The notes below the pieces were generated by a model that made no database searches, was not told where the DNA came from, and worked only from the letters and a program-made list of their open reading frames with translations. This document shows, in pieces, positions 1 to 64,000 of a DNA stretch of 64,000 bases (within the stretch, counting starts at the first letter, position 1; each line of letters starts with the position of its first letter). Source of the stretch: Arthrobacter sp. UM1. Its GTDB lineage: Bacteria > Actinomycetota > Actinomycetes > Actinomycetales > Micrococcaceae. Both the position numbers and the translations under genes were made by a program. The stretch spans positions 310,001 through 374,000 of the forward strand of contig NZ_JACWAB010000002.1 in the NCBI RefSeq assembly GCF_020483305.1, written 5' to 3'.

Positions 1-2
1 AC

Positions 3-1214
3 GCCCTGCTCTCCATGGGGGCGGCCGCTGCCCTCGGCGTGCTCGTCGTGGCGGCATACATCCTGGTGGCGGCCGCGTCCTGGCCGTCCGTGAAGCAGCT
101 GACGTCCCGGCGGCCGTCCATCGCCGGACATCGGTTTGCCGCCCAGGCCGTCGCGTGGGCCTCCCTGTTCCTTGTGGTGACCTCGCTCCCGGCGGTGGGG
201 CATTCCACTGTCCGGGCCTTCGAAGCTTCACGGGACCTGGCCCAGTGGAGCAGATTCGGCGACTTCGCTTCGGTGCGCGTGCGGGGCTCCCTGGAAAACG
301 CCGCTGTGACGGACCCGGCCCTGGCCCGAGTCGCCCGGGAGCATGAGCGGGAGGGCGGCCTGTTCTTCAGCCAGGTGGTGGATCCTGAACAGCTGCCCCC
401 GCTCGGGGCGAGCGGGTTCGACGCCGTCGTCATCGTCAACCGGGCCTACGCAGAGCAGGCCGGGGTGCGGGGAGGGGGCCGCCTTGTGCCTGTTGAAGAC
501 ACCCGGATCGGGCCGTCTCTCAAGGCTGAACTCGAGGCCGTGACGGAGCTGTGGCTCCGTCCGGTGGGCTACGGCGAAAAGCCAGGCTGGCCGTTCTCCC
601 TCGTCACGGCGGAGGCGGGCGCGTTCACGGTCATCGAGCACCAGGACAAGCCGCTCCGCCGCCTGGAGAAACCGCTGATCCTCGTGACAGACGCCGCAGC
701 GGAGGCCTTCAAAGACGGCCACCTGGTCTCCCTCATGACAACCGGAAACGTCCTCTTCGGTCCGAGCGAGCAGCTCAGCCGGCGAGTGGCGGCGAGCGAG
801 GCCGCCCCGATCGTCCTCTCCGTGGACCGGGTGGCGGACACCGCTCTGGCGGAGAGCCGCAGACACGCACAGACAGCGTGGATGAACGTCATCGGCCTGC
901 TGCTCGCCCTCGTCGCGCTCGTCTTCTCGGCAGGGATCTCGGCGTGGACCTGCGCGGCCGTTCGAGCGCAGCGGATCGCCGCCCAGCGTCGCGCCGGCTG
1001 GGCGTGGGCGAAGATCCTGGCCAGGCGCGTTGTGGGGGAGTCCGCCGTCGCGGTGATCCTCTCCGCGGGCGTGGCGCTCGCCGGGCTCGCCTTCTCCGGC
1101 ACGTCGGGCCTGTGGGCGCTCGGAGCGGTGCCGCTCTTCGTCCTCGTCAGCGGCGCATCGCTGTTCGCTGCCTCTCGCGCCGTCTTCGAGGGCTCAGCTC
1201 GGAGGCGGTCGTGA
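3..1214 (+). CDS. ABC transporter permease-like membrane protein (5' end cut by window)
   Basis: The frame is open to the first base of the window (codons before the first ATG at 15 read Ala-Leu-Leu-Ser), so this is probably the C-terminal part of a longer protein. Counting from the ATG at 15, hydrophobic segments lie at about residues 1-22 and 41-62. A soluble, presumably extracellular, region of about 220 residues follows, then three more membrane segments at about 290-317, 344-361 and 366-388. Two helices, a large outside domain and three terminal helices suggest a MacB/FtsX-type or bacteriocin-associated permease. It lies 83 bases before an ATPase gene on the same strand, and the two probably form one exporter or immunity system. 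The substrate cannot be read from the sequence. The last residues are a basic Arg-Arg-Arg-Ser tail. Confidence 0.7.
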   Translation, partial: ALLSMGAAAALGVLVVAAYILVAAASWPSVKQLTSRRPSIAGHRFAAQAVAWASLFLVVTSLPAVGHSTVRAFEASRDLAQWSRFGDFASVRVRGSLENAAVTDPALARVAREHEREGGLFFSQVVDPEQLPPLGASGFDAVVIVNRAYAEQAGVRGGGRLVPVEDTRIGPSLKAELEAVTELWLRPVGYGEKPGWPFSLVTAEAGAFTVIEHQDKPLRRLEKPLILVTDAAAEAFKDGHLVSLMTTGNVLFGPSEQLSRRVAASEAAPIVLSVDRVADTALAESRRHAQTAWMNVIGLLLALVALVFSAGISAWTCAAVRAQRIAAQRRAGWAWAKILARRVVGESAVAVILSAGVALAGLAFSGTSGLWALGAVPLFVLVSGASLFAASRAVFEGSARRRS

Positions 1215-1297
1215 GCCGCACGCCGGAGGGCGGCCCCCGCATCCACGCCACCACACCCAGGCGGGCTTCCGCCTCGCGCAGAAATCGGAGTCACACC

Positions 1298-1945
1298 ATG
1301 AGCACGGGAACAGCCGTCGTCGCCCGAGACGTCTCCATCACGGTCGCCGGGCGCGCCATCATCACCGGAGTGAGCGCGGAGCTCGCGCCGGGCCGGTCGC
1401 TTGCCCTCGTTGGTGCGAGCGGCGCCGGGAAGACCACTCTCCTCAACGCCCTCGGCCTCCTGCAGCCCGTCAGCGGCGGGAGCATCACCGTGGGCGATGC
1501 GCCGGCCCACCGTTGGAAGGACGGGCAGAGGAGGAGGTTCTGGCGGGACCACATGGCGTTCATCGCCCAGGACTACGGGCTTGTGGAGGACGAGACCGTG
1601 GCGTACAACGTCGCCCTCCACGCCCTCTCCGTGTGGCGCGGCGCCGCGCCACACCGGGCGGGAGTGCGCGCGGCGCTCGCGGCCGTGGGCCTGGAGGGCC
1701 GGGAGAAGGACCGGGTCTCGACGCTGAGCGGCGGCGAGCGGCAGCGCGTGGGCATCGCCCGGGCGGTCTTCAAACGGGGAGACGTCATCCTGGCCGACGA
1801 GCCCACGGCCTCCCTGGACGAGGACAACCGCGAGGCCATCGCCGGACTGCTCTTCGAGCGGGTCAGGGAGGGGGCTGCGCTCGCCATCGCCACGCATGAT
1901 CTGGACCTGGCCGCGCGCTGCGACTCCGTCCTGGAGCTCTCGTGA
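1298..1945 (+). CDS. ABC transporter ATP-binding protein
   Basis: A 215-residue single ABC ATPase domain that powers the permease encoded just upstream. Visible motifs are Walker [10 protein letters not shown] (about residues 39-47), the signature [14 protein letters not shown], Walker [13 protein letters not shown] and a switch histidine in ATHD. The protein is compact, as in LolD/MacB-type exporters and bacteriocin or antimicrobial-peptide ABC systems. The ATG at 1298 was chosen because the encoded protein then begins right before the first beta strand; the reading frame is open further upstream but only as a shadow of the permease gene. The GGAG at 1287-1290 is a ribosome site 7 bases away. 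Export of a peptide or lipid is an inference from family and partner. Confidence 0.9.
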
Positions 1946-1978
1946 CGAGTGCGCCGGGCTGCTGACCGCAGGCCTCTC

Positions 1979-1984
1979 TAGACT
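1979..1984 (+). promoter_or_regulatory. -10 element (TAGACT) of a likely leaderless gene
   Basis: TAGACT lies 7 bases before the ATG at 1992, so transcription would start at or next to the start codon. No convincing -35 is seen, as is usual for GC-rich actinobacterial promoters. It is one of a series with the same geometry in this window. Confidence 0.5.
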
Positions 1985-1991
1985 GGGAGGC

Positions 1992-2333
1992 ATGAGCCGC
2001 ATCTTCACCACGAGCGTCGCGTCCGTCTATCCGCACTATGCGGCCAAGGCGGAGAAGAAGGGCCGCACGGAGGCCGAGGTGCGCGAGGCCATGTGCTGGC
2101 TCACCGGCTTCACCGACGCCCAGCTCCAGCAGCATCTCGATGAGGGGACCACCTTCGAGGACTTCTTCGCCGCCGCAGACCTCAATCCCAACGCCGAGCT
2201 CATCACCGGCGTGGTGTGCGGGGTCCGCGTGGAGAGCGTCGAGGACCCGCTCATGCAGAAGATCCGGTACCTGGACAAGCTCGTGGACGAGATCGCCCGC
2301 GGCAAGGCCATGGACAAGGTGCTCCGCTCCTGA
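1992..2333 (+). CDS. DUF2200 family protein
   Basis: A 113-residue soluble protein that starts [16 protein letters not shown] and contains the alternating pattern typical of DUF2200 (a conserved VYPHY near the start, then WLTG and a C-terminal lysine-rich helix). The family is small and alpha-helical and its biochemical role is not known to me. It stands alone between the ABC exporter genes and ribF. The ATG at 1992 follows a -10-like TAGACT by 7 bases, so the message may be leaderless. The GGGAGG in between is too close to the ATG to be a normal ribosome site. Confidence 0.85.
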
Positions 2334-2352
2334 CTGCCGGCTGGCCTCGGCG

Positions 2353-2413
2353 CGTGCCCAGCCGGCCCGCCCGGACCGTGCCCAGCCGGCCCGCCCGGAC
2401 CGTGCCGAGCCGC
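2353..2413 (+). repeat. 24-bp tandem repeat (two and a half copies) upstream of ribF
   Basis: Bases 2353-2376 and 2377-2400 are identical 24-bp units starting CGTGCCCAGCCGG, and a third partial, diverged copy runs from 2401 to about 2413. The array is non-coding in context, between DUF2200 and ribF. Its purity suggests recent slippage or duplication. Confidence 0.85.
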
Positions 2414-2457
2414 ATGAGCGCCTCCTTGCGCCGCCCGGCTGCCGCCTGTCCGTGCGA

Positions 2458-2463
2458 TAAGGT
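2458..2463 (+). promoter_or_regulatory. Possible -10 element for ribF (TAAGGT)
   Basis: TAAGGT lies 35 bases before the ribF GTG. This gives a predicted 5' leader of about 30 nt that includes the GGAG at 2491-2494. No clear -35 is visible. The call is by eye. Confidence 0.35.
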
Positions 2464-2498
2464 GTCGGAGGTCGAACAACGCCGAGACGAGGAGCGAA

Positions 2499-3524
2499 GT
2501 GCAGTACTTCGAAGGGCTTGAGTCTGTGCCGGAGGGCTTCGGGCCGAGCGTCGTCACCCTCGGCAACTTCGACGGCGTCCACCGCGGCCACCAGCGCGTC
2601 CTCCAGACCGTTCTGGAGCGCGCCGAGTCCACAGGAGCGGTGTCCGTGGCCGTGACGTTCGACCCGCATCCGGCCACCGTGCACCGCCCCGAGGACGAGC
2701 ACCCCGAGATCATGAGCCTCGAGGACCGTCTCGAGGCCCTCGACGCGATGGGCCTCGACGCCGTCGTCGTCATCGCCTACTCGCTCGAGTTCGCCGCTCA
2801 GCAGCCGGAGGACTTCATCCGCCGCGCGTTCGTGGAGGCGCTGGACGCGAGCTGCGTCGTCGTCGGGCCGGACACCCGCTTCGGCAAGGGGAACAGCGGC
2901 GACGTCTCCACTCTGCAGAGGGCGGGGGAGGAGAACGGCTTCGAGGTCGTCGTGGTGGACGAGTTCGAGGCGAACGACGGCGAGGCCGGCCGCCGCTGCT
3001 CCTCCACGTGGATCCGCTCGCTGCTTGCGGTCGGCAACGTGGAGCGGGCCGCCGAGATCATCGGCACCCCGCACAAGGTCCGCGGCGAGGTGGTCCGCGG
3101 CTTCCAGCGCGGGCGCGAGCTCGGCTTCCCCACAGCCAACCTGTCCCCGGACTCCCACGGGCTCGTCCCCGCGGAGGGCGTCTACGCGGGGTGGCTCACC
3201 GACGAGTCGGGTGTCCGCTGGCCGGCCGCCATCTCGGTGGGCAAGAACCCGACGTTCGACGGCGTCACCCGCACCACCGTCGAGGCGCACGTCCTCGGAC
3301 GGCCGGAGAAGGAGCCCGTCGAGAGCTTCAACCTGTACGGACAGACGGTTTCCGTGGAGTTCGTGCACCGGCTGCGCGGGATGGTCGCGTTCAAGGGCGT
3401 GGAGCAGCTCGTGGAGCAGATCTCGGAGGACGTGGAGCGCGCCACGGACCTCCTCGGCTTCCCGGCGAGCGTGAGCACGGGCCAGACCGGAACCGTGGCC
3501 ACGGGAGCCCCGTCCGGCGAGTAG
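2499..3524 (+). CDS. ribF: Bifunctional riboflavin kinase / FAD synthetase
   Basis: Makes FMN from riboflavin and ATP, then FAD from FMN and ATP, in the cytoplasm. The 341-residue length is normal for the bifunctional enzyme. The N-terminal nucleotidyltransferase half shows [12 protein letters not shown] near residue 20 (the HxGH-type site) and SSTWIR near residue 165. The C-terminal kinase half shows [15 protein letters not shown], containing the PTAN motif. The start is GTG at 2499 with GGAGCGA just upstream, giving the usual MQYFEGL beginning. In related genomes ribF follows truB and precedes rpsO; here rpsO follows but truB is absent from the window. Confidence 0.96.
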
Positions 3525-3545
3525 GCCGCGCGCGTTCCCGGCTGA

Positions 3546-3551
3546 TAGACT
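3546..3551 (+). promoter_or_regulatory. Extended -10 promoter element for rpsO
   Basis: TGATAGACT at 3543-3551 combines an extended -10 TG with TAGACT, 117 bases before the rpsO start. The same TAGACT hexamer recurs before pnp, pheS and the DUF2200 gene. No clear -35 is visible. Confidence 0.5.
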
Positions 3552-3667
3552 GGCGGACGCGTCTGGCTGCGGTCCGTGGCTGCTGGGCGCCGTCGCTGTT
3601 CTCCAGCGGCGCCCCCGTCTCGCGAGATCTTCCGGGCGGGCCTCACGGCACAACCCAAGGAGTTCAC

Positions 3668-3937
3668 ATGGCACTCGACGCAGCCGTCAAGCAGCAGATC
3701 ATCCAGGAATACGCCACCCACGAGGGTGACACGGGCTCGCCCGAGGTCCAGATCGCTGTCCTGTCCCGCCGCATCAAGGACCTCACCGAGCACCTCAAGA
3801 TGCACAAGCACGACCACCACACCCGCCGTGGCCTCATGGCGATGGTCGGCCGCCGCAAGCGCATGCTCACCTACCTCGCCGACACGGACATCGAGCGCTA
3901 CCGCTCGCTCATCCGCCGTCTCGGCCTCCGCCGCTAG
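3668..3937 (+). CDS. rpsO: 30S ribosomal protein S15 (uS15)
   Basis: An 89-residue primary 16S rRNA-binding protein of the small-subunit platform. The sequence has the family hallmarks [27 protein letters not shown] and a C-terminal Y-L-x-x-x-D-x-x-RYRSLI segment. AAGGAG at 3657-3662 serves as the ribosome site. It precedes pnp, the order conserved in many bacteria, where S15 and PNPase share RNA processing control. It is full length with nothing unusual. Confidence 0.98.
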
Positions 3938-3972
3938 CACTGGCGGTCCGCGCGTTCCGGCGCGCAGAACGG

Positions 3973-4010
3973 TAGACTGGGAGGCGGTCCCCTTCACGGG
4001 GGATCGCCTC
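3973..4010 (+). promoter_or_regulatory. Promoter-like TAGACT followed at once by a strong hairpin (rpsO-pnp junction)
   Basis: TAGACT at 3973-3978 is followed by an inverted repeat at 3981-4010 (GAGGCG..TCCCC, loop, GGGGA..CGCCTC). Either the hairpin is the rpsO terminator or, if TAGACT is a -10, it forms the very 5' end of the pnp message. A 5' hairpin on pnp mRNA would fit the RNase-controlled autoregulation known for pnp in E. coli. The sequence alone does not decide between these. The rest of the 278-base gap to pnp holds no open frame that I trust. Confidence 0.5.
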
Positions 4011-4215
4011 TTGCCGTATCCGCGCTCAGCGAGCGCTGCGGCACACTGCCCCCGCCCGCCGGGAATGACGCATTCGCGGTCCTCGGTAGTGGCCTCCGGG
4101 ATGACGCCAGCCGGGCACCGGCTGCGGCGAACACGCCCGTGGGCCTCGATCGAAGACCGGATCGGCATCACCGGCGCGGGGGATTCACATGGAATCTCAC
4201 GAAAGGAAGGTCCTC

Positions 4216-6456
4216 GTGGAGGGCACTGACGTTCAGTACACCGAGGCCGTCATCGACAACGGCCGCTTCGGCAAGCGCACCATCCGCTTCGAGACCGGCC
4301 GCCTCGCCAAGCAGGCCGCCGGCTCCGCGCTCGTCACGATCGACGACGACACGACGCTCCTCTCCGCCACCGCGATCGGCAAGTCGCCGCGCGAGGGCTT
4401 CGACTTCTTCCCCCTCACGGTGGACGTCGAGGAGCGCATGTACGCCGCCGGCCGCATCCCCGGCTCGTTCTTCCGCCGCGAGGGCCGCCCCTCGACGGAC
4501 GCGATCCTCGCCTGCCGCCTCATCGACCGCCCGCTCCGCCCGGCGTTCGTCAAGGGCCTGCGCAACGAGGTCCAGGTCGTCGTGACCGTTCTCGCGATCA
4601 ACCCGGAGGAGCTCTACGACGTGGTGGCCATCAACGCCGCCTCGATGTCCACGCAGCTCACCGGCGCTCCGTTCTCGGGCCCCATCGGCGGCGTTCGCGT
4701 GGCGCTCGTGACCGAGGGCGGCGCGAACCAGTGGGTCGCGTTCCCGACGCACAGCCAGCTCCAGAACGCGGTCTTCGACATGGTCGTGGCCGGCCGTGTG
4801 GTGGGCGACGACGTCGCGATCATGATGGTCGAGGCCGAGGCCACCGACAACTCCTGGAGCCTCATCAAGGAGGACGGTGCCGTGGCGCCGACCGAGGAGA
4901 TCGTGGCCGAGGGCCTCGAGTCCGCCAAGCCGTTCATCCGCGCCCTCTGCGAGGCCCAGGCCGAGCTCGCGCGCCGCGTGGACAAGCCGGCCCTCGAGCT
5001 GCCGACGTTCGGCGACTACGACGACGAGGTCCTCAAGGCCGTCCAGGACCGCGCCGGCGAGGAGCTCGCCCGCGTGTTCCAGATCGCCGGCAAGCAGGAG
5101 CGCGAGGCCGCCTCGGACGAGCTCATCCAGGCGACGATCGAGGACCTCGCGGGCGAGGGCAAGCCGTTCGAGGGCCGCGAGAAGGAAGTGGCCGCCGCGT
5201 TCAACTCGGTGACCAAGCAGACCATCCGCCAGCGCATCCTGCGGGACCAGGTCCGCATCGACGGCCGCGGCCTCACCGACATCCGCGCTCTCAGCGCCGA
5301 GGTCGAGGTCCTGCCGCGCGTGCACGGCTCCGCCATCTTCGAGCGCGGCGAGACCCAGATCATGGGCGTCACCACGCTCAACATGCTCAAGATGGAGCAG
5401 CAGATCGACTCGCTCTCCCCGGAGAAGTCGAAGCGCTACATGCACAACTACAACTTCCCGCCGTACTCCACGGGTGAGACGGGTCGCGTCGGCTCGCCGA
5501 AGCGCCGCGAGATCGGCCACGGCGCCCTCGCCGAGCGCGCCCTCGTGCCGGTCCTGCCGAGCCGCGAGGAGTTCCCGTACGCGATCCGCCAGGTCTCCGA
5601 GGCGCTCGGCTCCAACGGTTCGACGTCGATGGGCTCCGTCTGCGCCTCGACGCTCTCGCTGCTCAACGCCGGCGTGCCGCTCAAGGCCCCGGTGGCGGGC
5701 ATCGCCATGGGCCTCGTCTCGGACCAGGTGGACGGCGAGACCCGCTACGCGGCGCTCACGGACATCCTCGGCGCCGAGGACGCGTTCGGCGACATGGACT
5801 TCAAGGTGGCCGGCACGTCCGAGTTCGTCACGGCGATCCAGCTGGACACCAAGCTGGACGGCATCCCGGCCTCGGTCCTCGCCGCCGCGCTGACCCAGGC
5901 CCGCGAGGCGCGCCTGCACATCCTGGACGTCCTCACGCAGGCCATCGACGCTCCGGACGAGATGAGCCCGTTCGCACCGCGCATCATCTCCGTCAAGATC
6001 CCGGTGGACAAGATCGGCGAGGTGATCGGCCCGAAGGGCAAGGTCATCAACCAGATCCAGGAGGACACGGGCGCGGACATCTCCATCGAGGACGACGGCA
6101 CCGTGCTCATCGGTGCCACGGACGGCACCGCCGCCGAGGCCGCGCGCTCGGCGATCAACGCGATCGCCAACCCGCAGGTCCCGGAGGTCGGCGAGCGCTA
6201 CCTCGGCACGGTCGTCAAGACCACGTCGTTCGGCGCCTTCGTCTCCCTCACCCCGGGCAAGGACGGCCTCCTGCACATCTCCGAGCTGCGCAAGCTCGCG
6301 GGCGGCAAGCGCGTCGAGGACGTCGAGGACGTCGTCGAGGTGGGCCAGAAGGTCCAGGTCGAGATCACGAAGATCGACGACCGCGGCAAGCTGTCCCTGG
6401 CCCCCGTCGTCGCCGACGAGGAGCAGGGCGGCGAGGCCCAGGCTGACGAGTCCTAA
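4216..6456 (+). CDS. pnp: Polyribonucleotide nucleotidyltransferase (PNPase)
   Basis: A phosphorolytic 3'-5' exoribonuclease that degrades and tails RNA, probably as a trimer. At about 746 residues it carries two RNase PH domains (the second beginning near [20 protein letters not shown]), the catalytic-region segment around [19 protein letters not shown], a KH domain ([20 protein letters not shown]) and a C-terminal S1 domain ([18 protein letters not shown]). I chose GTG at 4216, preceded by GAAAGGAAGG and giving [16 protein letters not shown], the usual actinobacterial beginning. An in-frame ATG at 4189 would add nine residues and has a poorer ribosome site. It follows rpsO and precedes an M16 protease, a common actinobacterial arrangement. 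Confidence 0.97.
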
Positions 6457-6468
6457 GGGAACCTCAGC

Positions 6469-7839
6469 TTGAGCGACGTCGCAGCTCTGCCCCTGACGGC
6501 CGGACCAGACGGGGCGGACTCGATCATCCATGAGGGGGAAGGCGGTGCGCGCGTCATGCGCACCGTCTTCCCCTCCGGGGTGCGCGTGCTCACGGAGCAC
6601 ATGCCCACCATGCGCTCGGCCACCGTGGGCTTCTGGCTGGGCGTCGGCTCCCGGGACGAGGCCCCGGGGCACGAGGGCTCCACGCACTTCCTGGAGCACC
6701 TCCTCTTCAAGGGCACCGGGCGCCGCAGCGCGCTCGAGATCGCCGAGGTGTTCGACTCGGTGGGCGGCGAGTCCAACGCCGCCACCGCCAAAGAGAGCAC
6801 CTGCTACTACGCCCGCGTGCTCAGCCGGGACCTCCCGCAGGCCGTGGACGTCATCGCGGACATGGTCACAGGCGCGAGGATCGATCCGGACGACCTCGAG
6901 CAGGAGCGGGACGTCATCCTCGAGGAGCTCGCGATGGACGCGGACGACCTCACCGAGGTGGCCCACGAGCGCTTCGCCCAGGCCGTGCTCGGGACGCACC
7001 CGCTCGGCCTGCCCATCGGCGGCACTCCGGAGGCCATCCGGGCTGTGCCGCGCGAGGCCGTCGTCGCGCACTACCGCGCGCACTACCGTCCGCAGGACCT
7101 CGTCATCACGGCCGCGGGCGGGCTGGACCACGAGAAGTTCTGCGCGCTGGTGCGCGAGCGTCTCGAGGCAGCCGGATGGGACCTCGAGTCTCCGGCGGAG
7201 CCCGTCTCCCGGCGGGCCAGCGATCCCGCGGACATCCGCCCGACGACGGGGCTCACGGCCGTCCCGCGGGACTCTGAGCAGACCCATGTCATCCTCGGCG
7301 CGCCCGGCATCCACGCGACGGACGAGCGGCGCTACACGCTGAGCGTCCTCAACGCGATCCTCGGCGGAGGCATGTCCTCGCGCCTCTTCCAGGAGGTCCG
7401 GGAGAAGCGCGGGATGGCCTACGCGGTCTACTCGTTCGCGAGCTCGTTCTCGGACACCGGGTACTTCGGCGTCTACGCCGGCTGTTCTCCGCACCGCACG
7501 GCGGACGTGATCCGGGTGATCCGGGCCGTTCTCCGGGACTTCGCGGAGCACGGAGTCACGGAGGAGGAGATCATCCGCGCCCGCGGGCAGATCGCCGGAG
7601 CCTCCGTCATGGCCCTCGAGGACCCCGGGGCTCGGATGACCCGCCTGGGCCGCTCGGAGCTCGTGACCGGGGAGTTCGTGGACGCGGACGAGGCTCTGCG
7701 GCGCATCGACGCCGTCACCCGCGAGGACGTGCAGGAGCTTGCGCGGGTGCTCATCGACACTGCTCCCACCGCGGTCGTGGTCGGCCGCATCGACGACCAC
7801 GCCGTCCTCGCCTCCGCCCTGGAAGGACCGCTGACATGA
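6469..7839 (+). CDS. M16 family zinc metallopeptidase
   Basis: A 456-residue insulinase/pitrilysin-type protease, close in type to mitochondrial processing peptidase beta and the B. subtilis MlpA/YmxG proteins that sit beside pnp. The inverted zinc motif HxxEH is present as HFLEH near residue 75, with the distal glutamate region EERDVILEEL about 75 residues later. A second M16 half lacking the zinc site follows, including the R/Y-type loop GGGMSSRLFQEVREKRGMAY. The start is TTG at 6469 with AAGGGA at 6455-6460. There is no signal peptide, so it is probably cytoplasmic. The stop overlaps the ATG of the next gene (ATGA), indicating translational coupling. Confidence 0.93.
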   Translation: MSDVAALPLTAGPDGADSIIHEGEGGARVMRTVFPSGVRVLTEHMPTMRSATVGFWLGVGSRDEAPGHEGSTHFLEHLLFKGTGRRSALEIAEVFDSVGGESNAATAKESTCYYARVLSRDLPQAVDVIADMVTGARIDPDDLEQERDVILEELAMDADDLTEVAHERFAQAVLGTHPLGLPIGGTPEAIRAVPREAVVAHYRAHYRPQDLVITAAGGLDHEKFCALVRERLEAAGWDLESPAEPVSRRASDPADIRPTTGLTAVPRDSEQTHVILGAPGIHATDERRYTLSVLNAILGGGMSSRLFQEVREKRGMAYAVYSFASSFSDTGYFGVYAGCSPHRTADVIRVIRAVLRDFAEHGVTEEEIIRARGQIAGASVMALEDPGARMTRLGRSELVTGEFVDADEALRRIDAVTREDVQELARVLIDTAPTAVVVGRIDDHAVLASALEGPLT

Positions 7840-7887
7840 CGAGCGCAGATACGATGAGCGCCGACACGATAAGCGCTGACCAGATGA
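7836..7887 (+). repeat. About 15-bp in-frame tandem repeat at a gene's 5' end
   Basis: Three and a half imperfect copies of a roughly 15-base unit (ATGAGCGCCGACACG-like) encode the N-terminal SADT/SADQ run of the phosphatase gene. Each copy brings a possible ATG or ATA. Confidence 0.7.
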
Positions 7888-8531
7888 GCGCCGCTCCGTC
7901 CTCCTCCGCGCAAGAGGGCTCCCTTCAGGCGGCCCAGGACGCGCCTTACCGCATTCTCATGGTCTGCACGGGCAACATCTGCCGGTCCGCGTACGCCGAG
8001 CACGTTCTCCAGGACGGGCTCGACGCGGCGGCCCCGGGGGAGTTCGAGGTCGGCTCGGCCGGAACGCTCGGACTGCCGCGCAGGCCCGTGGAGCCGCCGA
8101 TGGACGGCTACCTCGCGGAGCGGGGGATCGACTCCTCGGACTTCGAGTCCCGGCGGATCAGCCGCGCTCTGCTCGACATGGCGGACGCCGTCGTCGCCCT
8201 GTCCGGAGAGCACCGGGACGAGCTGCTGCGCATGTCCCCGGCTGCGCTCAAGCGCACCTTCACCCTGAACGAGATGGCCGCGGCGGCCCGCGGCCTCGCC
8301 CCCGACGAGCTGGAACGGCTCCGGGGACGCCCTCTGCGCGAGCGCTGGGCGGGCCTCCTCGGCGCGGCCTTGACAGCCGGTCCGCGGCTCCGCCGGCTCG
8401 GCGGCGCGGACATCGAGGATCCCTTCCGCCAGAAGGACGCCGTGTTCCAGCGCGTCGCGGGCGAGATCGACGAGGCGCTCGAGGCCCTCGTGGACTTCGA
8501 GCGGACCACACGAGAGGAGAGCCGAGCATGA
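7836..8531 (+). CDS. Low-molecular-weight protein-tyrosine-phosphatase family protein
   Basis: A 231-residue member of the LMW phosphatase/arsenate reductase superfamily. The P-loop CX5R appears as VCTGNICRS near residue 50, and a distal Asp-Pro (DIEDPF near residue 198) supplies the general acid. The first 20 residues are a near-perfect repeat of SADT/SADQ encoded by about 15-bp DNA repeats with several in-frame ATGs, so the true start is uncertain. I keep 7836 because its ATGA overlaps the M16 stop. The phosphatase core is longer than the roughly 150-residue family norm, with extra helical sequence before the Asp-Pro loop. It lies in the operon M16-phosphatase-dapB. The substrate is unknown. 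Confidence 0.85.
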   Translation: MTSADTMSADTISADQMSAAPSSSAQEGSLQAAQDAPYRILMVCTGNICRSAYAEHVLQDGLDAAAPGEFEVGSAGTLGLPRRPVEPPMDGYLAERGIDSSDFESRRISRALLDMADAVVALSGEHRDELLRMSPAALKRTFTLNEMAAAARGLAPDELERLRGRPLRERWAGLLGAALTAGPRLRRLGGADIEDPFRQKDAVFQRVAGEIDEALEALVDFERTTREESRA

Positions 8532-9283
8532 TCAAGGTCGCCGTCCTGGGCAAGAGCGGACGCATGGGCTCCGAGGCCGTCAAGGCCGTGGAGTCCGCAC
8601 CGGACATGGAGCTCGTGGCCGCCCTCGGCTCATCGGACCCGCTGGAGTCCGTGCTCGAGGCCGGCGCCACGCACCTCGTGGACCTCACCGTCCCCTCGGC
8701 CACGGAGGCGAACGTCCGCTTCGCCGTGGAGCACGGCCTGCACGCTGTGGTGGGCACCACGGGCTGGGACGAGTCCAAGCGCGCCGAGCTCGAGCGGCTC
8801 CTGGCCGAGCACCCGGAGACCGGCGTCCTCATTGCACCCAGCTTCGCGGTGGGGAGCGTCCTGGCCTCGGCCTTCGCCGCGGCCGCGTCCCGGTACTTCG
8901 AATCGGTGGAGCTCGTTGAGCTGCACCACCCGAACAAGGTGGACGCCCCCTCGGGCACGGCGGTCCGCACGGCCGAGCTCATCGCCCGCTCCCGCGAGGA
9001 GGCGGGCGTGCCCGCCTCGCCGGACGCCACGGAGTCCCAGCTGGACGGCGCCCGCGGCGCGGTGGTGGACGGCGTGCACGTCCACGCCGTGCGGCTGCGC
9101 GGGCTGGTGGCCCACCAGGAGGTCCTCCTCGGCGGGGAGGGCGAGCAGCTGACCATCCGCCACGACTCGTTCGACCGGGCCTCGTTCATGCCCGGCGTCC
9201 TGCTGGGCCTCCGCGAGGTCGCCTCCCGTCCGGGGCTGGCCTACGGCCTCGACGCCTACCTGGACCTGGGGATCGGAGCGTGA
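8528..9283 (+). CDS. dapB: 4-hydroxy-tetrahydrodipicolinate reductase
   Basis: Reduces 4-hydroxy-tetrahydrodipicolinate with NAD(P)H, the second committed step to diaminopimelate and lysine. The 251-residue length is normal for actinobacterial DapB. The N-terminal dinucleotide fold shows VAVLGKSGRMG, with a lysine where many homologues have A/G-rich GAxGRMG. The substrate-binding signature ELHHPNKVDAPSGTA contains the catalytic His-His and Lys. The ATG at 8528 overlaps the previous stop by 4 bases and has GAGAGGAGAGC upstream. The following gene also overlaps by 4 bases, and dapA lies one gene further on. Confidence 0.97.
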   Translation: MIKVAVLGKSGRMGSEAVKAVESAPDMELVAALGSSDPLESVLEAGATHLVDLTVPSATEANVRFAVEHGLHAVVGTTGWDESKRAELERLLAEHPETGVLIAPSFAVGSVLASAFAAAASRYFESVELVELHHPNKVDAPSGTAVRTAELIARSREEAGVPASPDATESQLDGARGAVVDGVHVHAVRLRGLVAHQEVLLGGEGEQLTIRHDSFDRASFMPGVLLGLREVASRPGLAYGLDAYLDLGIGA

Positions 9284-9741
9284 CCCGCACCAAGCTGTGG
9301 GTGGCCGCCGTCGTCGTCCTCGGGCTGTTCTTCCTGGGGCTCGTCGTGAGCCGCGGCGTGCTGTTCCTCGTCCAGCCGGAGCCGGCGGCCAAGGGGATCG
9401 GGGCCGCGTTCCTCGTCATCGGCGCCGTGGGCGCGTGGACGATGTGGCGGGAGATCGTGTTCGGCTTCGCCTCACAGCGCCTGGCCGCGATCCTCGAGAA
9501 GGAGGGCGGCCTTCCGGAGGACACGCTTCCGAGGACTCCCGGCGGCCGGATCGTGCGCTCGGCGGCGGACGAGCAGTTCGCCCGCTATCAGGCGGAGGCG
9601 GAGGCCGCGCCGGAGGACTGGCGCGTCTGGTACCGCCTGTCCCTCGCATATGACGCGGCAGGGGACCGGCGGCGCGCCCGTCGGGCCGCCCGCACGGCGA
9701 TCTCCCTCGAGAAGTCCGGGGCAGAGGGACGGGTAGGCTAG
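9280..9741 (+). CDS. Small membrane protein with a TPR-like C-terminus
   Basis: 153 residues starting at a GTG that overlaps the dapB stop (GTGA). Two membrane segments lie at about residues 5-32 and 38-56. A short cytoplasmic linker follows, then one TPR-like helical pair (EDWRVWYRLSLAYDAAGDRR) and an arginine-rich end. Function unknown. Its position between dapB and dapA suggests only co-transcription, not a role in lysine synthesis. Many Micrococcales carry an uncharacterised membrane protein at this place; that is general memory, not checked. Confidence 0.8.
   Translation: MTRTKLWVAAVVVLGLFFLGLVVSRGVLFLVQPEPAAKGIGAAFLVIGAVGAWTMWREIVFGFASQRLAAILEKEGGLPEDTLPRTPGGRIVRSAADEQFARYQAEAEAAPEDWRVWYRLSLAYDAAGDRRRARRAARTAISLEKSGAEGRVG
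9734..9739 (+). promoter_or_regulatory. Possible -10 (TAGGCT) for a leaderless dapA transcript
   Basis: TAGGCT ends 6 bases before the dapA ATG and overlaps the stop codon of the upstream gene. It has the same geometry as other putative leaderless starts in this window. Confidence 0.4.
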
Positions 9742-9745
9742 GCGC

Positions 9746-10675
9746 ATGAGCACTTCGGCTGCGTCCCCCCGCGTCACTGACGTCTTCGGCACCGTCTCCA
9801 CGGCCATGGTCACCCCCTTCACGGCCGAGGGAGCAGTGGACTTCCCCGAGGCCGAGCGCCTCGCGGACTACCTCGTCCGGAACGGCTGCGACTCCCTCGT
9901 GGTCTCCGGCACCACCGGAGAGACCTCCACGCTCGAGGACCAGGAGAAGGAGGACCTCGTCCGCGCCGTCGTGAACGCGGTCGGCGGACGGGCCACGGTC
10001 ATCGCGGGAACAGGCACCAACCACACGAGCCACTCGGTGGAGATGGCGCACCGCGCAGTCAAGGCGGGCGCGGACGGCCAGCTCGTGGTGACGCCGTACT
10101 ACAACAAGCCCACCCAGTCCGGCGTTCTGGGCCACTTCGAGGCCGTGGCCAGGGCCACGGACCTGCCGATCATGGTCTATGACATCCCGGGCCGCGCCGG
10201 CATCCCCATCACGACGGCGACGATGCAGCGCCTCGCTGAGATCGAGACGGTCCTGGCGCTCAAGGACGCCAAGGGGGACATCGCCGCGACGAGCGAGGTC
10301 ATCGCCAAGACGGACCTCGGCGTCTACTCGGGGGAGGACGCGCTGACGCTTCCCCTTCTCTCGGTCGGCGCCCTCGGCGTCGTCTCCGTGACGGCCCACG
10401 TGGCCGCGCCGCTGTTCCGCCGCATGGCGGACGCCGCGGCGTCGGGCGACGTCGCGGCCGCCCGGACCGCCCACTATGAGCTTGAACCCGTTGTGCGCGC
10501 GGTGATGTCGCACATTCCAGGCGCCATGGCAGCCAAGGAGCTGCTCGCACGGGCCGGGGTGATCTCCTCCGCTGACGTGAGGCTTCCCCTCGTGCGGGCG
10601 AGCGAGGACGAGCTCGCGCCCGTCCTCGCCGCCATGGCCGAATCGAGCTGGGAGATCCCGGCTCTCAACGGCTGA
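9746..10675 (+). CDS. dapA: 4-hydroxy-tetrahydrodipicolinate synthase
   Basis: Condenses pyruvate with aspartate semialdehyde, opening the diaminopimelate/lysine branch. A 309-residue TIM-barrel protein with the substrate motif SGTTGETSTL near residue 52, the catalytic tyrosine in YYNKPTQ near 113 and the Schiff-base lysine in ALKDAKGD near 171. The ATG at 9746 gives the usual N-terminus; there is no obvious ribosome site, which fits the leaderless -10 noted before it. rnj follows 18 bases later, the conserved actinobacterial order dapA-rnj. Confidence 0.97.
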   Translation: MSTSAASPRVTDVFGTVSTAMVTPFTAEGAVDFPEAERLADYLVRNGCDSLVVSGTTGETSTLEDQEKEDLVRAVVNAVGGRATVIAGTGTNHTSHSVEMAHRAVKAGADGQLVVTPYYNKPTQSGVLGHFEAVARATDLPIMVYDIPGRAGIPITTATMQRLAEIETVLALKDAKGDIAATSEVIAKTDLGVYSGEDALTLPLLSVGALGVVSVTAHVAAPLFRRMADAAASGDVAAARTAHYELEPVVRAVMSHIPGAMAAKELLARAGVISSADVRLPLVRASEDELAPVLAAMAESSWEIPALNG

Positions 10676-10693
10676 GGCCAGAAAGAGGTTTAC

Positions 10694-12379
<1,686 letters not shown>

Positions 12380-12396
12380 TGCTGACGCCTGCCTGG

Positions 12397-12402
12397 TAGT
12401 TT
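12397..12402 (+). promoter_or_regulatory. Possible -10 (TAGTTT) for a leaderless ftsK transcript
   Basis: TAGTTT lies 7 bases before the ftsK ATG, in the 30-base gap after rnj. No ribosome site of normal spacing is seen, which supports a leaderless start. Confidence 0.45.
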
Positions 12403-12409
12403 TGAGGGT

Positions 12410-15400
12410 ATGGCGACGAGCACTTCCCCCAAGTCGCAGCAAGGACGGGCCAAGAAGACGTCGAGCGTCAAGAAGAAGCCCTCGTCCTCCGCTGCCAGCA
12501 CCGCAGCACAGAGCGAGGACCCTCTTGAGGAGACCTCGCCTGTGGCGCGGTTCCTCTATGCCGCCTGGATGGTGGTGGCCTCGCCCGTGGGCGCGGCCTT
12601 CCGCCAGCTGGGCCGCAACCTGAGGATCCCGCAGTCTGAGCGCAGGGACGGCTCCGGCCTCTTCCTGCTCGTCCTGGCGGTGCTCGTGGCCCTGGCCGCA
12701 TGGTTCCCGTCCGCAGGCGGCCCGTTCGCGGCCGTCGGCCGGGTTCTGGCCACGCTCTTCGGCGCCACGGCGGTGCTGATCCCGCTGGGCCTCGGCATCA
12801 ACGCCTGGCGCATGTTCCGGCATCCCGCGGAGCACCGGGCGAACGGGCGCATCTCCATCGGCGAGTTCGTCCTGCTCCTCGGCGCGGCCGGGGCGGTCCA
12901 GGGCTTCAGCGGCGCGCCCGCCCTTCTCTCCGCTGCGTCCGACCGGGCGGGCGGACTGCTCGGCTCGGTGACGGGCGGCGCGCTCGCCGCCGTCGTCACC
13001 GCCGTTCCCGCGGGGCTCATCATGGTCCTCGTCGGGCTCGTCGGCCTGCTCATCCTGACGGCCACGCCGGTGCGGCACGTTCCGTACCGCGTCTCGCAGG
13101 CCGCTCACCGTCTCATCGGCGAGGATCCCCGTGCCGAGGAGCGCTCGGCGGAGTTCGGCCTCTCCGGCGAGGGCGAGCCGCACGACCAGTCCTACCTCAC
13201 CCAGCACGAGGGCCGCCGCCACGAGGCCCCCGCGAAGCGCCGCGGGCTCTTCGCCCGCCTCTTCGGCGCGCAGGAGGACGAGTTCGAGGACGAGCGCGAG
13301 GGCGATGTCGCCTTCGACTCCGCGCTCGTCGAGGACCGCGAACACGGCGCCCGTGAGGACGCCTCGTCCGAGCGGGACGACGACGCTGCCGGCCAGGCCG
13401 TGCGCAGCCGCCGTCAGGGTGCGCAGGCCCGCGGCCACCAGCGCACGCAGGACGTGTTCGACGCCGAGCGGCCTCCCCAGGCCCCCCGCCGCCCGGAGCG
13501 GGACCCGAACGCCCCGTTCGACGCCGCCGAGGTCTTCGGCTCCGAGGACGAGCGCGAGGGCTCGCATGCCGGTGCCCCGGCGGAGCAGGGCGGCCGCGCC
13601 GGATCGCACTCCGCCGGCGCAGCGCCGTCGGCCTCGCCGTCGGCCTCGCCTTCGGGCGCGGACTCGGATCCGGACGCGTTCGAGACGGCCGTCATCGCGC
13701 CCGAGGACGTCGAGGAGGAGAGCGGACCCGCAGTGCCTCCCGGCGTCCGCCGTCCCACCCAGGCAGAGCTGCGCGCGGACGAGCTGCGCCGCAGCCAGGG
13801 CCTGAGCCCCAAGTCCGGCGGGGGAGCGGACGAGGCGAACGACCGCAGCGAGCAGCCGACGACGGCGCTCTCGACGGTCCGCGAGCCCATGCCGAGCGGA
13901 AGCGAGCAGCTGAGCCTCGACGGCGAGGTGGCCTACGTGCTCCCGAGCCCCGATTTCCTCCCGGCGGGCCCGGCGGCGAAGGAGCGCAGCGAGGTCAACG
14001 ACCAGGTGGTCCACGCGCTGACCGAGACGCTCCAGCAGTTCAAGGTGGACGCGAGCGTCACGGGCTTCTCGCGCGGCCCGACCGTCACGCGCTACGAGAT
14101 CGAGCTCGCCCCCGGCACGAAGGTCGAGCGCGTCACGGCGCTGTCCAAGAACATCTCCTACGCCGTGGCCAGCTCGGACGTGCGCATCCTCAGCCCGATC
14201 CCGGGCAAGTCCGCGATCGGCATCGAGATCCCCAACGCGGACCGCGAGACGGTCTCGCTCGGCGACGTCCTGCGCTCGAACGTGGCCCGCAAGAGCGAAC
14301 ACCCCATGGTCATGGGCGTCGGCAAGGACGTCGAGGGCGGCTATGTCGTGGCCAACCTCGCCAAGATGCCGCACATGCTCGTGGCCGGCGCCACCGGCGC
14401 GGGCAAGTCCTCGTTCGTCAACTCGATGATCACGTCGATCCTCATGCGCGCCACGCCGGACGAGGTCCGCATGGTCATGGTGGACCCGAAGCGCGTGGAG
14501 CTCACGGCGTACGAGGGCGTGCCGCACCTCATCACGCCGATCATCACTAACCCGAAGAAGGCCGCGGAGGCCCTCCAGTGGGTGGTCCGCGAGATGGACA
14601 CCCGCTACGACGACCTCGCCAACTTCGGCTTCAAGCACATCGACGACTTCAACAAGGCCGTCCGCGCCGGAAAGGTGCAGCTCCCGCCGGACTCGAAGCG
14701 GGTCCTGCGGCCGTACCCGTACCTGCTCGTCATCGTGGACGAGCTCGCCGACCTCATGATGGTGGCGCCGAGGGACGTCGAGGACTCGATCGTCCGCATC
14801 ACGCAGCTGGCCCGCGCGGCCGGCATTCACCTCGTCCTCGCGACGCAGCGCCCGTCCGTGGACGTGGTCACGGGCCTCATCAAGGCGAACGTGCCCTCCC
14901 GCATGGCGTTCGCCACGTCCTCCGTGACGGACTCCCGCGTGGTCCTCGACCAGCCGGGCGCGGAGAAGCTCATCGGCCAGGGCGACGCCCTCTTCCTCCC
15001 GATGGGCGCCTCGAAGCCCATGCGCGTGCAGGGCGCGTGGGTGAACGAGTCCGAGATCGAGCGCGTCGTCGAGCACGTCAAGGGCCAGATGAAGACCGAG
15101 TACCGCGACGACGTTGCGGCGGACGCGCCCAAGAAGCAGATCGACGAGGAGATCGGCGACGATCTCGACGTCCTGCTGCAGGCCGTGGAGCTCGTCGTCA
15201 CCACCCAGTTCGGCTCGACCTCGATGCTCCAGCGCAAGCTCCGCGTGGGCTTCGCCAAGGCCGGCCGCCTCATGGACCTCATGGAGTCCCGCGGCGTCGT
15301 CGGCCCCTCGGAGGGCTCGAAGGCGCGCGACGTGCTCGTCAAGCCCGACGACCTCGCCGCGACCCTCGCGGCGATCCGGGGCGACGACCCACAGGAGGCC

Positions 15401-15583
15401 GGCTCGGACGCGCAGTCCGCCGCGCTGGCGGAGAACGCCAACGAGAACCACCGCGGACCGTCCTCCGAGGAGGACCCGTACGGCTCCGACGCCGTCTCCC
15501 GGGACGCGGAGGCGCGGATGGCCGGCCTCGAGGAGGTCGAGTCCTCCGAGTCCGAGGACGCCTGGAACCTGACGGGCCGCTAG
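12410..15583 (+). CDS. ftsK: DNA translocase FtsK/SpoIIIE
   Basis: A septal DNA pump that clears chromosomes from the division plane and activates dif recombination. 1057 residues: four predicted membrane helices in the first 220 residues, an acidic, arginine/proline-rich linker to about 500, and the motor with Walker [10 protein letters not shown] near residue 661 and Walker [13 protein letters not shown] near 777. A C-terminal gamma winged-helix follows (ending near [16 protein letters not shown]). About 75 acidic residues follow gamma. The linker contains Ser/Ala/Pro repeats. Transcribed with pgsA. Confidence 0.97.
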
Positions 15584-15586
15584 GCT
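15581..15586 (+). promoter_or_regulatory. Possible -10 (TAGGCT) for a leaderless pgsA transcript
   Basis: TAGGCT begins with the ftsK stop codon and ends 6 bases before the pgsA GTG. The TAG is forced by the stop, so only the distal T counts as independent support. Confidence 0.3.
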
Positions 15587-15592
15587 GGCACC

Positions 15593-16231
15593 GTGAGCAC
15601 CCCGACGCCCCGAGCCGCCGAGCCCGACGTGAGCCGCCAGGTCTGGAACCTGCCGAACGTGCTCACGATGGGCCGGATCGCCATGATCCCGTTCTTCATC
15701 TGGGCCCTCGTGGCGGACGCGTCCAGGGCGGGGGAGCCCTGGGGTGACCCGCGCTACGGCGTGGCCCGCTGGATCGCGCTGGTCCTCTTCGGCCTCGCGA
15801 TGTACACGGACATGCTGGACGGGCAGATCGCCCGGCGCCGGAACCTCATCACGGACTTCGGCAAGATCGCCGACCCGATCGCGGACAAGGCGCTGACCGG
15901 CTCCGCGATGATCCTCCTCTCCCTCGTGGGAGACCTGCCCTGGTGGGTCACGGTCCTCATCCTGGTGCGGGAGTGGGGGATCACCCTGCTGCGCCTGGCG
16001 GTGGTGCGCCACGGCGTCATGGCGGCGTCCAAGGGCGGCAAGCTGAAGACGGTCCTCCAGGCCGCGGGCCTCGTCCTGCTGCTCATCCCGTTCGCGGCGA
16101 ATCCCGTGTGGCACATCGTGGCGCTCATCGTCATGTACGCCGCCCTCGTCGTCACGGTGGTGACGGGCGTGGACTACGCGGTCAAGGCGGCTCAGCTCGT
16201 CCGCTCGTCCAAGGCCGGCCGTGAGCGCTGA
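15593..16231 (+). CDS. pgsA: CDP-diacylglycerol--glycerol-3-phosphate 3-phosphatidyltransferase
   Basis: An integral membrane enzyme that makes phosphatidylglycerol phosphate, the first step to phosphatidylglycerol and cardiolipin. 212 residues. The CDP-alcohol phosphotransferase signature D-G-x2-A-R-x8-G-x3-D-x3-D is present (DMLDGQIARRRN, then DFGKIADPIADK near residue 85). Five to six membrane helices are predicted. The GTG start at 15593 follows the ftsK stop by 9 bases. The 3' end overlaps cinA by 11 bases. The ftsK-pgsA-cinA-clgR order is common in Micrococcales. Confidence 0.94.
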   Translation: MSTPTPRAAEPDVSRQVWNLPNVLTMGRIAMIPFFIWALVADASRAGEPWGDPRYGVARWIALVLFGLAMYTDMLDGQIARRRNLITDFGKIADPIADKALTGSAMILLSLVGDLPWWVTVLILVREWGITLLRLAVVRHGVMAASKGGKLKTVLQAAGLVLLLIPFAANPVWHIVALIVMYAALVVTVVTGVDYAVKAAQLVRSSKAGRER

Positions 16232-16775
16232 GCAGCCCCGGCCTGCGGAGGGCGAGGGCGCGTCGGGCGGCTCCGGGGAGACCGGGGCGAGGCACGTCGT
16301 CGAAGAGTGCACCCGCCGCGGCCTGACGCTGGCCGCGTGCGAGTCCCTGACGGCCGGCCTCGTGAGCGCCCGGATCGCGGACGTGCCCGGCGCCTCCGCG
16401 GTGCTCCGCGGCGGCCTGGTCACCTACGCGACGGACCTCAAGGAGTCCCTTGCCGGGGTGGACCCCGATCGCCTCGCGGAGACCGGCCCGGTGGACGGCG
16501 AGGTCGCCCGTCAGATGGCCGAGGGAGCGCGGCGAGCGTGCGGTGCGGATCTCGCGGTGGCGACGACGGGTGTGGCCGGCCCTGACCCGGTGGGGGAGCA
16601 GGAAGCCGGGACCGTGTGGATCGCCGTGACGGGGCTGGCCCCTCGCCGCCTCTCGCTCCCGGGGGACCGGGCCGCGGTGCGCGCCGGAGCGGCGGAGGCG
16701 GCCATCGCGCTCGTGGCGGAGGCCCTGCGGCAGCTGCCGGAGGACGCCGGCGGTCCGGACCTGGACGCCAGCTAG
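16221..16775 (+). CDS. CinA family protein (nicotinamide-nucleotide amidohydrolase domain)
   Basis: 184 residues comprising only the C-terminal CinA/PncC domain, with ACESLTAGLVSARIADVPGAS near residue 40 and the conserved TGVAGPDP near residue 115. The family deamidates nicotinamide mononucleotide in pyridine-nucleotide recycling. The N-terminal molybdopterin-binding-like domain of full CinA is absent, which is usual in this genomic setting. GTG at 16221 overlaps pgsA by 11 bases and gives a 25-residue Gly/Glu-rich lead before the domain; a later start cannot be ruled out. Confidence 0.9.
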   Translation: MSAEQPRPAEGEGASGGSGETGARHVVEECTRRGLTLAACESLTAGLVSARIADVPGASAVLRGGLVTYATDLKESLAGVDPDRLAETGPVDGEVARQMAEGARRACGADLAVATTGVAGPDPVGEQEAGTVWIAVTGLAPRRLSLPGDRAAVRAGAAEAAIALVAEALRQLPEDAGGPDLDAS

Positions 16776-17026
16776 TCCCCGTCCGGCAATTGCCCCGAAA
16801 TGCCGTCCGGAGCTCGGGATCGGGCGGCCTCAGGGCCCGGGAGCCGGTAGCCTTGACCAAGAGCCTGAGTCGCCTCGGCTCAACTCTGGATGTCGGCGAG
16901 ACGGCTCGGGAATAAGGCCGCGGCCGCCGTCGTTGCATCCACAGACAGCCCTGCGAGCCGACGTGCGAGTGATGCCGGCTCGGCCTGAGAGGGGCTGGAC
17001 GTATGAGACCAGGAGTGAGCATACCT

Positions 17027-17440
17027 ATGGCAAAGCAACCCGTATCCGTGAACGGCGTGGTTCGTTGGCGCGATGTGGGCATGTCCGAATCCGCCCCCGC
17101 CAAGCCCCTCGAGCCCAAGGTGATCGTCCTGCGGCATGAGATCGGCGAGGTGCTCCGCGAGGCGCGCCAGCGCCAGGGGCGCACCCTGCGAGAGGTGAGC
17201 CATGACGCCCGCGTCTCGCTCGGCTACCTCTCCGAGGTGGAGCGCGGACAGAAGGAGGCCTCGAGCGAGCTGCTCGCCTCGATCGCCGAAGCGCTCGACG
17301 TTCCGATGTCGAGCCTGCTCCATGACGTTGCGGACCGCATTGCGCTCCAGGAGGGCGTCCCGTTCGGCATGACCGTCCCGGACACCGTGCCGGACCAGAT
17401 GGCGGCCGACTACGGCGGCCGGGCGGCGGCCACGGCCTGA
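17027..17440 (+). CDS. clgR: ClgR-type helix-turn-helix transcriptional regulator
   Basis: An XRE-family DNA-binding protein. The helix-turn-helix reads [25 protein letters not shown], matching the ClgR/PopR group that activates clpP and clpC genes and stress functions in actinobacteria. The C-terminus ([20 protein letters not shown]) is small-residue rich with a terminal Ala-Ala-Thr-Ala, suggestive of the Clp-degradable tail of ClgR. I chose ATG 17027 ([18 protein letters not shown]), 11 bases after AGGAG; ATG 17003 would add 8 residues. It follows cinA and precedes DUF3046-recA, as in mycobacteria and Micrococcales. About 137 residues. Confidence 0.88.
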
Positions 17441-17463
17441 GGCAGATCCGCACCGAGACCAGC

Positions 17464-17529
17464 GCCCTCCGGTGTGGGAGGGCGAGACGCTGACGGGCAG
17501 TCCCGCGCCTGCGGGGCTGCCCGTCAGCG
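17464..17529 (+). terminator. Two adjacent hairpins after clgR, the second very strong
   Basis: First hairpin: GCCCTCC (17464-17470) pairs with GGAGGGC (17477-17483). Second hairpin: the 13-base arm 17488-17500 pairs perfectly with 17517-17529, and the stem continues inward through 17502-17506/17511-17515 around a 4-base loop, about 18-19 pairs in all. There is no T tract, as often in high-GC terminators. It separates clgR from the DUF3046-recA unit. Confidence 0.75.
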
Positions 17530-17597
17530 CGTGTGGACCACTGAGAACGACGACGGCGGGGCTGACGGGACAGTTCTGACGGAGAGGAGAGAGCCGG

Positions 17598-17840
17598 ATG
17601 AGGATGAGCGAGTTCGATCGGCTCATGGCGGACGAGTTCGGAGCCGCATACGCGTCCCTGCTCAAGCGGGACCTGCACCTGCCCGGCGTCGGCGGCAGGA
17701 CGGCCTCCGAGGCGCTGGCCGCCGGCGTGGACCCCAAGGCCGTGTGGCTGGCCGTGTGCGAGCAGCAGTCCGTGCCGCAGGAGCGCCGTTTGGGCAGGGA
17801 CATCGAGCCGAAGCCCGCCTCGGGCCTCGATTTCGGCTGA
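17598..17840 (+). CDS. DUF3046 family protein
   Basis: An 80-residue protein found almost always just upstream of recA in actinobacteria. Family features seen here are MSEFDRLMADEFGAAYASLLKRDLHL near the start and the central DPKAVWLAVCEQQSVPQERRLG. Function unknown; the constant link with recA/recX suggests a role near DNA repair, but that is inference. GGAGAGGAGAGAG upstream gives a ribosome site for ATG 17598; ATG 17604 (shorter by two residues) is equally possible. Confidence 0.92.
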   Translation: MRMSEFDRLMADEFGAAYASLLKRDLHLPGVGGRTASEALAAGVDPKAVWLAVCEQQSVPQERRLGRDIEPKPASGLDFG

Positions 17841-17960
17841 GGCGCCAGGGCCGAGCCGGGCTGAGGCCCCGAGACGATTCGGGCTGAGGTTCCGAGTCGA
17901 GGCGCGTCGAGGCGGGGCTGGCCGAGGTCCCGAGTCGAGGCGGGGCTAGACGCCGGCGCG
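17841..17960 (+). repeat. Degenerate GAGGY-CCGAGTCGAGGCG direct repeats before recA
   Basis: Two near-identical 19-base blocks (GAGGTTCCGAGTCGAGGCG and GAGGTCCCGAGTCGAGGCG), plus shorter GGGCTGAGG and GTCGAGGCGGGGCT copies, fill the first 120 bases after DUF3046. No open frame or strong hairpin was recognised there. Confidence 0.6.
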
Positions 17961-17966
17961 CCGTCT

Positions 17967-17996
17967 TTCGAACTTATGTTCGAACAGCGCTAGGAT
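17967..17996 (+). promoter_or_regulatory. recA promoter with LexA (SOS) box
   Basis: A perfect palindromic actinobacterial SOS box TCGAAC-TTAT-GTTCGA lies at 17968-17983. A -10 TAGGAT lies at 17991-17996; the -35 position falls inside the box, so bound LexA would block polymerase. The predicted start near 18003 leaves a leader of about 130 nt before recA. Confidence 0.9.
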
Positions 17997-18134
17997 GGGA
18001 CGCGAGGAAAGTTATCCACGAACGGCGCCGCGTGCGCTTAGAGTGTCCAGGGCTCTCCCTAGGGTTGACTCTGGAAGCTGAGAAGAGCGTGCGCCCCGCC
18101 GCAGCGGGTGCACCCACAGAGCAAAGGATTGATC

Positions 18135-19190
18135 ATGGCAGCAGCGATGGACCGCGAGAAGGCACTGGACACCGTCCTCGCCCAGATTGACAAGCAGTTC
18201 GGCAAGGGCTCCGTCATGCGGCTCGGGGAGGAGACCCGGGCGCCCATCGAGACCATCTCCACCTCGTCCATCGCCCTGGACGTGGCGCTCGGCATCGGCG
18301 GTCTTCCCCGTGGCCGCGTCGTGGAGATCTACGGCCCGGAGTCCTCCGGCAAGACCACGGTCGCGCTGCACGCCGTGGCCAATGCTCAGCGCAACGGCGG
18401 CATCGCGGCGTTCATCGATGCGGAGCACGCCCTGGATCCGGAGTACGCCAAGAAGCTCGGCGTGGACACGGACGCTCTGCTTGTGGCCCAGCCGGACACC
18501 GGTGAGCAGGCGCTGGAGATCATGGACATGCTGGTGAGCTCCGGCTCCCTGGACGTGGTCGTGGTGGACTCCGTGGCCGCGCTCGTGCCCAAGGCGGAGA
18601 TCGAGGGCGAGATGGGAGACTCGCACGTCGGTCTTCAAGCCCGTCTCATGTCGCAGGCGCTCCGCAAGATCACGGGCCGTCTCAACCAGGCCAAGACCAC
18701 GGCCATCTTCATCAACCAGCTCCGCGAGAAGATCGGCGTCTTCTTCGGCTCTCCGGAGACCACCACGGGCGGCAAGGCGCTCAAGTTCTACGCCTCGGTC
18801 CGCATTGACGTGCGCCGCATCGAGACGCTCAAGGAGGGGTCGGAGCCCGTGGGCAACCGCACCCGGGCCAAGATCGTGAAGAACAAGATGGCGCCGCCGT
18901 TCAAGCAGGCGGAGTTCGACATCCTCTACGGCCAGGGCATCTCCCGCGAGGGCGGCCTCCTGGACCTCGGAGTGGAGAACAACATCGTGAAGAAGTCCGG
19001 CGCCTGGTTCACCTATGACGGTGACCAGCTGGGCCAGGGCAAGGAGAAGGCGCGCCAGTTCCTCAAGGACAACCCGGAGCTCGCCAATGAGATCGAGCGC
19101 CGCATCCGTGAGGCCGTGGGCATCGACAAGATCGAGGAAGCGGCCCAGGAGGGCCAGCCCCTCGAGGTGCCTGAAGGCGCCTCCTTCTAG
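18135..19190 (+). CDS. recA: Recombinase RecA
   Basis: A DNA strand-exchange ATPase and co-protease that triggers LexA self-cleavage. 351 residues with Walker [10 protein letters not shown] near residue 68, Walker [16 protein letters not shown], the L2 region [22 protein letters not shown] and a short Glu/Gly-rich C-terminus. I placed the start at ATG 18135 ([15 protein letters not shown]), 6 bases after AAAGGA, rather than the in-frame upstream start at 18108. No intein. An SOS operator lies about 155 bases upstream, and recX follows at 20 bases. Confidence 0.99.
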
Positions 19191-19210
19191 AGCGGAGCCG
19201 AGCGGTCGCC

Positions 19211-19912
19211 ATGCAGAGTCCTGATAGCCGGGAAAGCCGGGCGGTGCAGAGCGCCGGTGACGGTCCTGGCCGCGCCGGCGGGCCGCGTGAGCAGTCCGGC
19301 GGTGACCGGGACGCCCTCGCCTCGCTCAAAGACAAGCTGCAGGAGTACGCGGAGCGGCAGGCGGCTGGCGAGGCCGGTCCGGATCCCGAGCGGCTGAAGC
19401 TCGAGGAGAAGGCCCGGAACATCGCCACCCGCTCCCTCAACGCCGCGCCCCGGACCCGCTCCCAGCTGCGTTCCAAGCTCCTGGAGAAGGAGATCCCGGA
19501 GGACGTGGCGGACGAGGTGCTCGAGCGGTTCGAGGACGTCGGACTCGTGGATGACCGCGAGTTCGCCCGGGGATGGATCCGAGCCCGTTCGGAGTCCAAG
19601 GGCGTGGCCTCGCGCGCTCTTCGGGAGGAGCTCGTCAAGAAGGGCGTTCCCTCAGACGTGATCGAAGACGCTCTGGTCGAATGCCTCGAGCCGGAGCGGG
19701 AGGACGAGTTCGGAGCGGATCTCGCCCGGGTCAAGGCCCGGGCCGTCGTGGCGCGCATGGGCGCTGCCTCGCTGCAGTCGCGCCCCGAGCAGGAGAAGGC
19801 GCTGCGCAAGATCGTGGCAGCGGTGGCCCGCAAGGGCCACGCGCCGGGACGGGCTCTGGGGTGGGCGAGGACCGCTTTGGACGAGGAGCTTGCCGAACAG
19901 GGAGCCCCCTGA
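19211..19912 (+). CDS. recX: Regulatory protein RecX
   Basis: A modulator that limits RecA filament growth. 233 residues: a low-complexity Gly/Glu/Gln lead of about 70 residues followed by the RecX helical repeats (ATRSLNAAPRTRSQLRSKLLEKEIPEDVADEVLERF and two further three-helix units). The conserved core begins near residue 65. It is co-transcribed with recA in the usual order. The N-terminal lead is longer than in E. coli RecX but normal for actinobacteria. Confidence 0.94.
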   Translation: MQSPDSRESRAVQSAGDGPGRAGGPREQSGGDRDALASLKDKLQEYAERQAAGEAGPDPERLKLEEKARNIATRSLNAAPRTRSQLRSKLLEKEIPEDVADEVLERFEDVGLVDDREFARGWIRARSESKGVASRALREELVKKGVPSDVIEDALVECLEPEREDEFGADLARVKARAVVARMGAASLQSRPEQEKALRKIVAAVARKGHAPGRALGWARTALDEELAEQGAP

Positions 19913-19929
19913 GGGCAGGCGAGAACCAC

Positions 19930-19935
19930 TAGAAT
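19930..19935 (+). promoter_or_regulatory. Possible -10 (TAGAAT) for a leaderless miaB transcript
   Basis: TAGAAT lies 6 bases before the miaB GTG at 19942, in the 29-base gap after recX. No normally spaced ribosome site is present, so a leaderless start is likely. Confidence 0.5.
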
Positions 19936-19941
19936 TGCCAG

Positions 19942-21492
19942 GTGACTTCCACGATGACCGCCCCCGCACGCCAGCGCACGTACGAGGTCCGCACCTTCGG
20001 GTGCCAGATGAACGTGCATGACTCCGAGCGCATGGCAGGCCTGCTTGAAGAGGCCGGCCTTGCCCCGGTGGCGGACGGACTGGCGGACGTCATCGTGTTC
20101 AACACGTGCGCAGTCCGTGAGAACGCGGACAACAAGCTCTACGGAAACCTCGGGCGCCTCGCTCCCGTCAAGGAGAAGAACCCCGAGCTGCAGATCGCCG
20201 TGGGCGGCTGCCTCGCGCAGAAGGACCAGGACGCCATCGCGGAGAAGGCTCCGTGGGTGGACGTGGTGTTCGGCACGCACAATGTCGGCGCGCTGCCGGC
20301 CCTCCTCGAACGGGCCCGGCACAACAAGAAGGCCGAGGTGGAGATCCTCGAGTCCCTGGACGTTTTCCCGTCCACTCTCCCCACCAAGCGCGAGTCCGCC
20401 TATTCGGGGTGGGTCTCCATCTCCGTGGGCTGCAACAACACCTGCACGTTCTGCATCGTCCCCAGTCTGCGCGGCAAGGAGCGGGACCGCCGTCCCGGGG
20501 AGATCCTCGCGGAGATCGAGGCGCTTGTGGCCAGCGGCGTCGTGGAGGTCACCCTCCTCGGCCAGAACGTGAACTCGTACGGAGTGGAGTTCGGGGATCG
20601 GCTCGCCTTCGGCAAGCTGTTGCGCGCCTGCGGCGAGATCGAGGGGCTGGAGCGGGTCCGCTTCACGAGCCCGCACCCGGCGGCCTTCACTGACGACGTC
20701 ATCGAGGCCATGGCGGAGACCCCCAATGTCATGCCGCAGCTGCACATGCCTCTGCAGTCGGGCTCGGACAAGGTCCTCAAGGACATGCGTCGCTCCTACC
20801 GCTCGGCCAAGTTCCTCCGGATCCTGGAGAAGGTCCGGGACCGGATGCCCCACGCTGCGATCTCCACGGACATCATCGTCGGCTTCCCCGGCGAGACGGA
20901 GGAGGACTTCCAGGAGACGCTCCGCGTCGTTGAGGAGTCCCGTTTCGCCTCCGCGTTCACGTTCCAGTACTCCCAGCGTCCGGGGACGCCTGCGGCGGAC
21001 CTGCCGGACCAGCTGCCCAAGAGCGTGGTCCAGGAGCGCTACGAGCGCCTCATCGCTCTCCAGGACCGCATCTCCCGCGAGGAGAACGAGAAGACGGTCG
21101 GCTCGCGGGTCGAGCTGCTCGTCGCGGAGAACAGCGGCCGGAAGAACGAGGAGACCGGCCGCATGTCCGGGCGGGCGCCGGACCAGCGTCTCGTCCACTT
21201 CACGGTGCCGGAGGGGGCGGAGACGCCGAGGCCGGGCGACATGGTCACGCTCACCATCACTGAGGCGGCCGGTTTCCACCTCCTGGCGGACGTGTCCGCC
21301 GATGACTTCAGCGTTCGCCGCACGCGCGCCGGCGACGCGTGGGACCGCGCCCAGGCAGACTCCTGCGGCATTCCTGCGCAGCCGGGGACCGCGGCGGGGT
21401 CGGTTCCGACGAAAGGCCCGGTGAGCCTCGGCATGCCGGCCATGCCGTCCTCAGCGGGGGCGTCCGCAGGGGCCGCGCCGCACGGGGGCTGA
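19942..21492 (+). CDS. miaB: tRNA-2-methylthio-N6-(isopentenyl)adenosine methylthiotransferase
   Basis: A radical-SAM enzyme that thiomethylates i6A37 in tRNA after MiaA acts. 516 residues: an N-terminal UPF0004 domain with Cys in [15 protein letters not shown] and GGCLAQ, a radical-SAM CxxxCxxC as CNNTCTFC near residue 162, and a C-terminal TRAM domain ([13 protein letters not shown] onward). After TRAM there is a non-conserved tail of about 55 residues rich in Ala/Gly/Pro. The GTG at 19942 was chosen from the leaderless signal; ATG 19954 is the alternative. miaA follows after one base. Confidence 0.97.
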
Positions 21493-21493
21493 C

Positions 21494-22435
21494 GTGGGCG
21501 GCGTCGGGCCGGGGCGGGGCGTCGTCGCCGTCGTCGGTGCAACGGGCACCGGGAAGAGCGATCTGGCCATCGAGATCGCCCGGGCCGTGGGCGGTGAGAT
21601 CGTCAACACGGACTCCATGCAGTTCTACCGGGGCATGGACATCGGCACCGCCAAGCTGGCGCCCGAGGAGCGGGGCGGAATTCCGCACCACCTCCTGGAC
21701 GTGCTGGAGGTGACGGAGGAGGCAAGCGTCGCCGCCTTCCAGGCCGAGGCGGACGCGGCCGTGCGGCAGCTCCTGGACCGCGGGAAGACGCCCGTCCTCG
21801 TCGGCGGGTCGGGACTGTACGTCAGGGCCGCCGTGGACGAGCTCGAGTTCCCTCCGACGGATCCGCAGGTCCGCTCCCGGCTCGAGGAGGAGGCGCGGCG
21901 TCGCGGCATCGGGCCTCTGGCCGAGCGGCTCGCAGCCGTGGACCCCGTGTCAGCCGGGCGGCTCAAGGACGAGCGCCGCATCATCCGCGCGCTCGAGGTC
22001 CACGAGATCACAGGGCGGACCTTCGAGTCCTTCATGCCGCAGCGCCGCTACCTGCGCCCCACGGTGCAGCTCGGCCTCGCCATGGACCGGGCCGAGCTGC
22101 ATGCGAGGCTCGAGCTCCGCATCGAGAGGATGATGCGCGAAGGGCTCGTCGAGGAGGCGAGGCGGCTGTGCGGCCATGGTCTCCGGGAGGCCAGGACGGC
22201 GAGCCGTGCCATCGGATACCGGCAGGCCCTCGAGGTGATCGACGGCACCATGAACGAGGCCGAGGCGGCGGCGTCGACCCTCACGGCCACGCGCCAGTTC
22301 GCGCGCCGCCAGGAGACCTGGTTCCGGGCTGACCCGCGCGTGATCTGGCTGGACGCCACCGCCCCGGACCTCCTCGAGCAGGCCCTTCGCGCGGTGGCGG
22401 ACGGGCTGCCGCACGGCGATACGCTGGTGCCATGA
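21494..22435 (+). CDS. miaA: tRNA dimethylallyltransferase
   Basis: Transfers the dimethylallyl group to A37 of tRNAs reading UNN codons. 313 residues with the P-loop GATGTGKSDLA near residue 15, the catalytic-aspartate segment NTDSMQFYRGMDIGTAK and the conserved FARRQETWFR near the C-terminus. The start is GTG at 21494, directly after the miaB stop. Its stop overlaps dapF by 4 bases (ATGA). The miaB-miaA-dapF-hflX order is the actinobacterial norm. Confidence 0.97.
   Translation: MGGVGPGRGVVAVVGATGTGKSDLAIEIARAVGGEIVNTDSMQFYRGMDIGTAKLAPEERGGIPHHLLDVLEVTEEASVAAFQAEADAAVRQLLDRGKTPVLVGGSGLYVRAAVDELEFPPTDPQVRSRLEEEARRRGIGPLAERLAAVDPVSAGRLKDERRIIRALEVHEITGRTFESFMPQRRYLRPTVQLGLAMDRAELHARLELRIERMMREGLVEEARRLCGHGLREARTASRAIGYRQALEVIDGTMNEAEAAASTLTATRQFARRQETWFRADPRVIWLDATAPDLLEQALRAVADGLPHGDTLVP
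22420..22425 (+). promoter_or_regulatory. Possible -10 (TACGCT) for a leaderless dapF transcript, inside miaA
   Basis: TACGCT ends 6 bases before the dapF ATG and lies within the last codons of miaA. It matches the spacing of the other leaderless candidates, but dapF could equally be read by translational coupling. Confidence 0.3.
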
Positions 22436-23472
22436 CTGCACGCGCGCTGACCCGATTCGCCCTCGGACACGGGACGGGCAATGACTTCGTCCTCCTCACG
22501 GACCCGGAGAACGCGCTGGACCTCCCGGCCGCGCGCGTCGCCGCGTGGTGCGACCGGCGCCGGGGGCTCGGCGGAGACGGGCTCATCCGCGCCGTGCGAA
22601 CCCGCTGCCTCCCGGAGGGAGAAGCGCTGCTGGAGCAGGAGCCGCAGGCCGAGTGGTTCATGGACTATCGCAACGCGGACGGCAGCGTCGCCGAGATGTG
22701 CGGCAACGGAGTGCGCGTCTTCATCCACTATCTGCGGGCGGAAGGGCTCATCGAGCTGGCGGAAGGCGAGGAGATCGTCATCGGAACCCGTGGGGGCGTC
22801 AAGAGCGTGGTGCGCGTGTCGCCGCAGACGGTGGACCCGGAGGCTGCTCCTGACCAGGCCACTTCGGCCCAGACCACTTCGGCCCAGACGGCCTCAGCCC
22901 AGCTCGACTCCGCCCCGGCAGGCCGCGGGGCGGTCGAGCTGGGCGAGGAAGGGCACTACGCCGTCGACCTCGGTCCCTGGACGCTCGCCGAGCCGGAGAC
23001 GGCGGCACAGCGGGGAGCGGATGCGCTCGTCGAGGCGCGAGGCCTCGACATCCCGCGGCCGGGCGTCTCGGTGGACATGGGCAACCCGCACACGGTCGTG
23101 GCGCTGGCGCACGAGGAGGAGCTGGAGCAGCTCGACCTGGCGAGCGCGCCCGGCGTCGAGCCGGCCCCAGCGTCGGGCAGCAACGTCGAGTTCGTCGTCC
23201 CGATGGACGGGGGCGCACAGGAGGGCGTGGGGGAGATCCGGATGAGGGTCTTCGAGCGAGGCGTGGGCGAGACGCTCTCGTGCGGCACAGGCGCCGCCGC
23301 GGCGGCCGCGGCGACTATGTTCTGGGGCGGTGCCGCCGCGCCCAAGCACTGGCTCGTGGACATTCCCGGAGGCCGCGTCCGCGTCTCCTTCCAGGACGCC
23401 GGCAACGGGACGGAGCACGCGGTGCTCGCGGGGCCGGCCGTGATCGTGGCTAGGGGAGACGCCGCACTCTGA
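22432..23472 (+). CDS. dapF: Diaminopimelate epimerase (with internal repeat insertion)
   Basis: Interconverts LL- and meso-diaminopimelate for peptidoglycan and lysine. 346 residues, about 60 longer than classical DapF. The two catalytic cysteines are visible in MCGNGVRVF (residue 90) and SCGTGAAAAAA. Between the two half-domains, at about residues 134-166, lies a low-complexity Thr/Ser/Ala/Gln insertion built on 15-bp DNA repeats. Actinobacterial DapF proteins vary here, so activity is probably kept. The 3' end overlaps the convergent methylase gene by 23 bases. Confidence 0.96.
   Translation: MTARALTRFALGHGTGNDFVLLTDPENALDLPAARVAAWCDRRRGLGGDGLIRAVRTRCLPEGEALLEQEPQAEWFMDYRNADGSVAEMCGNGVRVFIHYLRAEGLIELAEGEEIVIGTRGGVKSVVRVSPQTVDPEAAPDQATSAQTTSAQTASAQLDSAPAGRGAVELGEEGHYAVDLGPWTLAEPETAAQRGADALVEARGLDIPRPGVSVDMGNPHTVVALAHEEELEQLDLASAPGVEPAPASGSNVEFVVPMDGGAQEGVGEIRMRVFERGVGETLSCGTGAAAAAAATMFWGGAAAPKHWLVDIPGGRVRVSFQDAGNGTEHAVLAGPAVIVARGDAAL
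22857..22905 (+). repeat. 15-bp in-frame tandem repeat inside dapF
   Basis: Three imperfect copies of a 15-base unit containing ACTTCGGCCCAGAC encode the TSAQ-TSAQ-ASAQ run in the DapF linker. The first two copies are nearly identical at the DNA level. Confidence 0.75.
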
Positions 23473-24103
23473 GGATCCGGAAGCCCTTGTCCGTGGCGGC
23501 CCGGTCCACAGCGAACCCCTCGCCGAGCGAGCGCTCCAGCCACGCCTGAAGCGAGTCCGAGCCGAGGTTCTTCTGCACGACGAGCCACGCCGTCCCGCCC
23601 CGTGCGAGCCGCGGGAGCCAGGTGAGCAGGATCGTGTGGAGGGCCTCCTTGCCCACGCGGATGGGCGGGTTCGAGTAGATGCGGTCGAACTCCAGGTCCT
23701 CCGCGACGTCCTCCGGCTGTGAGGCCTCGAGAGACAGGCCCGCGGCCTGCGCGTTGCGGCGGGCCAGGTCGAGTGACCGCTCGTTGACGTCGACGGCGAC
23801 GAGCCGCGCGCTCGGGTCCGAGATCCCGGCGGCCAGGATGACGGGCCCCCACCCGCAGCCGATGTCCAGAACCGTCTCTCCGCTGCGGGCGAGAGGCTCC
23901 CACGGGGCGTGCTTCAGCAGGACGGCCGTGCCTTTGTCGATCCCGCCGGGGGAGAAGATCCCGTTGGCCGTCGTCACCGAGAGCCGACGCCCCGCGAGCT
24001 CCACCTCCAGGCGGCGCTCCCTCGCGGGCCCCTCGGGAGAGGTGAAGTAGTGCTGCGGCGAGGAGCCGCTCTTCGCTGTGGCGCGGGGATCCGAGTTGGG
24101 CAT
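23450..24103 (-). CDS. Class I SAM-dependent methyltransferase (RsmC/RlmG-like)
   Basis: A 217-residue single methyltransferase domain. The SAM motif I is VLDIGCGWGPV near residue 80, acidic motif II is VAVDVN, and the catalytic NPPI motif (SNPPIRVGKEAL) near residue 141 marks N-methylation of guanine or adenine in rRNA by RsmC-type enzymes. The N-terminal duplicated domain of E. coli RsmC is absent. It is transcribed opposite to its neighbours and overlaps the end of dapF by 23 bases. A TACGAT -10 lies 6 bases before its ATG. Which base it methylates is not known. Confidence 0.88.
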   Translation of the reverse strand: MPNSDPRATAKSGSSPQHYFTSPEGPARERRLEVELAGRRLSVTTANGIFSPGGIDKGTAVLLKHAPWEPLARSGETVLDIGCGWGPVILAAGISDPSARLVAVDVNERSLDLARRNAQAAGLSLEASQPEDVAEDLEFDRIYSNPPIRVGKEALHTILLTWLPRLARGGTAWLVVQKNLGSDSLQAWLERSLGEGFAVDRAATDKGFRILRVRRLP

Positions 24104-24109
24104 GGGTCC

Positions 24110-24115
24110 ATCGTA
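24110..24115 (-). promoter_or_regulatory. Possible -10 (TACGAT) for a leaderless methylase transcript
   Basis: On the minus strand TACGAT ends 6 bases before the ATG at 24103. Together with the hairpin at 24130-24155 it forms a divergent control region shared with hflX. Confidence 0.5.
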
Positions 24116-24129
24116 TCCAGCCCCGCTTC

Positions 24130-24155
24130 GAGTGATAGAGTTTTCTCAATCACTC
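24130..24155 (+). promoter_or_regulatory. AT-rich hairpin/palindrome between methylase gene and hflX
   Basis: Arms GAGTGATAGAG (24130-24140) and CTCAATCACTC (24145-24155) pair with one mismatch around a TTTT loop. This is unusually AT-rich for the region. It sits between divergent genes, so it could be an operator or an RNA hairpin in the hflX leader. No regulator is known to me for this sequence. Confidence 0.6.
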
Positions 24156-24260
24156 TTCGGCGGTGAGCGAATCGCCGTCGTTCCCGAGGGGGAGGAGCCT
24201 AGGATGGTACGCAGGCTCGGTTCGCCCGAGACCCACTCTCACCCACATGCAAAGGACACA

Positions 24261-25793
24261 GTGACCCACACCAGCAGCCATGACGAGCGGGACGGCCGGG
24301 ATCCCGTCGAGCGGATCCTCGCGTCCGAGGACTCGGGGCGGGGAAGCATCTTCCGGGACGGCCGCGCCCAGGCGCTCAGCGACCTCTCGCGGGAGCACTC
24401 CGAGGCGGACGGCGCCCAGGAGGACCTTGCCGATCGCCGCGCCCTCCGCCGCGTCGCGGGCCTGTCCACGGAGCTCGAGGACGTCACCGAGGTCGAGTAC
24501 CGCCAGCTGCGCCTCGAGCGCGTGGTCCTCGCGGGCCTCTGGACGGACGGGACGGTCGCGGAGGCGGAGAACTCCCTGCGCGAGCTCGCCGCCCTCGCCG
24601 AGACGGCGGGCTCCGAGGTGCTCGACGGCGTGGTCCAGCGCCGCACCAAACCGGATCCCGGCACGTTCCTTGGCTCGGGCAAGGCGGAGGAGCTGAAGGG
24701 CATTGTGGCGGAGACAGGCGCTGACACGGTGATCGTGGACGCCGAGCTCTCCCCGTCCCAGCGCCGCGGCCTCGAGGACGTGGTCCAGGTCAAGGTCATC
24801 GACAGGACCGCGCTCATCCTCGACATCTTCGCCCAGCACGCCAAGTCCCGTGAGGGCAAGGCGCAGGTGGAGCTCGCGCAGATGGAGTACATGATCCCGC
24901 GCCTGCGCGGCTGGGGCGAGTCCCTGTCCCGTCAGGCCGGCGGTCGCGTCGGCGCAGCCGGCGGCGGCATCGGCTCCCGCGGTCCCGGCGAGACGAAGAT
25001 CGAGCTGGACCGCCGCCGCATCCGCGCCCGGATGGCCAAGCTCAAGCGCGAGATCGCGGGGATGAAGCCCGCTCGCGAGGCCAAGCGCGCCAACCGCAAG
25101 CGCAACGCGGTGCCCGCCGTGGCCATCGCGGGCTACACGAACGCAGGCAAGTCCTCGCTCCTCAACCGCCTGACCCACGCGGGGGCGCTCGTGGAGAACG
25201 CGCTCTTCGCCACGCTCGATCCCACGGTCCGCCATGCGCAGACCGAGGACGGCATCGGCTACACGCTGGCGGACACCGTCGGGTTCGTCCGCTCGCTGCC
25301 CACCCAGCTCGTCGAGGCCTTCCGCTCCACGCTCGAGGAAGTCGCGGACGCGGACGTCATCCTGCACGTGGTGGACGCCTCGCACCCGGACCCCGAGGGC
25401 CAGATCTCCGCGGTCCGGCAGGTGCTCGCCGAGGTGGACGCCCAGAACATCCCGGAGATCATCGTCCTCAACAAGGCGGACGCGGCGGACCCGATCGTCG
25501 TCGGGCGCCTGCGCAACCGGGAGCGCTCCAGCGTGGTCGTCTCCGCTCGCACCGGCGAGGGGATCGAGGAGCTCGAGCGGCGGATCTCCGAGGCGATTCC
25601 CCGCCCGAACGTGACCATGGAGCTCCTCATCCCGTACACCGAGGGGGCAGCGCTCGCGCGGCTTCACGGGGACGACGCCGAGATCCTGGACCAGGAGCAC
25701 CTCGAGAGCGGAACGCGGGTCCTCGTGCGGGTGAGGGAGTCCCTCGCGGCCTCGATGGAGCGGTTCGCCACGAGCGCGCCGTCGGCGTCCTGA
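24261..25793 (+). CDS. hflX: GTPase HflX
   Basis: A ribosome-associated GTPase that splits stalled or hibernating ribosomes under stress. About 510 residues. The N-terminal HflX domain includes DPGTFLGSGKAEEL and the Gly-rich linker GGRVGAAGGGIGSRGPGETK. The GTPase domain has G1 GYTNAGKSSLLN, G2/G3 TLDPTVRH and DTVGFVRSLP, and G4 NKAD. I chose GTG 24261, just after AAAGGA at 24251-24256; the frame stays open upstream to 24078 with ATG 24204 as an alternative. It is placed after miaA-dapF and before the DinG-like helicase. Confidence 0.95.
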   Translation: MTHTSSHDERDGRDPVERILASEDSGRGSIFRDGRAQALSDLSREHSEADGAQEDLADRRALRRVAGLSTELEDVTEVEYRQLRLERVVLAGLWTDGTVAEAENSLRELAALAETAGSEVLDGVVQRRTKPDPGTFLGSGKAEELKGIVAETGADTVIVDAELSPSQRRGLEDVVQVKVIDRTALILDIFAQHAKSREGKAQVELAQMEYMIPRLRGWGESLSRQAGGRVGAAGGGIGSRGPGETKIELDRRRIRARMAKLKREIAGMKPAREAKRANRKRNAVPAVAIAGYTNAGKSSLLNRLTHAGALVENALFATLDPTVRHAQTEDGIGYTLADTVGFVRSLPTQLVEAFRSTLEEVADADVILHVVDASHPDPEGQISAVRQVLAEVDAQNIPEIIVLNKADAADPIVVGRLRNRERSSVVVSARTGEGIEELERRISEAIPRPNVTMELLIPYTEGAALARLHGDDAEILDQEHLESGTRVLVRVRESLAASMERFATSAPSAS

Positions 25794-25802
25794 GGCTCCG
25801 CT

Positions 25803-27851
25803 GTGCCGTCGCCTGAGTCGCGCGCCCTCGAGCTGCTGGGCATCGCCGTCGAAGAGCTCGGCGGCAGCCGGCGCGAGGGGCAGGAGGAGATGGCGTCCGC
25901 CGTCGCGCGGGCGCTCTCCCGGAGGGAGCACCTCCTCGTCCAGGCGGGCACGGGCACGGGCAAGTCGCTCGGCTACCTCGTGCCGCTCCTCGCCCACGCG
26001 CAGCGGGAGGAGCTGCCGATGGTCATCGCGACGGCGACGCTCGCGCTCCAGGCGCAGATCGTCCGCCGAGACGTCCCTCGGCTGCTCGAGGCCGTGGGGC
26101 CGCACCTCGCGAGGGACGTGGACGTGGCCCTGCTCAAGGGCCGCTCGAACTACGTCTGCCTCAACAAGCTCGAGGGCGGCTACCCGGAGGACGAGCAGGA
26201 CGCGCTCTTCGACGATCCGGAGGAGTCCGCCGCCCAGCACCCGGACGGGCCCCGGATCACGGGCATGAAGACGTATTCGAGCGGCACGAGCCGGCTCGGC
26301 GAGGAGGTCCAGCGCCTGCGCGAGTGGGCCGAGGAGACGGAGACCGGGGACCGCGACGAGCTGGTCCCGGGCGTCTCCAACCAGGCCTGGCGGCAGGTCT
26401 CCGTGACCGCGCAGGAGTGCATGGGCGCCCAGCGCTGCCCCCTCGCCGAGCAGTGCTTCAGCGAGCGGGCCCGCGAGGAGGCCTCCAACGCGGACATCGT
26501 CATCACCAACCACGCGCTGCTCGCGATCTCTGCGTTCGAGGGCATCTCGGTCCTCCCGGACTACTCCGCGGTGGTCATCGACGAGGCGCACGAGCTCCAG
26601 GACCGCGTCACGACGGCGGTGACCGGCTCCCTCACCTCCGCCATGATCGCCGCGGCGGCGAGCGGCGCCCGCAAGGCCTCGAAGGTCGACGACGAGCCGC
26701 TGGCCGGTGCGGCGGAGGCGCTGCAGGTAGAGCTCTCCCTGCTCGAGGAGGGGCTCCTCCCGCAGGGGCTCTCCCGCTCCGGCGAAGGCGCCGTGGCGAT
26801 GGTCCGCGACGCCGCCCGCGCCCTCCTCACGGACCTCAAGCCCGCGCAGGGAGAGGACGGCGACGGCGCCGCTCAGATGGCCCGCTCGCGCGTCCAGGAG
26901 GTCTTCCAGGCGGCGGAGCGAGTGCTGGCGGCGGGCCAGTCGGGCGAGGTGCTGTGGGTGACCCGCCCGAGCGAGTACACGCCGGGTCAGGGCTACTCCT
27001 CAGATCCCACGGCCGCCGCGACCCTCAACGTGGCCCCGGTCTCCGTGGCCATGAAGCTGCGGGACGGGCTGTTCGACGGCCACACGGTGGTGCTCACGAG
27101 CGCCACGCTCACCGTGGGCGGCAGCTTCGACGCCGTGGCCGGGGACCTCGGCCTGGCGGGGCCCGGCGCGCCCCCGTACGAGGAGATCGACGTCGGCTCG
27201 CCCTTCAACTACGCGAAGCAGGGCATCCTCTACGTTCCGAGGCACCTGCCGAAGCCGTCCATGCACGCCTCCGCCGAGACGCGCGAGGAGCTGCTTCGGC
27301 TCATCAAGGCCTCAGGCGGAGGGGCGCTCGGCCTCTTCTCCTCGAAGCGGGCCGCCCAGGAGGCCGCGGAGTGGATCCGCGAGCGGGTGGACGTCGAGGT
27401 CCTGTGCCAGGGGGACGGCTCGACGGCGGCGCTCGTCACCCAGTTCGCCGAAGAGGAGTCCACGTGCCTCTTCGGCACCATGACGCTCTGGCAGGGCGTG
27501 GACGTCCCGGGCTCGAGCTGCCGGCTCGTGGTCATCGACCGCATTCCCTTCCCACGGCCAGACGACCCGATGGCGACGGCGCGCTCCCGCGCCATCGCCC
27601 GGTCCGGCGGAAACGGTTTCATGCGGGTGGCGGCGGCGACGGCGGCCACCAAGCTGGCCCAGGGCGTGGGCCGGCTCATCCGCTCGACGGGGGACAAGGG
27701 CGTCGTCGCGATCCTCGACTCCCGCCTGCGGACGGAGCGCTACGGGCAGTACCTGCTGCGCTCGCTTCCGCCGCTCTGGCCGACCGAGAACCTCGCCATT
27801 GTGGAAGGCGCGCTCTCGCGCCTGGCCGCAGAGGCGGCGTCCGGGGACTGA
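25803..27851 (+). CDS. ATP-dependent DNA helicase, DinG/XPD family
   Basis: A 682-residue superfamily 2 helicase, probably acting 5'-3' on repair intermediates. Walker A is AGTGTGKSLGYL near residue 47, the DEAH box is VIDEAHEL near 260, and the late motif is GVGRLIRSTGDKG. Four cysteines spaced like the XPD/DinG iron-sulphur cluster appear in the region YVCLNKL ... CMGAQRCPLAEQC (residues about 118-218). GTG 25803 follows the hflX stop by 9 bases. It converges with lexA. No SOS box is seen before it. Confidence 0.93.
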   Translation: MPSPESRALELLGIAVEELGGSRREGQEEMASAVARALSRREHLLVQAGTGTGKSLGYLVPLLAHAQREELPMVIATATLALQAQIVRRDVPRLLEAVGPHLARDVDVALLKGRSNYVCLNKLEGGYPEDEQDALFDDPEESAAQHPDGPRITGMKTYSSGTSRLGEEVQRLREWAEETETGDRDELVPGVSNQAWRQVSVTAQECMGAQRCPLAEQCFSERAREEASNADIVITNHALLAISAFEGISVLPDYSAVVIDEAHELQDRVTTAVTGSLTSAMIAAAASGARKASKVDDEPLAGAAEALQVELSLLEEGLLPQGLSRSGEGAVAMVRDAARALLTDLKPAQGEDGDGAAQMARSRVQEVFQAAERVLAAGQSGEVLWVTRPSEYTPGQGYSSDPTAAATLNVAPVSVAMKLRDGLFDGHTVVLTSATLTVGGSFDAVAGDLGLAGPGAPPYEEIDVGSPFNYAKQGILYVPRHLPKPSMHASAETREELLRLIKASGGGALGLFSSKRAAQEAAEWIRERVDVEVLCQGDGSTAALVTQFAEEESTCLFGTMTLWQGVDVPGSSCRLVVIDRIPFPRPDDPMATARSRAIARSGGNGFMRVAAATAATKLAQGVGRLIRSTGDKGVVAILDSRLRTERYGQYLLRSLPPLWPTENLAIVEGALSRLAAEAASGD

Positions 27852-27862
27852 GTCCGGACCGG

Positions 27863-27876
27863 ACGCCCGAGGGCGT
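27863..27876. terminator. Weak hairpin between convergent dinG-like gene and lexA
   Basis: ACGCCC (27863-27868) can pair with GGGCGT (27871-27876), but the loop is only two bases. No T tract. The assignment rests mainly on position between convergent genes. Confidence 0.3.
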
Positions 27877-27903
27877 GAGTCGAGCGTCTCTGGGCTGAGC
27901 GGC

Positions 27904-28656
27904 TCAGAGCGAGCGCATGACCGAGACGACCTTGCCCATGATGACGGCGTGGTCTCCGAGGATGGGCTCGTACTGGGAGTTCTGGGGCAGGAGCCACGTG
28001 TGGCCGTCCCGCTGGCGGAAGGTCTTGACCGTGGCCTCGTCGTCCAGCAGGGCGGCGACGATGTCACCGTTCGACGCCGTCGGCTGGCGGCGGACCACGA
28101 TCCAGTCCCCGTCGCAGATCGCCGCGTCCACCATCGAGTCTCCGCGCACCTGGAGCATGAAGAGCTCGCCGTGGCCCACGAGCTGGCGGGGGAGGGAGAT
28201 GACATCTTCCACGTTCTGCTCTGCCGTGATCGGGCCGCCAGCCGCGATGCGGCCGACGAGCGGCACGGGCACTCCCTCGCCGGAACTCGCGTAGCTCGGC
28301 TCCGAGGCGTTCGAAGACGCCCCGCTCGCCGCGCCGCCCTCGATGACGCCCAGGCCGGAGGCCTCCGCACGAGGAGGCTCTGAAGCCTGGGGGGCTCCTG
28401 TGCTCTTCTCCAGCTCCAGAGGCTTCAGGACCTCGATGGAGCGGGGGCGGTTCTCCGGCCGGCGGATGTAGCCGAGGTCCACGAGCCGCTTCAGCTGGTA
28501 GTTGACCGAGGAGGTGGACGTCAGCCCGGTGGCCTGCCCGATGTCTCGCAGAGACGGTGCGAAGCCGTTCACCGCGTGGAAGGTCTGCAGACACTCCATG
28601 ACGGCTCGCTGAGTCGAGGTCAGCGCCTTGGGGGCGCGAGCGGCGTCTTGGGCCAT
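27904..28656 (-). CDS. lexA: SOS repressor LexA
   Basis: A repressor of the DNA-damage regulon that cleaves itself when RecA filaments form. 250 residues: an N-terminal winged helix ([37 protein letters not shown]), a linker of about 50 residues that is longer and more Ser/Ala/Glu-rich than in E. coli, the Ala-Gly cleavage site in [13 protein letters not shown], the catalytic serine in [10 protein letters not shown] and the lysine in EATVKTF. AAGGAG precedes the ATG at a good distance. LexA boxes in the divergent region indicate autoregulation. Confidence 0.98.
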
Positions 28657-28724
28657 GGATGCGTCTCCTTAGAGTGTCCACCCCGCCCTGTTCTCTTGAT
28701 CGTGGCGGATGCACCCAGCCTACG

Positions 28725-28740
28725 GCGAACGGGTGTTCGA
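28725..28740. promoter_or_regulatory. LexA box (lexA-proximal)
   Basis: GCGAAC-GGGT-GTTCGA, one mismatch from the palindromic TCGAAC-N4-GTTCGA consensus, 69 bases before the lexA ATG. It probably serves autoregulation. Confidence 0.85.
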
Positions 28741-28741
28741 A

Positions 28742-28790
28742 TCAAACATATTTTCGAATGCCTCTGGACATCCTTCGAACACCAGTGCTA
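28742..28790. promoter_or_regulatory. Two degenerate LexA-like half-sites
   Basis: TCAAAC-ATAT-TTTCGA (28742-28757) and TCGAAC-ACCA-GTGCTA (28775-28790) each keep one good half-site. They lie between the two strong boxes and may aid cooperative binding or be remnants. Confidence 0.45.
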
Positions 28791-28801
28791 AAACTGATGT
28801 A

Positions 28802-28817
28802 TCGAACAGGTGTTCGA
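28802..28817. promoter_or_regulatory. LexA box (LysM-gene proximal)
   Basis: A perfect palindrome TCGAAC-AGGT-GTTCGA, 96 bases before the LysM-protein ATG. It is positioned to make that gene damage-inducible. Confidence 0.9.
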
Positions 28818-28913
28818 ACACCGTGGCTCGCCACGCTCCGCCTGTTCGAGGCGCCGATGACCGGCGCAGCCCCGGCACCTCGCCGGGGCACAGGAGAAAG
28901 GGAACGCAGGACA

Positions 28914-29288
28914 ATGAGCACTACGGCATACACCCCGTCATCGTTCGCAGCAGAAGCGCGGCAGGCCGCGTCTGCCCGTGTCCGTCTGACGCGCCGCGGG
29001 CGCCTGGTCTTCCTCGGGCTTCCGGTCGTCGCCCTTCTGACGGCCCTCATCCTCGGGCTCACGCTCGCAGTGTCCTCGGCAGACGCTGCAACGGACAAGC
29101 AGCCGGCCCTGGTCACCGTGACCGTGGGCAGCGGGGAGTCGCTGTGGCACGTGGCCCAGCGGACCAACCCCAAGGCGGACCCCAGGGACGTCGTCAAGGA
29201 GATCGTCTCCGTGAACGGCCTCCAGTCCACGCAGCTCTCCGCGGGTCAGCAGCTCGAGGTTCCGTCCTTCGAGAACGGCGGTCGTTGA
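28914..29288 (+). CDS. LysM membrane protein, putative SOS-induced cell-division inhibitor
   Basis: 124 residues: about 25 residues of basic cytoplasmic N-terminus, one membrane helix (LVFLGLPVVALLTALILGL, about 35-57) and an external LysM peptidoglycan-binding domain (VTVGSGESLWHVAQRT onward). It is divergent from lexA behind a perfect LexA box. In mycobacteria the same position holds Rv2719c and in Bacillus yneA, both LysM proteins that halt division after DNA damage. I infer the same role here. The ATG at 28914 was chosen because AGGAGAAAGGG precedes it; the frame is open upstream without a good site. Confidence 0.88.
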   Translation: MSTTAYTPSSFAAEARQAASARVRLTRRGRLVFLGLPVVALLTALILGLTLAVSSADAATDKQPALVTVTVGSGESLWHVAQRTNPKADPRDVVKEIVSVNGLQSTQLSAGQQLEVPSFENGGR

Positions 29289-29308
29289 CCGGACTGTCTG
29301 CCCGGAGC

Positions 29309-29340
29309 AGCCGGCCGCCCGCACACAGGCGGGGCCGGCT
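29309..29340 (+). terminator. GC-rich hairpin after the LysM gene
   Basis: AGCCGGCC (29309-29316) pairs with GGCCGGCT (29333-29340), with further G-C pairing inside. No T tract. It lies 21 bases after the stop and before the his operon promoter. Confidence 0.55.
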
Positions 29341-29398
29341 CGCCCGTCCGGGCGGGGCGCCGGAGCACACCGGATGTCGTCCGGCAGGCGGCGAGCGA

Positions 29399-29404
29399 TA
29401 GGCT
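29399..29404 (+). promoter_or_regulatory. -10 (TAGGCT) for a likely leaderless his operon transcript
   Basis: TAGGCT lies 7 bases before the hisC GTG, after a 123-base gap without a gene, so it is a strong candidate for the operon promoter. No ribosome site is seen. Confidence 0.55.
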
Positions 29405-29411
29405 GGTTCGT

Positions 29412-30602
29412 GTGAATGCTCGACTTGAGGCTCTCCAGTCCCTTCCGCTCCGGGACGGTCTGCGCGGGAAGTCGCCCTACGGCGCGCCCCAGATCGCCGT
29501 GCCCTATGCCCTCAATGTCAATGAGAACACCCATCCGCTTCCGGCCGAGGTGAAACAGGCTATCCAGGCGGGTGTGACGCAGGCCGTCGAGGGGCTGAAC
29601 CGCTATCCAGACCGGGACGCGGTTGAGCTCAGGAGGAGGCTCGCCGCCTATCTCTCAGCAAGCGTGCCGGGCGTCAGCCTGGAGACGGACAACGTCTGGG
29701 CCGCCAACGGGTCCAACGAGATCCTCCAGCAGGTTCTGCAGGCCTTCGGGGGCCCCGGGCGCACGCTGCTGAGCTTCACCCCCACCTATTCCATGTATCC
29801 GCTGCTCGCGGACGGAACGGAGACCGTCTACGCTGCGGGAGGCCGGAACGCGGACTTCACGCTGGACGCGGAGGCGGCCGCCGAGCAGGTTCGCACGCAC
29901 AAGCCGGCCGTCGTCTTCCTCGCCTCGCCGAACAATCCCACGGCCACGGAGCTCCGCGCCGAGGTGATCGAGGCCGTCTATGCGGCGGGCGAGGAGTTCC
30001 AGACCGTCGTCGTCGTGGACGAGGCGTATGCGGAGTTCGCGCGGGACACCTCCCACAGCGCTCTGCCTCTTCTCGTGGGCCGCCCCCGGCTCATCGTCTC
30101 CCGCACCATGAGCAAGGCGTTCGGGCTGGCCGGCGCGCGGATCGGATACATGGCCGCGGCCCCCGAGGTCGTGGACGCCCTCCAGCTCGTCCGCCTTCCG
30201 TACCACCTGTCCGCGGTCACCCAGGCGGTGGGCATTGCCGCGCTCGAGCACGTGGAGGTCCTGCTCCGCACGGTGGACGACATCCGCGGGCAGCGGGACC
30301 GGATCGTCGGGGAGCTGCGGGCACACGGGTTCGAGGTGTACGCCTCGGACGCCAACTTCGTCTTCTTCGGCGGGGTGACGGACCCGCACGGCCTCTTCGA
30401 GGAGCTGCTGAGCCGGGGCATCCTCATCCGGGACGTGGGCATTCCGCACACCCTGCGCGTCACCGCAGGCACTCGGGAGGAGACCGCCGCCTTCCTCGGG
30501 GCCATGGAGGAGCTGGCGCCGCGGTTTGCGCAGAGCACGCGCGAGGCCCAGGGAACGGCCGGCCGGAATCCGCAGAACACCACAGGAACGGGAACAGCAT
30601 GA
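29412..30602 (+). CDS. hisC: Histidinol-phosphate aminotransferase
   Basis: A PLP enzyme that makes histidinol phosphate from imidazole-acetol phosphate and glutamate. 396 residues, fold type I. The PLP lysine is K235 in [17 protein letters not shown], with the conserved NENTHPLP near the start, ASPNNPTA near residue 171 and VVDEAYAEF near 201. The start is GTG at 29412 ([20 protein letters not shown]). It heads the operon hisC-hisB-hisH-x-priA; hisD, which often comes first, is not in the window. About 20 extra residues at the C-terminus are low complexity. Confidence 0.96.
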
Positions 30603-31213
30603 GCACCAACCCCGCAGAGCGCACGGCGAGCCTCGAGCGCGTCACGAGCGAATCGGCCGTCCGCCTCAGCCTCAACCTGGACGGCACCGGGACCTCGGAC
30701 ATCTCCACGGGGGTTCCGTTCTACGACCACATGCTCACGGCCCTCTCGAAGCACTCTCTCATCGACCTCACGGTGAAGGCCAAGGGGGACACGCACATCG
30801 ACGCGCACCACACGGTCGAGGACGTGGCCATCGTCCTCGGAGAGGCGCTGCGGCAGGCGCTCGGCGACAAGCGCGGCATTGCCCGTTTCGGGCAGGCCTC
30901 GGTTCCCCTGGACGAGGCGCTGGCGAGCGCCGTCGTGGACGTCTCGGGGCGTCCGTACCTCGTCCACAGCGGCGAGCCGGCCGGGCAGGAGTACCACCTC
31001 ATCGGCGGGCACTTCACGGGCTCGCTGACGCGCCACGTCTTCGAGGCCATCACGCTTCACGCTCATATCTGCCTTCACATGACGGTGCTCGCGGGGCGGG
31101 ACCCGCATCACATCGTCGAGGCCCAGTTCAAGGCTTTCGCCCGGGCGCTGCGCTCCGCCACGGAGCGGGATCCGCGCGTCACCGGCGTGCCCTCCACGAA
31201 GGGCGCCCTGTGA
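30599..31213 (+). CDS. hisB: Imidazoleglycerol-phosphate dehydratase
   Basis: A manganese enzyme that dehydrates imidazoleglycerol phosphate. 204 residues, the monofunctional form without a phosphatase domain. Metal motifs are [11 protein letters not shown] and [25 protein letters not shown], and PFYDHML lies near residue 40. ATG 30599 overlaps the hisC stop by 4 bases (ATGA), and its own stop overlaps hisH by 4 bases (GTGA), so the three are translationally coupled. Confidence 0.97.
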
Positions 31214-31845
31214 GCGGCCCTCGCGTCGCGGTCCTCGACTACGGCTCGGGGAACGTCCGCTCGGCGGTGCGGGCCCTCGAGCACGTCGGCGCTGAGGTTG
31301 AGCTGACTCGCAGCCCGGACGCGGTCCAGGCAGCGGACGGTCTGCTCGTCCCGGGCGTCGGCGCCTTCGCCGCCGTCATGGAGCAGCTGGAGTCGGTCCA
31401 CGGCGCCCGGCTCATCGGCCGTCGCGTCGCAGGAGGCCGCCCGGTCCTCGGGATCTGCGTGGGCATGCAGGTCCTCTTCGAACGAGGCGTGGAGCACGGC
31501 ACCGAGTCCCAGGGCATGGGGGAGTGGCCCGGCGTCGTCGAGCGCCTCGACGCGGATGTCGTCCCGCACATGGGGTGGAACACCGTCCGCCCGCCGGAGG
31601 GCTCGGCCCTGTTCGCGGGCATCGAGGACGAGCGCTTCTACTTCGTGCACTCGTACGGCGTGCAGTCCTGGGAGTTCGACGTCGCCCAGCCGCTCATGAC
31701 TCCGCCGGCGGTGACGTGGGCGAGCCACGGCGGAGACTTCATCGCCGCGGTGGAGAACGGACCGCTGACGGCGACGCAGTTCCACCCCGAGAAGTCCGGC
31801 GAGGCCGGCCTTCAGCTGCTGCGCAACTGGATGGAGACCTTCTGA
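31210..31845 (+). CDS. hisH: Imidazole glycerol phosphate synthase, glutaminase subunit
   Basis: Supplies ammonia from glutamine to HisF for the ring-closing step. 211 residues: a class I amidotransferase with nucleophile cysteine in [11 protein letters not shown], catalytic His-x-Glu in TQFHPEKS, and the conserved beginning [16 protein letters not shown] 31210 overlaps the hisB stop. HisF, its partner, is not encoded in the window. The stop shares a base with the next small gene. Confidence 0.97.
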
Positions 31846-32003
31846 TGAGCAACTGGACCACGGTGGCCCTCATGGCCCTTGCCGGCGTGCTTCTCGGCGG
31901 CGCCTACTCGCTGCGGCAGCAGGAGCTGCCCCGCTGGACCTGGATCGCCTGCCTCGTGCTCGTGGCCATGTCCCTCCTCGCCGCCTTCCTCCTCCGATCC
32001 TGA
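31845..32003 (+). CDS. Small two-helix membrane protein in the his operon
   Basis: 52 residues, beginning at an ATG that shares its A with the hisH stop (TGATG), and ending 59 bases before priA. Two hydrophobic helices (VALMALAGVLLGGAYSL and WIACLVLVAMSLLAAFLL) are separated by a charged turn (RQQELPRW). No known family was recognised. Strict coupling to hisH and normal third-position GC suggest a real gene. A role in histidine synthesis is not implied. Confidence 0.75.
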   Translation: MSNWTTVALMALAGVLLGGAYSLRQQELPRWTWIACLVLVAMSLLAAFLLRS

Positions 32004-32062
32004 CCTGACCCTGCCCAGCGGCCACGCGGGGCCGCACCTCCACACCAGCAAGGAATCACGCC

Positions 32063-32797
32063 ATGACCGACATCCTCGAACTCCTTCCCGCCGTCGACAT
32101 CGCCGGCGGCCAGGCCGTCCGCCTCGTCCAGGGCGAGGCCGGATCCGAGACCTCCTGCGGCGCGCCGCTCGAGGCGGCGCGCCAGTGGGAGCGGGACGGC
32201 GCGGAGTGGATCCACCTCGTCGACCTCGACGCGGCCTTCGGCCGCGGCACCAACCGTGACGTCATCCGCGAGGTCGCCGAGGGCGTGGACGTGAAGATCG
32301 AGCTCTCGGGCGGGATCCGGGACGACGAGAGCCTCGAGGCCGCCATGGCCCTCAAGCCGGCCCGCGTCAACCTCGGCACGGCTGCACTGGAGAACCCCGA
32401 GTGGACGGCTCGGGCCATCGAGCGGTTCGGGGACGCGATCGCCGTCGGGCTCGATGTCCGCGGGACCACACTGGCTGCCCGCGGGTGGACCCGAGAGGGC
32501 GGGGACCTCTGGGAGGTCCTCGAGCGCCTGGACGAGGCCGGCTGTTCGCGCTACGTGGTGACGGATGTGACCAAGGACGGGACGCTCCAGGGCCCCAACC
32601 TGGACCTGCTCCGCCAGGTCATGGAGCGGACCGGCAAGCCCGTGGTGGCCTCCGGCGGCATCTCGAGCCTGGAGGACCTCCGCGCCCTGCGCGAGCTCGT
32701 TCCGCTGGGACTCGAGGGCGCGATCCTCGGGAAGTCGCTCTACGCGGGACGGTTCACGCTGCCGGAGGCCCTCGACGTCGCCGGCCGCCGGGCATGA
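32063..32797 (+). CDS. priA: Bifunctional ProFAR / phosphoribosylanthranilate isomerase PriA
   Basis: A 244-residue (beta-alpha)8 isomerase. It has the HisA-like [18 protein letters not shown] near the start and the phosphate-binding [16 protein letters not shown] and [11 protein letters not shown]. In actinobacteria this enzyme serves both histidine (HisA) and tryptophan (TrpF) synthesis because trpF is missing; I name it priA on that family knowledge, and HisA alone is the alternative. AAGGAATC upstream is the ribosome site. Its stop overlaps the sseB-like gene by 4 bases. Confidence 0.93.
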
Positions 32798-33753
32798 CGG
32801 GGCGGGAGCAGCCCCCGGAGCCCCGGCCCGGGGCAGTCGGCGCCTCTGCGGACGGAACCGGCGCGCCGAGCGGACGACGCCTCCCGGGGCACATCGCCTC
32901 CGCCCTTGAGCAACAGAAAAACCGCATAGCGAGTGGGAGAAACCTCACAGACACGGCGGGGCAGCCGTGGGCGGGGCGGACCTTCGAGCACTCCCGGCCG
33001 GAGGACCCCGCCGACGACGGCCGAGCTGATCCCCGCCTGGCAGAGGCCCTGCGCCGATGGGGCGCGGCCGAGGCCGAGGAGACCGAGGTCGTCTCCGCCC
33101 TCCCCGGCACACGGGTCTTCGTGGCGGCCCGCGCGCAGCACAGTCCGGAACACGCTTCGACGGACGACGGTCATGCGGGGGACAAGGCCGCGGACATGGT
33201 CCTCTGCTCGCTCACCGCGCCGGACGGGCGCAGGGCGCTGCCCGTCTTCACCTCCGCTGAGGCCGTGACGGCCTGGGCCTCGGACGCCCGGCCCATCCCG
33301 TTCGAGGCCCGCCGCGTGGCCCTCTCCTGCGTCCAGGACGGGGCGCAGCTCATGGTCCTGGACCCGGGAACCGGGCCCGGCTTCGTGGTTCGGCGGCCCG
33401 CCGTCTGGGCCGTGGCGCAGGGCGAGGAGTGGGTGCCCTCCTACGAGTCGCCTGAGATCCGGGACTCGCTCGCGGCCGCCGCCCAGTCCTTCGAGGACGT
33501 CGCGGCACTCGTCCCCGCGCGGGGCCCCCGCGCCGACGGCGTCGCCGAGGGCGGTCTCCGCCTCCGCGGCGGGGGACTGGGGCCGGAGCTCGAGTGTCAT
33601 GTTTTCGTGCACAGCGGGTTGACCCGCGAGGCCCTGGCCGGTCTGATGGAGAGAGTCTCCCGCGCGTTGACCGGCTCCGAGGCCGTCGCCCGGCTGGCCG
33701 ACTCCATGGCGCTCAAGGTCCTCGACGCAGCGCTGCTCGAAGGCCCCGGCTGA
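32794..33753 (+). CDS. SseB family protein
   Basis: 319 residues. After a Gly/Pro/Arg-rich N-terminus, an SseB-like domain begins with the [20 protein letters not shown] region and continues through [24 protein letters not shown] and the [11 protein letters not shown] helix. The pattern matches the actinobacterial SseB proteins found after hisA/priA. Biochemical role unknown. ATG 32794 overlaps priA (ATGA). It probably closes the his transcript. Confidence 0.85.
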
Positions 33754-33901
33754 CCGCCGCGGAGGCCCTGCCCTGCCGGGCGGGCCCTCCGACCTCGGAC
33801 GGAGCCAATGTGAGCCAGGTCCGCGCGAGACGCCCCAGACACCGACGTTCCGCGCGATCCCCAGGCTCTCGTGCGCCCAGACCCGAGGGAGGACTGAACC
33901 C

Positions 33902-35224
33902 GTGAACCTGCGCCCCTTCCAGGACGTGATGGCCAGGCCCGCCATCGTGCGCCTCATCCTCGTGGGCATGCTCGCCCGCCTTCCCCATGCGGCCGCAGGC
34001 ATCCTCCTGACGCTGCACGTCGTGGACACGCTCCACCTCGGCTTCGCGCAGTCGGGCGTCGTCGCTGCGGCCGTCACGGTGGGCATCGCCGTCGGCGGCC
34101 CGTGGCGCGGACGCCGGATCGACCGTGCCGGCCTCCGCAAGGCGGTCCTGCCCTCGGTGATCGCCGAGCTGCTCATCTGGACCGTGGCCGCTCACGTCCC
34201 GTTCTGGGCCCTGGTGCCCCTCGCGTTCGTCGGCGGCGCGCTCTCCCTGCCGGTGTTCTCGCTCGTGCGCCAGTCGCTCGGCGTGCAGTCCACGGGCGAC
34301 CTGCGGCGCACCTCCTACACGATCGACTCGATGGGCACCGAGGTCGTCTTCATGGTCGGCCCCGCGGCCGCCGTCGTCGTCGCCTCGACGCTCTCCACCA
34401 CGTTCGGCCTCATGATCGTGGGGTGGGCCGCCGCGCTCGCGGGCATCGCGCTCATGGTGATGAACCCGCCCACGCGCACTCCCGCACGGGAGCGCCGCCA
34501 GGACTCCGACATCGAGGCGGACCTCGAGTACTCGATGATGTCCGCTGTGGCCGCAGCTCCCGCGAACCTGACGCAGGTGGCCGGCGACCTCGAGTCCGTG
34601 GGCCAGCGCCTCGCCCGCCGCCGCATGCGCGAGCGGCTGCGCCAGCGCCGAGACCGCCACCTGCCGTGGCTCAGTGTTCCCGCCCTCGCGACGCTCATCA
34701 CCTCGGCAGCCTCCGGGTTCGTGCTCATCGGCACCGAGGTGGCCATCATCGCGACGCTCCGCGCCGAGGGCCGCGCCCAGGACCTCGGGCTCGTGTTCGC
34801 CTTCTGGTGCGGCGCCTCGCTCGTCGGCGGCGCGGTCTATGCCGCGTGGGGACGGGCGGTCTCGCCCATGGTCCTCCTCGCGCTCATGGGAGCGACGGCC
34901 GTGCCCCTCGGGGTGGCGCACTCGTCCTGGGCCCTCGCGCTCGCCTCGATCCCGACGGGTCTCTTCTGTGCGCCGGCCCTCTCCTCCGCGAGCGAGCGCC
35001 TCACGAGCCTCGTGCCGGAGGAGGTCCGCGGCGAGGCGATGGGGTGGTACGGATCCGCCATGACCATCGGCACGGCGGCGGGCTCGCCGCTCATCGGCCT
35101 CGTCGTGGACGCCGGCGCTCCGGCCTCGGCGTTCGCGGCGACAGGCGTGGTCGGCGTCGCCGTCGGCGTCCTGGGGCTCCTGGCCCGACGACGGCGGCGT
35201 GCAGCCCTGGTGCGGGAGCAGTGA
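33902..35224 (+). CDS. MFS transporter
   Basis: A 440-residue major-facilitator protein with about 12 membrane helices. A long cytoplasmic loop between the two six-helix halves (about residues 195-255) is highly charged (RERRQDSDIEADLEY ... RRRMRERLRQRRDRH). The basic loop GGPWRGRRIDRAGLRK near residue 60 matches the inter-helix 2-3 MFS signature. GTG 33902 follows GAGGGAGGACTGAACCC. Family members export drugs or metabolites; the substrate is not predictable here. It stands between sseB and the hydroxy-acid oxidase gene. Confidence 0.88.
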   Translation: MNLRPFQDVMARPAIVRLILVGMLARLPHAAAGILLTLHVVDTLHLGFAQSGVVAAAVTVGIAVGGPWRGRRIDRAGLRKAVLPSVIAELLIWTVAAHVPFWALVPLAFVGGALSLPVFSLVRQSLGVQSTGDLRRTSYTIDSMGTEVVFMVGPAAAVVVASTLSTTFGLMIVGWAAALAGIALMVMNPPTRTPARERRQDSDIEADLEYSMMSAVAAAPANLTQVAGDLESVGQRLARRRMRERLRQRRDRHLPWLSVPALATLITSAASGFVLIGTEVAIIATLRAEGRAQDLGLVFAFWCGASLVGGAVYAAWGRAVSPMVLLALMGATAVPLGVAHSSWALALASIPTGLFCAPALSSASERLTSLVPEEVRGEAMGWYGSAMTIGTAAGSPLIGLVVDAGAPASAFAATGVVGVAVGVLGLLARRRRRAALVREQ

Positions 35225-35240
35225 CGGCCCGGGGCGGTCG

Positions 35241-35246
35241 TAGCCT
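35241..35246 (+). promoter_or_regulatory. -10 (TAGCCT) for a likely leaderless hydroxy-acid oxidase transcript
   Basis: TAGCCT ends 6 bases before the ATG at 35253. The run GGGGGT lies between, with no normal ribosome spacing. Confidence 0.5.
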
Positions 35247-35252
35247 GGGGGT

Positions 35253-36539
35253 ATGAGGTTCCACACATCTGAGCGCGCCCACCCCGAGCACTCCGGCGCC
35301 GACCGGCCGACCCCGCCCGCCCTGAGGCGCCGCCTTCCCGACGTCACGGAGGTGCTGGCGCTCATCGGAGACCGCGCGCCCCGCCGAAGCGCCGTGGCGA
35401 GGCGCCTGGAGCGAGCTCAGACGGTGTGGGACCTGCGCGAGCAGGCGAAGCGCCGCACGCCGAGGGCGCCGTTCGACTACGCGGACGGCGCGGCGGAGGC
35501 GGAGATCTCCCTGGCGCGGGCCCGGAAGGCCTACCGGGATCTCGAGTTCGTGCCGCACGTCCTCCGGGACGTGACGGAGGCGGACACCTCCGTCTCCCTC
35601 TTCGGCCGCACGAGCTCGATGCCCCTCGGACTCGCGCCCACCGGCTTCACGCGGATGATGCACACGGAGGGCGAGTACGCCGGCTCGGCGGCCGCCGCGG
35701 ACGCCGGCATCCCCTTCTGCCTCTCCACGATGGGCACGGCGTCCATCGAGGACGTGGCCCGCCACGCCCCGGACGGGGACAACTGGTTCCAGCTCTACCT
35801 CTGGAAGGACCGGGAGGCCTCGGAGGGCCTGGTGCGGCGGGCTTGGGAGGCCGGGTACCGCCGACTCCTCGTCACGGTGGACACCGCGGTGCCCGGGGCG
35901 CGGCTGCGGGACACGCGGAACGGCTTCTCCATTCCTCCGCAGCTCAAGGCCTCGACCGTGGCGGACATCGCCCTGCACCCGGCCTGGTGGCTGGACTTCC
36001 TCACGCGGGAGCCCCTCTCCTTCGCCTCGCTCTCCCGCACCTCGGGAACCGTGGCCGACCTGGTGGGGCGGATGTTCGACCCCTCGCTGAGCCTCGAGGA
36101 CCTGCGCTGGATCAAGGAGATGTGGCCGGGCACGCTCATCGTCAAGGGCGTGCAGAGTCTCGACGACGCGGTCCGCGTGTGCGAGGCCGGGGCGGACGGG
36201 CTCGTGCTCAGCAGCCACGGGGGCCGCCAGCTGGACCGGGCGCCCGTGCCGCTGGAGCTCCTGCCGGGTGTGCGGAGGGAGCTCGGGGCCGAGGCGAGCA
36301 TCGGCATCGACACGGGCGTCATGGACGGGGCGGACGTCGTGGCGGCGGTCGCGGCCGGCGCGGACTACGCGCTCGTCGGCCGGGCCTACATGTACGGGCT
36401 CATGGCCGGCGGGCAGGCCGGGGTGGCCCGGATGCTGGAGATCATGCGCGAGCAGATGCAGCGCACGATGAGGCTGATCGGCGTGAACTCGATCGGCGAG
36501 CTCGGGCCCGAGCACGTGGTGCTCGGGCGCGAGAGCTGA
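35253..36539 (+). CDS. FMN-dependent alpha-hydroxy-acid oxidase/dehydrogenase (L-lactate dehydrogenase-like)
   Basis: A 428-residue (beta-alpha)8 FMN enzyme. Visible elements are FDYADGAAEAE (flavin pocket), PLGLAPTGF, QLYLWKDRE and the active-site block LSSHGGRQLDRAP, where family members normally have SNHGGRQLD; the catalytic histidine and the arginine are kept. The length and long N-terminus resemble quinone-linked L-lactate dehydrogenases of actinobacteria, though glycolate or mandelate-type substrates remain possible. The adjacent MFS gene is not a classical lactate permease. Confidence 0.88.
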   Translation: MRFHTSERAHPEHSGADRPTPPALRRRLPDVTEVLALIGDRAPRRSAVARRLERAQTVWDLREQAKRRTPRAPFDYADGAAEAEISLARARKAYRDLEFVPHVLRDVTEADTSVSLFGRTSSMPLGLAPTGFTRMMHTEGEYAGSAAAADAGIPFCLSTMGTASIEDVARHAPDGDNWFQLYLWKDREASEGLVRRAWEAGYRRLLVTVDTAVPGARLRDTRNGFSIPPQLKASTVADIALHPAWWLDFLTREPLSFASLSRTSGTVADLVGRMFDPSLSLEDLRWIKEMWPGTLIVKGVQSLDDAVRVCEAGADGLVLSSHGGRQLDRAPVPLELLPGVRRELGAEASIGIDTGVMDGADVVAAVAAGADYALVGRAYMYGLMAGGQAGVARMLEIMREQMQRTMRLIGVNSIGELGPEHVVLGRES

Positions 36540-36584
36540 GGCGGGAGGGGCCGATCGCCGGTCAGGCCGAGGGCGCCGGGAGGA

Positions 36585-36977
36585 CTAGTTGACCGGGCCC
36601 GTGAACTTCTCGCCGGGGCCCTGGCCGGGCTTGTCCGGGTAGGCGGAGGCCTCGCGGAAAGCGAGCTGGACTGAGCGCAGGCCGTCCCGGAGAGGGGCGG
36701 CGTGCTGGCTGCCGATCTCGGGAGCCGCGGCCGTGACGAGCCCGGCCAGCGCCGTGATGAGCTTCCGCGCCTCGTCCAGGTCCTTGAGGTCTTCGGCGTC
36801 CGGGCCCTCCGCGAGGCCGCACTTCACGGCGGCGGCGCTGAGGAGGTGGACGGCCGCGGTGTTGACGACCTCCACGGCCGGAACCTCGGCGATGTCCCTC
36901 ACCGCCTGGGCCTGCGCGCCGGGCTCGGCGCTCTCGTCGGGGAAGGAGTGGTGGTGGTTCACGGGATCGCTCGTCAT
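36585..36977 (-). CDS. DUF1844 family protein
   Basis: 130 residues beginning MTSDPVNHHHSFPDES on the minus strand. It has the DUF1844 core: two helices with VEVVNTAAVHLLSAAAVKCGL and DLDEARKLITALAGLV. It is conserved directly upstream of and divergent from infC in many actinobacteria. Function unknown. ATG 36977 was chosen over the upstream frame because a TAATCT -10 sits 7 bases before it. Confidence 0.88.
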   Translation of the reverse strand: MTSDPVNHHHSFPDESAEPGAQAQAVRDIAEVPAVEVVNTAAVHLLSAAAVKCGLAEGPDAEDLKDLDEARKLITALAGLVTAAAPEIGSQHAAPLRDGLRSVQLAFREASAYPDKPGQGPGEKFTGPVN

Positions 36978-36984
36978 AGTGATA

Positions 36985-36990
36985 AGATTA
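36985..36990 (-). promoter_or_regulatory. -10 (TAATCT) for leaderless DUF1844 gene, in divergent infC promoter region
   Basis: On the minus strand TAATCT ends 7 bases before the ATG. The surrounding GATAAGATTATC is AT-rich and near-palindromic, and may also serve the infC promoter on the other strand. Confidence 0.5.
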
Positions 36991-37121
36991 TCGGAGCGAA
37001 GTGGAGATTCTCCCACCTTGGTGACCGCACAGCGTTGGATCACCGGGTCAGCTCACCGCAGGAGCGCGGGCCGTTGTCAGGCCTGTGCGCCAGCCCTCAG
37101 GGCGACTGCAGTGGCACTGGA

Positions 37122-37154
37122 CCTCCGCCGAGCATCTGCCCGCGGAGGTTTTTT
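37122..37154 (+). terminator. Intrinsic terminator in the infC leader (likely attenuator)
   Basis: CCTCCGC (37122-37128) pairs with GCGGAGG (37142-37148), followed directly by TTTTTT (37149-37154). This is the only classical hairpin plus T-run terminator I see in the window. It ends 38 bases before the IF-3 start codon inside a leader of about 200 bases, so it looks like a conditional terminator controlling infC-rpmI-rplT. Confidence 0.8.
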
Positions 37155-37192
37155 CGTGTGCAGCACCCACTCTCAATCAAGGAGCAACTCAC

Positions 37193-38254
37193 ATCAGCGA
37201 GACACGCATTAACGATCGGATCCGCGTTCCCGAGGTCCGGCTTGTCGGTCCGAACGGCGAGCAGGTCGGCGTCGTGCGCATCGAGGATGCGCTGCGCCTG
37301 GCTGCTGAGGCGGATCTCGATCTCGTCGAGGTCGCGCCGCAGGCGAAGCCGCCTGTGTGCAAGCTCATGGATTACGGCAAGTTCAAGTACGAGGCCGCCG
37401 TCAAGGCGCGCGAGTCCCGGAAGAACCAGACCAACACGGTCCTCAAGGAAGTGCGCTTCCGCCTGAAGATCGACTCCCACGATTACGAGACCAAGACCGG
37501 CCACGCCAAGCGGTTCCTCGCCGCGGGAGACAAGGTCAAGGCCATGATCCAGTTCCGCGGCCGCGAGCAGCAGCGCCCGGAGCTCGGCATCCGCCTCCTC
37601 GAGAAGTTCGCGAGCGACGTCGCAGAGCTCGGCTCCATCGAGTCCGCGCCGCGGATCGACGGCCGCAACATGGTCATGGTCATCGGCCCGCTGAAGAACA
37701 AGGCCGAGGCCAAGGCCGCGGCCCGCAAGAGCCAGTCGGACGCGCCGGAGCAGGCCCCCACGCGCCGCCAGCAGCGCGCGGCCCGCATGGAGCGGATCGA
37801 CACGCAGAAGGCGGCTCAGAGCGGCCACAGCGTAGGCGACTCGATGCCGGAAGGCCTCAAGAAGATGGCCCAGGCCTCGAGCGAGCAGCCGCAGCAGGAG
37901 GCTCCCGCCGCGAAGGAGACTTCAGCCAAGGCGGACGCTCCGGCGAAGCAGGAGCCCTCGGCCAAGAAGGAGTCCACGGGCTCCGAGGCGCCGAAGAAGC
38001 CGGCCGCCCCGAAGGCTCCGGCGTCCAAGACTCCGGCCTCCAAGGCCCCGGCTTCGAAGACTCCGGCTCCGAAGGCCCCGGCCTCGAAGACGTCTGCTGC
38101 GAAGCCGTCGTCGTCGGACTCCCCGGCACCGAAGCCGGCCTCGGCCCCCAAGCCGAGCGCCGCGCCGAAGCCGAAGGCTCCCGCGAAGCCCTCGGCTGCG
38201 CCCAAGCCCCAGGGTCGGCCGAAGCCTTCGGCTGGCCGCCCCTCGTCCTCCTGA
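37193..38254 (+). CDS. infC: Translation initiation factor IF-3 with AUC start and long C-terminal tail
   Basis: Binds the 30S subunit and polices start-codon choice. The conserved part ([18 protein letters not shown] to about residue 185) is complete. The start is taken as ATC at 37193, placed 8 bases after a perfect AAGGAG (37179-37184). No ATG, GTG or TTG sits there, and rare AUU/AUC starts are characteristic of infC because IF-3 represses its own non-canonical initiation. After residue 185 a tail of about 170 residues follows, rich in Lys, Ala, Pro and Ser with repeats such as [16 protein letters not shown] start at 37085 is rejected because it would be read through the leader terminator. 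Confidence 0.93.
37960..38240 (+). repeat. Lys/Ala/Pro/Ser-coding repeats in the 3' part of infC
   Basis: Imperfect in-frame repeats of 12-24 bases encode [14 protein letters not shown] and KPSAAPKP units in the IF-3 tail. Variation between copies suggests protein-level low complexity kept over time as well as slippage. Confidence 0.7.
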
Positions 38255-38255
38255 G

Positions 38256-38357
38256 GCTGTCCAGGACAGCTGAGGAGAGAGTTTGCAGGAAGGGACGCCC
38301 CCGGACCCCGGTCCGGGTGAGCGTCCACCAAGCCCCTCTGCCCGGGTGATCCCGGGC
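38256..38357 (+). promoter_or_regulatory. Stacked hairpins in the infC-rpmI intergenic leader
   Basis: Three inverted repeats lie between the infC stop and rpmI: GCTGT/ACAGC (38256-38270); a long one with GGACGC/GCGTCC (38293-38298/38321-38326) enclosing CCCGGAC/GTCCGGG (38300-38306/38311-38317); and a perfect GCCCGGG/CCCGGGC (38340-38346/38351-38357). The rpmI ribosome site AAGGAG follows. Position fits L20-type autoregulation or RNA processing of this operon. Confidence 0.65.
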
Positions 38358-38385
38358 CGAGGAACACGTAAGGAGAACGGCAGAT

Positions 38386-38580
38386 ATGCCGAAGTTCAAG
38401 ACTCACAGTGGTGCCAAGAAGCGCTTCAAGCTGACCGGCTCCGGCAAGCTGAAGCGCCAGCAGGCCAACCGCCGCCACTACCTCGAGCACAAGCCGACGA
38501 CCCTCACCCGCCGCCTCGGCGCGGACAAGATCGTCTCCTCCGCGGACCGCAAGACGATCCGCCGGATGCTCGGCCTCTAA
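38386..38580 (+). CDS. rpmI: 50S ribosomal protein L35 (bL35)
   Basis: 64 residues, strongly basic, with the family pattern [20 protein letters not shown] and a C-terminal [27 protein letters not shown] precedes the ATG. It lies in the conserved order infC-rpmI-rplT and is probably co-regulated with rplT. Nothing unusual. Confidence 0.98.
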
Positions 38581-38667
38581 AACGGCTTCCGCCAGCGCGT
38601 CCAGAGCGCTCGGCACCACGACGAAGCGGCCTGCGGGCCGCCACCACGACTGAGAAGGAGTACACAC

Positions 38668-39360
38668 GTGGCACGTGTGAAGCGGGCAGTCAACGCCCAG
38701 AAGAAGCGCCGGGTCGTCCTCGACCGCGCGTCCGGATACCGCGGTCAGCGTTCGCGCCTCTACCGCAAGGCCAAGGAGCAGCTGCTCCACTCGTTCGTCT
38801 ACAGCTACGGCGACCGCCGCAAGCGCAAGGGCGACTTCCGCCGCCTGTGGATCCAGCGCATCAACGCTGCGGCCCGCATGAACGGCATGACCTACAACCG
38901 CCTCATCCAGGGCCTCAAGCTCGCGGAGATCCAGGTGGACCGCCGCATGCTCGCCGAGCTCGCCGTCTCCGACGCCGCCGCGTTCGCCGGCCTCGTCAAG
39001 CTCGCGAAGGACGCTCTCCCGAGCGACATCAACGCGAAGCAGGTCGAGGGCGCCGCCATCGTCAAGGAGCCCACCAACAAGGCCGCCGCTCGCGCCGCCG
39101 AGAAGGGCATCACCGTGGCTGAGGAGCTCATCGAGGAGGCCCCCTCCTCGGATGGCGTCAAGGCCGAGGAGGGCGTCGAGCCGCCCGCCGGCTACGTCAT
39201 CAAGGGCAACCAGTCCGGCAAGTACCACGTTCCGGGCTCCACCTGGTACGAGCAGACCGTGCCTGAGATGTGGTTCAGCTCGGTCGAGTCCGCCAAGGCC
39301 GCGGGCTTCGAGCCGGCTGGCGGCGAGTCCCGCCAGCAGTTCGTCGTCGAGGGCAACTGA
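38668..39360 (+). CDS. rplT: 50S ribosomal protein L20 (bL20) with an extra C-terminal domain
   Basis: Residues 1 to about 120 are a complete L20 ([21 protein letters not shown]..., [16 protein letters not shown]), a 23S rRNA-binding assembly protein. The gene continues in frame to 230 residues, about twice the usual length. A charged linker of about 55 residues ([17 protein letters not shown]) leads to a compact module at about 175-220 with [25 protein letters not shown] and [11 protein letters not shown]. This module resembles short YHxPxxxxY domains appended to other actinobacterial proteins. A ribosome site GAGAAGGAG precedes the GTG start. There is no frameshift or stop at the normal L20 end. 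Confidence 0.96.
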
Positions 39361-39417
39361 CCCTCACACCGCAGGGCTGACGCCCTGACCGCGAGCCCGT
39401 GAAGGGCGCGTGAGAGA

Positions 39418-39452
39418 ATGAGGCGCCGGTGCAGACTGCACCGGCGCCTCAT
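39418..39452 (+). terminator. Perfect 16-bp hairpin after rplT
   Basis: Arms 39418-39433 and 39437-39452 are exactly complementary around a three-base loop (GAC). There is no T run, as typical of high-GC terminators. It lies 57 bases after the rplT stop and before the rRNA methylase gene. Confidence 0.85.
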
Positions 39453-39525
39453 CTGTGTCCAGATCTGCGTCGAGGCGCCAGAACCGGCCTGCCCCAGCCT
39501 CCGCCGCACGACTGAGAAGGAGCCT

Positions 39526-40494
39526 ATGGAGCCGCTCTCCAACCCGCGATCCGACCGAGTCAAAGCCGTGGCCCGTCTCCGCCTCCGCTCGCACCGCGCC
39601 AAGGAGCGCAGGTTCCTGGCCGAGGGGCCTCAGGCGGTGCGTGAGGCGCTGCGCCGGGACGCGGAGCGTGCCGCTGGGGCCCATGCCGCCGCTGGGAGCG
39701 CCGTTGGGAGCCCCGCTCGGGACGCGGCGCAAGGCGAGGCTGTGCAGGCGGGTGGGCCGGAGACGGTCCTCGAGCTCTACGCCACGGGGCCGGCGCTCGA
39801 GCGCCACGGCGACATCGCCGAGCTGGCCCGGAGCGCGGGATCCCGGGTGCGGATCGCGGAGCCGGAGGTCATCGCCGCGATGGCGGACACCGAGTCCCCG
39901 CAGGGCATGGTGGCCGTCTGCCGGATGCTGGACGTCCCCCTGGCGGAGCTTCTGGCTGCGGAACCGCGCCTCGTGGCGGTCCTGGCCCGGATCCAGGACC
40001 CCGGCAACGCGGGGACGGTGCTGCGGGCGGCGGACTCGGCCGGCGCGGGAGGCGCCGTCGTGCTCCCGGGGACGGTGGACCCCTACAACCCGAAGGTGGT
40101 GCGATCGACGGCCGGGAGCCTCTTCCACGTGCCGTTCGCGCTGGCCGGTCCGGACGCGCTCGAGGAGATGCGCGCCTCGGGGCTGTGCCTGCTCGCCGCG
40201 GACGGCTACGGGGAGTCGGATCTGGACGATCTGCTGGACGCTGCCGCGCCCGGCGGGAGCATCTGCTCCGGCACTGCGCCCGGCGGCCTGACCGGGAGCT
40301 CGGGGGAGGAGCCGCTGCTCCGGCGTCGCACGGCATGGCTCTTCGGCAACGAGGCGCAAGGCCTCAGCGAAGAGGAGGAGACGACGGCGGACGCCCGCGT
40401 GCGCGTCCCCATCTACGGCCGGGCGGAGAGCCTCAACGTGGGCACCGCGGCGACCGTCTGCCTCTACGCCTCGGCGCGGGCGCAGCGGGGCTGA
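39526..40494 (+). CDS. SpoU-family (TrmH) RNA 2'-O-methyltransferase
   Basis: 322 residues: an N-terminal L30e-like substrate domain (SHRAKERRFLAEGPQAVREAL) and a C-terminal SPOUT domain with motif 1 ARIQDPGNAGTVLRAADSAG, motif 2 AWLFGNEAQGLS and motif 3 VPIYGRAESLNVGTAATVCLY. It probably methylates a ribose in 23S rRNA; an antibiotic-resistance (TsnR-like) role is a less likely reading. ATG 39526 follows GAGAAGGAG; an in-frame ATG at 39418 lies in the terminator stem and is rejected. Two low-complexity insertions (about 50-75 and 240-265) are seen. The position between rplT and pheS is conserved. Confidence 0.9.
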   Translation: MEPLSNPRSDRVKAVARLRLRSHRAKERRFLAEGPQAVREALRRDAERAAGAHAAAGSAVGSPARDAAQGEAVQAGGPETVLELYATGPALERHGDIAELARSAGSRVRIAEPEVIAAMADTESPQGMVAVCRMLDVPLAELLAAEPRLVAVLARIQDPGNAGTVLRAADSAGAGGAVVLPGTVDPYNPKVVRSTAGSLFHVPFALAGPDALEEMRASGLCLLAADGYGESDLDDLLDAAAPGGSICSGTAPGGLTGSSGEEPLLRRRTAWLFGNEAQGLSEEEETTADARVRVPIYGRAESLNVGTAATVCLYASARAQRG

Positions 40495-40558
40495 GCCGGG
40501 CCTCCGCCCGCTGACACACACCCACCTCGACCCCAACCCCACACCTGCTCCCACTCAT

Positions 40559-40614
40559 CGTCTGTTGCGAGTTGGAGGAATGAGCTGTCCTATTCCTCCA
40601 ACTCGCAACAGACG
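40559..40614. repeat. Perfect 23-bp inverted repeat in the convergent intergenic region
   Basis: Bases 40559-40581 are exactly complementary to 40592-40614 around a 10-base centre. The arms contain TGTTGCGAGTTGGAGGAAT, atypically AT-balanced for this DNA. It lies between the convergent SpoU-like and DUF808 genes. It could be a bidirectional terminator, but the length and sequence are also those of a dispersed REP/MITE-like element. Confidence 0.85.
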
Positions 40615-40655
40615 GTGCGGGTGCGGGGGGGGGCGGGTGTGGGTGCGGGGGTCAG
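40615..40655 (+). repeat. G-run tract with quadruplex potential
   Basis: Directly after the inverted repeat come six or more runs of three to nine Gs (GGGTGCGGGGGGGGGCGGG and so on to 40652). A C-rich stretch at 40520-40556 lies on the other side of the palindrome and is roughly complementary, so the whole 40520-40655 region could form one extended structure. Confidence 0.6.
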
Positions 40656-40665
40656 GCCCCGCAGC

Positions 40666-41592
40666 TCAGTGCCGGTGCCGCCGCGAGCGCACCGCGTGGA
40701 CGACGGCGAACACCACGCCGCCCCAGACCAGCCCGAGCACGAGCGAGCACAAGGTCTCGACGAGCCAGGCGAGGAAGCCGCCCACGCCTGCGACGCCGTG
40801 CACGGCCTCCTCGAGGTGGTGGACCAGCTCGAAGGGAGCGTGCAGCCCGAGGGTGTCGAGGCCCTGGAGCATGATGTGCCCGCCGACCCAGAGCATGGCG
40901 AAGACGCCCACGAGGGAGATCACGGACAGGACGCGCGGCATGGCCGTGACGAGCCCCCGACCGAAGCGCTGGGCCCCGCGGCTGTCCCGCCGGGCGAGGG
41001 CGAGGCCGATGTCGTCCATCTTGACGATGAGCCCCACGACTCCGTAGACGAGCAGCGTGATGACCACGGCCACGACGAGGAGGATGAGCGTCCTCGCGAG
41101 CAGCGGCTCGTGCGAGACCTCGTTGAGGGAGATGACCATGATCTCCGCGGAGAGGATGAGGTCCGTGCGGATGGCCCCCTTGGCGATCTGGTCCTCGGAG
41201 GCGCGCTCGCCGTCCTGCCCGCCGTTCTCCGCGTGGCCCGCGACCATCTCCCAGACCTTCTCCGCGCCCTCGAAGCACAGGTACGTGCCGCCGAGCATGA
41301 GGATCGGGGTCAGGAGCCACGGCGCGAACTGGCTGAGCACGAGCGCCACGGGCAGGATGATGAGGATCTTGTTGACGAGGGAGCCGCGGGCGATCCGCCA
41401 GATGACCGGCAGCTCCCGCTTGGGCTCGATGCCCTCGACGTAGCGGGGCGTCACGGCGGTGTCGTCCACGACCACGCCCGTGGCCTTGGCCGTCGCCTTG
41501 CCCGCGGCGGCTCCGACGTCGTCGACACTCGCGGCGGCGGCCTTCGCGAGGGCGGCGACGTCGTCGAGAAGGGCGGCAAGTCCTGCGCTCAT
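40666..41592 (-). CDS. DUF808 family membrane protein
   Basis: 308 residues. The YedI/DUF808 pattern is visible: a soluble Ala-rich N-terminal helix starting SAGLAALLDDVAALAKAAAAS, KATGVVVDDTAVTPRYVEG, then 6-7 membrane helices including PWLLTPILMLGGTYLCFEGAEKVWE and a loop with EDQIAKGAIRTDLILSAEIMVISLNEV. Function unknown; the family is widespread in proteobacteria and actinobacteria. It ends in a basic RSRRHRH tail. It points against the rplT-methylase unit. Confidence 0.92.
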   Translation of the reverse strand: MSAGLAALLDDVAALAKAAAASVDDVGAAAGKATAKATGVVVDDTAVTPRYVEGIEPKRELPVIWRIARGSLVNKILIILPVALVLSQFAPWLLTPILMLGGTYLCFEGAEKVWEMVAGHAENGGQDGERASEDQIAKGAIRTDLILSAEIMVISLNEVSHEPLLARTLILLVVAVVITLLVYGVVGLIVKMDDIGLALARRDSRGAQRFGRGLVTAMPRVLSVISLVGVFAMLWVGGHIMLQGLDTLGLHAPFELVHHLEEAVHGVAGVGGFLAWLVETLCSLVLGLVWGGVVFAVVHAVRSRRHRH

Positions 41593-41641
41593 GTGCTCGC
41601 TTCCGTGAGAGTGGCGGGGAGGGGAGGGCGCGCCCTCCGCC

Positions 41642-42874
41642 TCAGACCGAGGATACCGGGCGGCTCGCGCGCCGGCGGTCCAGGGCGCCGGAGACCAGGG
41701 CGAGCAGGAGCCCGAGGAACGCCAGCCCCACGCCCACCCAGGCCGGGGCGCGCAGGCCGAGGCCCGCGGCGATGACCGCCCCGCCGAGGAAGGCTCCGAG
41801 GGAGTTCGCGAGGTTGAGTGCGGAATGGTTGAGGGACGCGGCGAGCGAGGGGGCGTCCGGGGCGACGTCGACGAGGCGCTTCTGGAGCGGGGCGACGAGG
41901 AACGAGCCCGAGGAGCCGATGAGGAAGATGAGCACGAAGGCGATCGGCGCCCAGGCGGAGAAGAGCGCGAAGGAGGCCTCGAGGGCCATGATCCCGATGC
42001 ACGCGCCGTAGATGGTGCCCATGACGGATTTGTCCGCCAGGATTCCGGCGAACCAGTTGCCCACGACCATGCCGACGCCGTAGACGCCCACCGCCACGGG
42101 CAGAACGCTCTCCGGCACCTTCGTCACGGTGAGGAGCGTGGGGGAGATGTAGGAGTACACCGCGAAGAAGCCGCCGAAGCCCACCGTCCCGATGGCGAGC
42201 GCGAACCACAGCTGTCCGTGCCGCAGGCCTCGCAGCTCGGACTTCATCGAGGCGCCCTCCGGGGCGGGCTCGTGGGGGACGGTGAAGATGACGGCCGTGA
42301 AGGCGAGGAGTCCGATGAGCCCGACGGCGAGGAACATGCTCCGCCACCCGGTGTGCTGGCCGAGCCAGGTCACGAAGGGAACGCCGACGACGTTCGCCAC
42401 CGAGAGCCCCATGAGGACCATCGACATGGCCCACCCGCGCCTGGTCACCGGCACGAGCGTGCCCGCGATGACGGCCGCGACGCCGAAGTACGCGCCGTGG
42501 GGCAGGCCCGCCACGAAGCGGGAGACGAGCAGCCAGTGGTAGTCCGCCGCCCAGAAGGAGGAGGCGTTCGCGAGCGTGAACCAGGCGAGCAGGGAGAGCG
42601 CGAGCGTCTTGCGCGGAAGCCTCGACCCGAGCGCCGCGAAGGAGGGGGCGCCGATGACGACGCCCAGCGCGTACGCGCTGATGACGTGGCCGCCCTCCGG
42701 GATGGAGATGCGCAGATCGCGGACCATCGGGTCGAGGAGCCCCATGATGGTGAACTCCGTGGTGCCGATGCCGAAGCCGCCGACGGCGAGCGCGGCGATC
42801 GCGATGAGCGCGCGGGCCGTGAGCGAGGTCGGGGCAGGGGAAGCCTTGGCAGCGGGGGCCTGGGCAGTGGACAT
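41642..42874 (-). CDS. MFS transporter, DHA1/AraJ-type
   Basis: 410 residues, 12 predicted membrane helices. The start (IAALAVGGFGIGTTEFTIMGLLDPMVRDL) and GAPSFAALGSRLPRKTLALSL match the arabinose-efflux/sugar-efflux and chloramphenicol-type DHA1 exporters; PHGAYFGVAAVIAGTLVP lies near residue 110. The substrate is unknown. It starts at ATG 42874 and is divergent from the Nudix gene, with only 33 bases between the two start codons, so their promoters must overlap. Confidence 0.9.
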   Translation of the reverse strand: MSTAQAPAAKASPAPTSLTARALIAIAALAVGGFGIGTTEFTIMGLLDPMVRDLRISIPEGGHVISAYALGVVIGAPSFAALGSRLPRKTLALSLLAWFTLANASSFWAADYHWLLVSRFVAGLPHGAYFGVAAVIAGTLVPVTRRGWAMSMVLMGLSVANVVGVPFVTWLGQHTGWRSMFLAVGLIGLLAFTAVIFTVPHEPAPEGASMKSELRGLRHGQLWFALAIGTVGFGGFFAVYSYISPTLLTVTKVPESVLPVAVGVYGVGMVVGNWFAGILADKSVMGTIYGACIGIMALEASFALFSAWAPIAFVLIFLIGSSGSFLVAPLQKRLVDVAPDAPSLAASLNHSALNLANSLGAFLGGAVIAAGLGLRAPAWVGVGLAFLGLLLALVSGALDRRRASRPVSSV

Positions 42875-42895
42875 TCTGGGTGGACCGCTCTCGAC

Positions 42896-42901
42896 TAGCC
42901 T
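42896..42901 (+). promoter_or_regulatory. -10 (TAGCCT) for a likely leaderless Nudix gene
   Basis: TAGCCT ends 6 bases before the ATG at 42908. The gap to the divergent MFS gene is so short that the promoter must lie here. Confidence 0.55.
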
Positions 42902-42907
42902 GGGTGC

Positions 42908-44567
<1,660 letters not shown>

Positions 44568-44571
44568 AGAC

Positions 44572-47160
44572 ATGCGCCTGCCATTGGACTGGCTCCGAGA
44601 GCACACCGCCCTGCCTGCGGACGCCCGCGCCGAGGACGTCCTCGCCGACGTCGTCAAGGTCGGCTTCGAGGAGGAGGAGATCCACCGCCCCGGCGCCGAG
44701 CTGAGCGGCCCCATCGTCGTCGGCCAGGTCCTCTCGCTCGAGAAGGAGCCGCAGAAGAACGGCAAGACGATCAACTGGTGCCAGGTGCGCGTGGCGCCGG
44801 AGGGACAGCCCGCGCTGGAGGGCGAGGGGATCGACCCGTCCGGCGTCCAGGGGATCGTGTGCGGAGCGCACAACTTCGAGGCGGGGGACAAGGTCGTCGT
44901 GACCCTTCCCGGCGCCGTCCTCCCGGGGGACTTCCGCATCTCGCCGCGCAAGACGTACGGGCACGTGTCCGCGGGCATGATCGCCTCGGCCCGCGAGCTC
45001 GGGCTGGGGGAGGACCATGACGGGATCATCGTGCTGTCCCGCCTCGGCCTCGATCCCGAGGTGGGCACGGACGTCTTCGAGCTGCTCGGTCTCAACGAGG
45101 AGGCCGCCGAGGTCAACGTGACGCCGGACCGCGGGTACGCCTTCTCCGTGCGCGGCATGGCGCGCGAGTACGGGCTGGCCACCGGCACCGAGTCCGCGGA
45201 CCCGGCGGAGGCCGTGCGCCCGACGCGTCTCGACGGCTCCTACCCCGTGCGGATCGAGGACAGCGCTCCGGTCTACGGGGTGCCCGGCTGCGACCGCTTC
45301 GTGGCCCGCGTCGTGGAGAACGTGGACCCCACCGTGCCCACGCCCGTGTGGATGGCCCGCCGCCTGCGCCTCGCTGGCATGCGCTCCATCTCCCTCGCGG
45401 TGGACGTCTCGAACTACGTCATGCTCGAGCTCGGCCAGCCGAACCACTGCTATGACGCGGACCGGATCGCCGGCGGCATCACGGTGCGGAGGGCGGAGAA
45501 GGGCGAGAAGCTCACGACGCTCGACGACAAAGAGCGGACCCTCACCCCGGACGACCTCGTCATCGCCGACGCCGAGCAGGCCCTCGGCCTCGCCGGCATC
45601 ATGGGGGGCGCCCACAGCGAGGTCTCGGACACCACCACCCGCATCCTCGTCGAGGCCGCCCACTTCGACACGGTCTCCATCGCCCGCTCCCGCCGCGCGC
45701 ACAAGCTCTCCTCGGAGGCGTCCAAGCGCTTCGAGCGCGGCGTGGACCCGCTCGTGACCGCAGTGGCCGCGCAGCGCGTGGTCGACCTCCTCGTGGAGCT
45801 CGCGGGCGCCACCGAGACCTCGGTCGGCACCGATCTGATCGTCACGCAGAGCGGCCCGAGCGCCGAGCCCGGCGCCGTCCCGGTGACTGCCGCTCGCGCA
45901 GAGGTCCGGCTCCCGCTGGACCTCGCCCCGCGCCGCGTGGGCGTGGACTACTCCCCGGAGCGCCAGGAGGAGCTGCTCGCGGCCCTCGGCTGCGCAGTCC
46001 GCCGGGAGGGGGAGGCCCTGTTCGTCACGTCTCCCTCGTGGCGGTATGACCTGGGCACGCCGGAGGACCTCGTGGAGGAGATCGTCCGCCTGGACGGCTT
46101 CGACCGCCTGCCCTCGACTCTCCCGGTCGCGCCTCCCGGCCGCGGGTACACGCCGTTGCAGCGCCATCGGCGCCGCATCCTCCAGGGTCTGGCGGACGCC
46201 GGGATGACCGAAGTGCTCAGCTATCCGTTCGTCTCCGCGGAGCAGAACTCGCTCTTCGGTGCGGCGGAGGACGGGGCGGCCCCTGAGGCGGTCGTCCTGG
46301 AGAACGCCCTGAGCTCCGAGTTCTCGCAGATGCGCCGTTCGATCCTGCCGGGTCTCATCGGCGTGGCCCAGCGGAACTCCGCGCGCGGGTTCCGCGATCT
46401 CGCGCTCTTCGAGGGCGGTCAGGTCTTCCTGCCCCGCCCGGGACAGCGGATCGGGACGGCGAGCATCCCGCCGCTCGGCGCCCTGCCCTCGGACGCGGAG
46501 CTGGAGGCTCTCGACGCCGGGCTGCCGGAGCAGCCCCTCTACGCCGCGGGCCTGTTCCTCGGCCACGACACCGCGCCGGGGGCCGGCGTGAAGCCGCGCC
46601 CGGTGGACGTGACGGACGCCTTGGACGGCGCGCGTCTCGCGGCTGACCTCGTCGGGGTCGAGCTCGTCGCCGAGCGCGCCGCGCACCATGCGTTCCACCC
46701 CGGCCGCTGTGCCGCGCTGTCCCTGCCTGACGGCACGCACGTGGGCTGGGCGGGAGAGCTGCACCCGAAGCTCTCGGCCTCCCTGGACCTTCCGGGTCGC
46801 GTGGCGGTCTTCGAGGTGAACGTGAGCGCCCTCAGCGAGGCGAGCGCGGACGTCGTCGTCGCCCGCCCTCTCTCGACGCATCCGGCGACCACGCAGGACG
46901 TCGCGCTCGTCGTGGACTCCTCGGTGCTCGCCGGAGCCGTCGAGTCGGCGCTGCGCGACGGAGCGGGGGAGCTCCTCGAGGACGTTCAGCTGTTCGACGT
47001 CTACGAGGGAGAGGGGATCGAGCCGGGCCGGAAGTCGCTTGCATTCGGTCTGCGCTTCCGGGCGGCGGACCGAACCCTGACGGCAGACGAGGCCAGCGAG
47101 GCTCGGGCATCGGCCGTGCAGGCCGCCGCTGACCGCTGCGGAGCGGTTCAGCGAGTGTGA
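44572..47160 (+). CDS. pheT: Phenylalanine--tRNA ligase, beta subunit
   Basis: 862 residues in the normal order: an OB-fold tRNA-binding domain (GPIVVGQVLSLEKEPQKNG near residue 43), the B3/B4 editing region, a B5 DNA-binding-like domain, a catalytic-like core and a C-terminal anticodon-binding FDX-ACB domain starting near LSTHPATTQDVALVVD. The stop overlaps the next gene's GTG by 4 bases, which ties a SulP transporter to pheST translation. Full length. Confidence 0.97.
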   Translation: MRLPLDWLREHTALPADARAEDVLADVVKVGFEEEEIHRPGAELSGPIVVGQVLSLEKEPQKNGKTINWCQVRVAPEGQPALEGEGIDPSGVQGIVCGAHNFEAGDKVVVTLPGAVLPGDFRISPRKTYGHVSAGMIASARELGLGEDHDGIIVLSRLGLDPEVGTDVFELLGLNEEAAEVNVTPDRGYAFSVRGMAREYGLATGTESADPAEAVRPTRLDGSYPVRIEDSAPVYGVPGCDRFVARVVENVDPTVPTPVWMARRLRLAGMRSISLAVDVSNYVMLELGQPNHCYDADRIAGGITVRRAEKGEKLTTLDDKERTLTPDDLVIADAEQALGLAGIMGGAHSEVSDTTTRILVEAAHFDTVSIARSRRAHKLSSEASKRFERGVDPLVTAVAAQRVVDLLVELAGATETSVGTDLIVTQSGPSAEPGAVPVTAARAEVRLPLDLAPRRVGVDYSPERQEELLAALGCAVRREGEALFVTSPSWRYDLGTPEDLVEEIVRLDGFDRLPSTLPVAPPGRGYTPLQRHRRRILQGLADAGMTEVLSYPFVSAEQNSLFGAAEDGAAPEAVVLENALSSEFSQMRRSILPGLIGVAQRNSARGFRDLALFEGGQVFLPRPGQRIGTASIPPLGALPSDAELEALDAGLPEQPLYAAGLFLGHDTAPGAGVKPRPVDVTDALDGARLAADLVGVELVAERAAHHAFHPGRCAALSLPDGTHVGWAGELHPKLSASLDLPGRVAVFEVNVSALSEASADVVVARPLSTHPATTQDVALVVDSSVLAGAVESALRDGAGELLEDVQLFDVYEGEGIEPGRKSLAFGLRFRAADRTLTADEASEARASAVQAAADRCGAVQRV

Positions 47161-48380
47161 CCTCCTCGCCCGCGTCACGCACCCTGGAAGAGGCGCTGGA
47201 GCGCCAGTCCTCGCGGCTGGCCCTCCGTCGCCCTCGCGTTCTCGGGCGCGAGCTGCTCGCGGGGTTCGTCACCTCGCTCGCGCTCATCCCGGAGGTGCTC
47301 GCGTTCTCCATCGTGGCGGGCGTCGATCCCCGCGTGGGCCTGTTCACCGCCGTCGTCATGGCGGTGGCGGCGGCTGTCGTCGGCGGACGGCCCGGGATGG
47401 TCACTGCCGCTGCGGGAGCCGTGGCGCTCGTGACGGCACCGCTCGTGAGATCGCACGGGGTGGACCACCTCGTGCTCGCGGTGCTGCTCGGCGGCGCGCT
47501 GCAGATCCTGCTCGGCCTTGCGGGCATCCACCGGCTCATGCGCTTCGTGACCCGGCCGGTGATGGTGGGGTTCGTCAACTCGCTCGGCACGCTCATGCTG
47601 CTCTCGCAGCTTCCGGAGCTCGAGGGAGTGCCGGGCGCCGTCTACTGGCTCTCGGGGCTCGGCGTGGTCATCGTCTTCGGCTGCTCCCGCCTCTGGCCGT
47701 CGTCGCCCTCGCCCTTCTTCGCGATCGTGATCGTCACGGCTGTGGCGACGCTCGCCGGCGTTCGCGTGCCCACAGTGGGGGACAGGGGCCGGCTGCCGAC
47801 GGCGCTTCCCGAGATCGGCCTGCCGCACGTTCCGCTGTCCCTGGACACGCTCGCCGCCGTGGCGCCCTACGCCGTCGGGATCGCCGTGGTGGGCCTGGTC
47901 GAGACCCTCATGACGGCTCGGGTGGTGGACAGCCTCACGGGCACGCCCACTGATCAGCCGCGCGAGGTTCGGGGCCAGGGCATCGCCAACATCGCGGCGG
48001 GCCTCATCGGCGGCATGGGCGGTTGCGCCATGATCGGGCAGTCCATCATGAACGTGAAGGCCTCCGGCGGGAGGACCCGCATCTCGAGCGCGGCGGCGGG
48101 GCTCAGCCTGCTTGTGCTCGTGCTCGTCCTCCGCCCCATCGTGGCCGAGATCCCGATGGCGGCCCTCGTGGCGGTCATGGTCTTCCTCGGTCTGACGACC
48201 GTTGACCTGCGCAGCGTCACGCCGGCCCGCCTCAGGGAGGCGGGGTGGAGGGAGACCGCCATCATGCTCGTCACCGTGGCCATCGTGGTGCCCACGCACA
48301 ACCTGGCCCTCGGCGTGTTCGTCGGCGCGGCGCTCTCCGCCCTCCTGCTGCGCCGCGACGGGCGCAGCGGGCTCGTCTGA
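47157..48380 (+). CDS. SulP-family anion transporter without STAS domain
   Basis: 407 residues with 10-12 membrane helices. The SulP start LGRELLAGFVTSLALIPEVLAFSIVAGVDPRVGLFTA is clear, and the GMGGCAMIGQSIMNVKASGGRTRISS region matches the transporter core. The usual C-terminal STAS domain is missing; the protein ends in LLRRDGRSGLV. Relatives carry sulphate, bicarbonate or dicarboxylates; the substrate is unknown. GTG 47157 overlaps pheT (GTGA), an unusual link for a transporter. Confidence 0.9.
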   Translation: MTSSPASRTLEEALERQSSRLALRRPRVLGRELLAGFVTSLALIPEVLAFSIVAGVDPRVGLFTAVVMAVAAAVVGGRPGMVTAAAGAVALVTAPLVRSHGVDHLVLAVLLGGALQILLGLAGIHRLMRFVTRPVMVGFVNSLGTLMLLSQLPELEGVPGAVYWLSGLGVVIVFGCSRLWPSSPSPFFAIVIVTAVATLAGVRVPTVGDRGRLPTALPEIGLPHVPLSLDTLAAVAPYAVGIAVVGLVETLMTARVVDSLTGTPTDQPREVRGQGIANIAAGLIGGMGGCAMIGQSIMNVKASGGRTRISSAAAGLSLLVLVLVLRPIVAEIPMAALVAVMVFLGLTTVDLRSVTPARLREAGWRETAIMLVTVAIVVPTHNLALGVFVGAALSALLLRRDGRSGLV

Positions 48381-48473
48381 TGTGCTCGTCTGACGGGCAC
48401 GGCGCAGCTGGACAGCGCACCTGAACCGCACAGCTGAGCCGCCCCGCTGAGGGCCGTCACACGGTCCGGAGCG

Positions 48474-49796
48474 TCAGGGCAGCGGCGGAAGCGCGGTGTC
48501 CGAGAGCCACGGGAGAAGGACCTCCCGCGTCTCGGAGCCGTGCAGGTCCTCGACCAGGCTGAGGAAGTCCTCGGTGGAGGCCGTCGCGTGGGCGAACCGG
48601 GACTGGAAGCGCGAGAGCACCGCGAAGAACGCCTCGGAGCCGAGGGCCGCCCGCAGGGCATGGAGGGCGAGGGCGCCGCGCTTGTAGACGCGGTCGTCGA
48701 ACATGTCCTGCGCGCCCGGGTCGGCCAGCGTGAGGGTCTGGGGCTTGGCGGCGAGCCCCGCGTAGGCCTCCTCCGCCTCGGCCCGTGCCGTGGAGCGTCC
48801 GGACTCCTCGGCCCAGAGCCACTCCGCGTAGCAGGCGAATCCCTCGTGGAGCCAGAGGTCCTTCCACTGCCGCAGCGTCACGCTGTTGCCCCACCACTGA
48901 TGGGCCATCTCGTGCGCGATGAGCCGCTGGCTCTCCCACGCGGAGGTGAGGTGGTTGGCCCCGAAGAGGCTCATCTCCATCGCCTCGAGCGGGATCTCGA
49001 GCTCGTCGTCGCTCACCACCGAGGTGTAGGCCTCGAAGGGGTAGGGGCCGAAGCATCGCTCGAAGAGCGCGAACATGGCCGGCTGGTCCGCGAGCGCGGC
49101 GCGCGCCTTCCGGGCCAGGGCATGCGAGGCGGCGAACCCGACTCGCCCGGTGTGCTCGACGACGTCGTACCGGCCGATCTGCAGGGCGGCGAGGTAGGTG
49201 CTCGTGGGGTGCTTCTCCCGGTAGACCCAGCGGTGTGTGGACCCCTTGCGAGCGGTGTCGACGAGCTGTCCGTTGGCGAGGGCCCGGTAGCCGGCGTCCG
49301 TCCACACGGCGATGTCGAAGGTGGCCTTGCAGGACGGGTGGTCCACGCAGGGGAACCAGGTGGGCGCGCCGTTGGGCTGGCCGGCCACGAGCACGCCGTC
49401 GGTCAGCTCCTCCCAGCCGACCTCGCCCCAGAGGCCTCGGCGGGGCCCGGGCGAGCCCTCGTAGACCACGGTGACGGAGACCTCGGCGTTGCGGGGGAGG
49501 TCGTGCTTGGACGTCAGGAAGAGGTGGGTGCGGGTCTGTTTGACGCGCTCGGCCGGCTTTCCGTCGATGAGGGCCTTCTTGACGCGCAGCCCTACGAGGT
49601 CGAGGACGAGCTGGCGCGTCGTCGCCGGGATCCGGCCGGTGATGACGGCGGTGCCCGTGAGGCGGTTGTTCCGCAGCCGCACGGAGAGGTCCAGCTCGTA
49701 GTGCCGCGGGACGATCCCGGCCCGCTCGGCCCCGGGCAGGTACGGGTCCTCCGCGGGGTCGTGGAGACGGTGGTGGTCGGGCGGGAGAGTCGTCAC
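48474..49796 (-). CDS. M1 family zinc aminopeptidase (possible polyamino-acid hydrolase)
   Basis: 440 residues. The N-terminal beta-saddle domain (RHYELDLSVRLRNNRLTGTAVI) precedes a catalytic domain with zinc motif HEMAH at 295-299 and the third ligand E318 in WLHEGFACYAEW. The exopeptidase motif that is normally GAMEN reads EAMEM at 281-285. The C-terminal helical domain of large M1 enzymes is absent, as in the short actinobacterial forms. GTG 49796 lies 12 bases after the NRPS-like gene's stop on the same strand, with AAGGA overlapping that stop. Poly-lysine-degrading enzymes of Streptomyces are M1-type peptidases, so a role on the neighbour's product is inferred. Confidence 0.9.
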   Translation of the reverse strand: MTTLPPDHHRLHDPAEDPYLPGAERAGIVPRHYELDLSVRLRNNRLTGTAVITGRIPATTRQLVLDLVGLRVKKALIDGKPAERVKQTRTHLFLTSKHDLPRNAEVSVTVVYEGSPGPRRGLWGEVGWEELTDGVLVAGQPNGAPTWFPCVDHPSCKATFDIAVWTDAGYRALANGQLVDTARKGSTHRWVYREKHPTSTYLAALQIGRYDVVEHTGRVGFAASHALARKARAALADQPAMFALFERCFGPYPFEAYTSVVSDDELEIPLEAMEMSLFGANHLTSAWESQRLIAHEMAHQWWGNSVTLRQWKDLWLHEGFACYAEWLWAEESGRSTARAEAEEAYAGLAAKPQTLTLADPGAQDMFDDRVYKRGALALHALRAALGSEAFFAVLSRFQSRFAHATASTEDFLSLVEDLHGSETREVLLPWLSDTALPPLP

Positions 49797-49808
49797 GGAG
49801 AGGGGTCC

Positions 49809-52800
49809 TTAGTCAGCGGGGGTCTCGAGCCAGGGCGCCACCGGGTTGCCCGTCCAGCGGGTGGAGCCGGGGATCCGCTCCCCGCGCATGACGAGCGAGG
49901 CGGGGCCCACGGTGGACGCCTCGCCGAGCTCGGCCGCCGGCAGGATGACGCTGTGAGGTCCCAGTGTAGAGCCTGCCTCGAGGGTCACTGTGTCGATGGC
50001 CATGACGCGGTCGTGGAAGAGGTGGGTCTGCAGGACGGTGCCGCGGTTGACGCTCGCGCCGTCGCCGAGCGTGACGAGATCGGCCTCCGGAAGCCAGTAG
50101 GACTCGAGCCAGACGCCGCGCCCGATCTTCGCGCCGAGCGCTCGCATCCAGAGCGTCATGGCGGGCGTGCCCGCGGCGGCGTAGGCGAACCAGGGAGCGG
50201 CGACGAGCTCCACGAACGTGTCCTGCACCTCGTTGCGCCAGATGAAGGAGCTGAAGAGCGGGTGCTCGCCCGGGCGGATCCGGCCCACGAAGATCCACTT
50301 GGCGGCGACGGCGGAGCCCGCGGCCGCGAGTGAGGCGGCGAAGGCCACGAGCCCGGAGAGCAGCGCGGTGCAGAGCGCCGCGCCCCAGGCGGGCAGCCCG
50401 GCCTCGAGGAGCGACGTCCAGATCCACGAGAGCGCCATGAGGACGCCGGCGGCGAGGAGGGCGGACACCATGACGGGCACTCCGCGCAGCAGCTCCCACC
50501 CGGCCCGGGCGGCCTTGAGGCGGGGACCCGGCGCGAAGGTGCGGTCCGACTCGGACTCGACGGCGGTGCGGCGCAGGCGCGAGGGCGGCGAGCCGAGCCA
50601 CGAGGAGCCGGACTTCGCCTTGGCCGGTGCGGCGGAGAGCACGGCCACGAGCGAGTTCTTGGGAACCTTGCGTCCGGGCTGCGCCATGCCGGAGTTGCCG
50701 AGGAAGGAGCGCTTGCCTACCTTCGCGGGGCCGATGTGGATCCAGCCGCCGCCGAGCTCGTAGGTGGCCACCATCGTGTCGTCGGCGAGGAACGCCCCCT
50801 CGGCCACGGTGGTGAGCGAGGGGATGCAGAGGACGGTGGAGATCTCCACGTTCTTCCCCACCTTCGCGCCGAGCATCCGCAGCCACACGGGAGTGAAGAG
50901 CGAGGCGTAGAGGGGGAAGAGCAGCTCGCGGGCCGAGTCGAGGAGGCGCTCGGTGGCCCAGGCCTGCCAGCCCACCCGGGAGCGCACGGGCCAGTAGCCG
51001 GGGCTGAGACCGATCGCGAGGAGCCGCACGGCACCCACAGTGAGGAGGGCGAGCACGGCGAACCAGACGAGTCCTGCGAGCGGCACGGCCCAGAGCGCGG
51101 GCAGGATCCGGGCGTGGAGGGAGCCGGTCTCGGCGAGGCCGGCGGCAGAGGCGGCGAGCAGGACGCCCGGCACCGCCGCGAGGAAGGGCAGGAGGGAGAG
51201 CAGCGCTCCCGAGGCGGCGTAGACGAGCGCCCACGCGCGGCTGCGGCCTGGCCGCTCGGCGGGCCAGCTCGGCTTGGCCCTGCCGGTCGGGGCCGCGGGG
51301 GAGCCGGAGGCCCGGCGTCCGGCGGGGATCCGGCCCGTCACGGCGGAGCCCGGGTCGATGTGCGCGTCCCGGCCCACCGCTGCGCCCGGGCCCAGCGTGG
51401 ATCGCCCGCCGATGTGGGCGCCGGCGCCGATCCGGACCGCGCCGATGTGGACGGCGTCTCCGTCCACCCACCAGCCGGTCAGGTCCACGTCCGGCTCCAC
51501 GGAGGCGCCCTCGCCGATCTTGAGCATCCCGGTCACGGGCGGCGCGGAGTGCAGGTCCACGCCCCGGCCGATCTTCGCGCCGAGCGCCCGGGCGTAGTAG
51601 GGCACGAGCACGGCGGAGGAGAGCGAGACCGCGCCCACGAGGGACGCGATCTGCTCCGCCGTCCAGAGCCGCAGGTGGACCGATCCGGCGCGCGGGTACG
51701 TCCCCGGCTTCACACCCCTCAGCAGGAGCCGGGCGGCGGCCACGGAGACGGCCATGCGTCCCACGGGCGCGGCGAAGACGAGCCACGCGAGGGCGGTGGC
51801 CCACAGCGGCGGGGCGGGGATCTGCGTGCGGACTCCCGCCCAGTCGAGGACGGTCAGGCCGATCGCGAGGTACACGAGCCACCGCAGCCCCACGAGCACG
51901 AGCGAGGGGACGCCCACGAGCGTCTGCGCCCACTGGGCCCGCTTCGGCGTGCGCCGCACGGTCCGCTGCTCCGCGAGCGCCGGCGGCCCGTCCGCCTGCC
52001 CCACGAGGTGCTCGGCGAGCGCGCCGACCCGGGGCCTGTCGTAGACGTCCGCCACGGTCACGGCGGGGTAGCGCTGCCGCAGCACGGAGACGAGCTGCGC
52101 GGCCTGGAGGCTGCCGCCGCCGAGCGCGAAGAAGTCCGCGTCGAGGCTCCCCGGCGCGGCGGAGAGTGCCGCTGCCCAGGACTCCACGACCCACCTGGCC
52201 TCCGGGCCGAGCGCGTCGAGCTCGGCGGTGTCGCCGTCGTCGTCCCCGGCGCCCGCGAGCGGCCACGGGAGCGCGTCCCGGTCCACCTTTCCGGAGGACT
52301 TCGTGGGGAGGGTGTCGACGACGGCGAGCCGCGGGACCAGCGCCGCGGGGAGGTCTTCGCGCAGCGCGGCGGAGGCCGCCGACTCGTCGAAGTCCGCGCC
52401 CTGCTCGGGAACCACGTAGCCCACGAGGACCTGCGGGGAGGCGCCGCCGCCCTTGACCGCCGCCGCGGCCCCGTGGACGCCGGGGAGGGACTGGAGGGCG
52501 GACTCGACCTCGCCGAGCTCGATCCGGCGCCCGCCGAGCTTGACCTGGTCGTCCGCGCGGCCGTTGAAGAGCAGGCCGGCCGGGTCGTAGGTGACGAGGT
52601 CGCCGGAGCGGTAGGCGCGCTCCCAGCCGAGAGTCGGCATCGGGGCGTACTTCTCGGCGTCCTTGGCCGGGTCGAGATAGCGGCCGAGCCCCACGCCGCC
52701 GATGATGAGCTGTCCGCTCTCTCCCTCGGCCACCGGGACCTCGTCCTCGTCCACCACCGCGAGGTCCCAGCCGTTGAGGGGCAGGCCGATGCGGATGGGG

Positions 52801-53723
52801 CCCTCGCCCGTCATCGGCGCGGCGCAGGCCACGACGGTGGCCTCGGTGGGCCCGTACGTGTTCCACAGCTCCCGTCCCTCGGTGGCGAGGCGCGCAGCGA
52901 GCTCCGGCGGACAGGCCTCGCCGCCGAAGATGAGCAGGCGGACGTTCTCGAGGGCCTCCGCGGGCCAGAGCGCCGCGAGCGTGGGCACCGTGGAGACCAC
53001 GTTGATCTCGCGGGAGACGAGCCACGGGCCGAGGTCCACGCCGGAGCGCACGAGCGAGCGGGGCGCGGGGACGAGGCAGCCGCCGCTGCCCCACGCGAGC
53101 CACATCTCCTCGCAGCTCGCGTCGAAGCCCACCGAGAGCCCGGCCAGGACCCGGTCCCCGGGGCCGAGCGGCGCGTCCTGGAGGAAGAGCTGCCGCTCGG
53201 CGTCCACGAACGCGGCGGCGGAGCGGTGGGAGATGGCCACACCCTTCGGCGTGCCCGTCGAGCCGGAGGTGAAGATGACCCACACGTCGTCCTCGAGCCG
53301 CGGCCGCCGGGGCGCGGGATGCGGGGCGGTCCGCTCGCCGGAGAGGACCACGCCGTCCTGCGTGGCGACCCCGGCCACGCGGGCCTCGGAGAAGACGAGC
53401 CGGGCCCGCTCCTCGGGGTCGTCCGCGTCCACGGGCACGTAGGCGGCGCCGATCGAGACGGCCGCGAGGATCGCGGTGTAGAGCCGGCTCGTGCCGGAGG
53501 GGATGCGGATGCCCACCTTGTCCCCGGGGCCTAGGCCGAGAGCGGTCATCTCCCGTCCCGCCTCGAGCACCGCTGCGTGCAGCTCCCGGTAGGTGAGGGG
53601 CCGTTCGCCGTCGTCGAGGGCCGGCGCCTCGGGGTGCGCCTCGACGGTGGACTCGAAGACCTCCCAGAGAGTCCGGGGAGCGGGGGCCTGAGCGGAGCCG
53701 GGGAGCTGCGGGGAGTGGATCAC
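49809..53723 (-). CDS. Membrane NRPS-like synthetase, epsilon-poly-lysine-synthetase (Pls) architecture
   Basis: 1304 residues. Adenylation domain at about 20-500: A3 FTSGSTGTPKG (151-161), A5 NTYGPTEAT (288-296), A7 YRSGDL (371), A10 SGKVDRDAL with K479. Carrier domain with FFALGGGSLQ, phosphopantetheine serine S538. Then six membrane helices in three pairs, each pair followed by a soluble hexapeptide-repeat acyltransferase-like domain carrying ALGAKIGRGV or LGAKVGKNV. There is no condensation or thioesterase domain. This is the Pls layout (about 1300 residues). The code read by eye against GrsA is DAESIGTVVK, with an acidic E205 suited to a basic side chain. GTG 53723 overlaps the quinone reductase stop (GTGA). 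The product is not proven; many Pls-like proteins are uncharacterised. Confidence 0.9.
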   Translation of the reverse strand: MIHSPQLPGSAQAPAPRTLWEVFESTVEAHPEAPALDDGERPLTYRELHAAVLEAGREMTALGLGPGDKVGIRIPSGTSRLYTAILAAVSIGAAYVPVDADDPEERARLVFSEARVAGVATQDGVVLSGERTAPHPAPRRPRLEDDVWVIFTSGSTGTPKGVAISHRSAAAFVDAERQLFLQDAPLGPGDRVLAGLSVGFDASCEEMWLAWGSGGCLVPAPRSLVRSGVDLGPWLVSREINVVSTVPTLAALWPAEALENVRLLIFGGEACPPELAARLATEGRELWNTYGPTEATVVACAAPMTGEGPIRIGLPLNGWDLAVVDEDEVPVAEGESGQLIIGGVGLGRYLDPAKDAEKYAPMPTLGWERAYRSGDLVTYDPAGLLFNGRADDQVKLGGRRIELGEVESALQSLPGVHGAAAAVKGGGASPQVLVGYVVPEQGADFDESAASAALREDLPAALVPRLAVVDTLPTKSSGKVDRDALPWPLAGAGDDDGDTAELDALGPEARWVVESWAAALSAAPGSLDADFFALGGGSLQAAQLVSVLRQRYPAVTVADVYDRPRVGALAEHLVGQADGPPALAEQRTVRRTPKRAQWAQTLVGVPSLVLVGLRWLVYLAIGLTVLDWAGVRTQIPAPPLWATALAWLVFAAPVGRMAVSVAAARLLLRGVKPGTYPRAGSVHLRLWTAEQIASLVGAVSLSSAVLVPYYARALGAKIGRGVDLHSAPPVTGMLKIGEGASVEPDVDLTGWWVDGDAVHIGAVRIGAGAHIGGRSTLGPGAAVGRDAHIDPGSAVTGRIPAGRRASGSPAAPTGRAKPSWPAERPGRSRAWALVYAASGALLSLLPFLAAVPGVLLAASAAGLAETGSLHARILPALWAVPLAGLVWFAVLALLTVGAVRLLAIGLSPGYWPVRSRVGWQAWATERLLDSARELLFPLYASLFTPVWLRMLGAKVGKNVEISTVLCIPSLTTVAEGAFLADDTMVATYELGGGWIHIGPAKVGKRSFLGNSGMAQPGRKVPKNSLVAVLSAAPAKAKSGSSWLGSPPSRLRRTAVESESDRTFAPGPRLKAARAGWELLRGVPVMVSALLAAGVLMALSWIWTSLLEAGLPAWGAALCTALLSGLVAFAASLAAAGSAVAAKWIFVGRIRPGEHPLFSSFIWRNEVQDTFVELVAAPWFAYAAAGTPAMTLWMRALGAKIGRGVWLESYWLPEADLVTLGDGASVNRGTVLQTHLFHDRVMAIDTVTLEAGSTLGPHSVILPAAELGEASTVGPASLVMRGERIPGSTRWTGNPVAPWLETPAD

Positions 53724-54730
53724 GGCGTGAGGACGATCTTTCCGGTGGTCGAGCGGGACGTGAGCGCATCCTGCGAGTCTGCCGCCCGGGCGAGCGGGTA
53801 CTCCGTGACGGAGACGGCGAGGTCGCCGTCGGCGAGCGGCCCGAACACGTCGGCGGCCCGCCATGCGCGCTCCTCTGCGGTCGCGAGGAAGTGCGCCAGC
53901 GAGGGGCGCGTCAGGACGAGGGAGCCGCGGCGGTTGAGCTCCTGCGGGTCGAACGGCGGTACCGGGCCGGAGGCCGCGCCGAAGAGGGCCATCGTGCCGC
54001 GCGGCGCGAGGCTCGCGAGGGACTCCTCGAAGGTGGTGCGGCCGACGCCGTCGAACACCGCCGCGACGCCGCGGCCGCCCGTGGCCTCCCGGACGCGGTC
54101 GGCGAAGCCCTCGTAGCCGAAGGCCTCGTCCGCGCCGGCGCTCAAGGCGAGCTCCCGCTTCTGCGGGGTGGAGGCCGTGGTGAAGACGCGCGCCCCGCGG
54201 CGCTTGAGCATCTGGATCGCGATCTGCCCCACGCCGCCCGCGCCCGCGTGGATGAGCACCTCGTCCCCCTCGCGGACGGGGTAGACGCTCGTCATGAGGT
54301 AGTGCGCGGTGAGGCCCTGGAGGCTCGCGGCGCAGGCCGTCGCGAGGCTGAGCCCCTCCGGCACGGGGATGAGGTGGTCCGCGGGGGCGAGGCAGTACTC
54401 CGCGTAGGAGCCGACGGCGCTCGCGGTGGTCACCCGGTCTCCGACCCGCACGTCCTCGACGCCCTCGCCGACGGCGACGACCGTCCCCGCCGCCTCGGAC
54501 CCCAGCACCGCCGGGTACTCCACGGGGTAGGCGCCGGAGCGCTGGTAGGTCTCGATGAAGTTGACGCCGGCCGCGGCCACGCGCAGCAGGGCCTGGCCGG
54601 GACCGGGGGAGGGCACGGGGCGCTCGGCGGTGCGGAGCACGTCCGAGCCGCCGGCCTCGCGGGCCTCGACGACGGTCATGGTCTCCGGGACCTGCAAGGT
54701 CCTCTCCTCGGGGGCGGCGGGATGCGGCAC
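53720..54730 (-). CDS. Quinone oxidoreductase (zeta-crystallin type, MDR family)
   Basis: 336 residues. A zinc-free medium-chain reductase with a GroES-like domain (AAAGVNFIETYQRSGAYPVEYPAVLGSEAAG) and an NADPH fold (VLIHAGAGGVGQIAIQ near residue 165), matching NADPH:quinone reductases. Its stop overlaps the NRPS-like gene by 4 bases, so both are made from one message. GTG 54730 is the longest start; an internal ATG at residue 18 (MTVVEAREAGGSDVLR) matches family N-termini as well. Its promoter must lie in the 111 bases shared with argC. Confidence 0.93.
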   Translation of the reverse strand: MPHPAAPEERTLQVPETMTVVEAREAGGSDVLRTAERPVPSPGPGQALLRVAAAGVNFIETYQRSGAYPVEYPAVLGSEAAGTVVAVGEGVEDVRVGDRVTTASAVGSYAEYCLAPADHLIPVPEGLSLATACAASLQGLTAHYLMTSVYPVREGDEVLIHAGAGGVGQIAIQMLKRRGARVFTTASTPQKRELALSAGADEAFGYEGFADRVREATGGRGVAAVFDGVGRTTFEESLASLAPRGTMALFGAASGPVPPFDPQELNRRGSLVLTRPSLAHFLATAEERAWRAADVFGPLADGDLAVSVTEYPLARAADSQDALTSRSTTGKIVLTP

Positions 54731-54794
54731 GGGGATCGCCTCTTCCTCTGGTTCTCGGTGTCCCAGCCAGCTTAGGCGCTTCCAGAAGGCGAGG

Positions 54795-54835
54795 ATGCAT
54801 AACTATTGCCGAGAGTGCATAATTTTCCATATACT
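54795..54835 (+). promoter_or_regulatory. argC promoter with overlapping ArgR (ARG) boxes, leaderless
   Basis: Two ARG-box-like sites, ATGCATAACTATTGC (54795-54809) and GTGCATAATTTTCCATAT (54815-54832), overlap a promoter with -35 TTGCCG (54806-54811) and -10 TATACT (54830-54835) spaced 18. The start site falls on the argC ATG. The region is markedly AT-rich. Arginine-bound ArgR would cover both promoter elements. Confidence 0.85.
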
Positions 54836-54841
54836 CGACGC

Positions 54842-55888
54842 ATGAAGATCTCAGCAGCCGTCGCAGGCGCCAGCGGCTACGCCGGTGGCGAGCTCCTGCG
54901 CCTTCTGGCGATGCATCCCGGCGTCGCGGTCAAGACCGTCACCGGCAGCTCGAGCGTGGGCCGCTCCCTCGGGGAGCTCCAGCCGCATGTCCACGCGCTC
55001 CGGGACCTCCGGATCGAGGAGACCTCGCCGGACACCCTCGCGGGCCACGACGTCGTCTTCCTCGCCCTCCCGCACGGCTCGTCCGGTGCGATCGCGGCGG
55101 AGCTCGGCGAGGAGTCGCTCGTCGTGGACGCGGGCGCGGACTTCCGCCTCGAGTCCGCCGGCGCGTGGGAGGAGTTCTACGGCGGCAGCCACGCGGGCAC
55201 CTGGCCCTACGGCCTTCCGGAGCTGCCGCTCGCCGAGGGCGGCCGCCAGCGCTCCCGGCTGAAGGGCGCCCGGCGCATTGCGGTCCCCGGCTGCTACCCC
55301 ACGTCCTCGCTCCTCGCCCTCGCCCCGGGATTCCGGGCCGGCCTGCTCGAGCCTGCGGACGTCGTCATCGTCTCCGCCTCCGGCACCTCGGGCGCGGGCA
55401 AGGCGATGAAGCCGCACCTCATGGCCAGCGAGGCCATGGGCTCGATGTCCCCGTACGGCGTCGGCGGCGTCCACCGCCACACCCCCGAGATCGAGCAAGG
55501 CCTCTCCTGGGCCGCGGGGGAGGGCGTCTCGGTCTCCTTCACGCCGACGCTCGCCCCCATGCCCCGGGGCATCCTCACGACGGCGACGGCGCGCGTCCGC
55601 CCCGGCACGGACGCGGCCGCGGTGCGCGAGGCCTGGGCGAGCGCGTGGGAGGGGGAGGAGTTCGTCCGCCTCCTGCCCGAGGGCCAGTGGCCCGCCACCC
55701 AGTCCGTCCTGGGCTCGAACTACGTCCACACCCAGGCCGCCCTGGACCCGAGGACGGGCCGCGTCATCGCGAGCGTCGCCCTGGACAACCTCGCCAAGGG
55801 GACCGCGGGGGCCGCGGTCCAGTCCATGAACATCGCCCTCGGGCTCGAGGAGACGCTCGGGCTCACCGGCGGCGGCCTCGCGCCCTGA
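54842..55888 (+). CDS. argC: N-acetyl-gamma-glutamyl-phosphate reductase
   Basis: The third step of arginine synthesis: NADPH reduction of N-acetylglutamyl phosphate. 348 residues with AAVAGASGYAGGELLR at the start, the catalytic cysteine in VPGCYPTSSLLAL and a histidine in SFTPTLAPMPRGIL. ATG 54842 is taken because it coincides with the predicted transcription start; a TTG at 54806 would lie inside the promoter. First gene of argCJBDFR. Confidence 0.97.
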   Translation: MKISAAVAGASGYAGGELLRLLAMHPGVAVKTVTGSSSVGRSLGELQPHVHALRDLRIEETSPDTLAGHDVVFLALPHGSSGAIAAELGEESLVVDAGADFRLESAGAWEEFYGGSHAGTWPYGLPELPLAEGGRQRSRLKGARRIAVPGCYPTSSLLALAPGFRAGLLEPADVVIVSASGTSGAGKAMKPHLMASEAMGSMSPYGVGGVHRHTPEIEQGLSWAAGEGVSVSFTPTLAPMPRGILTTATARVRPGTDAAAVREAWASAWEGEEFVRLLPEGQWPATQSVLGSNYVHTQAALDPRTGRVIASVALDNLAKGTAGAAVQSMNIALGLEETLGLTGGGLAP

Positions 55889-55956
55889 CGCCCGCCCGCC
55901 AGAACCCACCGCCTGAACCCGCTGCCTGTACCCACCGCCCGCCGAGGAGGCCCACC

Positions 55957-57174
55957 GTGACCAGCACCCTTCCCGAGCCGCTCGCCCGGTTCTCGACCGT
56001 CCAGGGCGTCGAGGTCGAGCGCGCCCCGGCGCAGTGGCCCGCGGGCTTCCGCGCGGCCGGCGTCGAAGCCGGCCTCAAGGCAAGCGGTGGACCGGATCTC
56101 GCCGTCATCGTCAACGAGGGCCGCACGGACACCGCTGCGGTGAGGCTCACAGTGAACCGGTTCGCCGCGGCGCCTGTGCTCTGGACCCGGGAGGCGGTGG
56201 GAGACGGGCGCATCCGCGCCGTCGTCGCCAACTCTGGGGGAGCCAACGCGTGCACGGGGCCCGAGGGCTTCCAGGACACGCACGCCACGGCCGAGCGGCT
56301 GGGCGAGCTGCTCGGCGTGAGCGCCGCGGACGTCGCGGTGGCTTCGACCGGCCTCATCGGCGAGCGGCTGCCGCGCGAGAAGGTCCTCGCCGGCGCGGAG
56401 GCCGCGTGCGCGGGCGTGCGGCGCGATTCGGTCGAGGAGACGGCCCGCGCCGTCATGACCACGGACAGCAAGCCCAAGGCCGCGGCGGTGACGCTGCCGG
56501 GCGGGTCGAGGATCGTGGGCATCGCCAAGGGCGCGGGCATGCTCGCCCCCTCGCTCGCGACGATGCTCGTGTTCCTCTGCACGGATGCCGAGATCTCGGC
56601 CGAGGAGGCGGACGCGGCCCTCGGCGAGGCCTGCGCGGTCTCCTTCGACCACGCCGACTCGGACGGCTGCATGTCCACGAACGACACGGTCCTCCTGCTC
56701 GCCTCGGGCGAGGCGGCCCGCGAGGACGCGGCGGCGTTCACGGCGGGCCTCACGGCCCTCTGCCAGGACCTCGCGTACCAGCTCATCGACGACGCCGAGG
56801 GCGCCGCCCACACCATCGCGGTCACGGTCGAGTCGGCCGCCTCCGTCGAGGACGCCCGGACGGCGGCCCGCGCCGTCTGCCGCTCGAACCTCGTCAAGAC
56901 GGCGATCTTCGGGGCGGACCCGAACTGGGGGCGCATCCTCTCGGCGCTCGGCACCACCGCCTGCGCGTTCGAGCCGGGCGACGTGAGTGTCCGCGTCAAC
57001 GGCGTCGAGGTCTCCCGCGCGGGAGGGCTCGGCGAAGACCGCTCGCTCGTGGACCTCGCCCCGCGGGAGGCGTCGATCGTCATCGGCCTCGGCGCCGGAG
57101 ACGCGGAGGCCACGATCCTCACGAGCGACCTCACGCACGAGTACGTCCACGAGAACAGCGCCTACTCCTCCTAG
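55957..57174 (+). CDS. argJ: Glutamate N-acetyltransferase / amino-acid acetyltransferase ArgJ
   Basis: Recycles the acetyl group from N-acetylornithine to glutamate and may also acetylate glutamate from acetyl-CoA. 405 residues. The self-cleavage threonine is in the conserved VMTTDSKPK near residue 168, dividing alpha and beta chains. GGGANACTG and NSGGANA near 90 and FGADPNWGRIL near 316 are family motifs. GTG 55957 follows GAGGAGG (55944-55950) by 6 bases. Confidence 0.96.
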   Translation: MTSTLPEPLARFSTVQGVEVERAPAQWPAGFRAAGVEAGLKASGGPDLAVIVNEGRTDTAAVRLTVNRFAAAPVLWTREAVGDGRIRAVVANSGGANACTGPEGFQDTHATAERLGELLGVSAADVAVASTGLIGERLPREKVLAGAEAACAGVRRDSVEETARAVMTTDSKPKAAAVTLPGGSRIVGIAKGAGMLAPSLATMLVFLCTDAEISAEEADAALGEACAVSFDHADSDGCMSTNDTVLLLASGEAAREDAAAFTAGLTALCQDLAYQLIDDAEGAAHTIAVTVESAASVEDARTAARAVCRSNLVKTAIFGADPNWGRILSALGTTACAFEPGDVSVRVNGVEVSRAGGLGEDRSLVDLAPREASIVIGLGAGDAEATILTSDLTHEYVHENSAYSS

Positions 57175-57198
57175 AGGCGCACCGCGAAAGGACCAGGC

Positions 57199-58161
57199 AT
57201 GACTCCCACACCCGAGACCCCGCCGCCCGCCGCGCCGGCCCCCGAGGGGTCGGCGCCCGCGGCCGGCGAGTCGGCCGTCCTCGAAGCGGCGGCCCAGCGC
57301 GCCGCGAGCCTCGTCGAGGCGCTCCCGTGGATCCAGCGCTTCGCGGGCTCCACGATCGTGCTCAAGTACGGCGGCAACGCGATGGTGAGCGAGGAGCTGC
57401 GTGAGGCCTTCGCCGCGGACGTCGTCTTCCTCCACCACGTGGGCATCCGGCCCGTCGTCGTGCACGGCGGCGGCCCGCAGATCAACGCGATGCTCGAGCG
57501 GGTCGGCGTCCCGTCCGAGTTCCGCGGCGGATACCGGGTCACGAGCGAGGAGGCCATGGACGTCATCCGCATGGTGCTCACCGGGCAGGTGGGGCGCGAG
57601 CTCGTGGGGCTCGTCAACCGGCACGGGCCGTACGCCGTGGGCCTCTCGGGCGAGGACGCGGGCCTGCTCCAGGCCCAGCGGCGCACAGGCGAGCAGGACG
57701 GGGAGCCGGTGGACCTCGGGCTCGTCGGGGACGTCACCGGCGTGGACCCCCGGGCCGTGCTGGACCTCCTCGAGGCGGGCCGCATCCCCGTCGTCTCCAC
57801 CGTGGCGCCGGAGTACCGGGACGGCGAGCCGACCGGCAGCGTGCTCAACGTCAACGCGGACGCGGCGGCCGGAGCCGTGGCCGCCGCGCTCGGGGCGTCC
57901 CGGCTCGTCATCCTGACGGACGTCGAGGGCCTCTATCGCAGCTGGCCGGACAAGGGCTCGCTCGTCTCCTCCCTCCCCGCCGACGAGCTCGAGGAGCTGC
58001 TCCCGTCCCTCGAGTCCGGCATGATCCCCAAGATGGCGGCGTGCCTCGCCGCCGTGCGGAGCGGGGTGAGCGCCGCCTCGATCGTGGACGGCCGGGCTCC
58101 GCACTCCATGCTCATCGAGCTCCTCTCCAACGCAGGCATCGGAACGCAGGTGACACCATGA
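57199..58161 (+). CDS. argB: Acetylglutamate kinase
   Basis: Phosphorylates N-acetylglutamate. 320 residues; the amino-acid-kinase motif is [10 protein letters not shown] near residue 54, with [11 protein letters not shown] and [17 protein letters not shown]. The length and N-terminal helix suit the hexameric, arginine-inhibited type. The first 25 residues are Pro/Ala-rich. GAAAGGA precedes ATG 57199. Its stop overlaps argD by 4 bases. Confidence 0.97.
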
Positions 58162-59483
58162 CGCAGCACCAGACCGAGACGCAGCACCAGAGCGAGACAC
58201 CGGACCAGGCGGACCCGCAGCAGTCGGCCGAGGCTCAGGGCCAGACCCCGTCCTCGGAGCTGCTCGGTCGCTACGGACGCTCCTACACGGGCATGTTCGG
58301 GCCGCCGAAGCTCGCCCTCGTCAAGGGCCGGGGATGCCGGGTCTGGGACGCGGACGGGCGCGCCTATCTGGACCTCCTCGGCGGGATCGCCGTCAACGCG
58401 ATCGGCCACGCGCACCCGCGCTGGGCCGCGGCCGTGGCGGACCAGGCGGCGACGCTGTCCCACGTCTCCAACTTCTTCGCCACCCCGCCGCAGATCGCGC
58501 TCGCGGAGCGGCTCATCCGCCTCGCCGGCCTGCCGGAGGGCTCGGCGGCGTTCCTCGTCAACTCGGGGGCCGAGGCCAACGAGGCCGCCTTCAAGCTCGC
58601 CCGTCTTCACGCCGCCGCGGCGAACGCCCGGGACGGCGGCGCCCGCACCGAGGTGGTGGTCTTCGAGGGCGCCTTCCACGGCCGGACCATGGGCGCGCTC
58701 GCCCTCACGTCCAAAGAGGCCTACCGCGCCCCCTTCGAGCCGCTGCCGGGCGGTGTGCGGCGCATCCCGTACGGCGACGCCGAGGCGGCGCGGGCTGCGA
58801 TCGGCCCGGCGACGGCCGCCGTCGTCGTCGAGCCCGTGCAGGGGGAGGCGGGCGTCGTGCCGCCGCCCGAGGGGTGGCTGCGCCTCCTGCGGGAGCTGAC
58901 CCGGGACGCCGGCGCGCTGCTCATCGCAGACGAGGTGCAGACCGGGATCGGCCGCACGGGCCGGTGGCTCGCCTCCGAGGGCGTGGAGCCGGACGCGGTG
59001 ACGCTCGCCAAGGGCCTCGGCGGCGGGTTCCCCGTGGGGGCCCTGCTCACCCGCGGCCCCGAGGTCTCCCGCCTCTTTTCCCCGGGCGGCCACGGGACCA
59101 CGTTCGGCGGCAACGCGCTCGCGGCCCGCGCCGCGCTCGAGACGCTCGCGGTCATCGAGGAGGAGGGGCTCCTCGAGGCGGCGGAGGCTCGAGGCGCCCA
59201 GCTCGAGGCGGGTCTGGACGCGCTCCCGGAGATCGGCGCCGTGCGCCGGGCCGGGCTGCTCCTCGGCGCCGACCTCTCGGAGGCGGCGCTCGCGGAGGGG
59301 CTCACCGCCCCGGACGTGGTCCGCTCCGCCCAAGAGCGGGGCTTCCTGCTCAACGCGACGAGCGGGAGCACCCTCCGACTCGCCCCGCCGCTCGTCCTCG
59401 CCGAGGCCGAGGCGGCGGAGTTCATCCACGCCATGCCGGAGATCCTCTCCGGCGCCAGGAAAGGCCAGCCCGACCATGACTGA
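58158..59483 (+). CDS. argD: Acetylornithine aminotransferase
   Basis: A PLP enzyme that makes N-acetylornithine. 441 residues with the conserved core [46 protein letters not shown] and the PLP lysine in [15 protein letters not shown]. The first 35 residues are a Gln/Glu/Thr/Pro low-complexity run with an 18-bp DNA duplication. ATG 58158 overlaps argB (ATGA). The end overlaps argF by 8 bases. Confidence 0.96.
58161..58196 (+). repeat. 18-bp in-frame duplication at the argD 5' end
   Basis: ACGCAGCACCAGACCGAG (58161-58178) is repeated at 58179-58196 with one change, encoding [12 protein letters not shown] directly after the start codon. Confidence 0.85.
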
Positions 59484-60513
59484 CGCCCTGACAGCAGACC
59501 ACGCCCGCGGAGCCGGGGAGGACTCGAGCCGCCCCGCCGTCCGGCACTTCCTCAAGGACAGCGACCTCTCGCCGGCCGAGCAGGCCGAGGTCCTCGACCT
59601 CGCCGCGGCGCTCAAAGCCGCCCCGCACTCCCGCACGCCCCTGGCGCACGGGGACGCGCGCGAGACGGTCGCCGTGATCTTCGACAAGACCTCCACCCGC
59701 ACCCGCTTCTCCTTCGCGGCGGGCATCGCCGAGCTCGGCGGGCAGGCGCTCATCGTCAACCCCGGCGAGTCCCAGATCGGCCACAAGGAGTCGGTCGAGG
59801 ACACGGCCCGCATCCTCGAGCGGACCGTCTCGGCGATCGTGTGGCGCACCTTCGGCCAGGCGGGCCTCGAGACCATGGCCCGCTTCTCCCGGGTGCCCGT
59901 GGTCAACGCCCTGAGCGACGAGTTCCACCCCTGCCAGATCCTCGCCGACCTCCTCACGGTCCGGGAGGAGTTCGGCACGACGGCGGGCCGCACCCTCGCC
60001 TACATCGGCGACGCCGCGAACAACATGGCGAGCTCCTACGCGCTCGGCGGTGCCCTCGCCGGCATGCACGTGCGGCTCTGCGGGCCCCAGGGGTACCGCC
60101 CGGACCCGGCCGTCGTCGAGGAGGCGCAGCGGATCGCCGGGGAGACGGGCGGATCGGTCGCCGTCGTCGACGAGCCCCGCGAGGCCGTCTCCGGCGCGGA
60201 CGTCGTGGCCACGGACACCTGGGTCTCCATGGGCCAGGAGGGGCAGAAGAGCGAGCGGGCCGGCGCCTTCGAGGGCTTCAGGGTCACCGAGGAGCTCATG
60301 GCGCTCGCGCGGCCCGAGGCCGTCTTCCTCCACTGCCTGCCCGCCTACCGCGGCGTGGAGGTGGACGCGGACGTCATCGACGGCTCCCGGTCCCGCGTCT
60401 GGGACGAGGCGGAGAACCGCCGGCACGCGCAGAAGGCGCTCCTCGTCTGGCTGCTCCAGCGCGCGGAGGCCTCCAGCTCCTTCGTCGACCGGCGCCCGGA
60501 GGTGTCCGCATGA
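59476..60513 (+). CDS. argF: Ornithine carbamoyltransferase
   Basis: Makes citrulline from ornithine and carbamoyl phosphate. 345 residues: carbamoyl-phosphate motif [11 protein letters not shown] near residue 77, [11 protein letters not shown] near 152 and the ornithine motif HCLPAYRG near 290. ATG 59476 overlaps argD by 8 bases. An N-terminal extension of about 20 residues precedes the usual [10 protein letters not shown]. Its stop overlaps argR. Confidence 0.97.
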
Positions 60514-61016
60514 GCGCGCCGACGACGAAGACCGCCCGCCAGGCCCGGATCCGCTCCCTCCTGCGGGAGAACGTGGTCCGCTCGCAGGGGGAGCTCGCCC
60601 AGCTGCTCGAGGAGTCGGACGTCCAGGTGACCCAGGCGACGCTCTCGCGGGACCTCGTCGAGGTCGGCGCGCTCCGCGTGCGGGGAGAGGGCGGCGTTCT
60701 GCGCTATCTTGTTCGCGAGGACATCGCGTCCGCGGCCGAGGCGGCCTCGGGCGGGGCGCTCGTCGCGCGGGTGGCCCGGCTGTGCCAGGAGGTGCTCGTG
60801 ACCGCGGAGGGCACGGGCAACCTCGCGGTGCTGCGCACGCCGCCGGGGGCCGCGAACTTCCTCGCCCAGGCCATCGACGCCGCGGCACTCTCCACGGTGC
60901 TCGGCACGATCGCGGGCGACGACACGATCATGGTCATCGGCCGGACCGGGGGAGCGGGCGAGGAGCTCGCCCGGTACTTCCTCGAGCTCGCGGAGTCGTC
61001 CGGGCCGCGGAGCTGA
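60510..61016 (+). CDS. argR: Arginine repressor ArgR
   Basis: A hexameric arginine-sensing repressor. 168 residues: N-terminal winged helix [16 protein letters not shown] ... [19 protein letters not shown] and a C-terminal oligomerisation and arginine-binding domain containing [26 protein letters not shown] and [15 protein letters not shown] 60510 overlaps argF (ATGA). It acts on the ARG boxes before argC and argG, so it represses its own operon. Confidence 0.97.
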
Positions 61017-61032
61017 CCCCGTTGGACGCCGT

Positions 61033-61060
61033 GTGCATAGTTATGCAAGACTATGCATAG
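61033..61060 (+). promoter_or_regulatory. ArgR (ARG) box pair before argG
   Basis: TGCATA-GT-TATGCA (61034-61047) is a perfect palindrome, followed by a second perfect palindrome CTATGCATAG (61051-61060). They lie 29 bases before the argG ATG, in a 72-base gap after argR. This shows that argGH has its own ArgR-controlled promoter. Confidence 0.9.
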
Positions 61061-61088
61061 AGCAAACACGCAGACCTAGGAGAAGCGC

Positions 61089-64000
<2,912 letters not shown>

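Follow-up and report, generated by a model that had tools for sequence, protein, structure and literature searches.

A probable epsilon-poly-L-lysine synthetase gene with a PldII-like M1 peptidase partner in Arthrobacter sp. UM1

Described Pls systems and the pls gene of the window

The closest described counterparts of the locus studied here are pls genes of Streptomyces. In Streptomyces albulus, pls is translationally coupled to pldII, an ORF of 1404 bp whose product is reported to be located outside the membrane (PMC9223678). Jiang et al. described a pls-peptidase operon and reported Pls in genera of the Micrococcales (PMC8117764). According to the same paper, the Pls of Corynebacterium variabile, which is 51% identical to the Streptomyces enzyme, yields epsilon-poly-L-lysine (epsilon-PL) when placed in S. 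coelicolor, but the polymer was undetectable in C. variabile itself and in C. glutamicum expressing this Pls. A more distant member of the family is PosA, a delta-poly-L-ornithine synthetase from Acinetobacter that is described as the product of a single-gene operon and has the pocket code DMEHNGTVSK (PMC10522769).

We analysed 64,000 nucleotides of the Arthrobacter sp. UM1 contig NZ_JACWAB010000002.1 (positions 310,001 to 374,000), hereafter the window. The pls gene (protein P0001) occupies positions 49809..53723 on the minus strand. It begins with a GTG start codon at 53723, ends with a stop codon at 49811-49809 and encodes 1304 amino acids with no internal stops. These limits and this length agree with a preliminary description of the locus, to which we add the strand. 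The reading frame, profile matches and alignments indicate an epsilon-PL synthetase-type membrane protein of the order A-T-C1-C2-C3. Judging from sequence comparisons, it is very probable that the gene encodes a canonical Pls that makes epsilon-PL, and that the adjoining M1 peptidase is a PldII-type degrader.

The adenylation (A) domain spans approximately residues 10-490 (52254..53696, minus strand) in the alignment with 7WEW, the A domain of an epsilon-PL synthase. It is followed by a carrier domain (Pfam PF00550, PP-binding) at residues 510-573 (52005..52196, minus strand). The remaining part, residues 599-1295 (49839..51929, minus strand), matches the NCBIfam profile TIGR02353, "Pls/PosA family non-ribosomal peptide synthetase", over positions 2-695 of 695 with 710 bits, where the cut-off is 423. 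Pfam places AMP-binding at residues 23-346 and a hexapeptide match at 763-797, and no condensation or thioesterase family was detected at E ≤ 0.001. Hydropathy reveals six strong membrane segments in three pairs (approximately 608-626/644-662, 840-858/888-906 and 1084-1102/1115-1133); two weaker hydrophobic segments (81-99 and 692-710) were left out of this count.

An AlphaFold2 model of residues 590-1298, built from 33 sequences, reached a pLDDT of 86.7 and a pTM of 0.89. It contains three pairs of long helices, with a series of short strands after every pair, and published modelling of PosA is consistent with it (PMC10522769). A structure search of the terminal domain against the PDB located no active site and gave weak matches only, to hexapeptide acetyltransferases such as CysE (best E 4.8e-4). 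Among the literature matches listed, nothing beyond the PosA paper concerned the structure of this domain. Together, the profiles, hydropathy and model confirm what the preliminary description had recognised, namely A and carrier domains and then three hexapeptide-type domains (C1 to C3), each behind a pair of membrane helices, with neither a condensation nor a thioesterase domain. The protein therefore has the layout of epsilon-PL synthetases (A-T, six membrane helices and three tandem C domains). PosA shares this layout, and its code likewise has Asp at position 1 and Glu at position 3 (PMC10522769).

Given that epsilon-PL was undetectable in C. variabile and in C. glutamicum expressing its Pls (PMC8117764), the window gene may be silent. 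However, it is extremely improbable that it is a silent or decayed gene without a product. Its frame is intact, and comparison with a same-genus homologue (L092; 77.5% identity over 1301 codons) gave dN 0.169 and dS 0.596, as expected of a gene under purifying selection and not of a chance frame. We computed 310 columns with at least 98% invariance against 125 canonical relatives. The window protein deviates at three of them (A199G, E745D and L1193M), of which two, both conservative, fall in the terminal domain; a loss of conserved residues in C1 to C3 is thereby ruled out. In addition, pls is present in all three genomes of the genus, including this one, although one copy is fragmentary and sits at the end of a contig.

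The substrate pocket

All ten pocket positions that had been read by eye in the preliminary description (D201, A202, E205, S244, I265, G267, T289, V297, V298 and K479) were verified, so the pocket was not misread. The resulting code, DAESIGTVVK, is identical to that of 7WEW. This chain is also the closest solved relative, with 638 bits, whereas the second-ranking chain, one with two A domains, reaches 318 bits; the window A domain is 64.4% identical to 7WEW over 475 aligned positions.

The same code occurs in 127 of 132 aligned rows (the window protein and 7WEW counted). For the 80 named loci, agreement at the first pocket positions is owed partly to selection, as these are the best 80 among 595 recovered by scanning for the motifs ASCEEMW and GAAYVPVD. 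Loci from the same-genus and same-family searches and from an order/phylum draw were picked without a motif. The 132 rows contain no duplicates, and one pair is 98% identical. The five other rows are P0002, a second Pls of this genome (DAESIGTVIK), L124 (DAESIGTIIK) and three distant members with DFECLSVVTK (L103, L104 and L106). A search for published mention of the strings DAESIGTVVK, DAESIGTVIK and DAESIGSVVK found none; it did not extend to the codes in a figure of PMC8117764.

Code position 2 is reported to separate the substrates of this family: lysine enzymes have Ala there, ornithine enzymes Met and Dap/Dab enzymes Phe (PMC10522769). Codes can mislead, since the nearest code match of PosA is a lysine domain and yet PosA prefers ornithine (PMC10522769). 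The window protein has Ala202, and neither the Met nor the Phe of PosA-type or Dap/Dab enzymes. L-lysine is strongly indicated as by far the likeliest substrate of its A domain. The lysine-like specificity proposed earlier is thus supported by the pocket, by the similarity of the whole A domain to 7WEW and by the conserved M1 peptidase partner discussed below.

The Pls family as described spans further cationic homopolymers, including delta-poly-ornithine, gamma-poly-Dab, beta-poly-Dap and epsilon-poly-beta-lysine (PMC10522769), and argC, argJ and argB adjoin the window operon in divergent orientation. That the window enzyme makes one of these polymers is nevertheless very unlikely. Its position 2 is Ala and not Met or Phe, its entire code is that of 7WEW, and the members with the Phe code share only about 28% identity with it. 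Inspection by eye of the frames listed between 45 and 58 kb revealed no gene of a Dab/Dap or beta-lysine pathway. Jiang et al. further state that the other three synthetases sit in a gene context unlike that of pls (PMC8117764). An ornithine product, as the neighbouring arginine genes might suggest, is rejected on account of the pocket.

The peptidase partner and other neighbours

The gene after pls encodes an M1-family zinc metallopeptidase of 440 amino acids (PF01433 and PF17900; 48474..49796, minus strand), in which a HEMAH motif is visible by eye. It begins 12 nt past the pls stop codon. It resembles PldII, and in three plasmid records from Streptomyces/Kitasatospora the M1 gene adjoining pls is 39-43% identical to it. 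The window therefore holds both a zinc metallopeptidase beside pls and the corresponding operon of pls and a PldII-type peptidase. A pls-peptidase operon in a non-filamentous actinobacterial host is also what has been described for C. variabile and coryneform homologues (PMC8117764).

This arrangement is conserved. An M1 homologue follows pls on the same strand in 79 of the 80 named relatives, the exception being L089. In 77 of these loci its extrapolated start is no more than about 120 nt from the aligned pls end; in the other two the distance is about 590 nt (L028) and 1,210 nt (L059).

A Streptomyces plasmid homologue has an M1 gene of 1404 bp that overlaps pls by 4 nt, which matches the length and coupling of S. 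albulus pldII. By contrast, the window peptidase gene does not overlap pls. No signal was seen by eye at the N-terminus of the window peptidase in its 440-aa frame, whereas the Streptomyces homologue opens with a leader-like stretch.

Compared with the Streptomyces system, then, the window locus agrees in domain order, pocket code and M1 peptidase partner. It differs in its full-length identity of about 54%, measured to a stand-in from Streptomyces (L158; 53.9% over 1298 residues) with 93.3% identity to 7WEW in the A domain. It also differs in its host, which has a genome of 2.39 Mb and groups with the Micrococcaceae.

By analogy with the Streptomyces enzyme, for which the mechanism and the export of the polymer are known, we propose the following scheme. 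The A domain would activate L-lysine as an adenylate, as its pocket suggests, and the lysine would be loaded onto the phosphopantetheine arm of the carrier domain. The membrane-embedded C1-C2-C3 part would repeatedly link two lysines, one through its epsilon-amino group and the other through its carboxyl group. The product would be epsilon-PL with a length of a few tens of residues, which would be exported. Based on the operon and on homology, the M1 peptidase is likely to degrade the polymer and to protect the producer.

On the other side of pls is a gene resembling zinc-binding dehydrogenases and quinone oxidoreductases (53720..54730, minus strand). Its TGA stop overlaps the GTG start of pls (GTGA), so the two genes are probably co-transcribed. 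Homologues of this gene occur in 5 of the 80 named loci, of argC in 5 and of pheT in 4, all in Micrococcaceae; these counts are lower bounds, because the flanks were at most 6 kb. Both argC and pheT are present in three loci (L012, L014 and L015). In the window, arginine/ornithine genes named by eye as argC, argJ and argB start next to the pls operon and are divergent from it.

Distribution and a second Pls gene

The preliminary description suggested that a host in this lineage would be unusual, a view that does not hold. TIGR02353 scores above its cut-off in 114 of 197 same-family genomes (this one included; 83 lie below) and in 1 of 14 controls, where 114 is an upper bound for canonical Pls since it takes in distant members and those lacking an A domain. 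Besides the Micrococcales genera mentioned above (PMC8117764), clusters of the antiSMASH class NAPAA are reported as one of six predominant types in a set of 121 assemblies of Micrococcaceae and as present in each of the nine strains of that study itself (PMC11078813), and they are described in Kocuria and Pseudarthrobacter (PMC12149201, PMC12025171). The window locus shares bacterial family and gene class with these clusters, and no difference from them is apparent here. The window Pls is a further member of a family already known from Micrococcales and Micrococcaceae.

In a tree of 100 rows computed in quick mode, the window protein pairs with its genus-mate, and the cluster around this pair consists of Micrococcaceae and Brevibacteriaceae rows; many rows sort by family. 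Vertical descent is only a tendency, however, given that 26 of the 97 inner branches of the tree are open and that Pls also occurs on plasmids. Full-length or near-full-length Pls was found in 19 of 72,556 plasmid records at E ≤ 1e-100, and 18 of these cover at least 80%.

The genome encodes a second Pls, P0002, outside the window (C10:67103-71179). It is 48% identical to the window protein and deviates from the canonical set at 40 of the 310 near-invariant columns. Order and phylum draws had left L124 as its sole close relative. It is not a near-orphan, because 26 further genomes among the 197 of the same family contain a match to P0002 that reaches 1357 bits or more, not counting pieces in G055 and G173, while canonical Pls score at most 1185 bits. 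We call this type Pls2; our set consists of the 26 same-family loci and the L124 contig. The 27 rows form one side of a branch with an SH-aLRT of only 82 (quick tree, 57 rows).

The Pls2 codes are DAESIGTVIK in 21 loci, DAESIGTVVK in four and DAESIGTIIK in one, with one incomplete (L170); the predicted pocket is still lysine-like, with Ala at position 2 and Glu at position 3. The gene next to P0002 resembles HGSNAT-type membrane acyltransferases; in the coordinates of locus L009, where P0002 spans 7103-11179, it spans 11207-12688. Homologues of this neighbour were found in 26 of the 27 loci, in the same orientation as the synthetase gene and at or beyond the end of its frame. In the exception (L170), 93 nt of room are left beyond that frame. 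No M1 homologue was present in the stretches covered for any of the 27 Pls2 loci, and the 80 named loci of canonical Pls were without an HGSNAT homologue. The two Pls types thus differ in their partners: an M1 peptidase for canonical Pls, and an HGSNAT-type acyltransferase for Pls2.

Two Pls/PosA genes per genome are not rare. At least 20 of the 197 same-family genomes have two or more Pls/PosA frames of at least 1200 aa over the cut-off, and canonical Pls is also present in at least 9 of the 26 Pls2-bearing genomes. Related genomes also hold Pls-like proteins with three carriers and no A domain.

Enzymes of the HGSNAT-type superfamily carry acyl groups through membranes and transfer them to amino groups. 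AT3-type proteins, which have been likened to HGSNAT, are likewise reported to pass acyl groups across membranes (PMC12423673). With this partner in mind, we tentatively suggest that the genome has two parallel lysine-polymer systems, and that the product of Pls2 may be an epsilon-poly-lysine that is N-acylated and less cationic, with a role in the envelope or in storage rather than as an antibiotic. We regard this proposal as possible but doubtful. Among the literature matches listed, none joined the Pls and HGSNAT families in its title or the start of its abstract.

With the window pls, the likely epsilon-PL makers outside Streptomyces grow by one; that there are such makers is already in print. 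Of greater interest is what this polymer, with genes that stay under purifying selection in a small genome, does in nature, as are the products of the Pls2-acyltransferase pair and of the triple-carrier variants that lack an A domain.

A second Pls and its partner gene

Genome G000, to which the window belongs, encodes a second Pls (L009:7103-11179, + strand; G000:C10:67103-71179), which is assigned to the Pls2 group, set apart from canonical Pls. It is followed on the + strand by a partner gene for an HGSNAT-type membrane acyltransferase (L009:11207-12688). Such an acyltransferase gene occurs after Pls2 in 26 of the 27 loci examined (L165-L190 and L156), and no M1 peptidase gene was found after Pls2 in the stretches fetched for these loci. 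Located 3′ of the second Pls in L009 is an agmatinase-family gene, followed on the opposite strand by two genes recognized by eye, one for a thiamine-diphosphate enzyme and one for an aldehyde dehydrogenase (L009:12820-18269). This gene set recalls an arginine-to-GABA route.

Other genes in the genome, the family and plasmids

Contig C14 of G000, a genome of 2.39 Mb, carries two large NRPS frames of 4183 and 3201 aa (~93-114 kb), each with several AMP-binding matches.

Three loci in other Micrococcaceae genomes encode Pls-like proteins of ~1030 aa (L160:2919-6035, +; L161:1856-4975, -; L162:2418-5504, +). All three have three carrier domains and hexapeptide repeats, and none has an AMP-binding match. 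Because the 6.5-7.5 kb fetched at each locus contain no further non-overlapping frame of at least 400 aa, no adjacent A domain was seen.

Pls genes were detected in 19 of 72,556 plasmid records (E <= 1e-100), including NZ_CP076859.1 and NZ_AP012556.1. The hosts include Mycobacterium avium/intracellulare, Rhodococcus opacus and Streptomyces, among others.

N-terminus of the M1 peptidase

The Streptomyces M1 homologue encoded beside pls (L157) starts with an RR-containing hydrophobic leader, whereas inspection by eye revealed no N-terminal signal in the window's M1 peptidase (48474-49796, - strand). The latter enzyme may act inside the cell.
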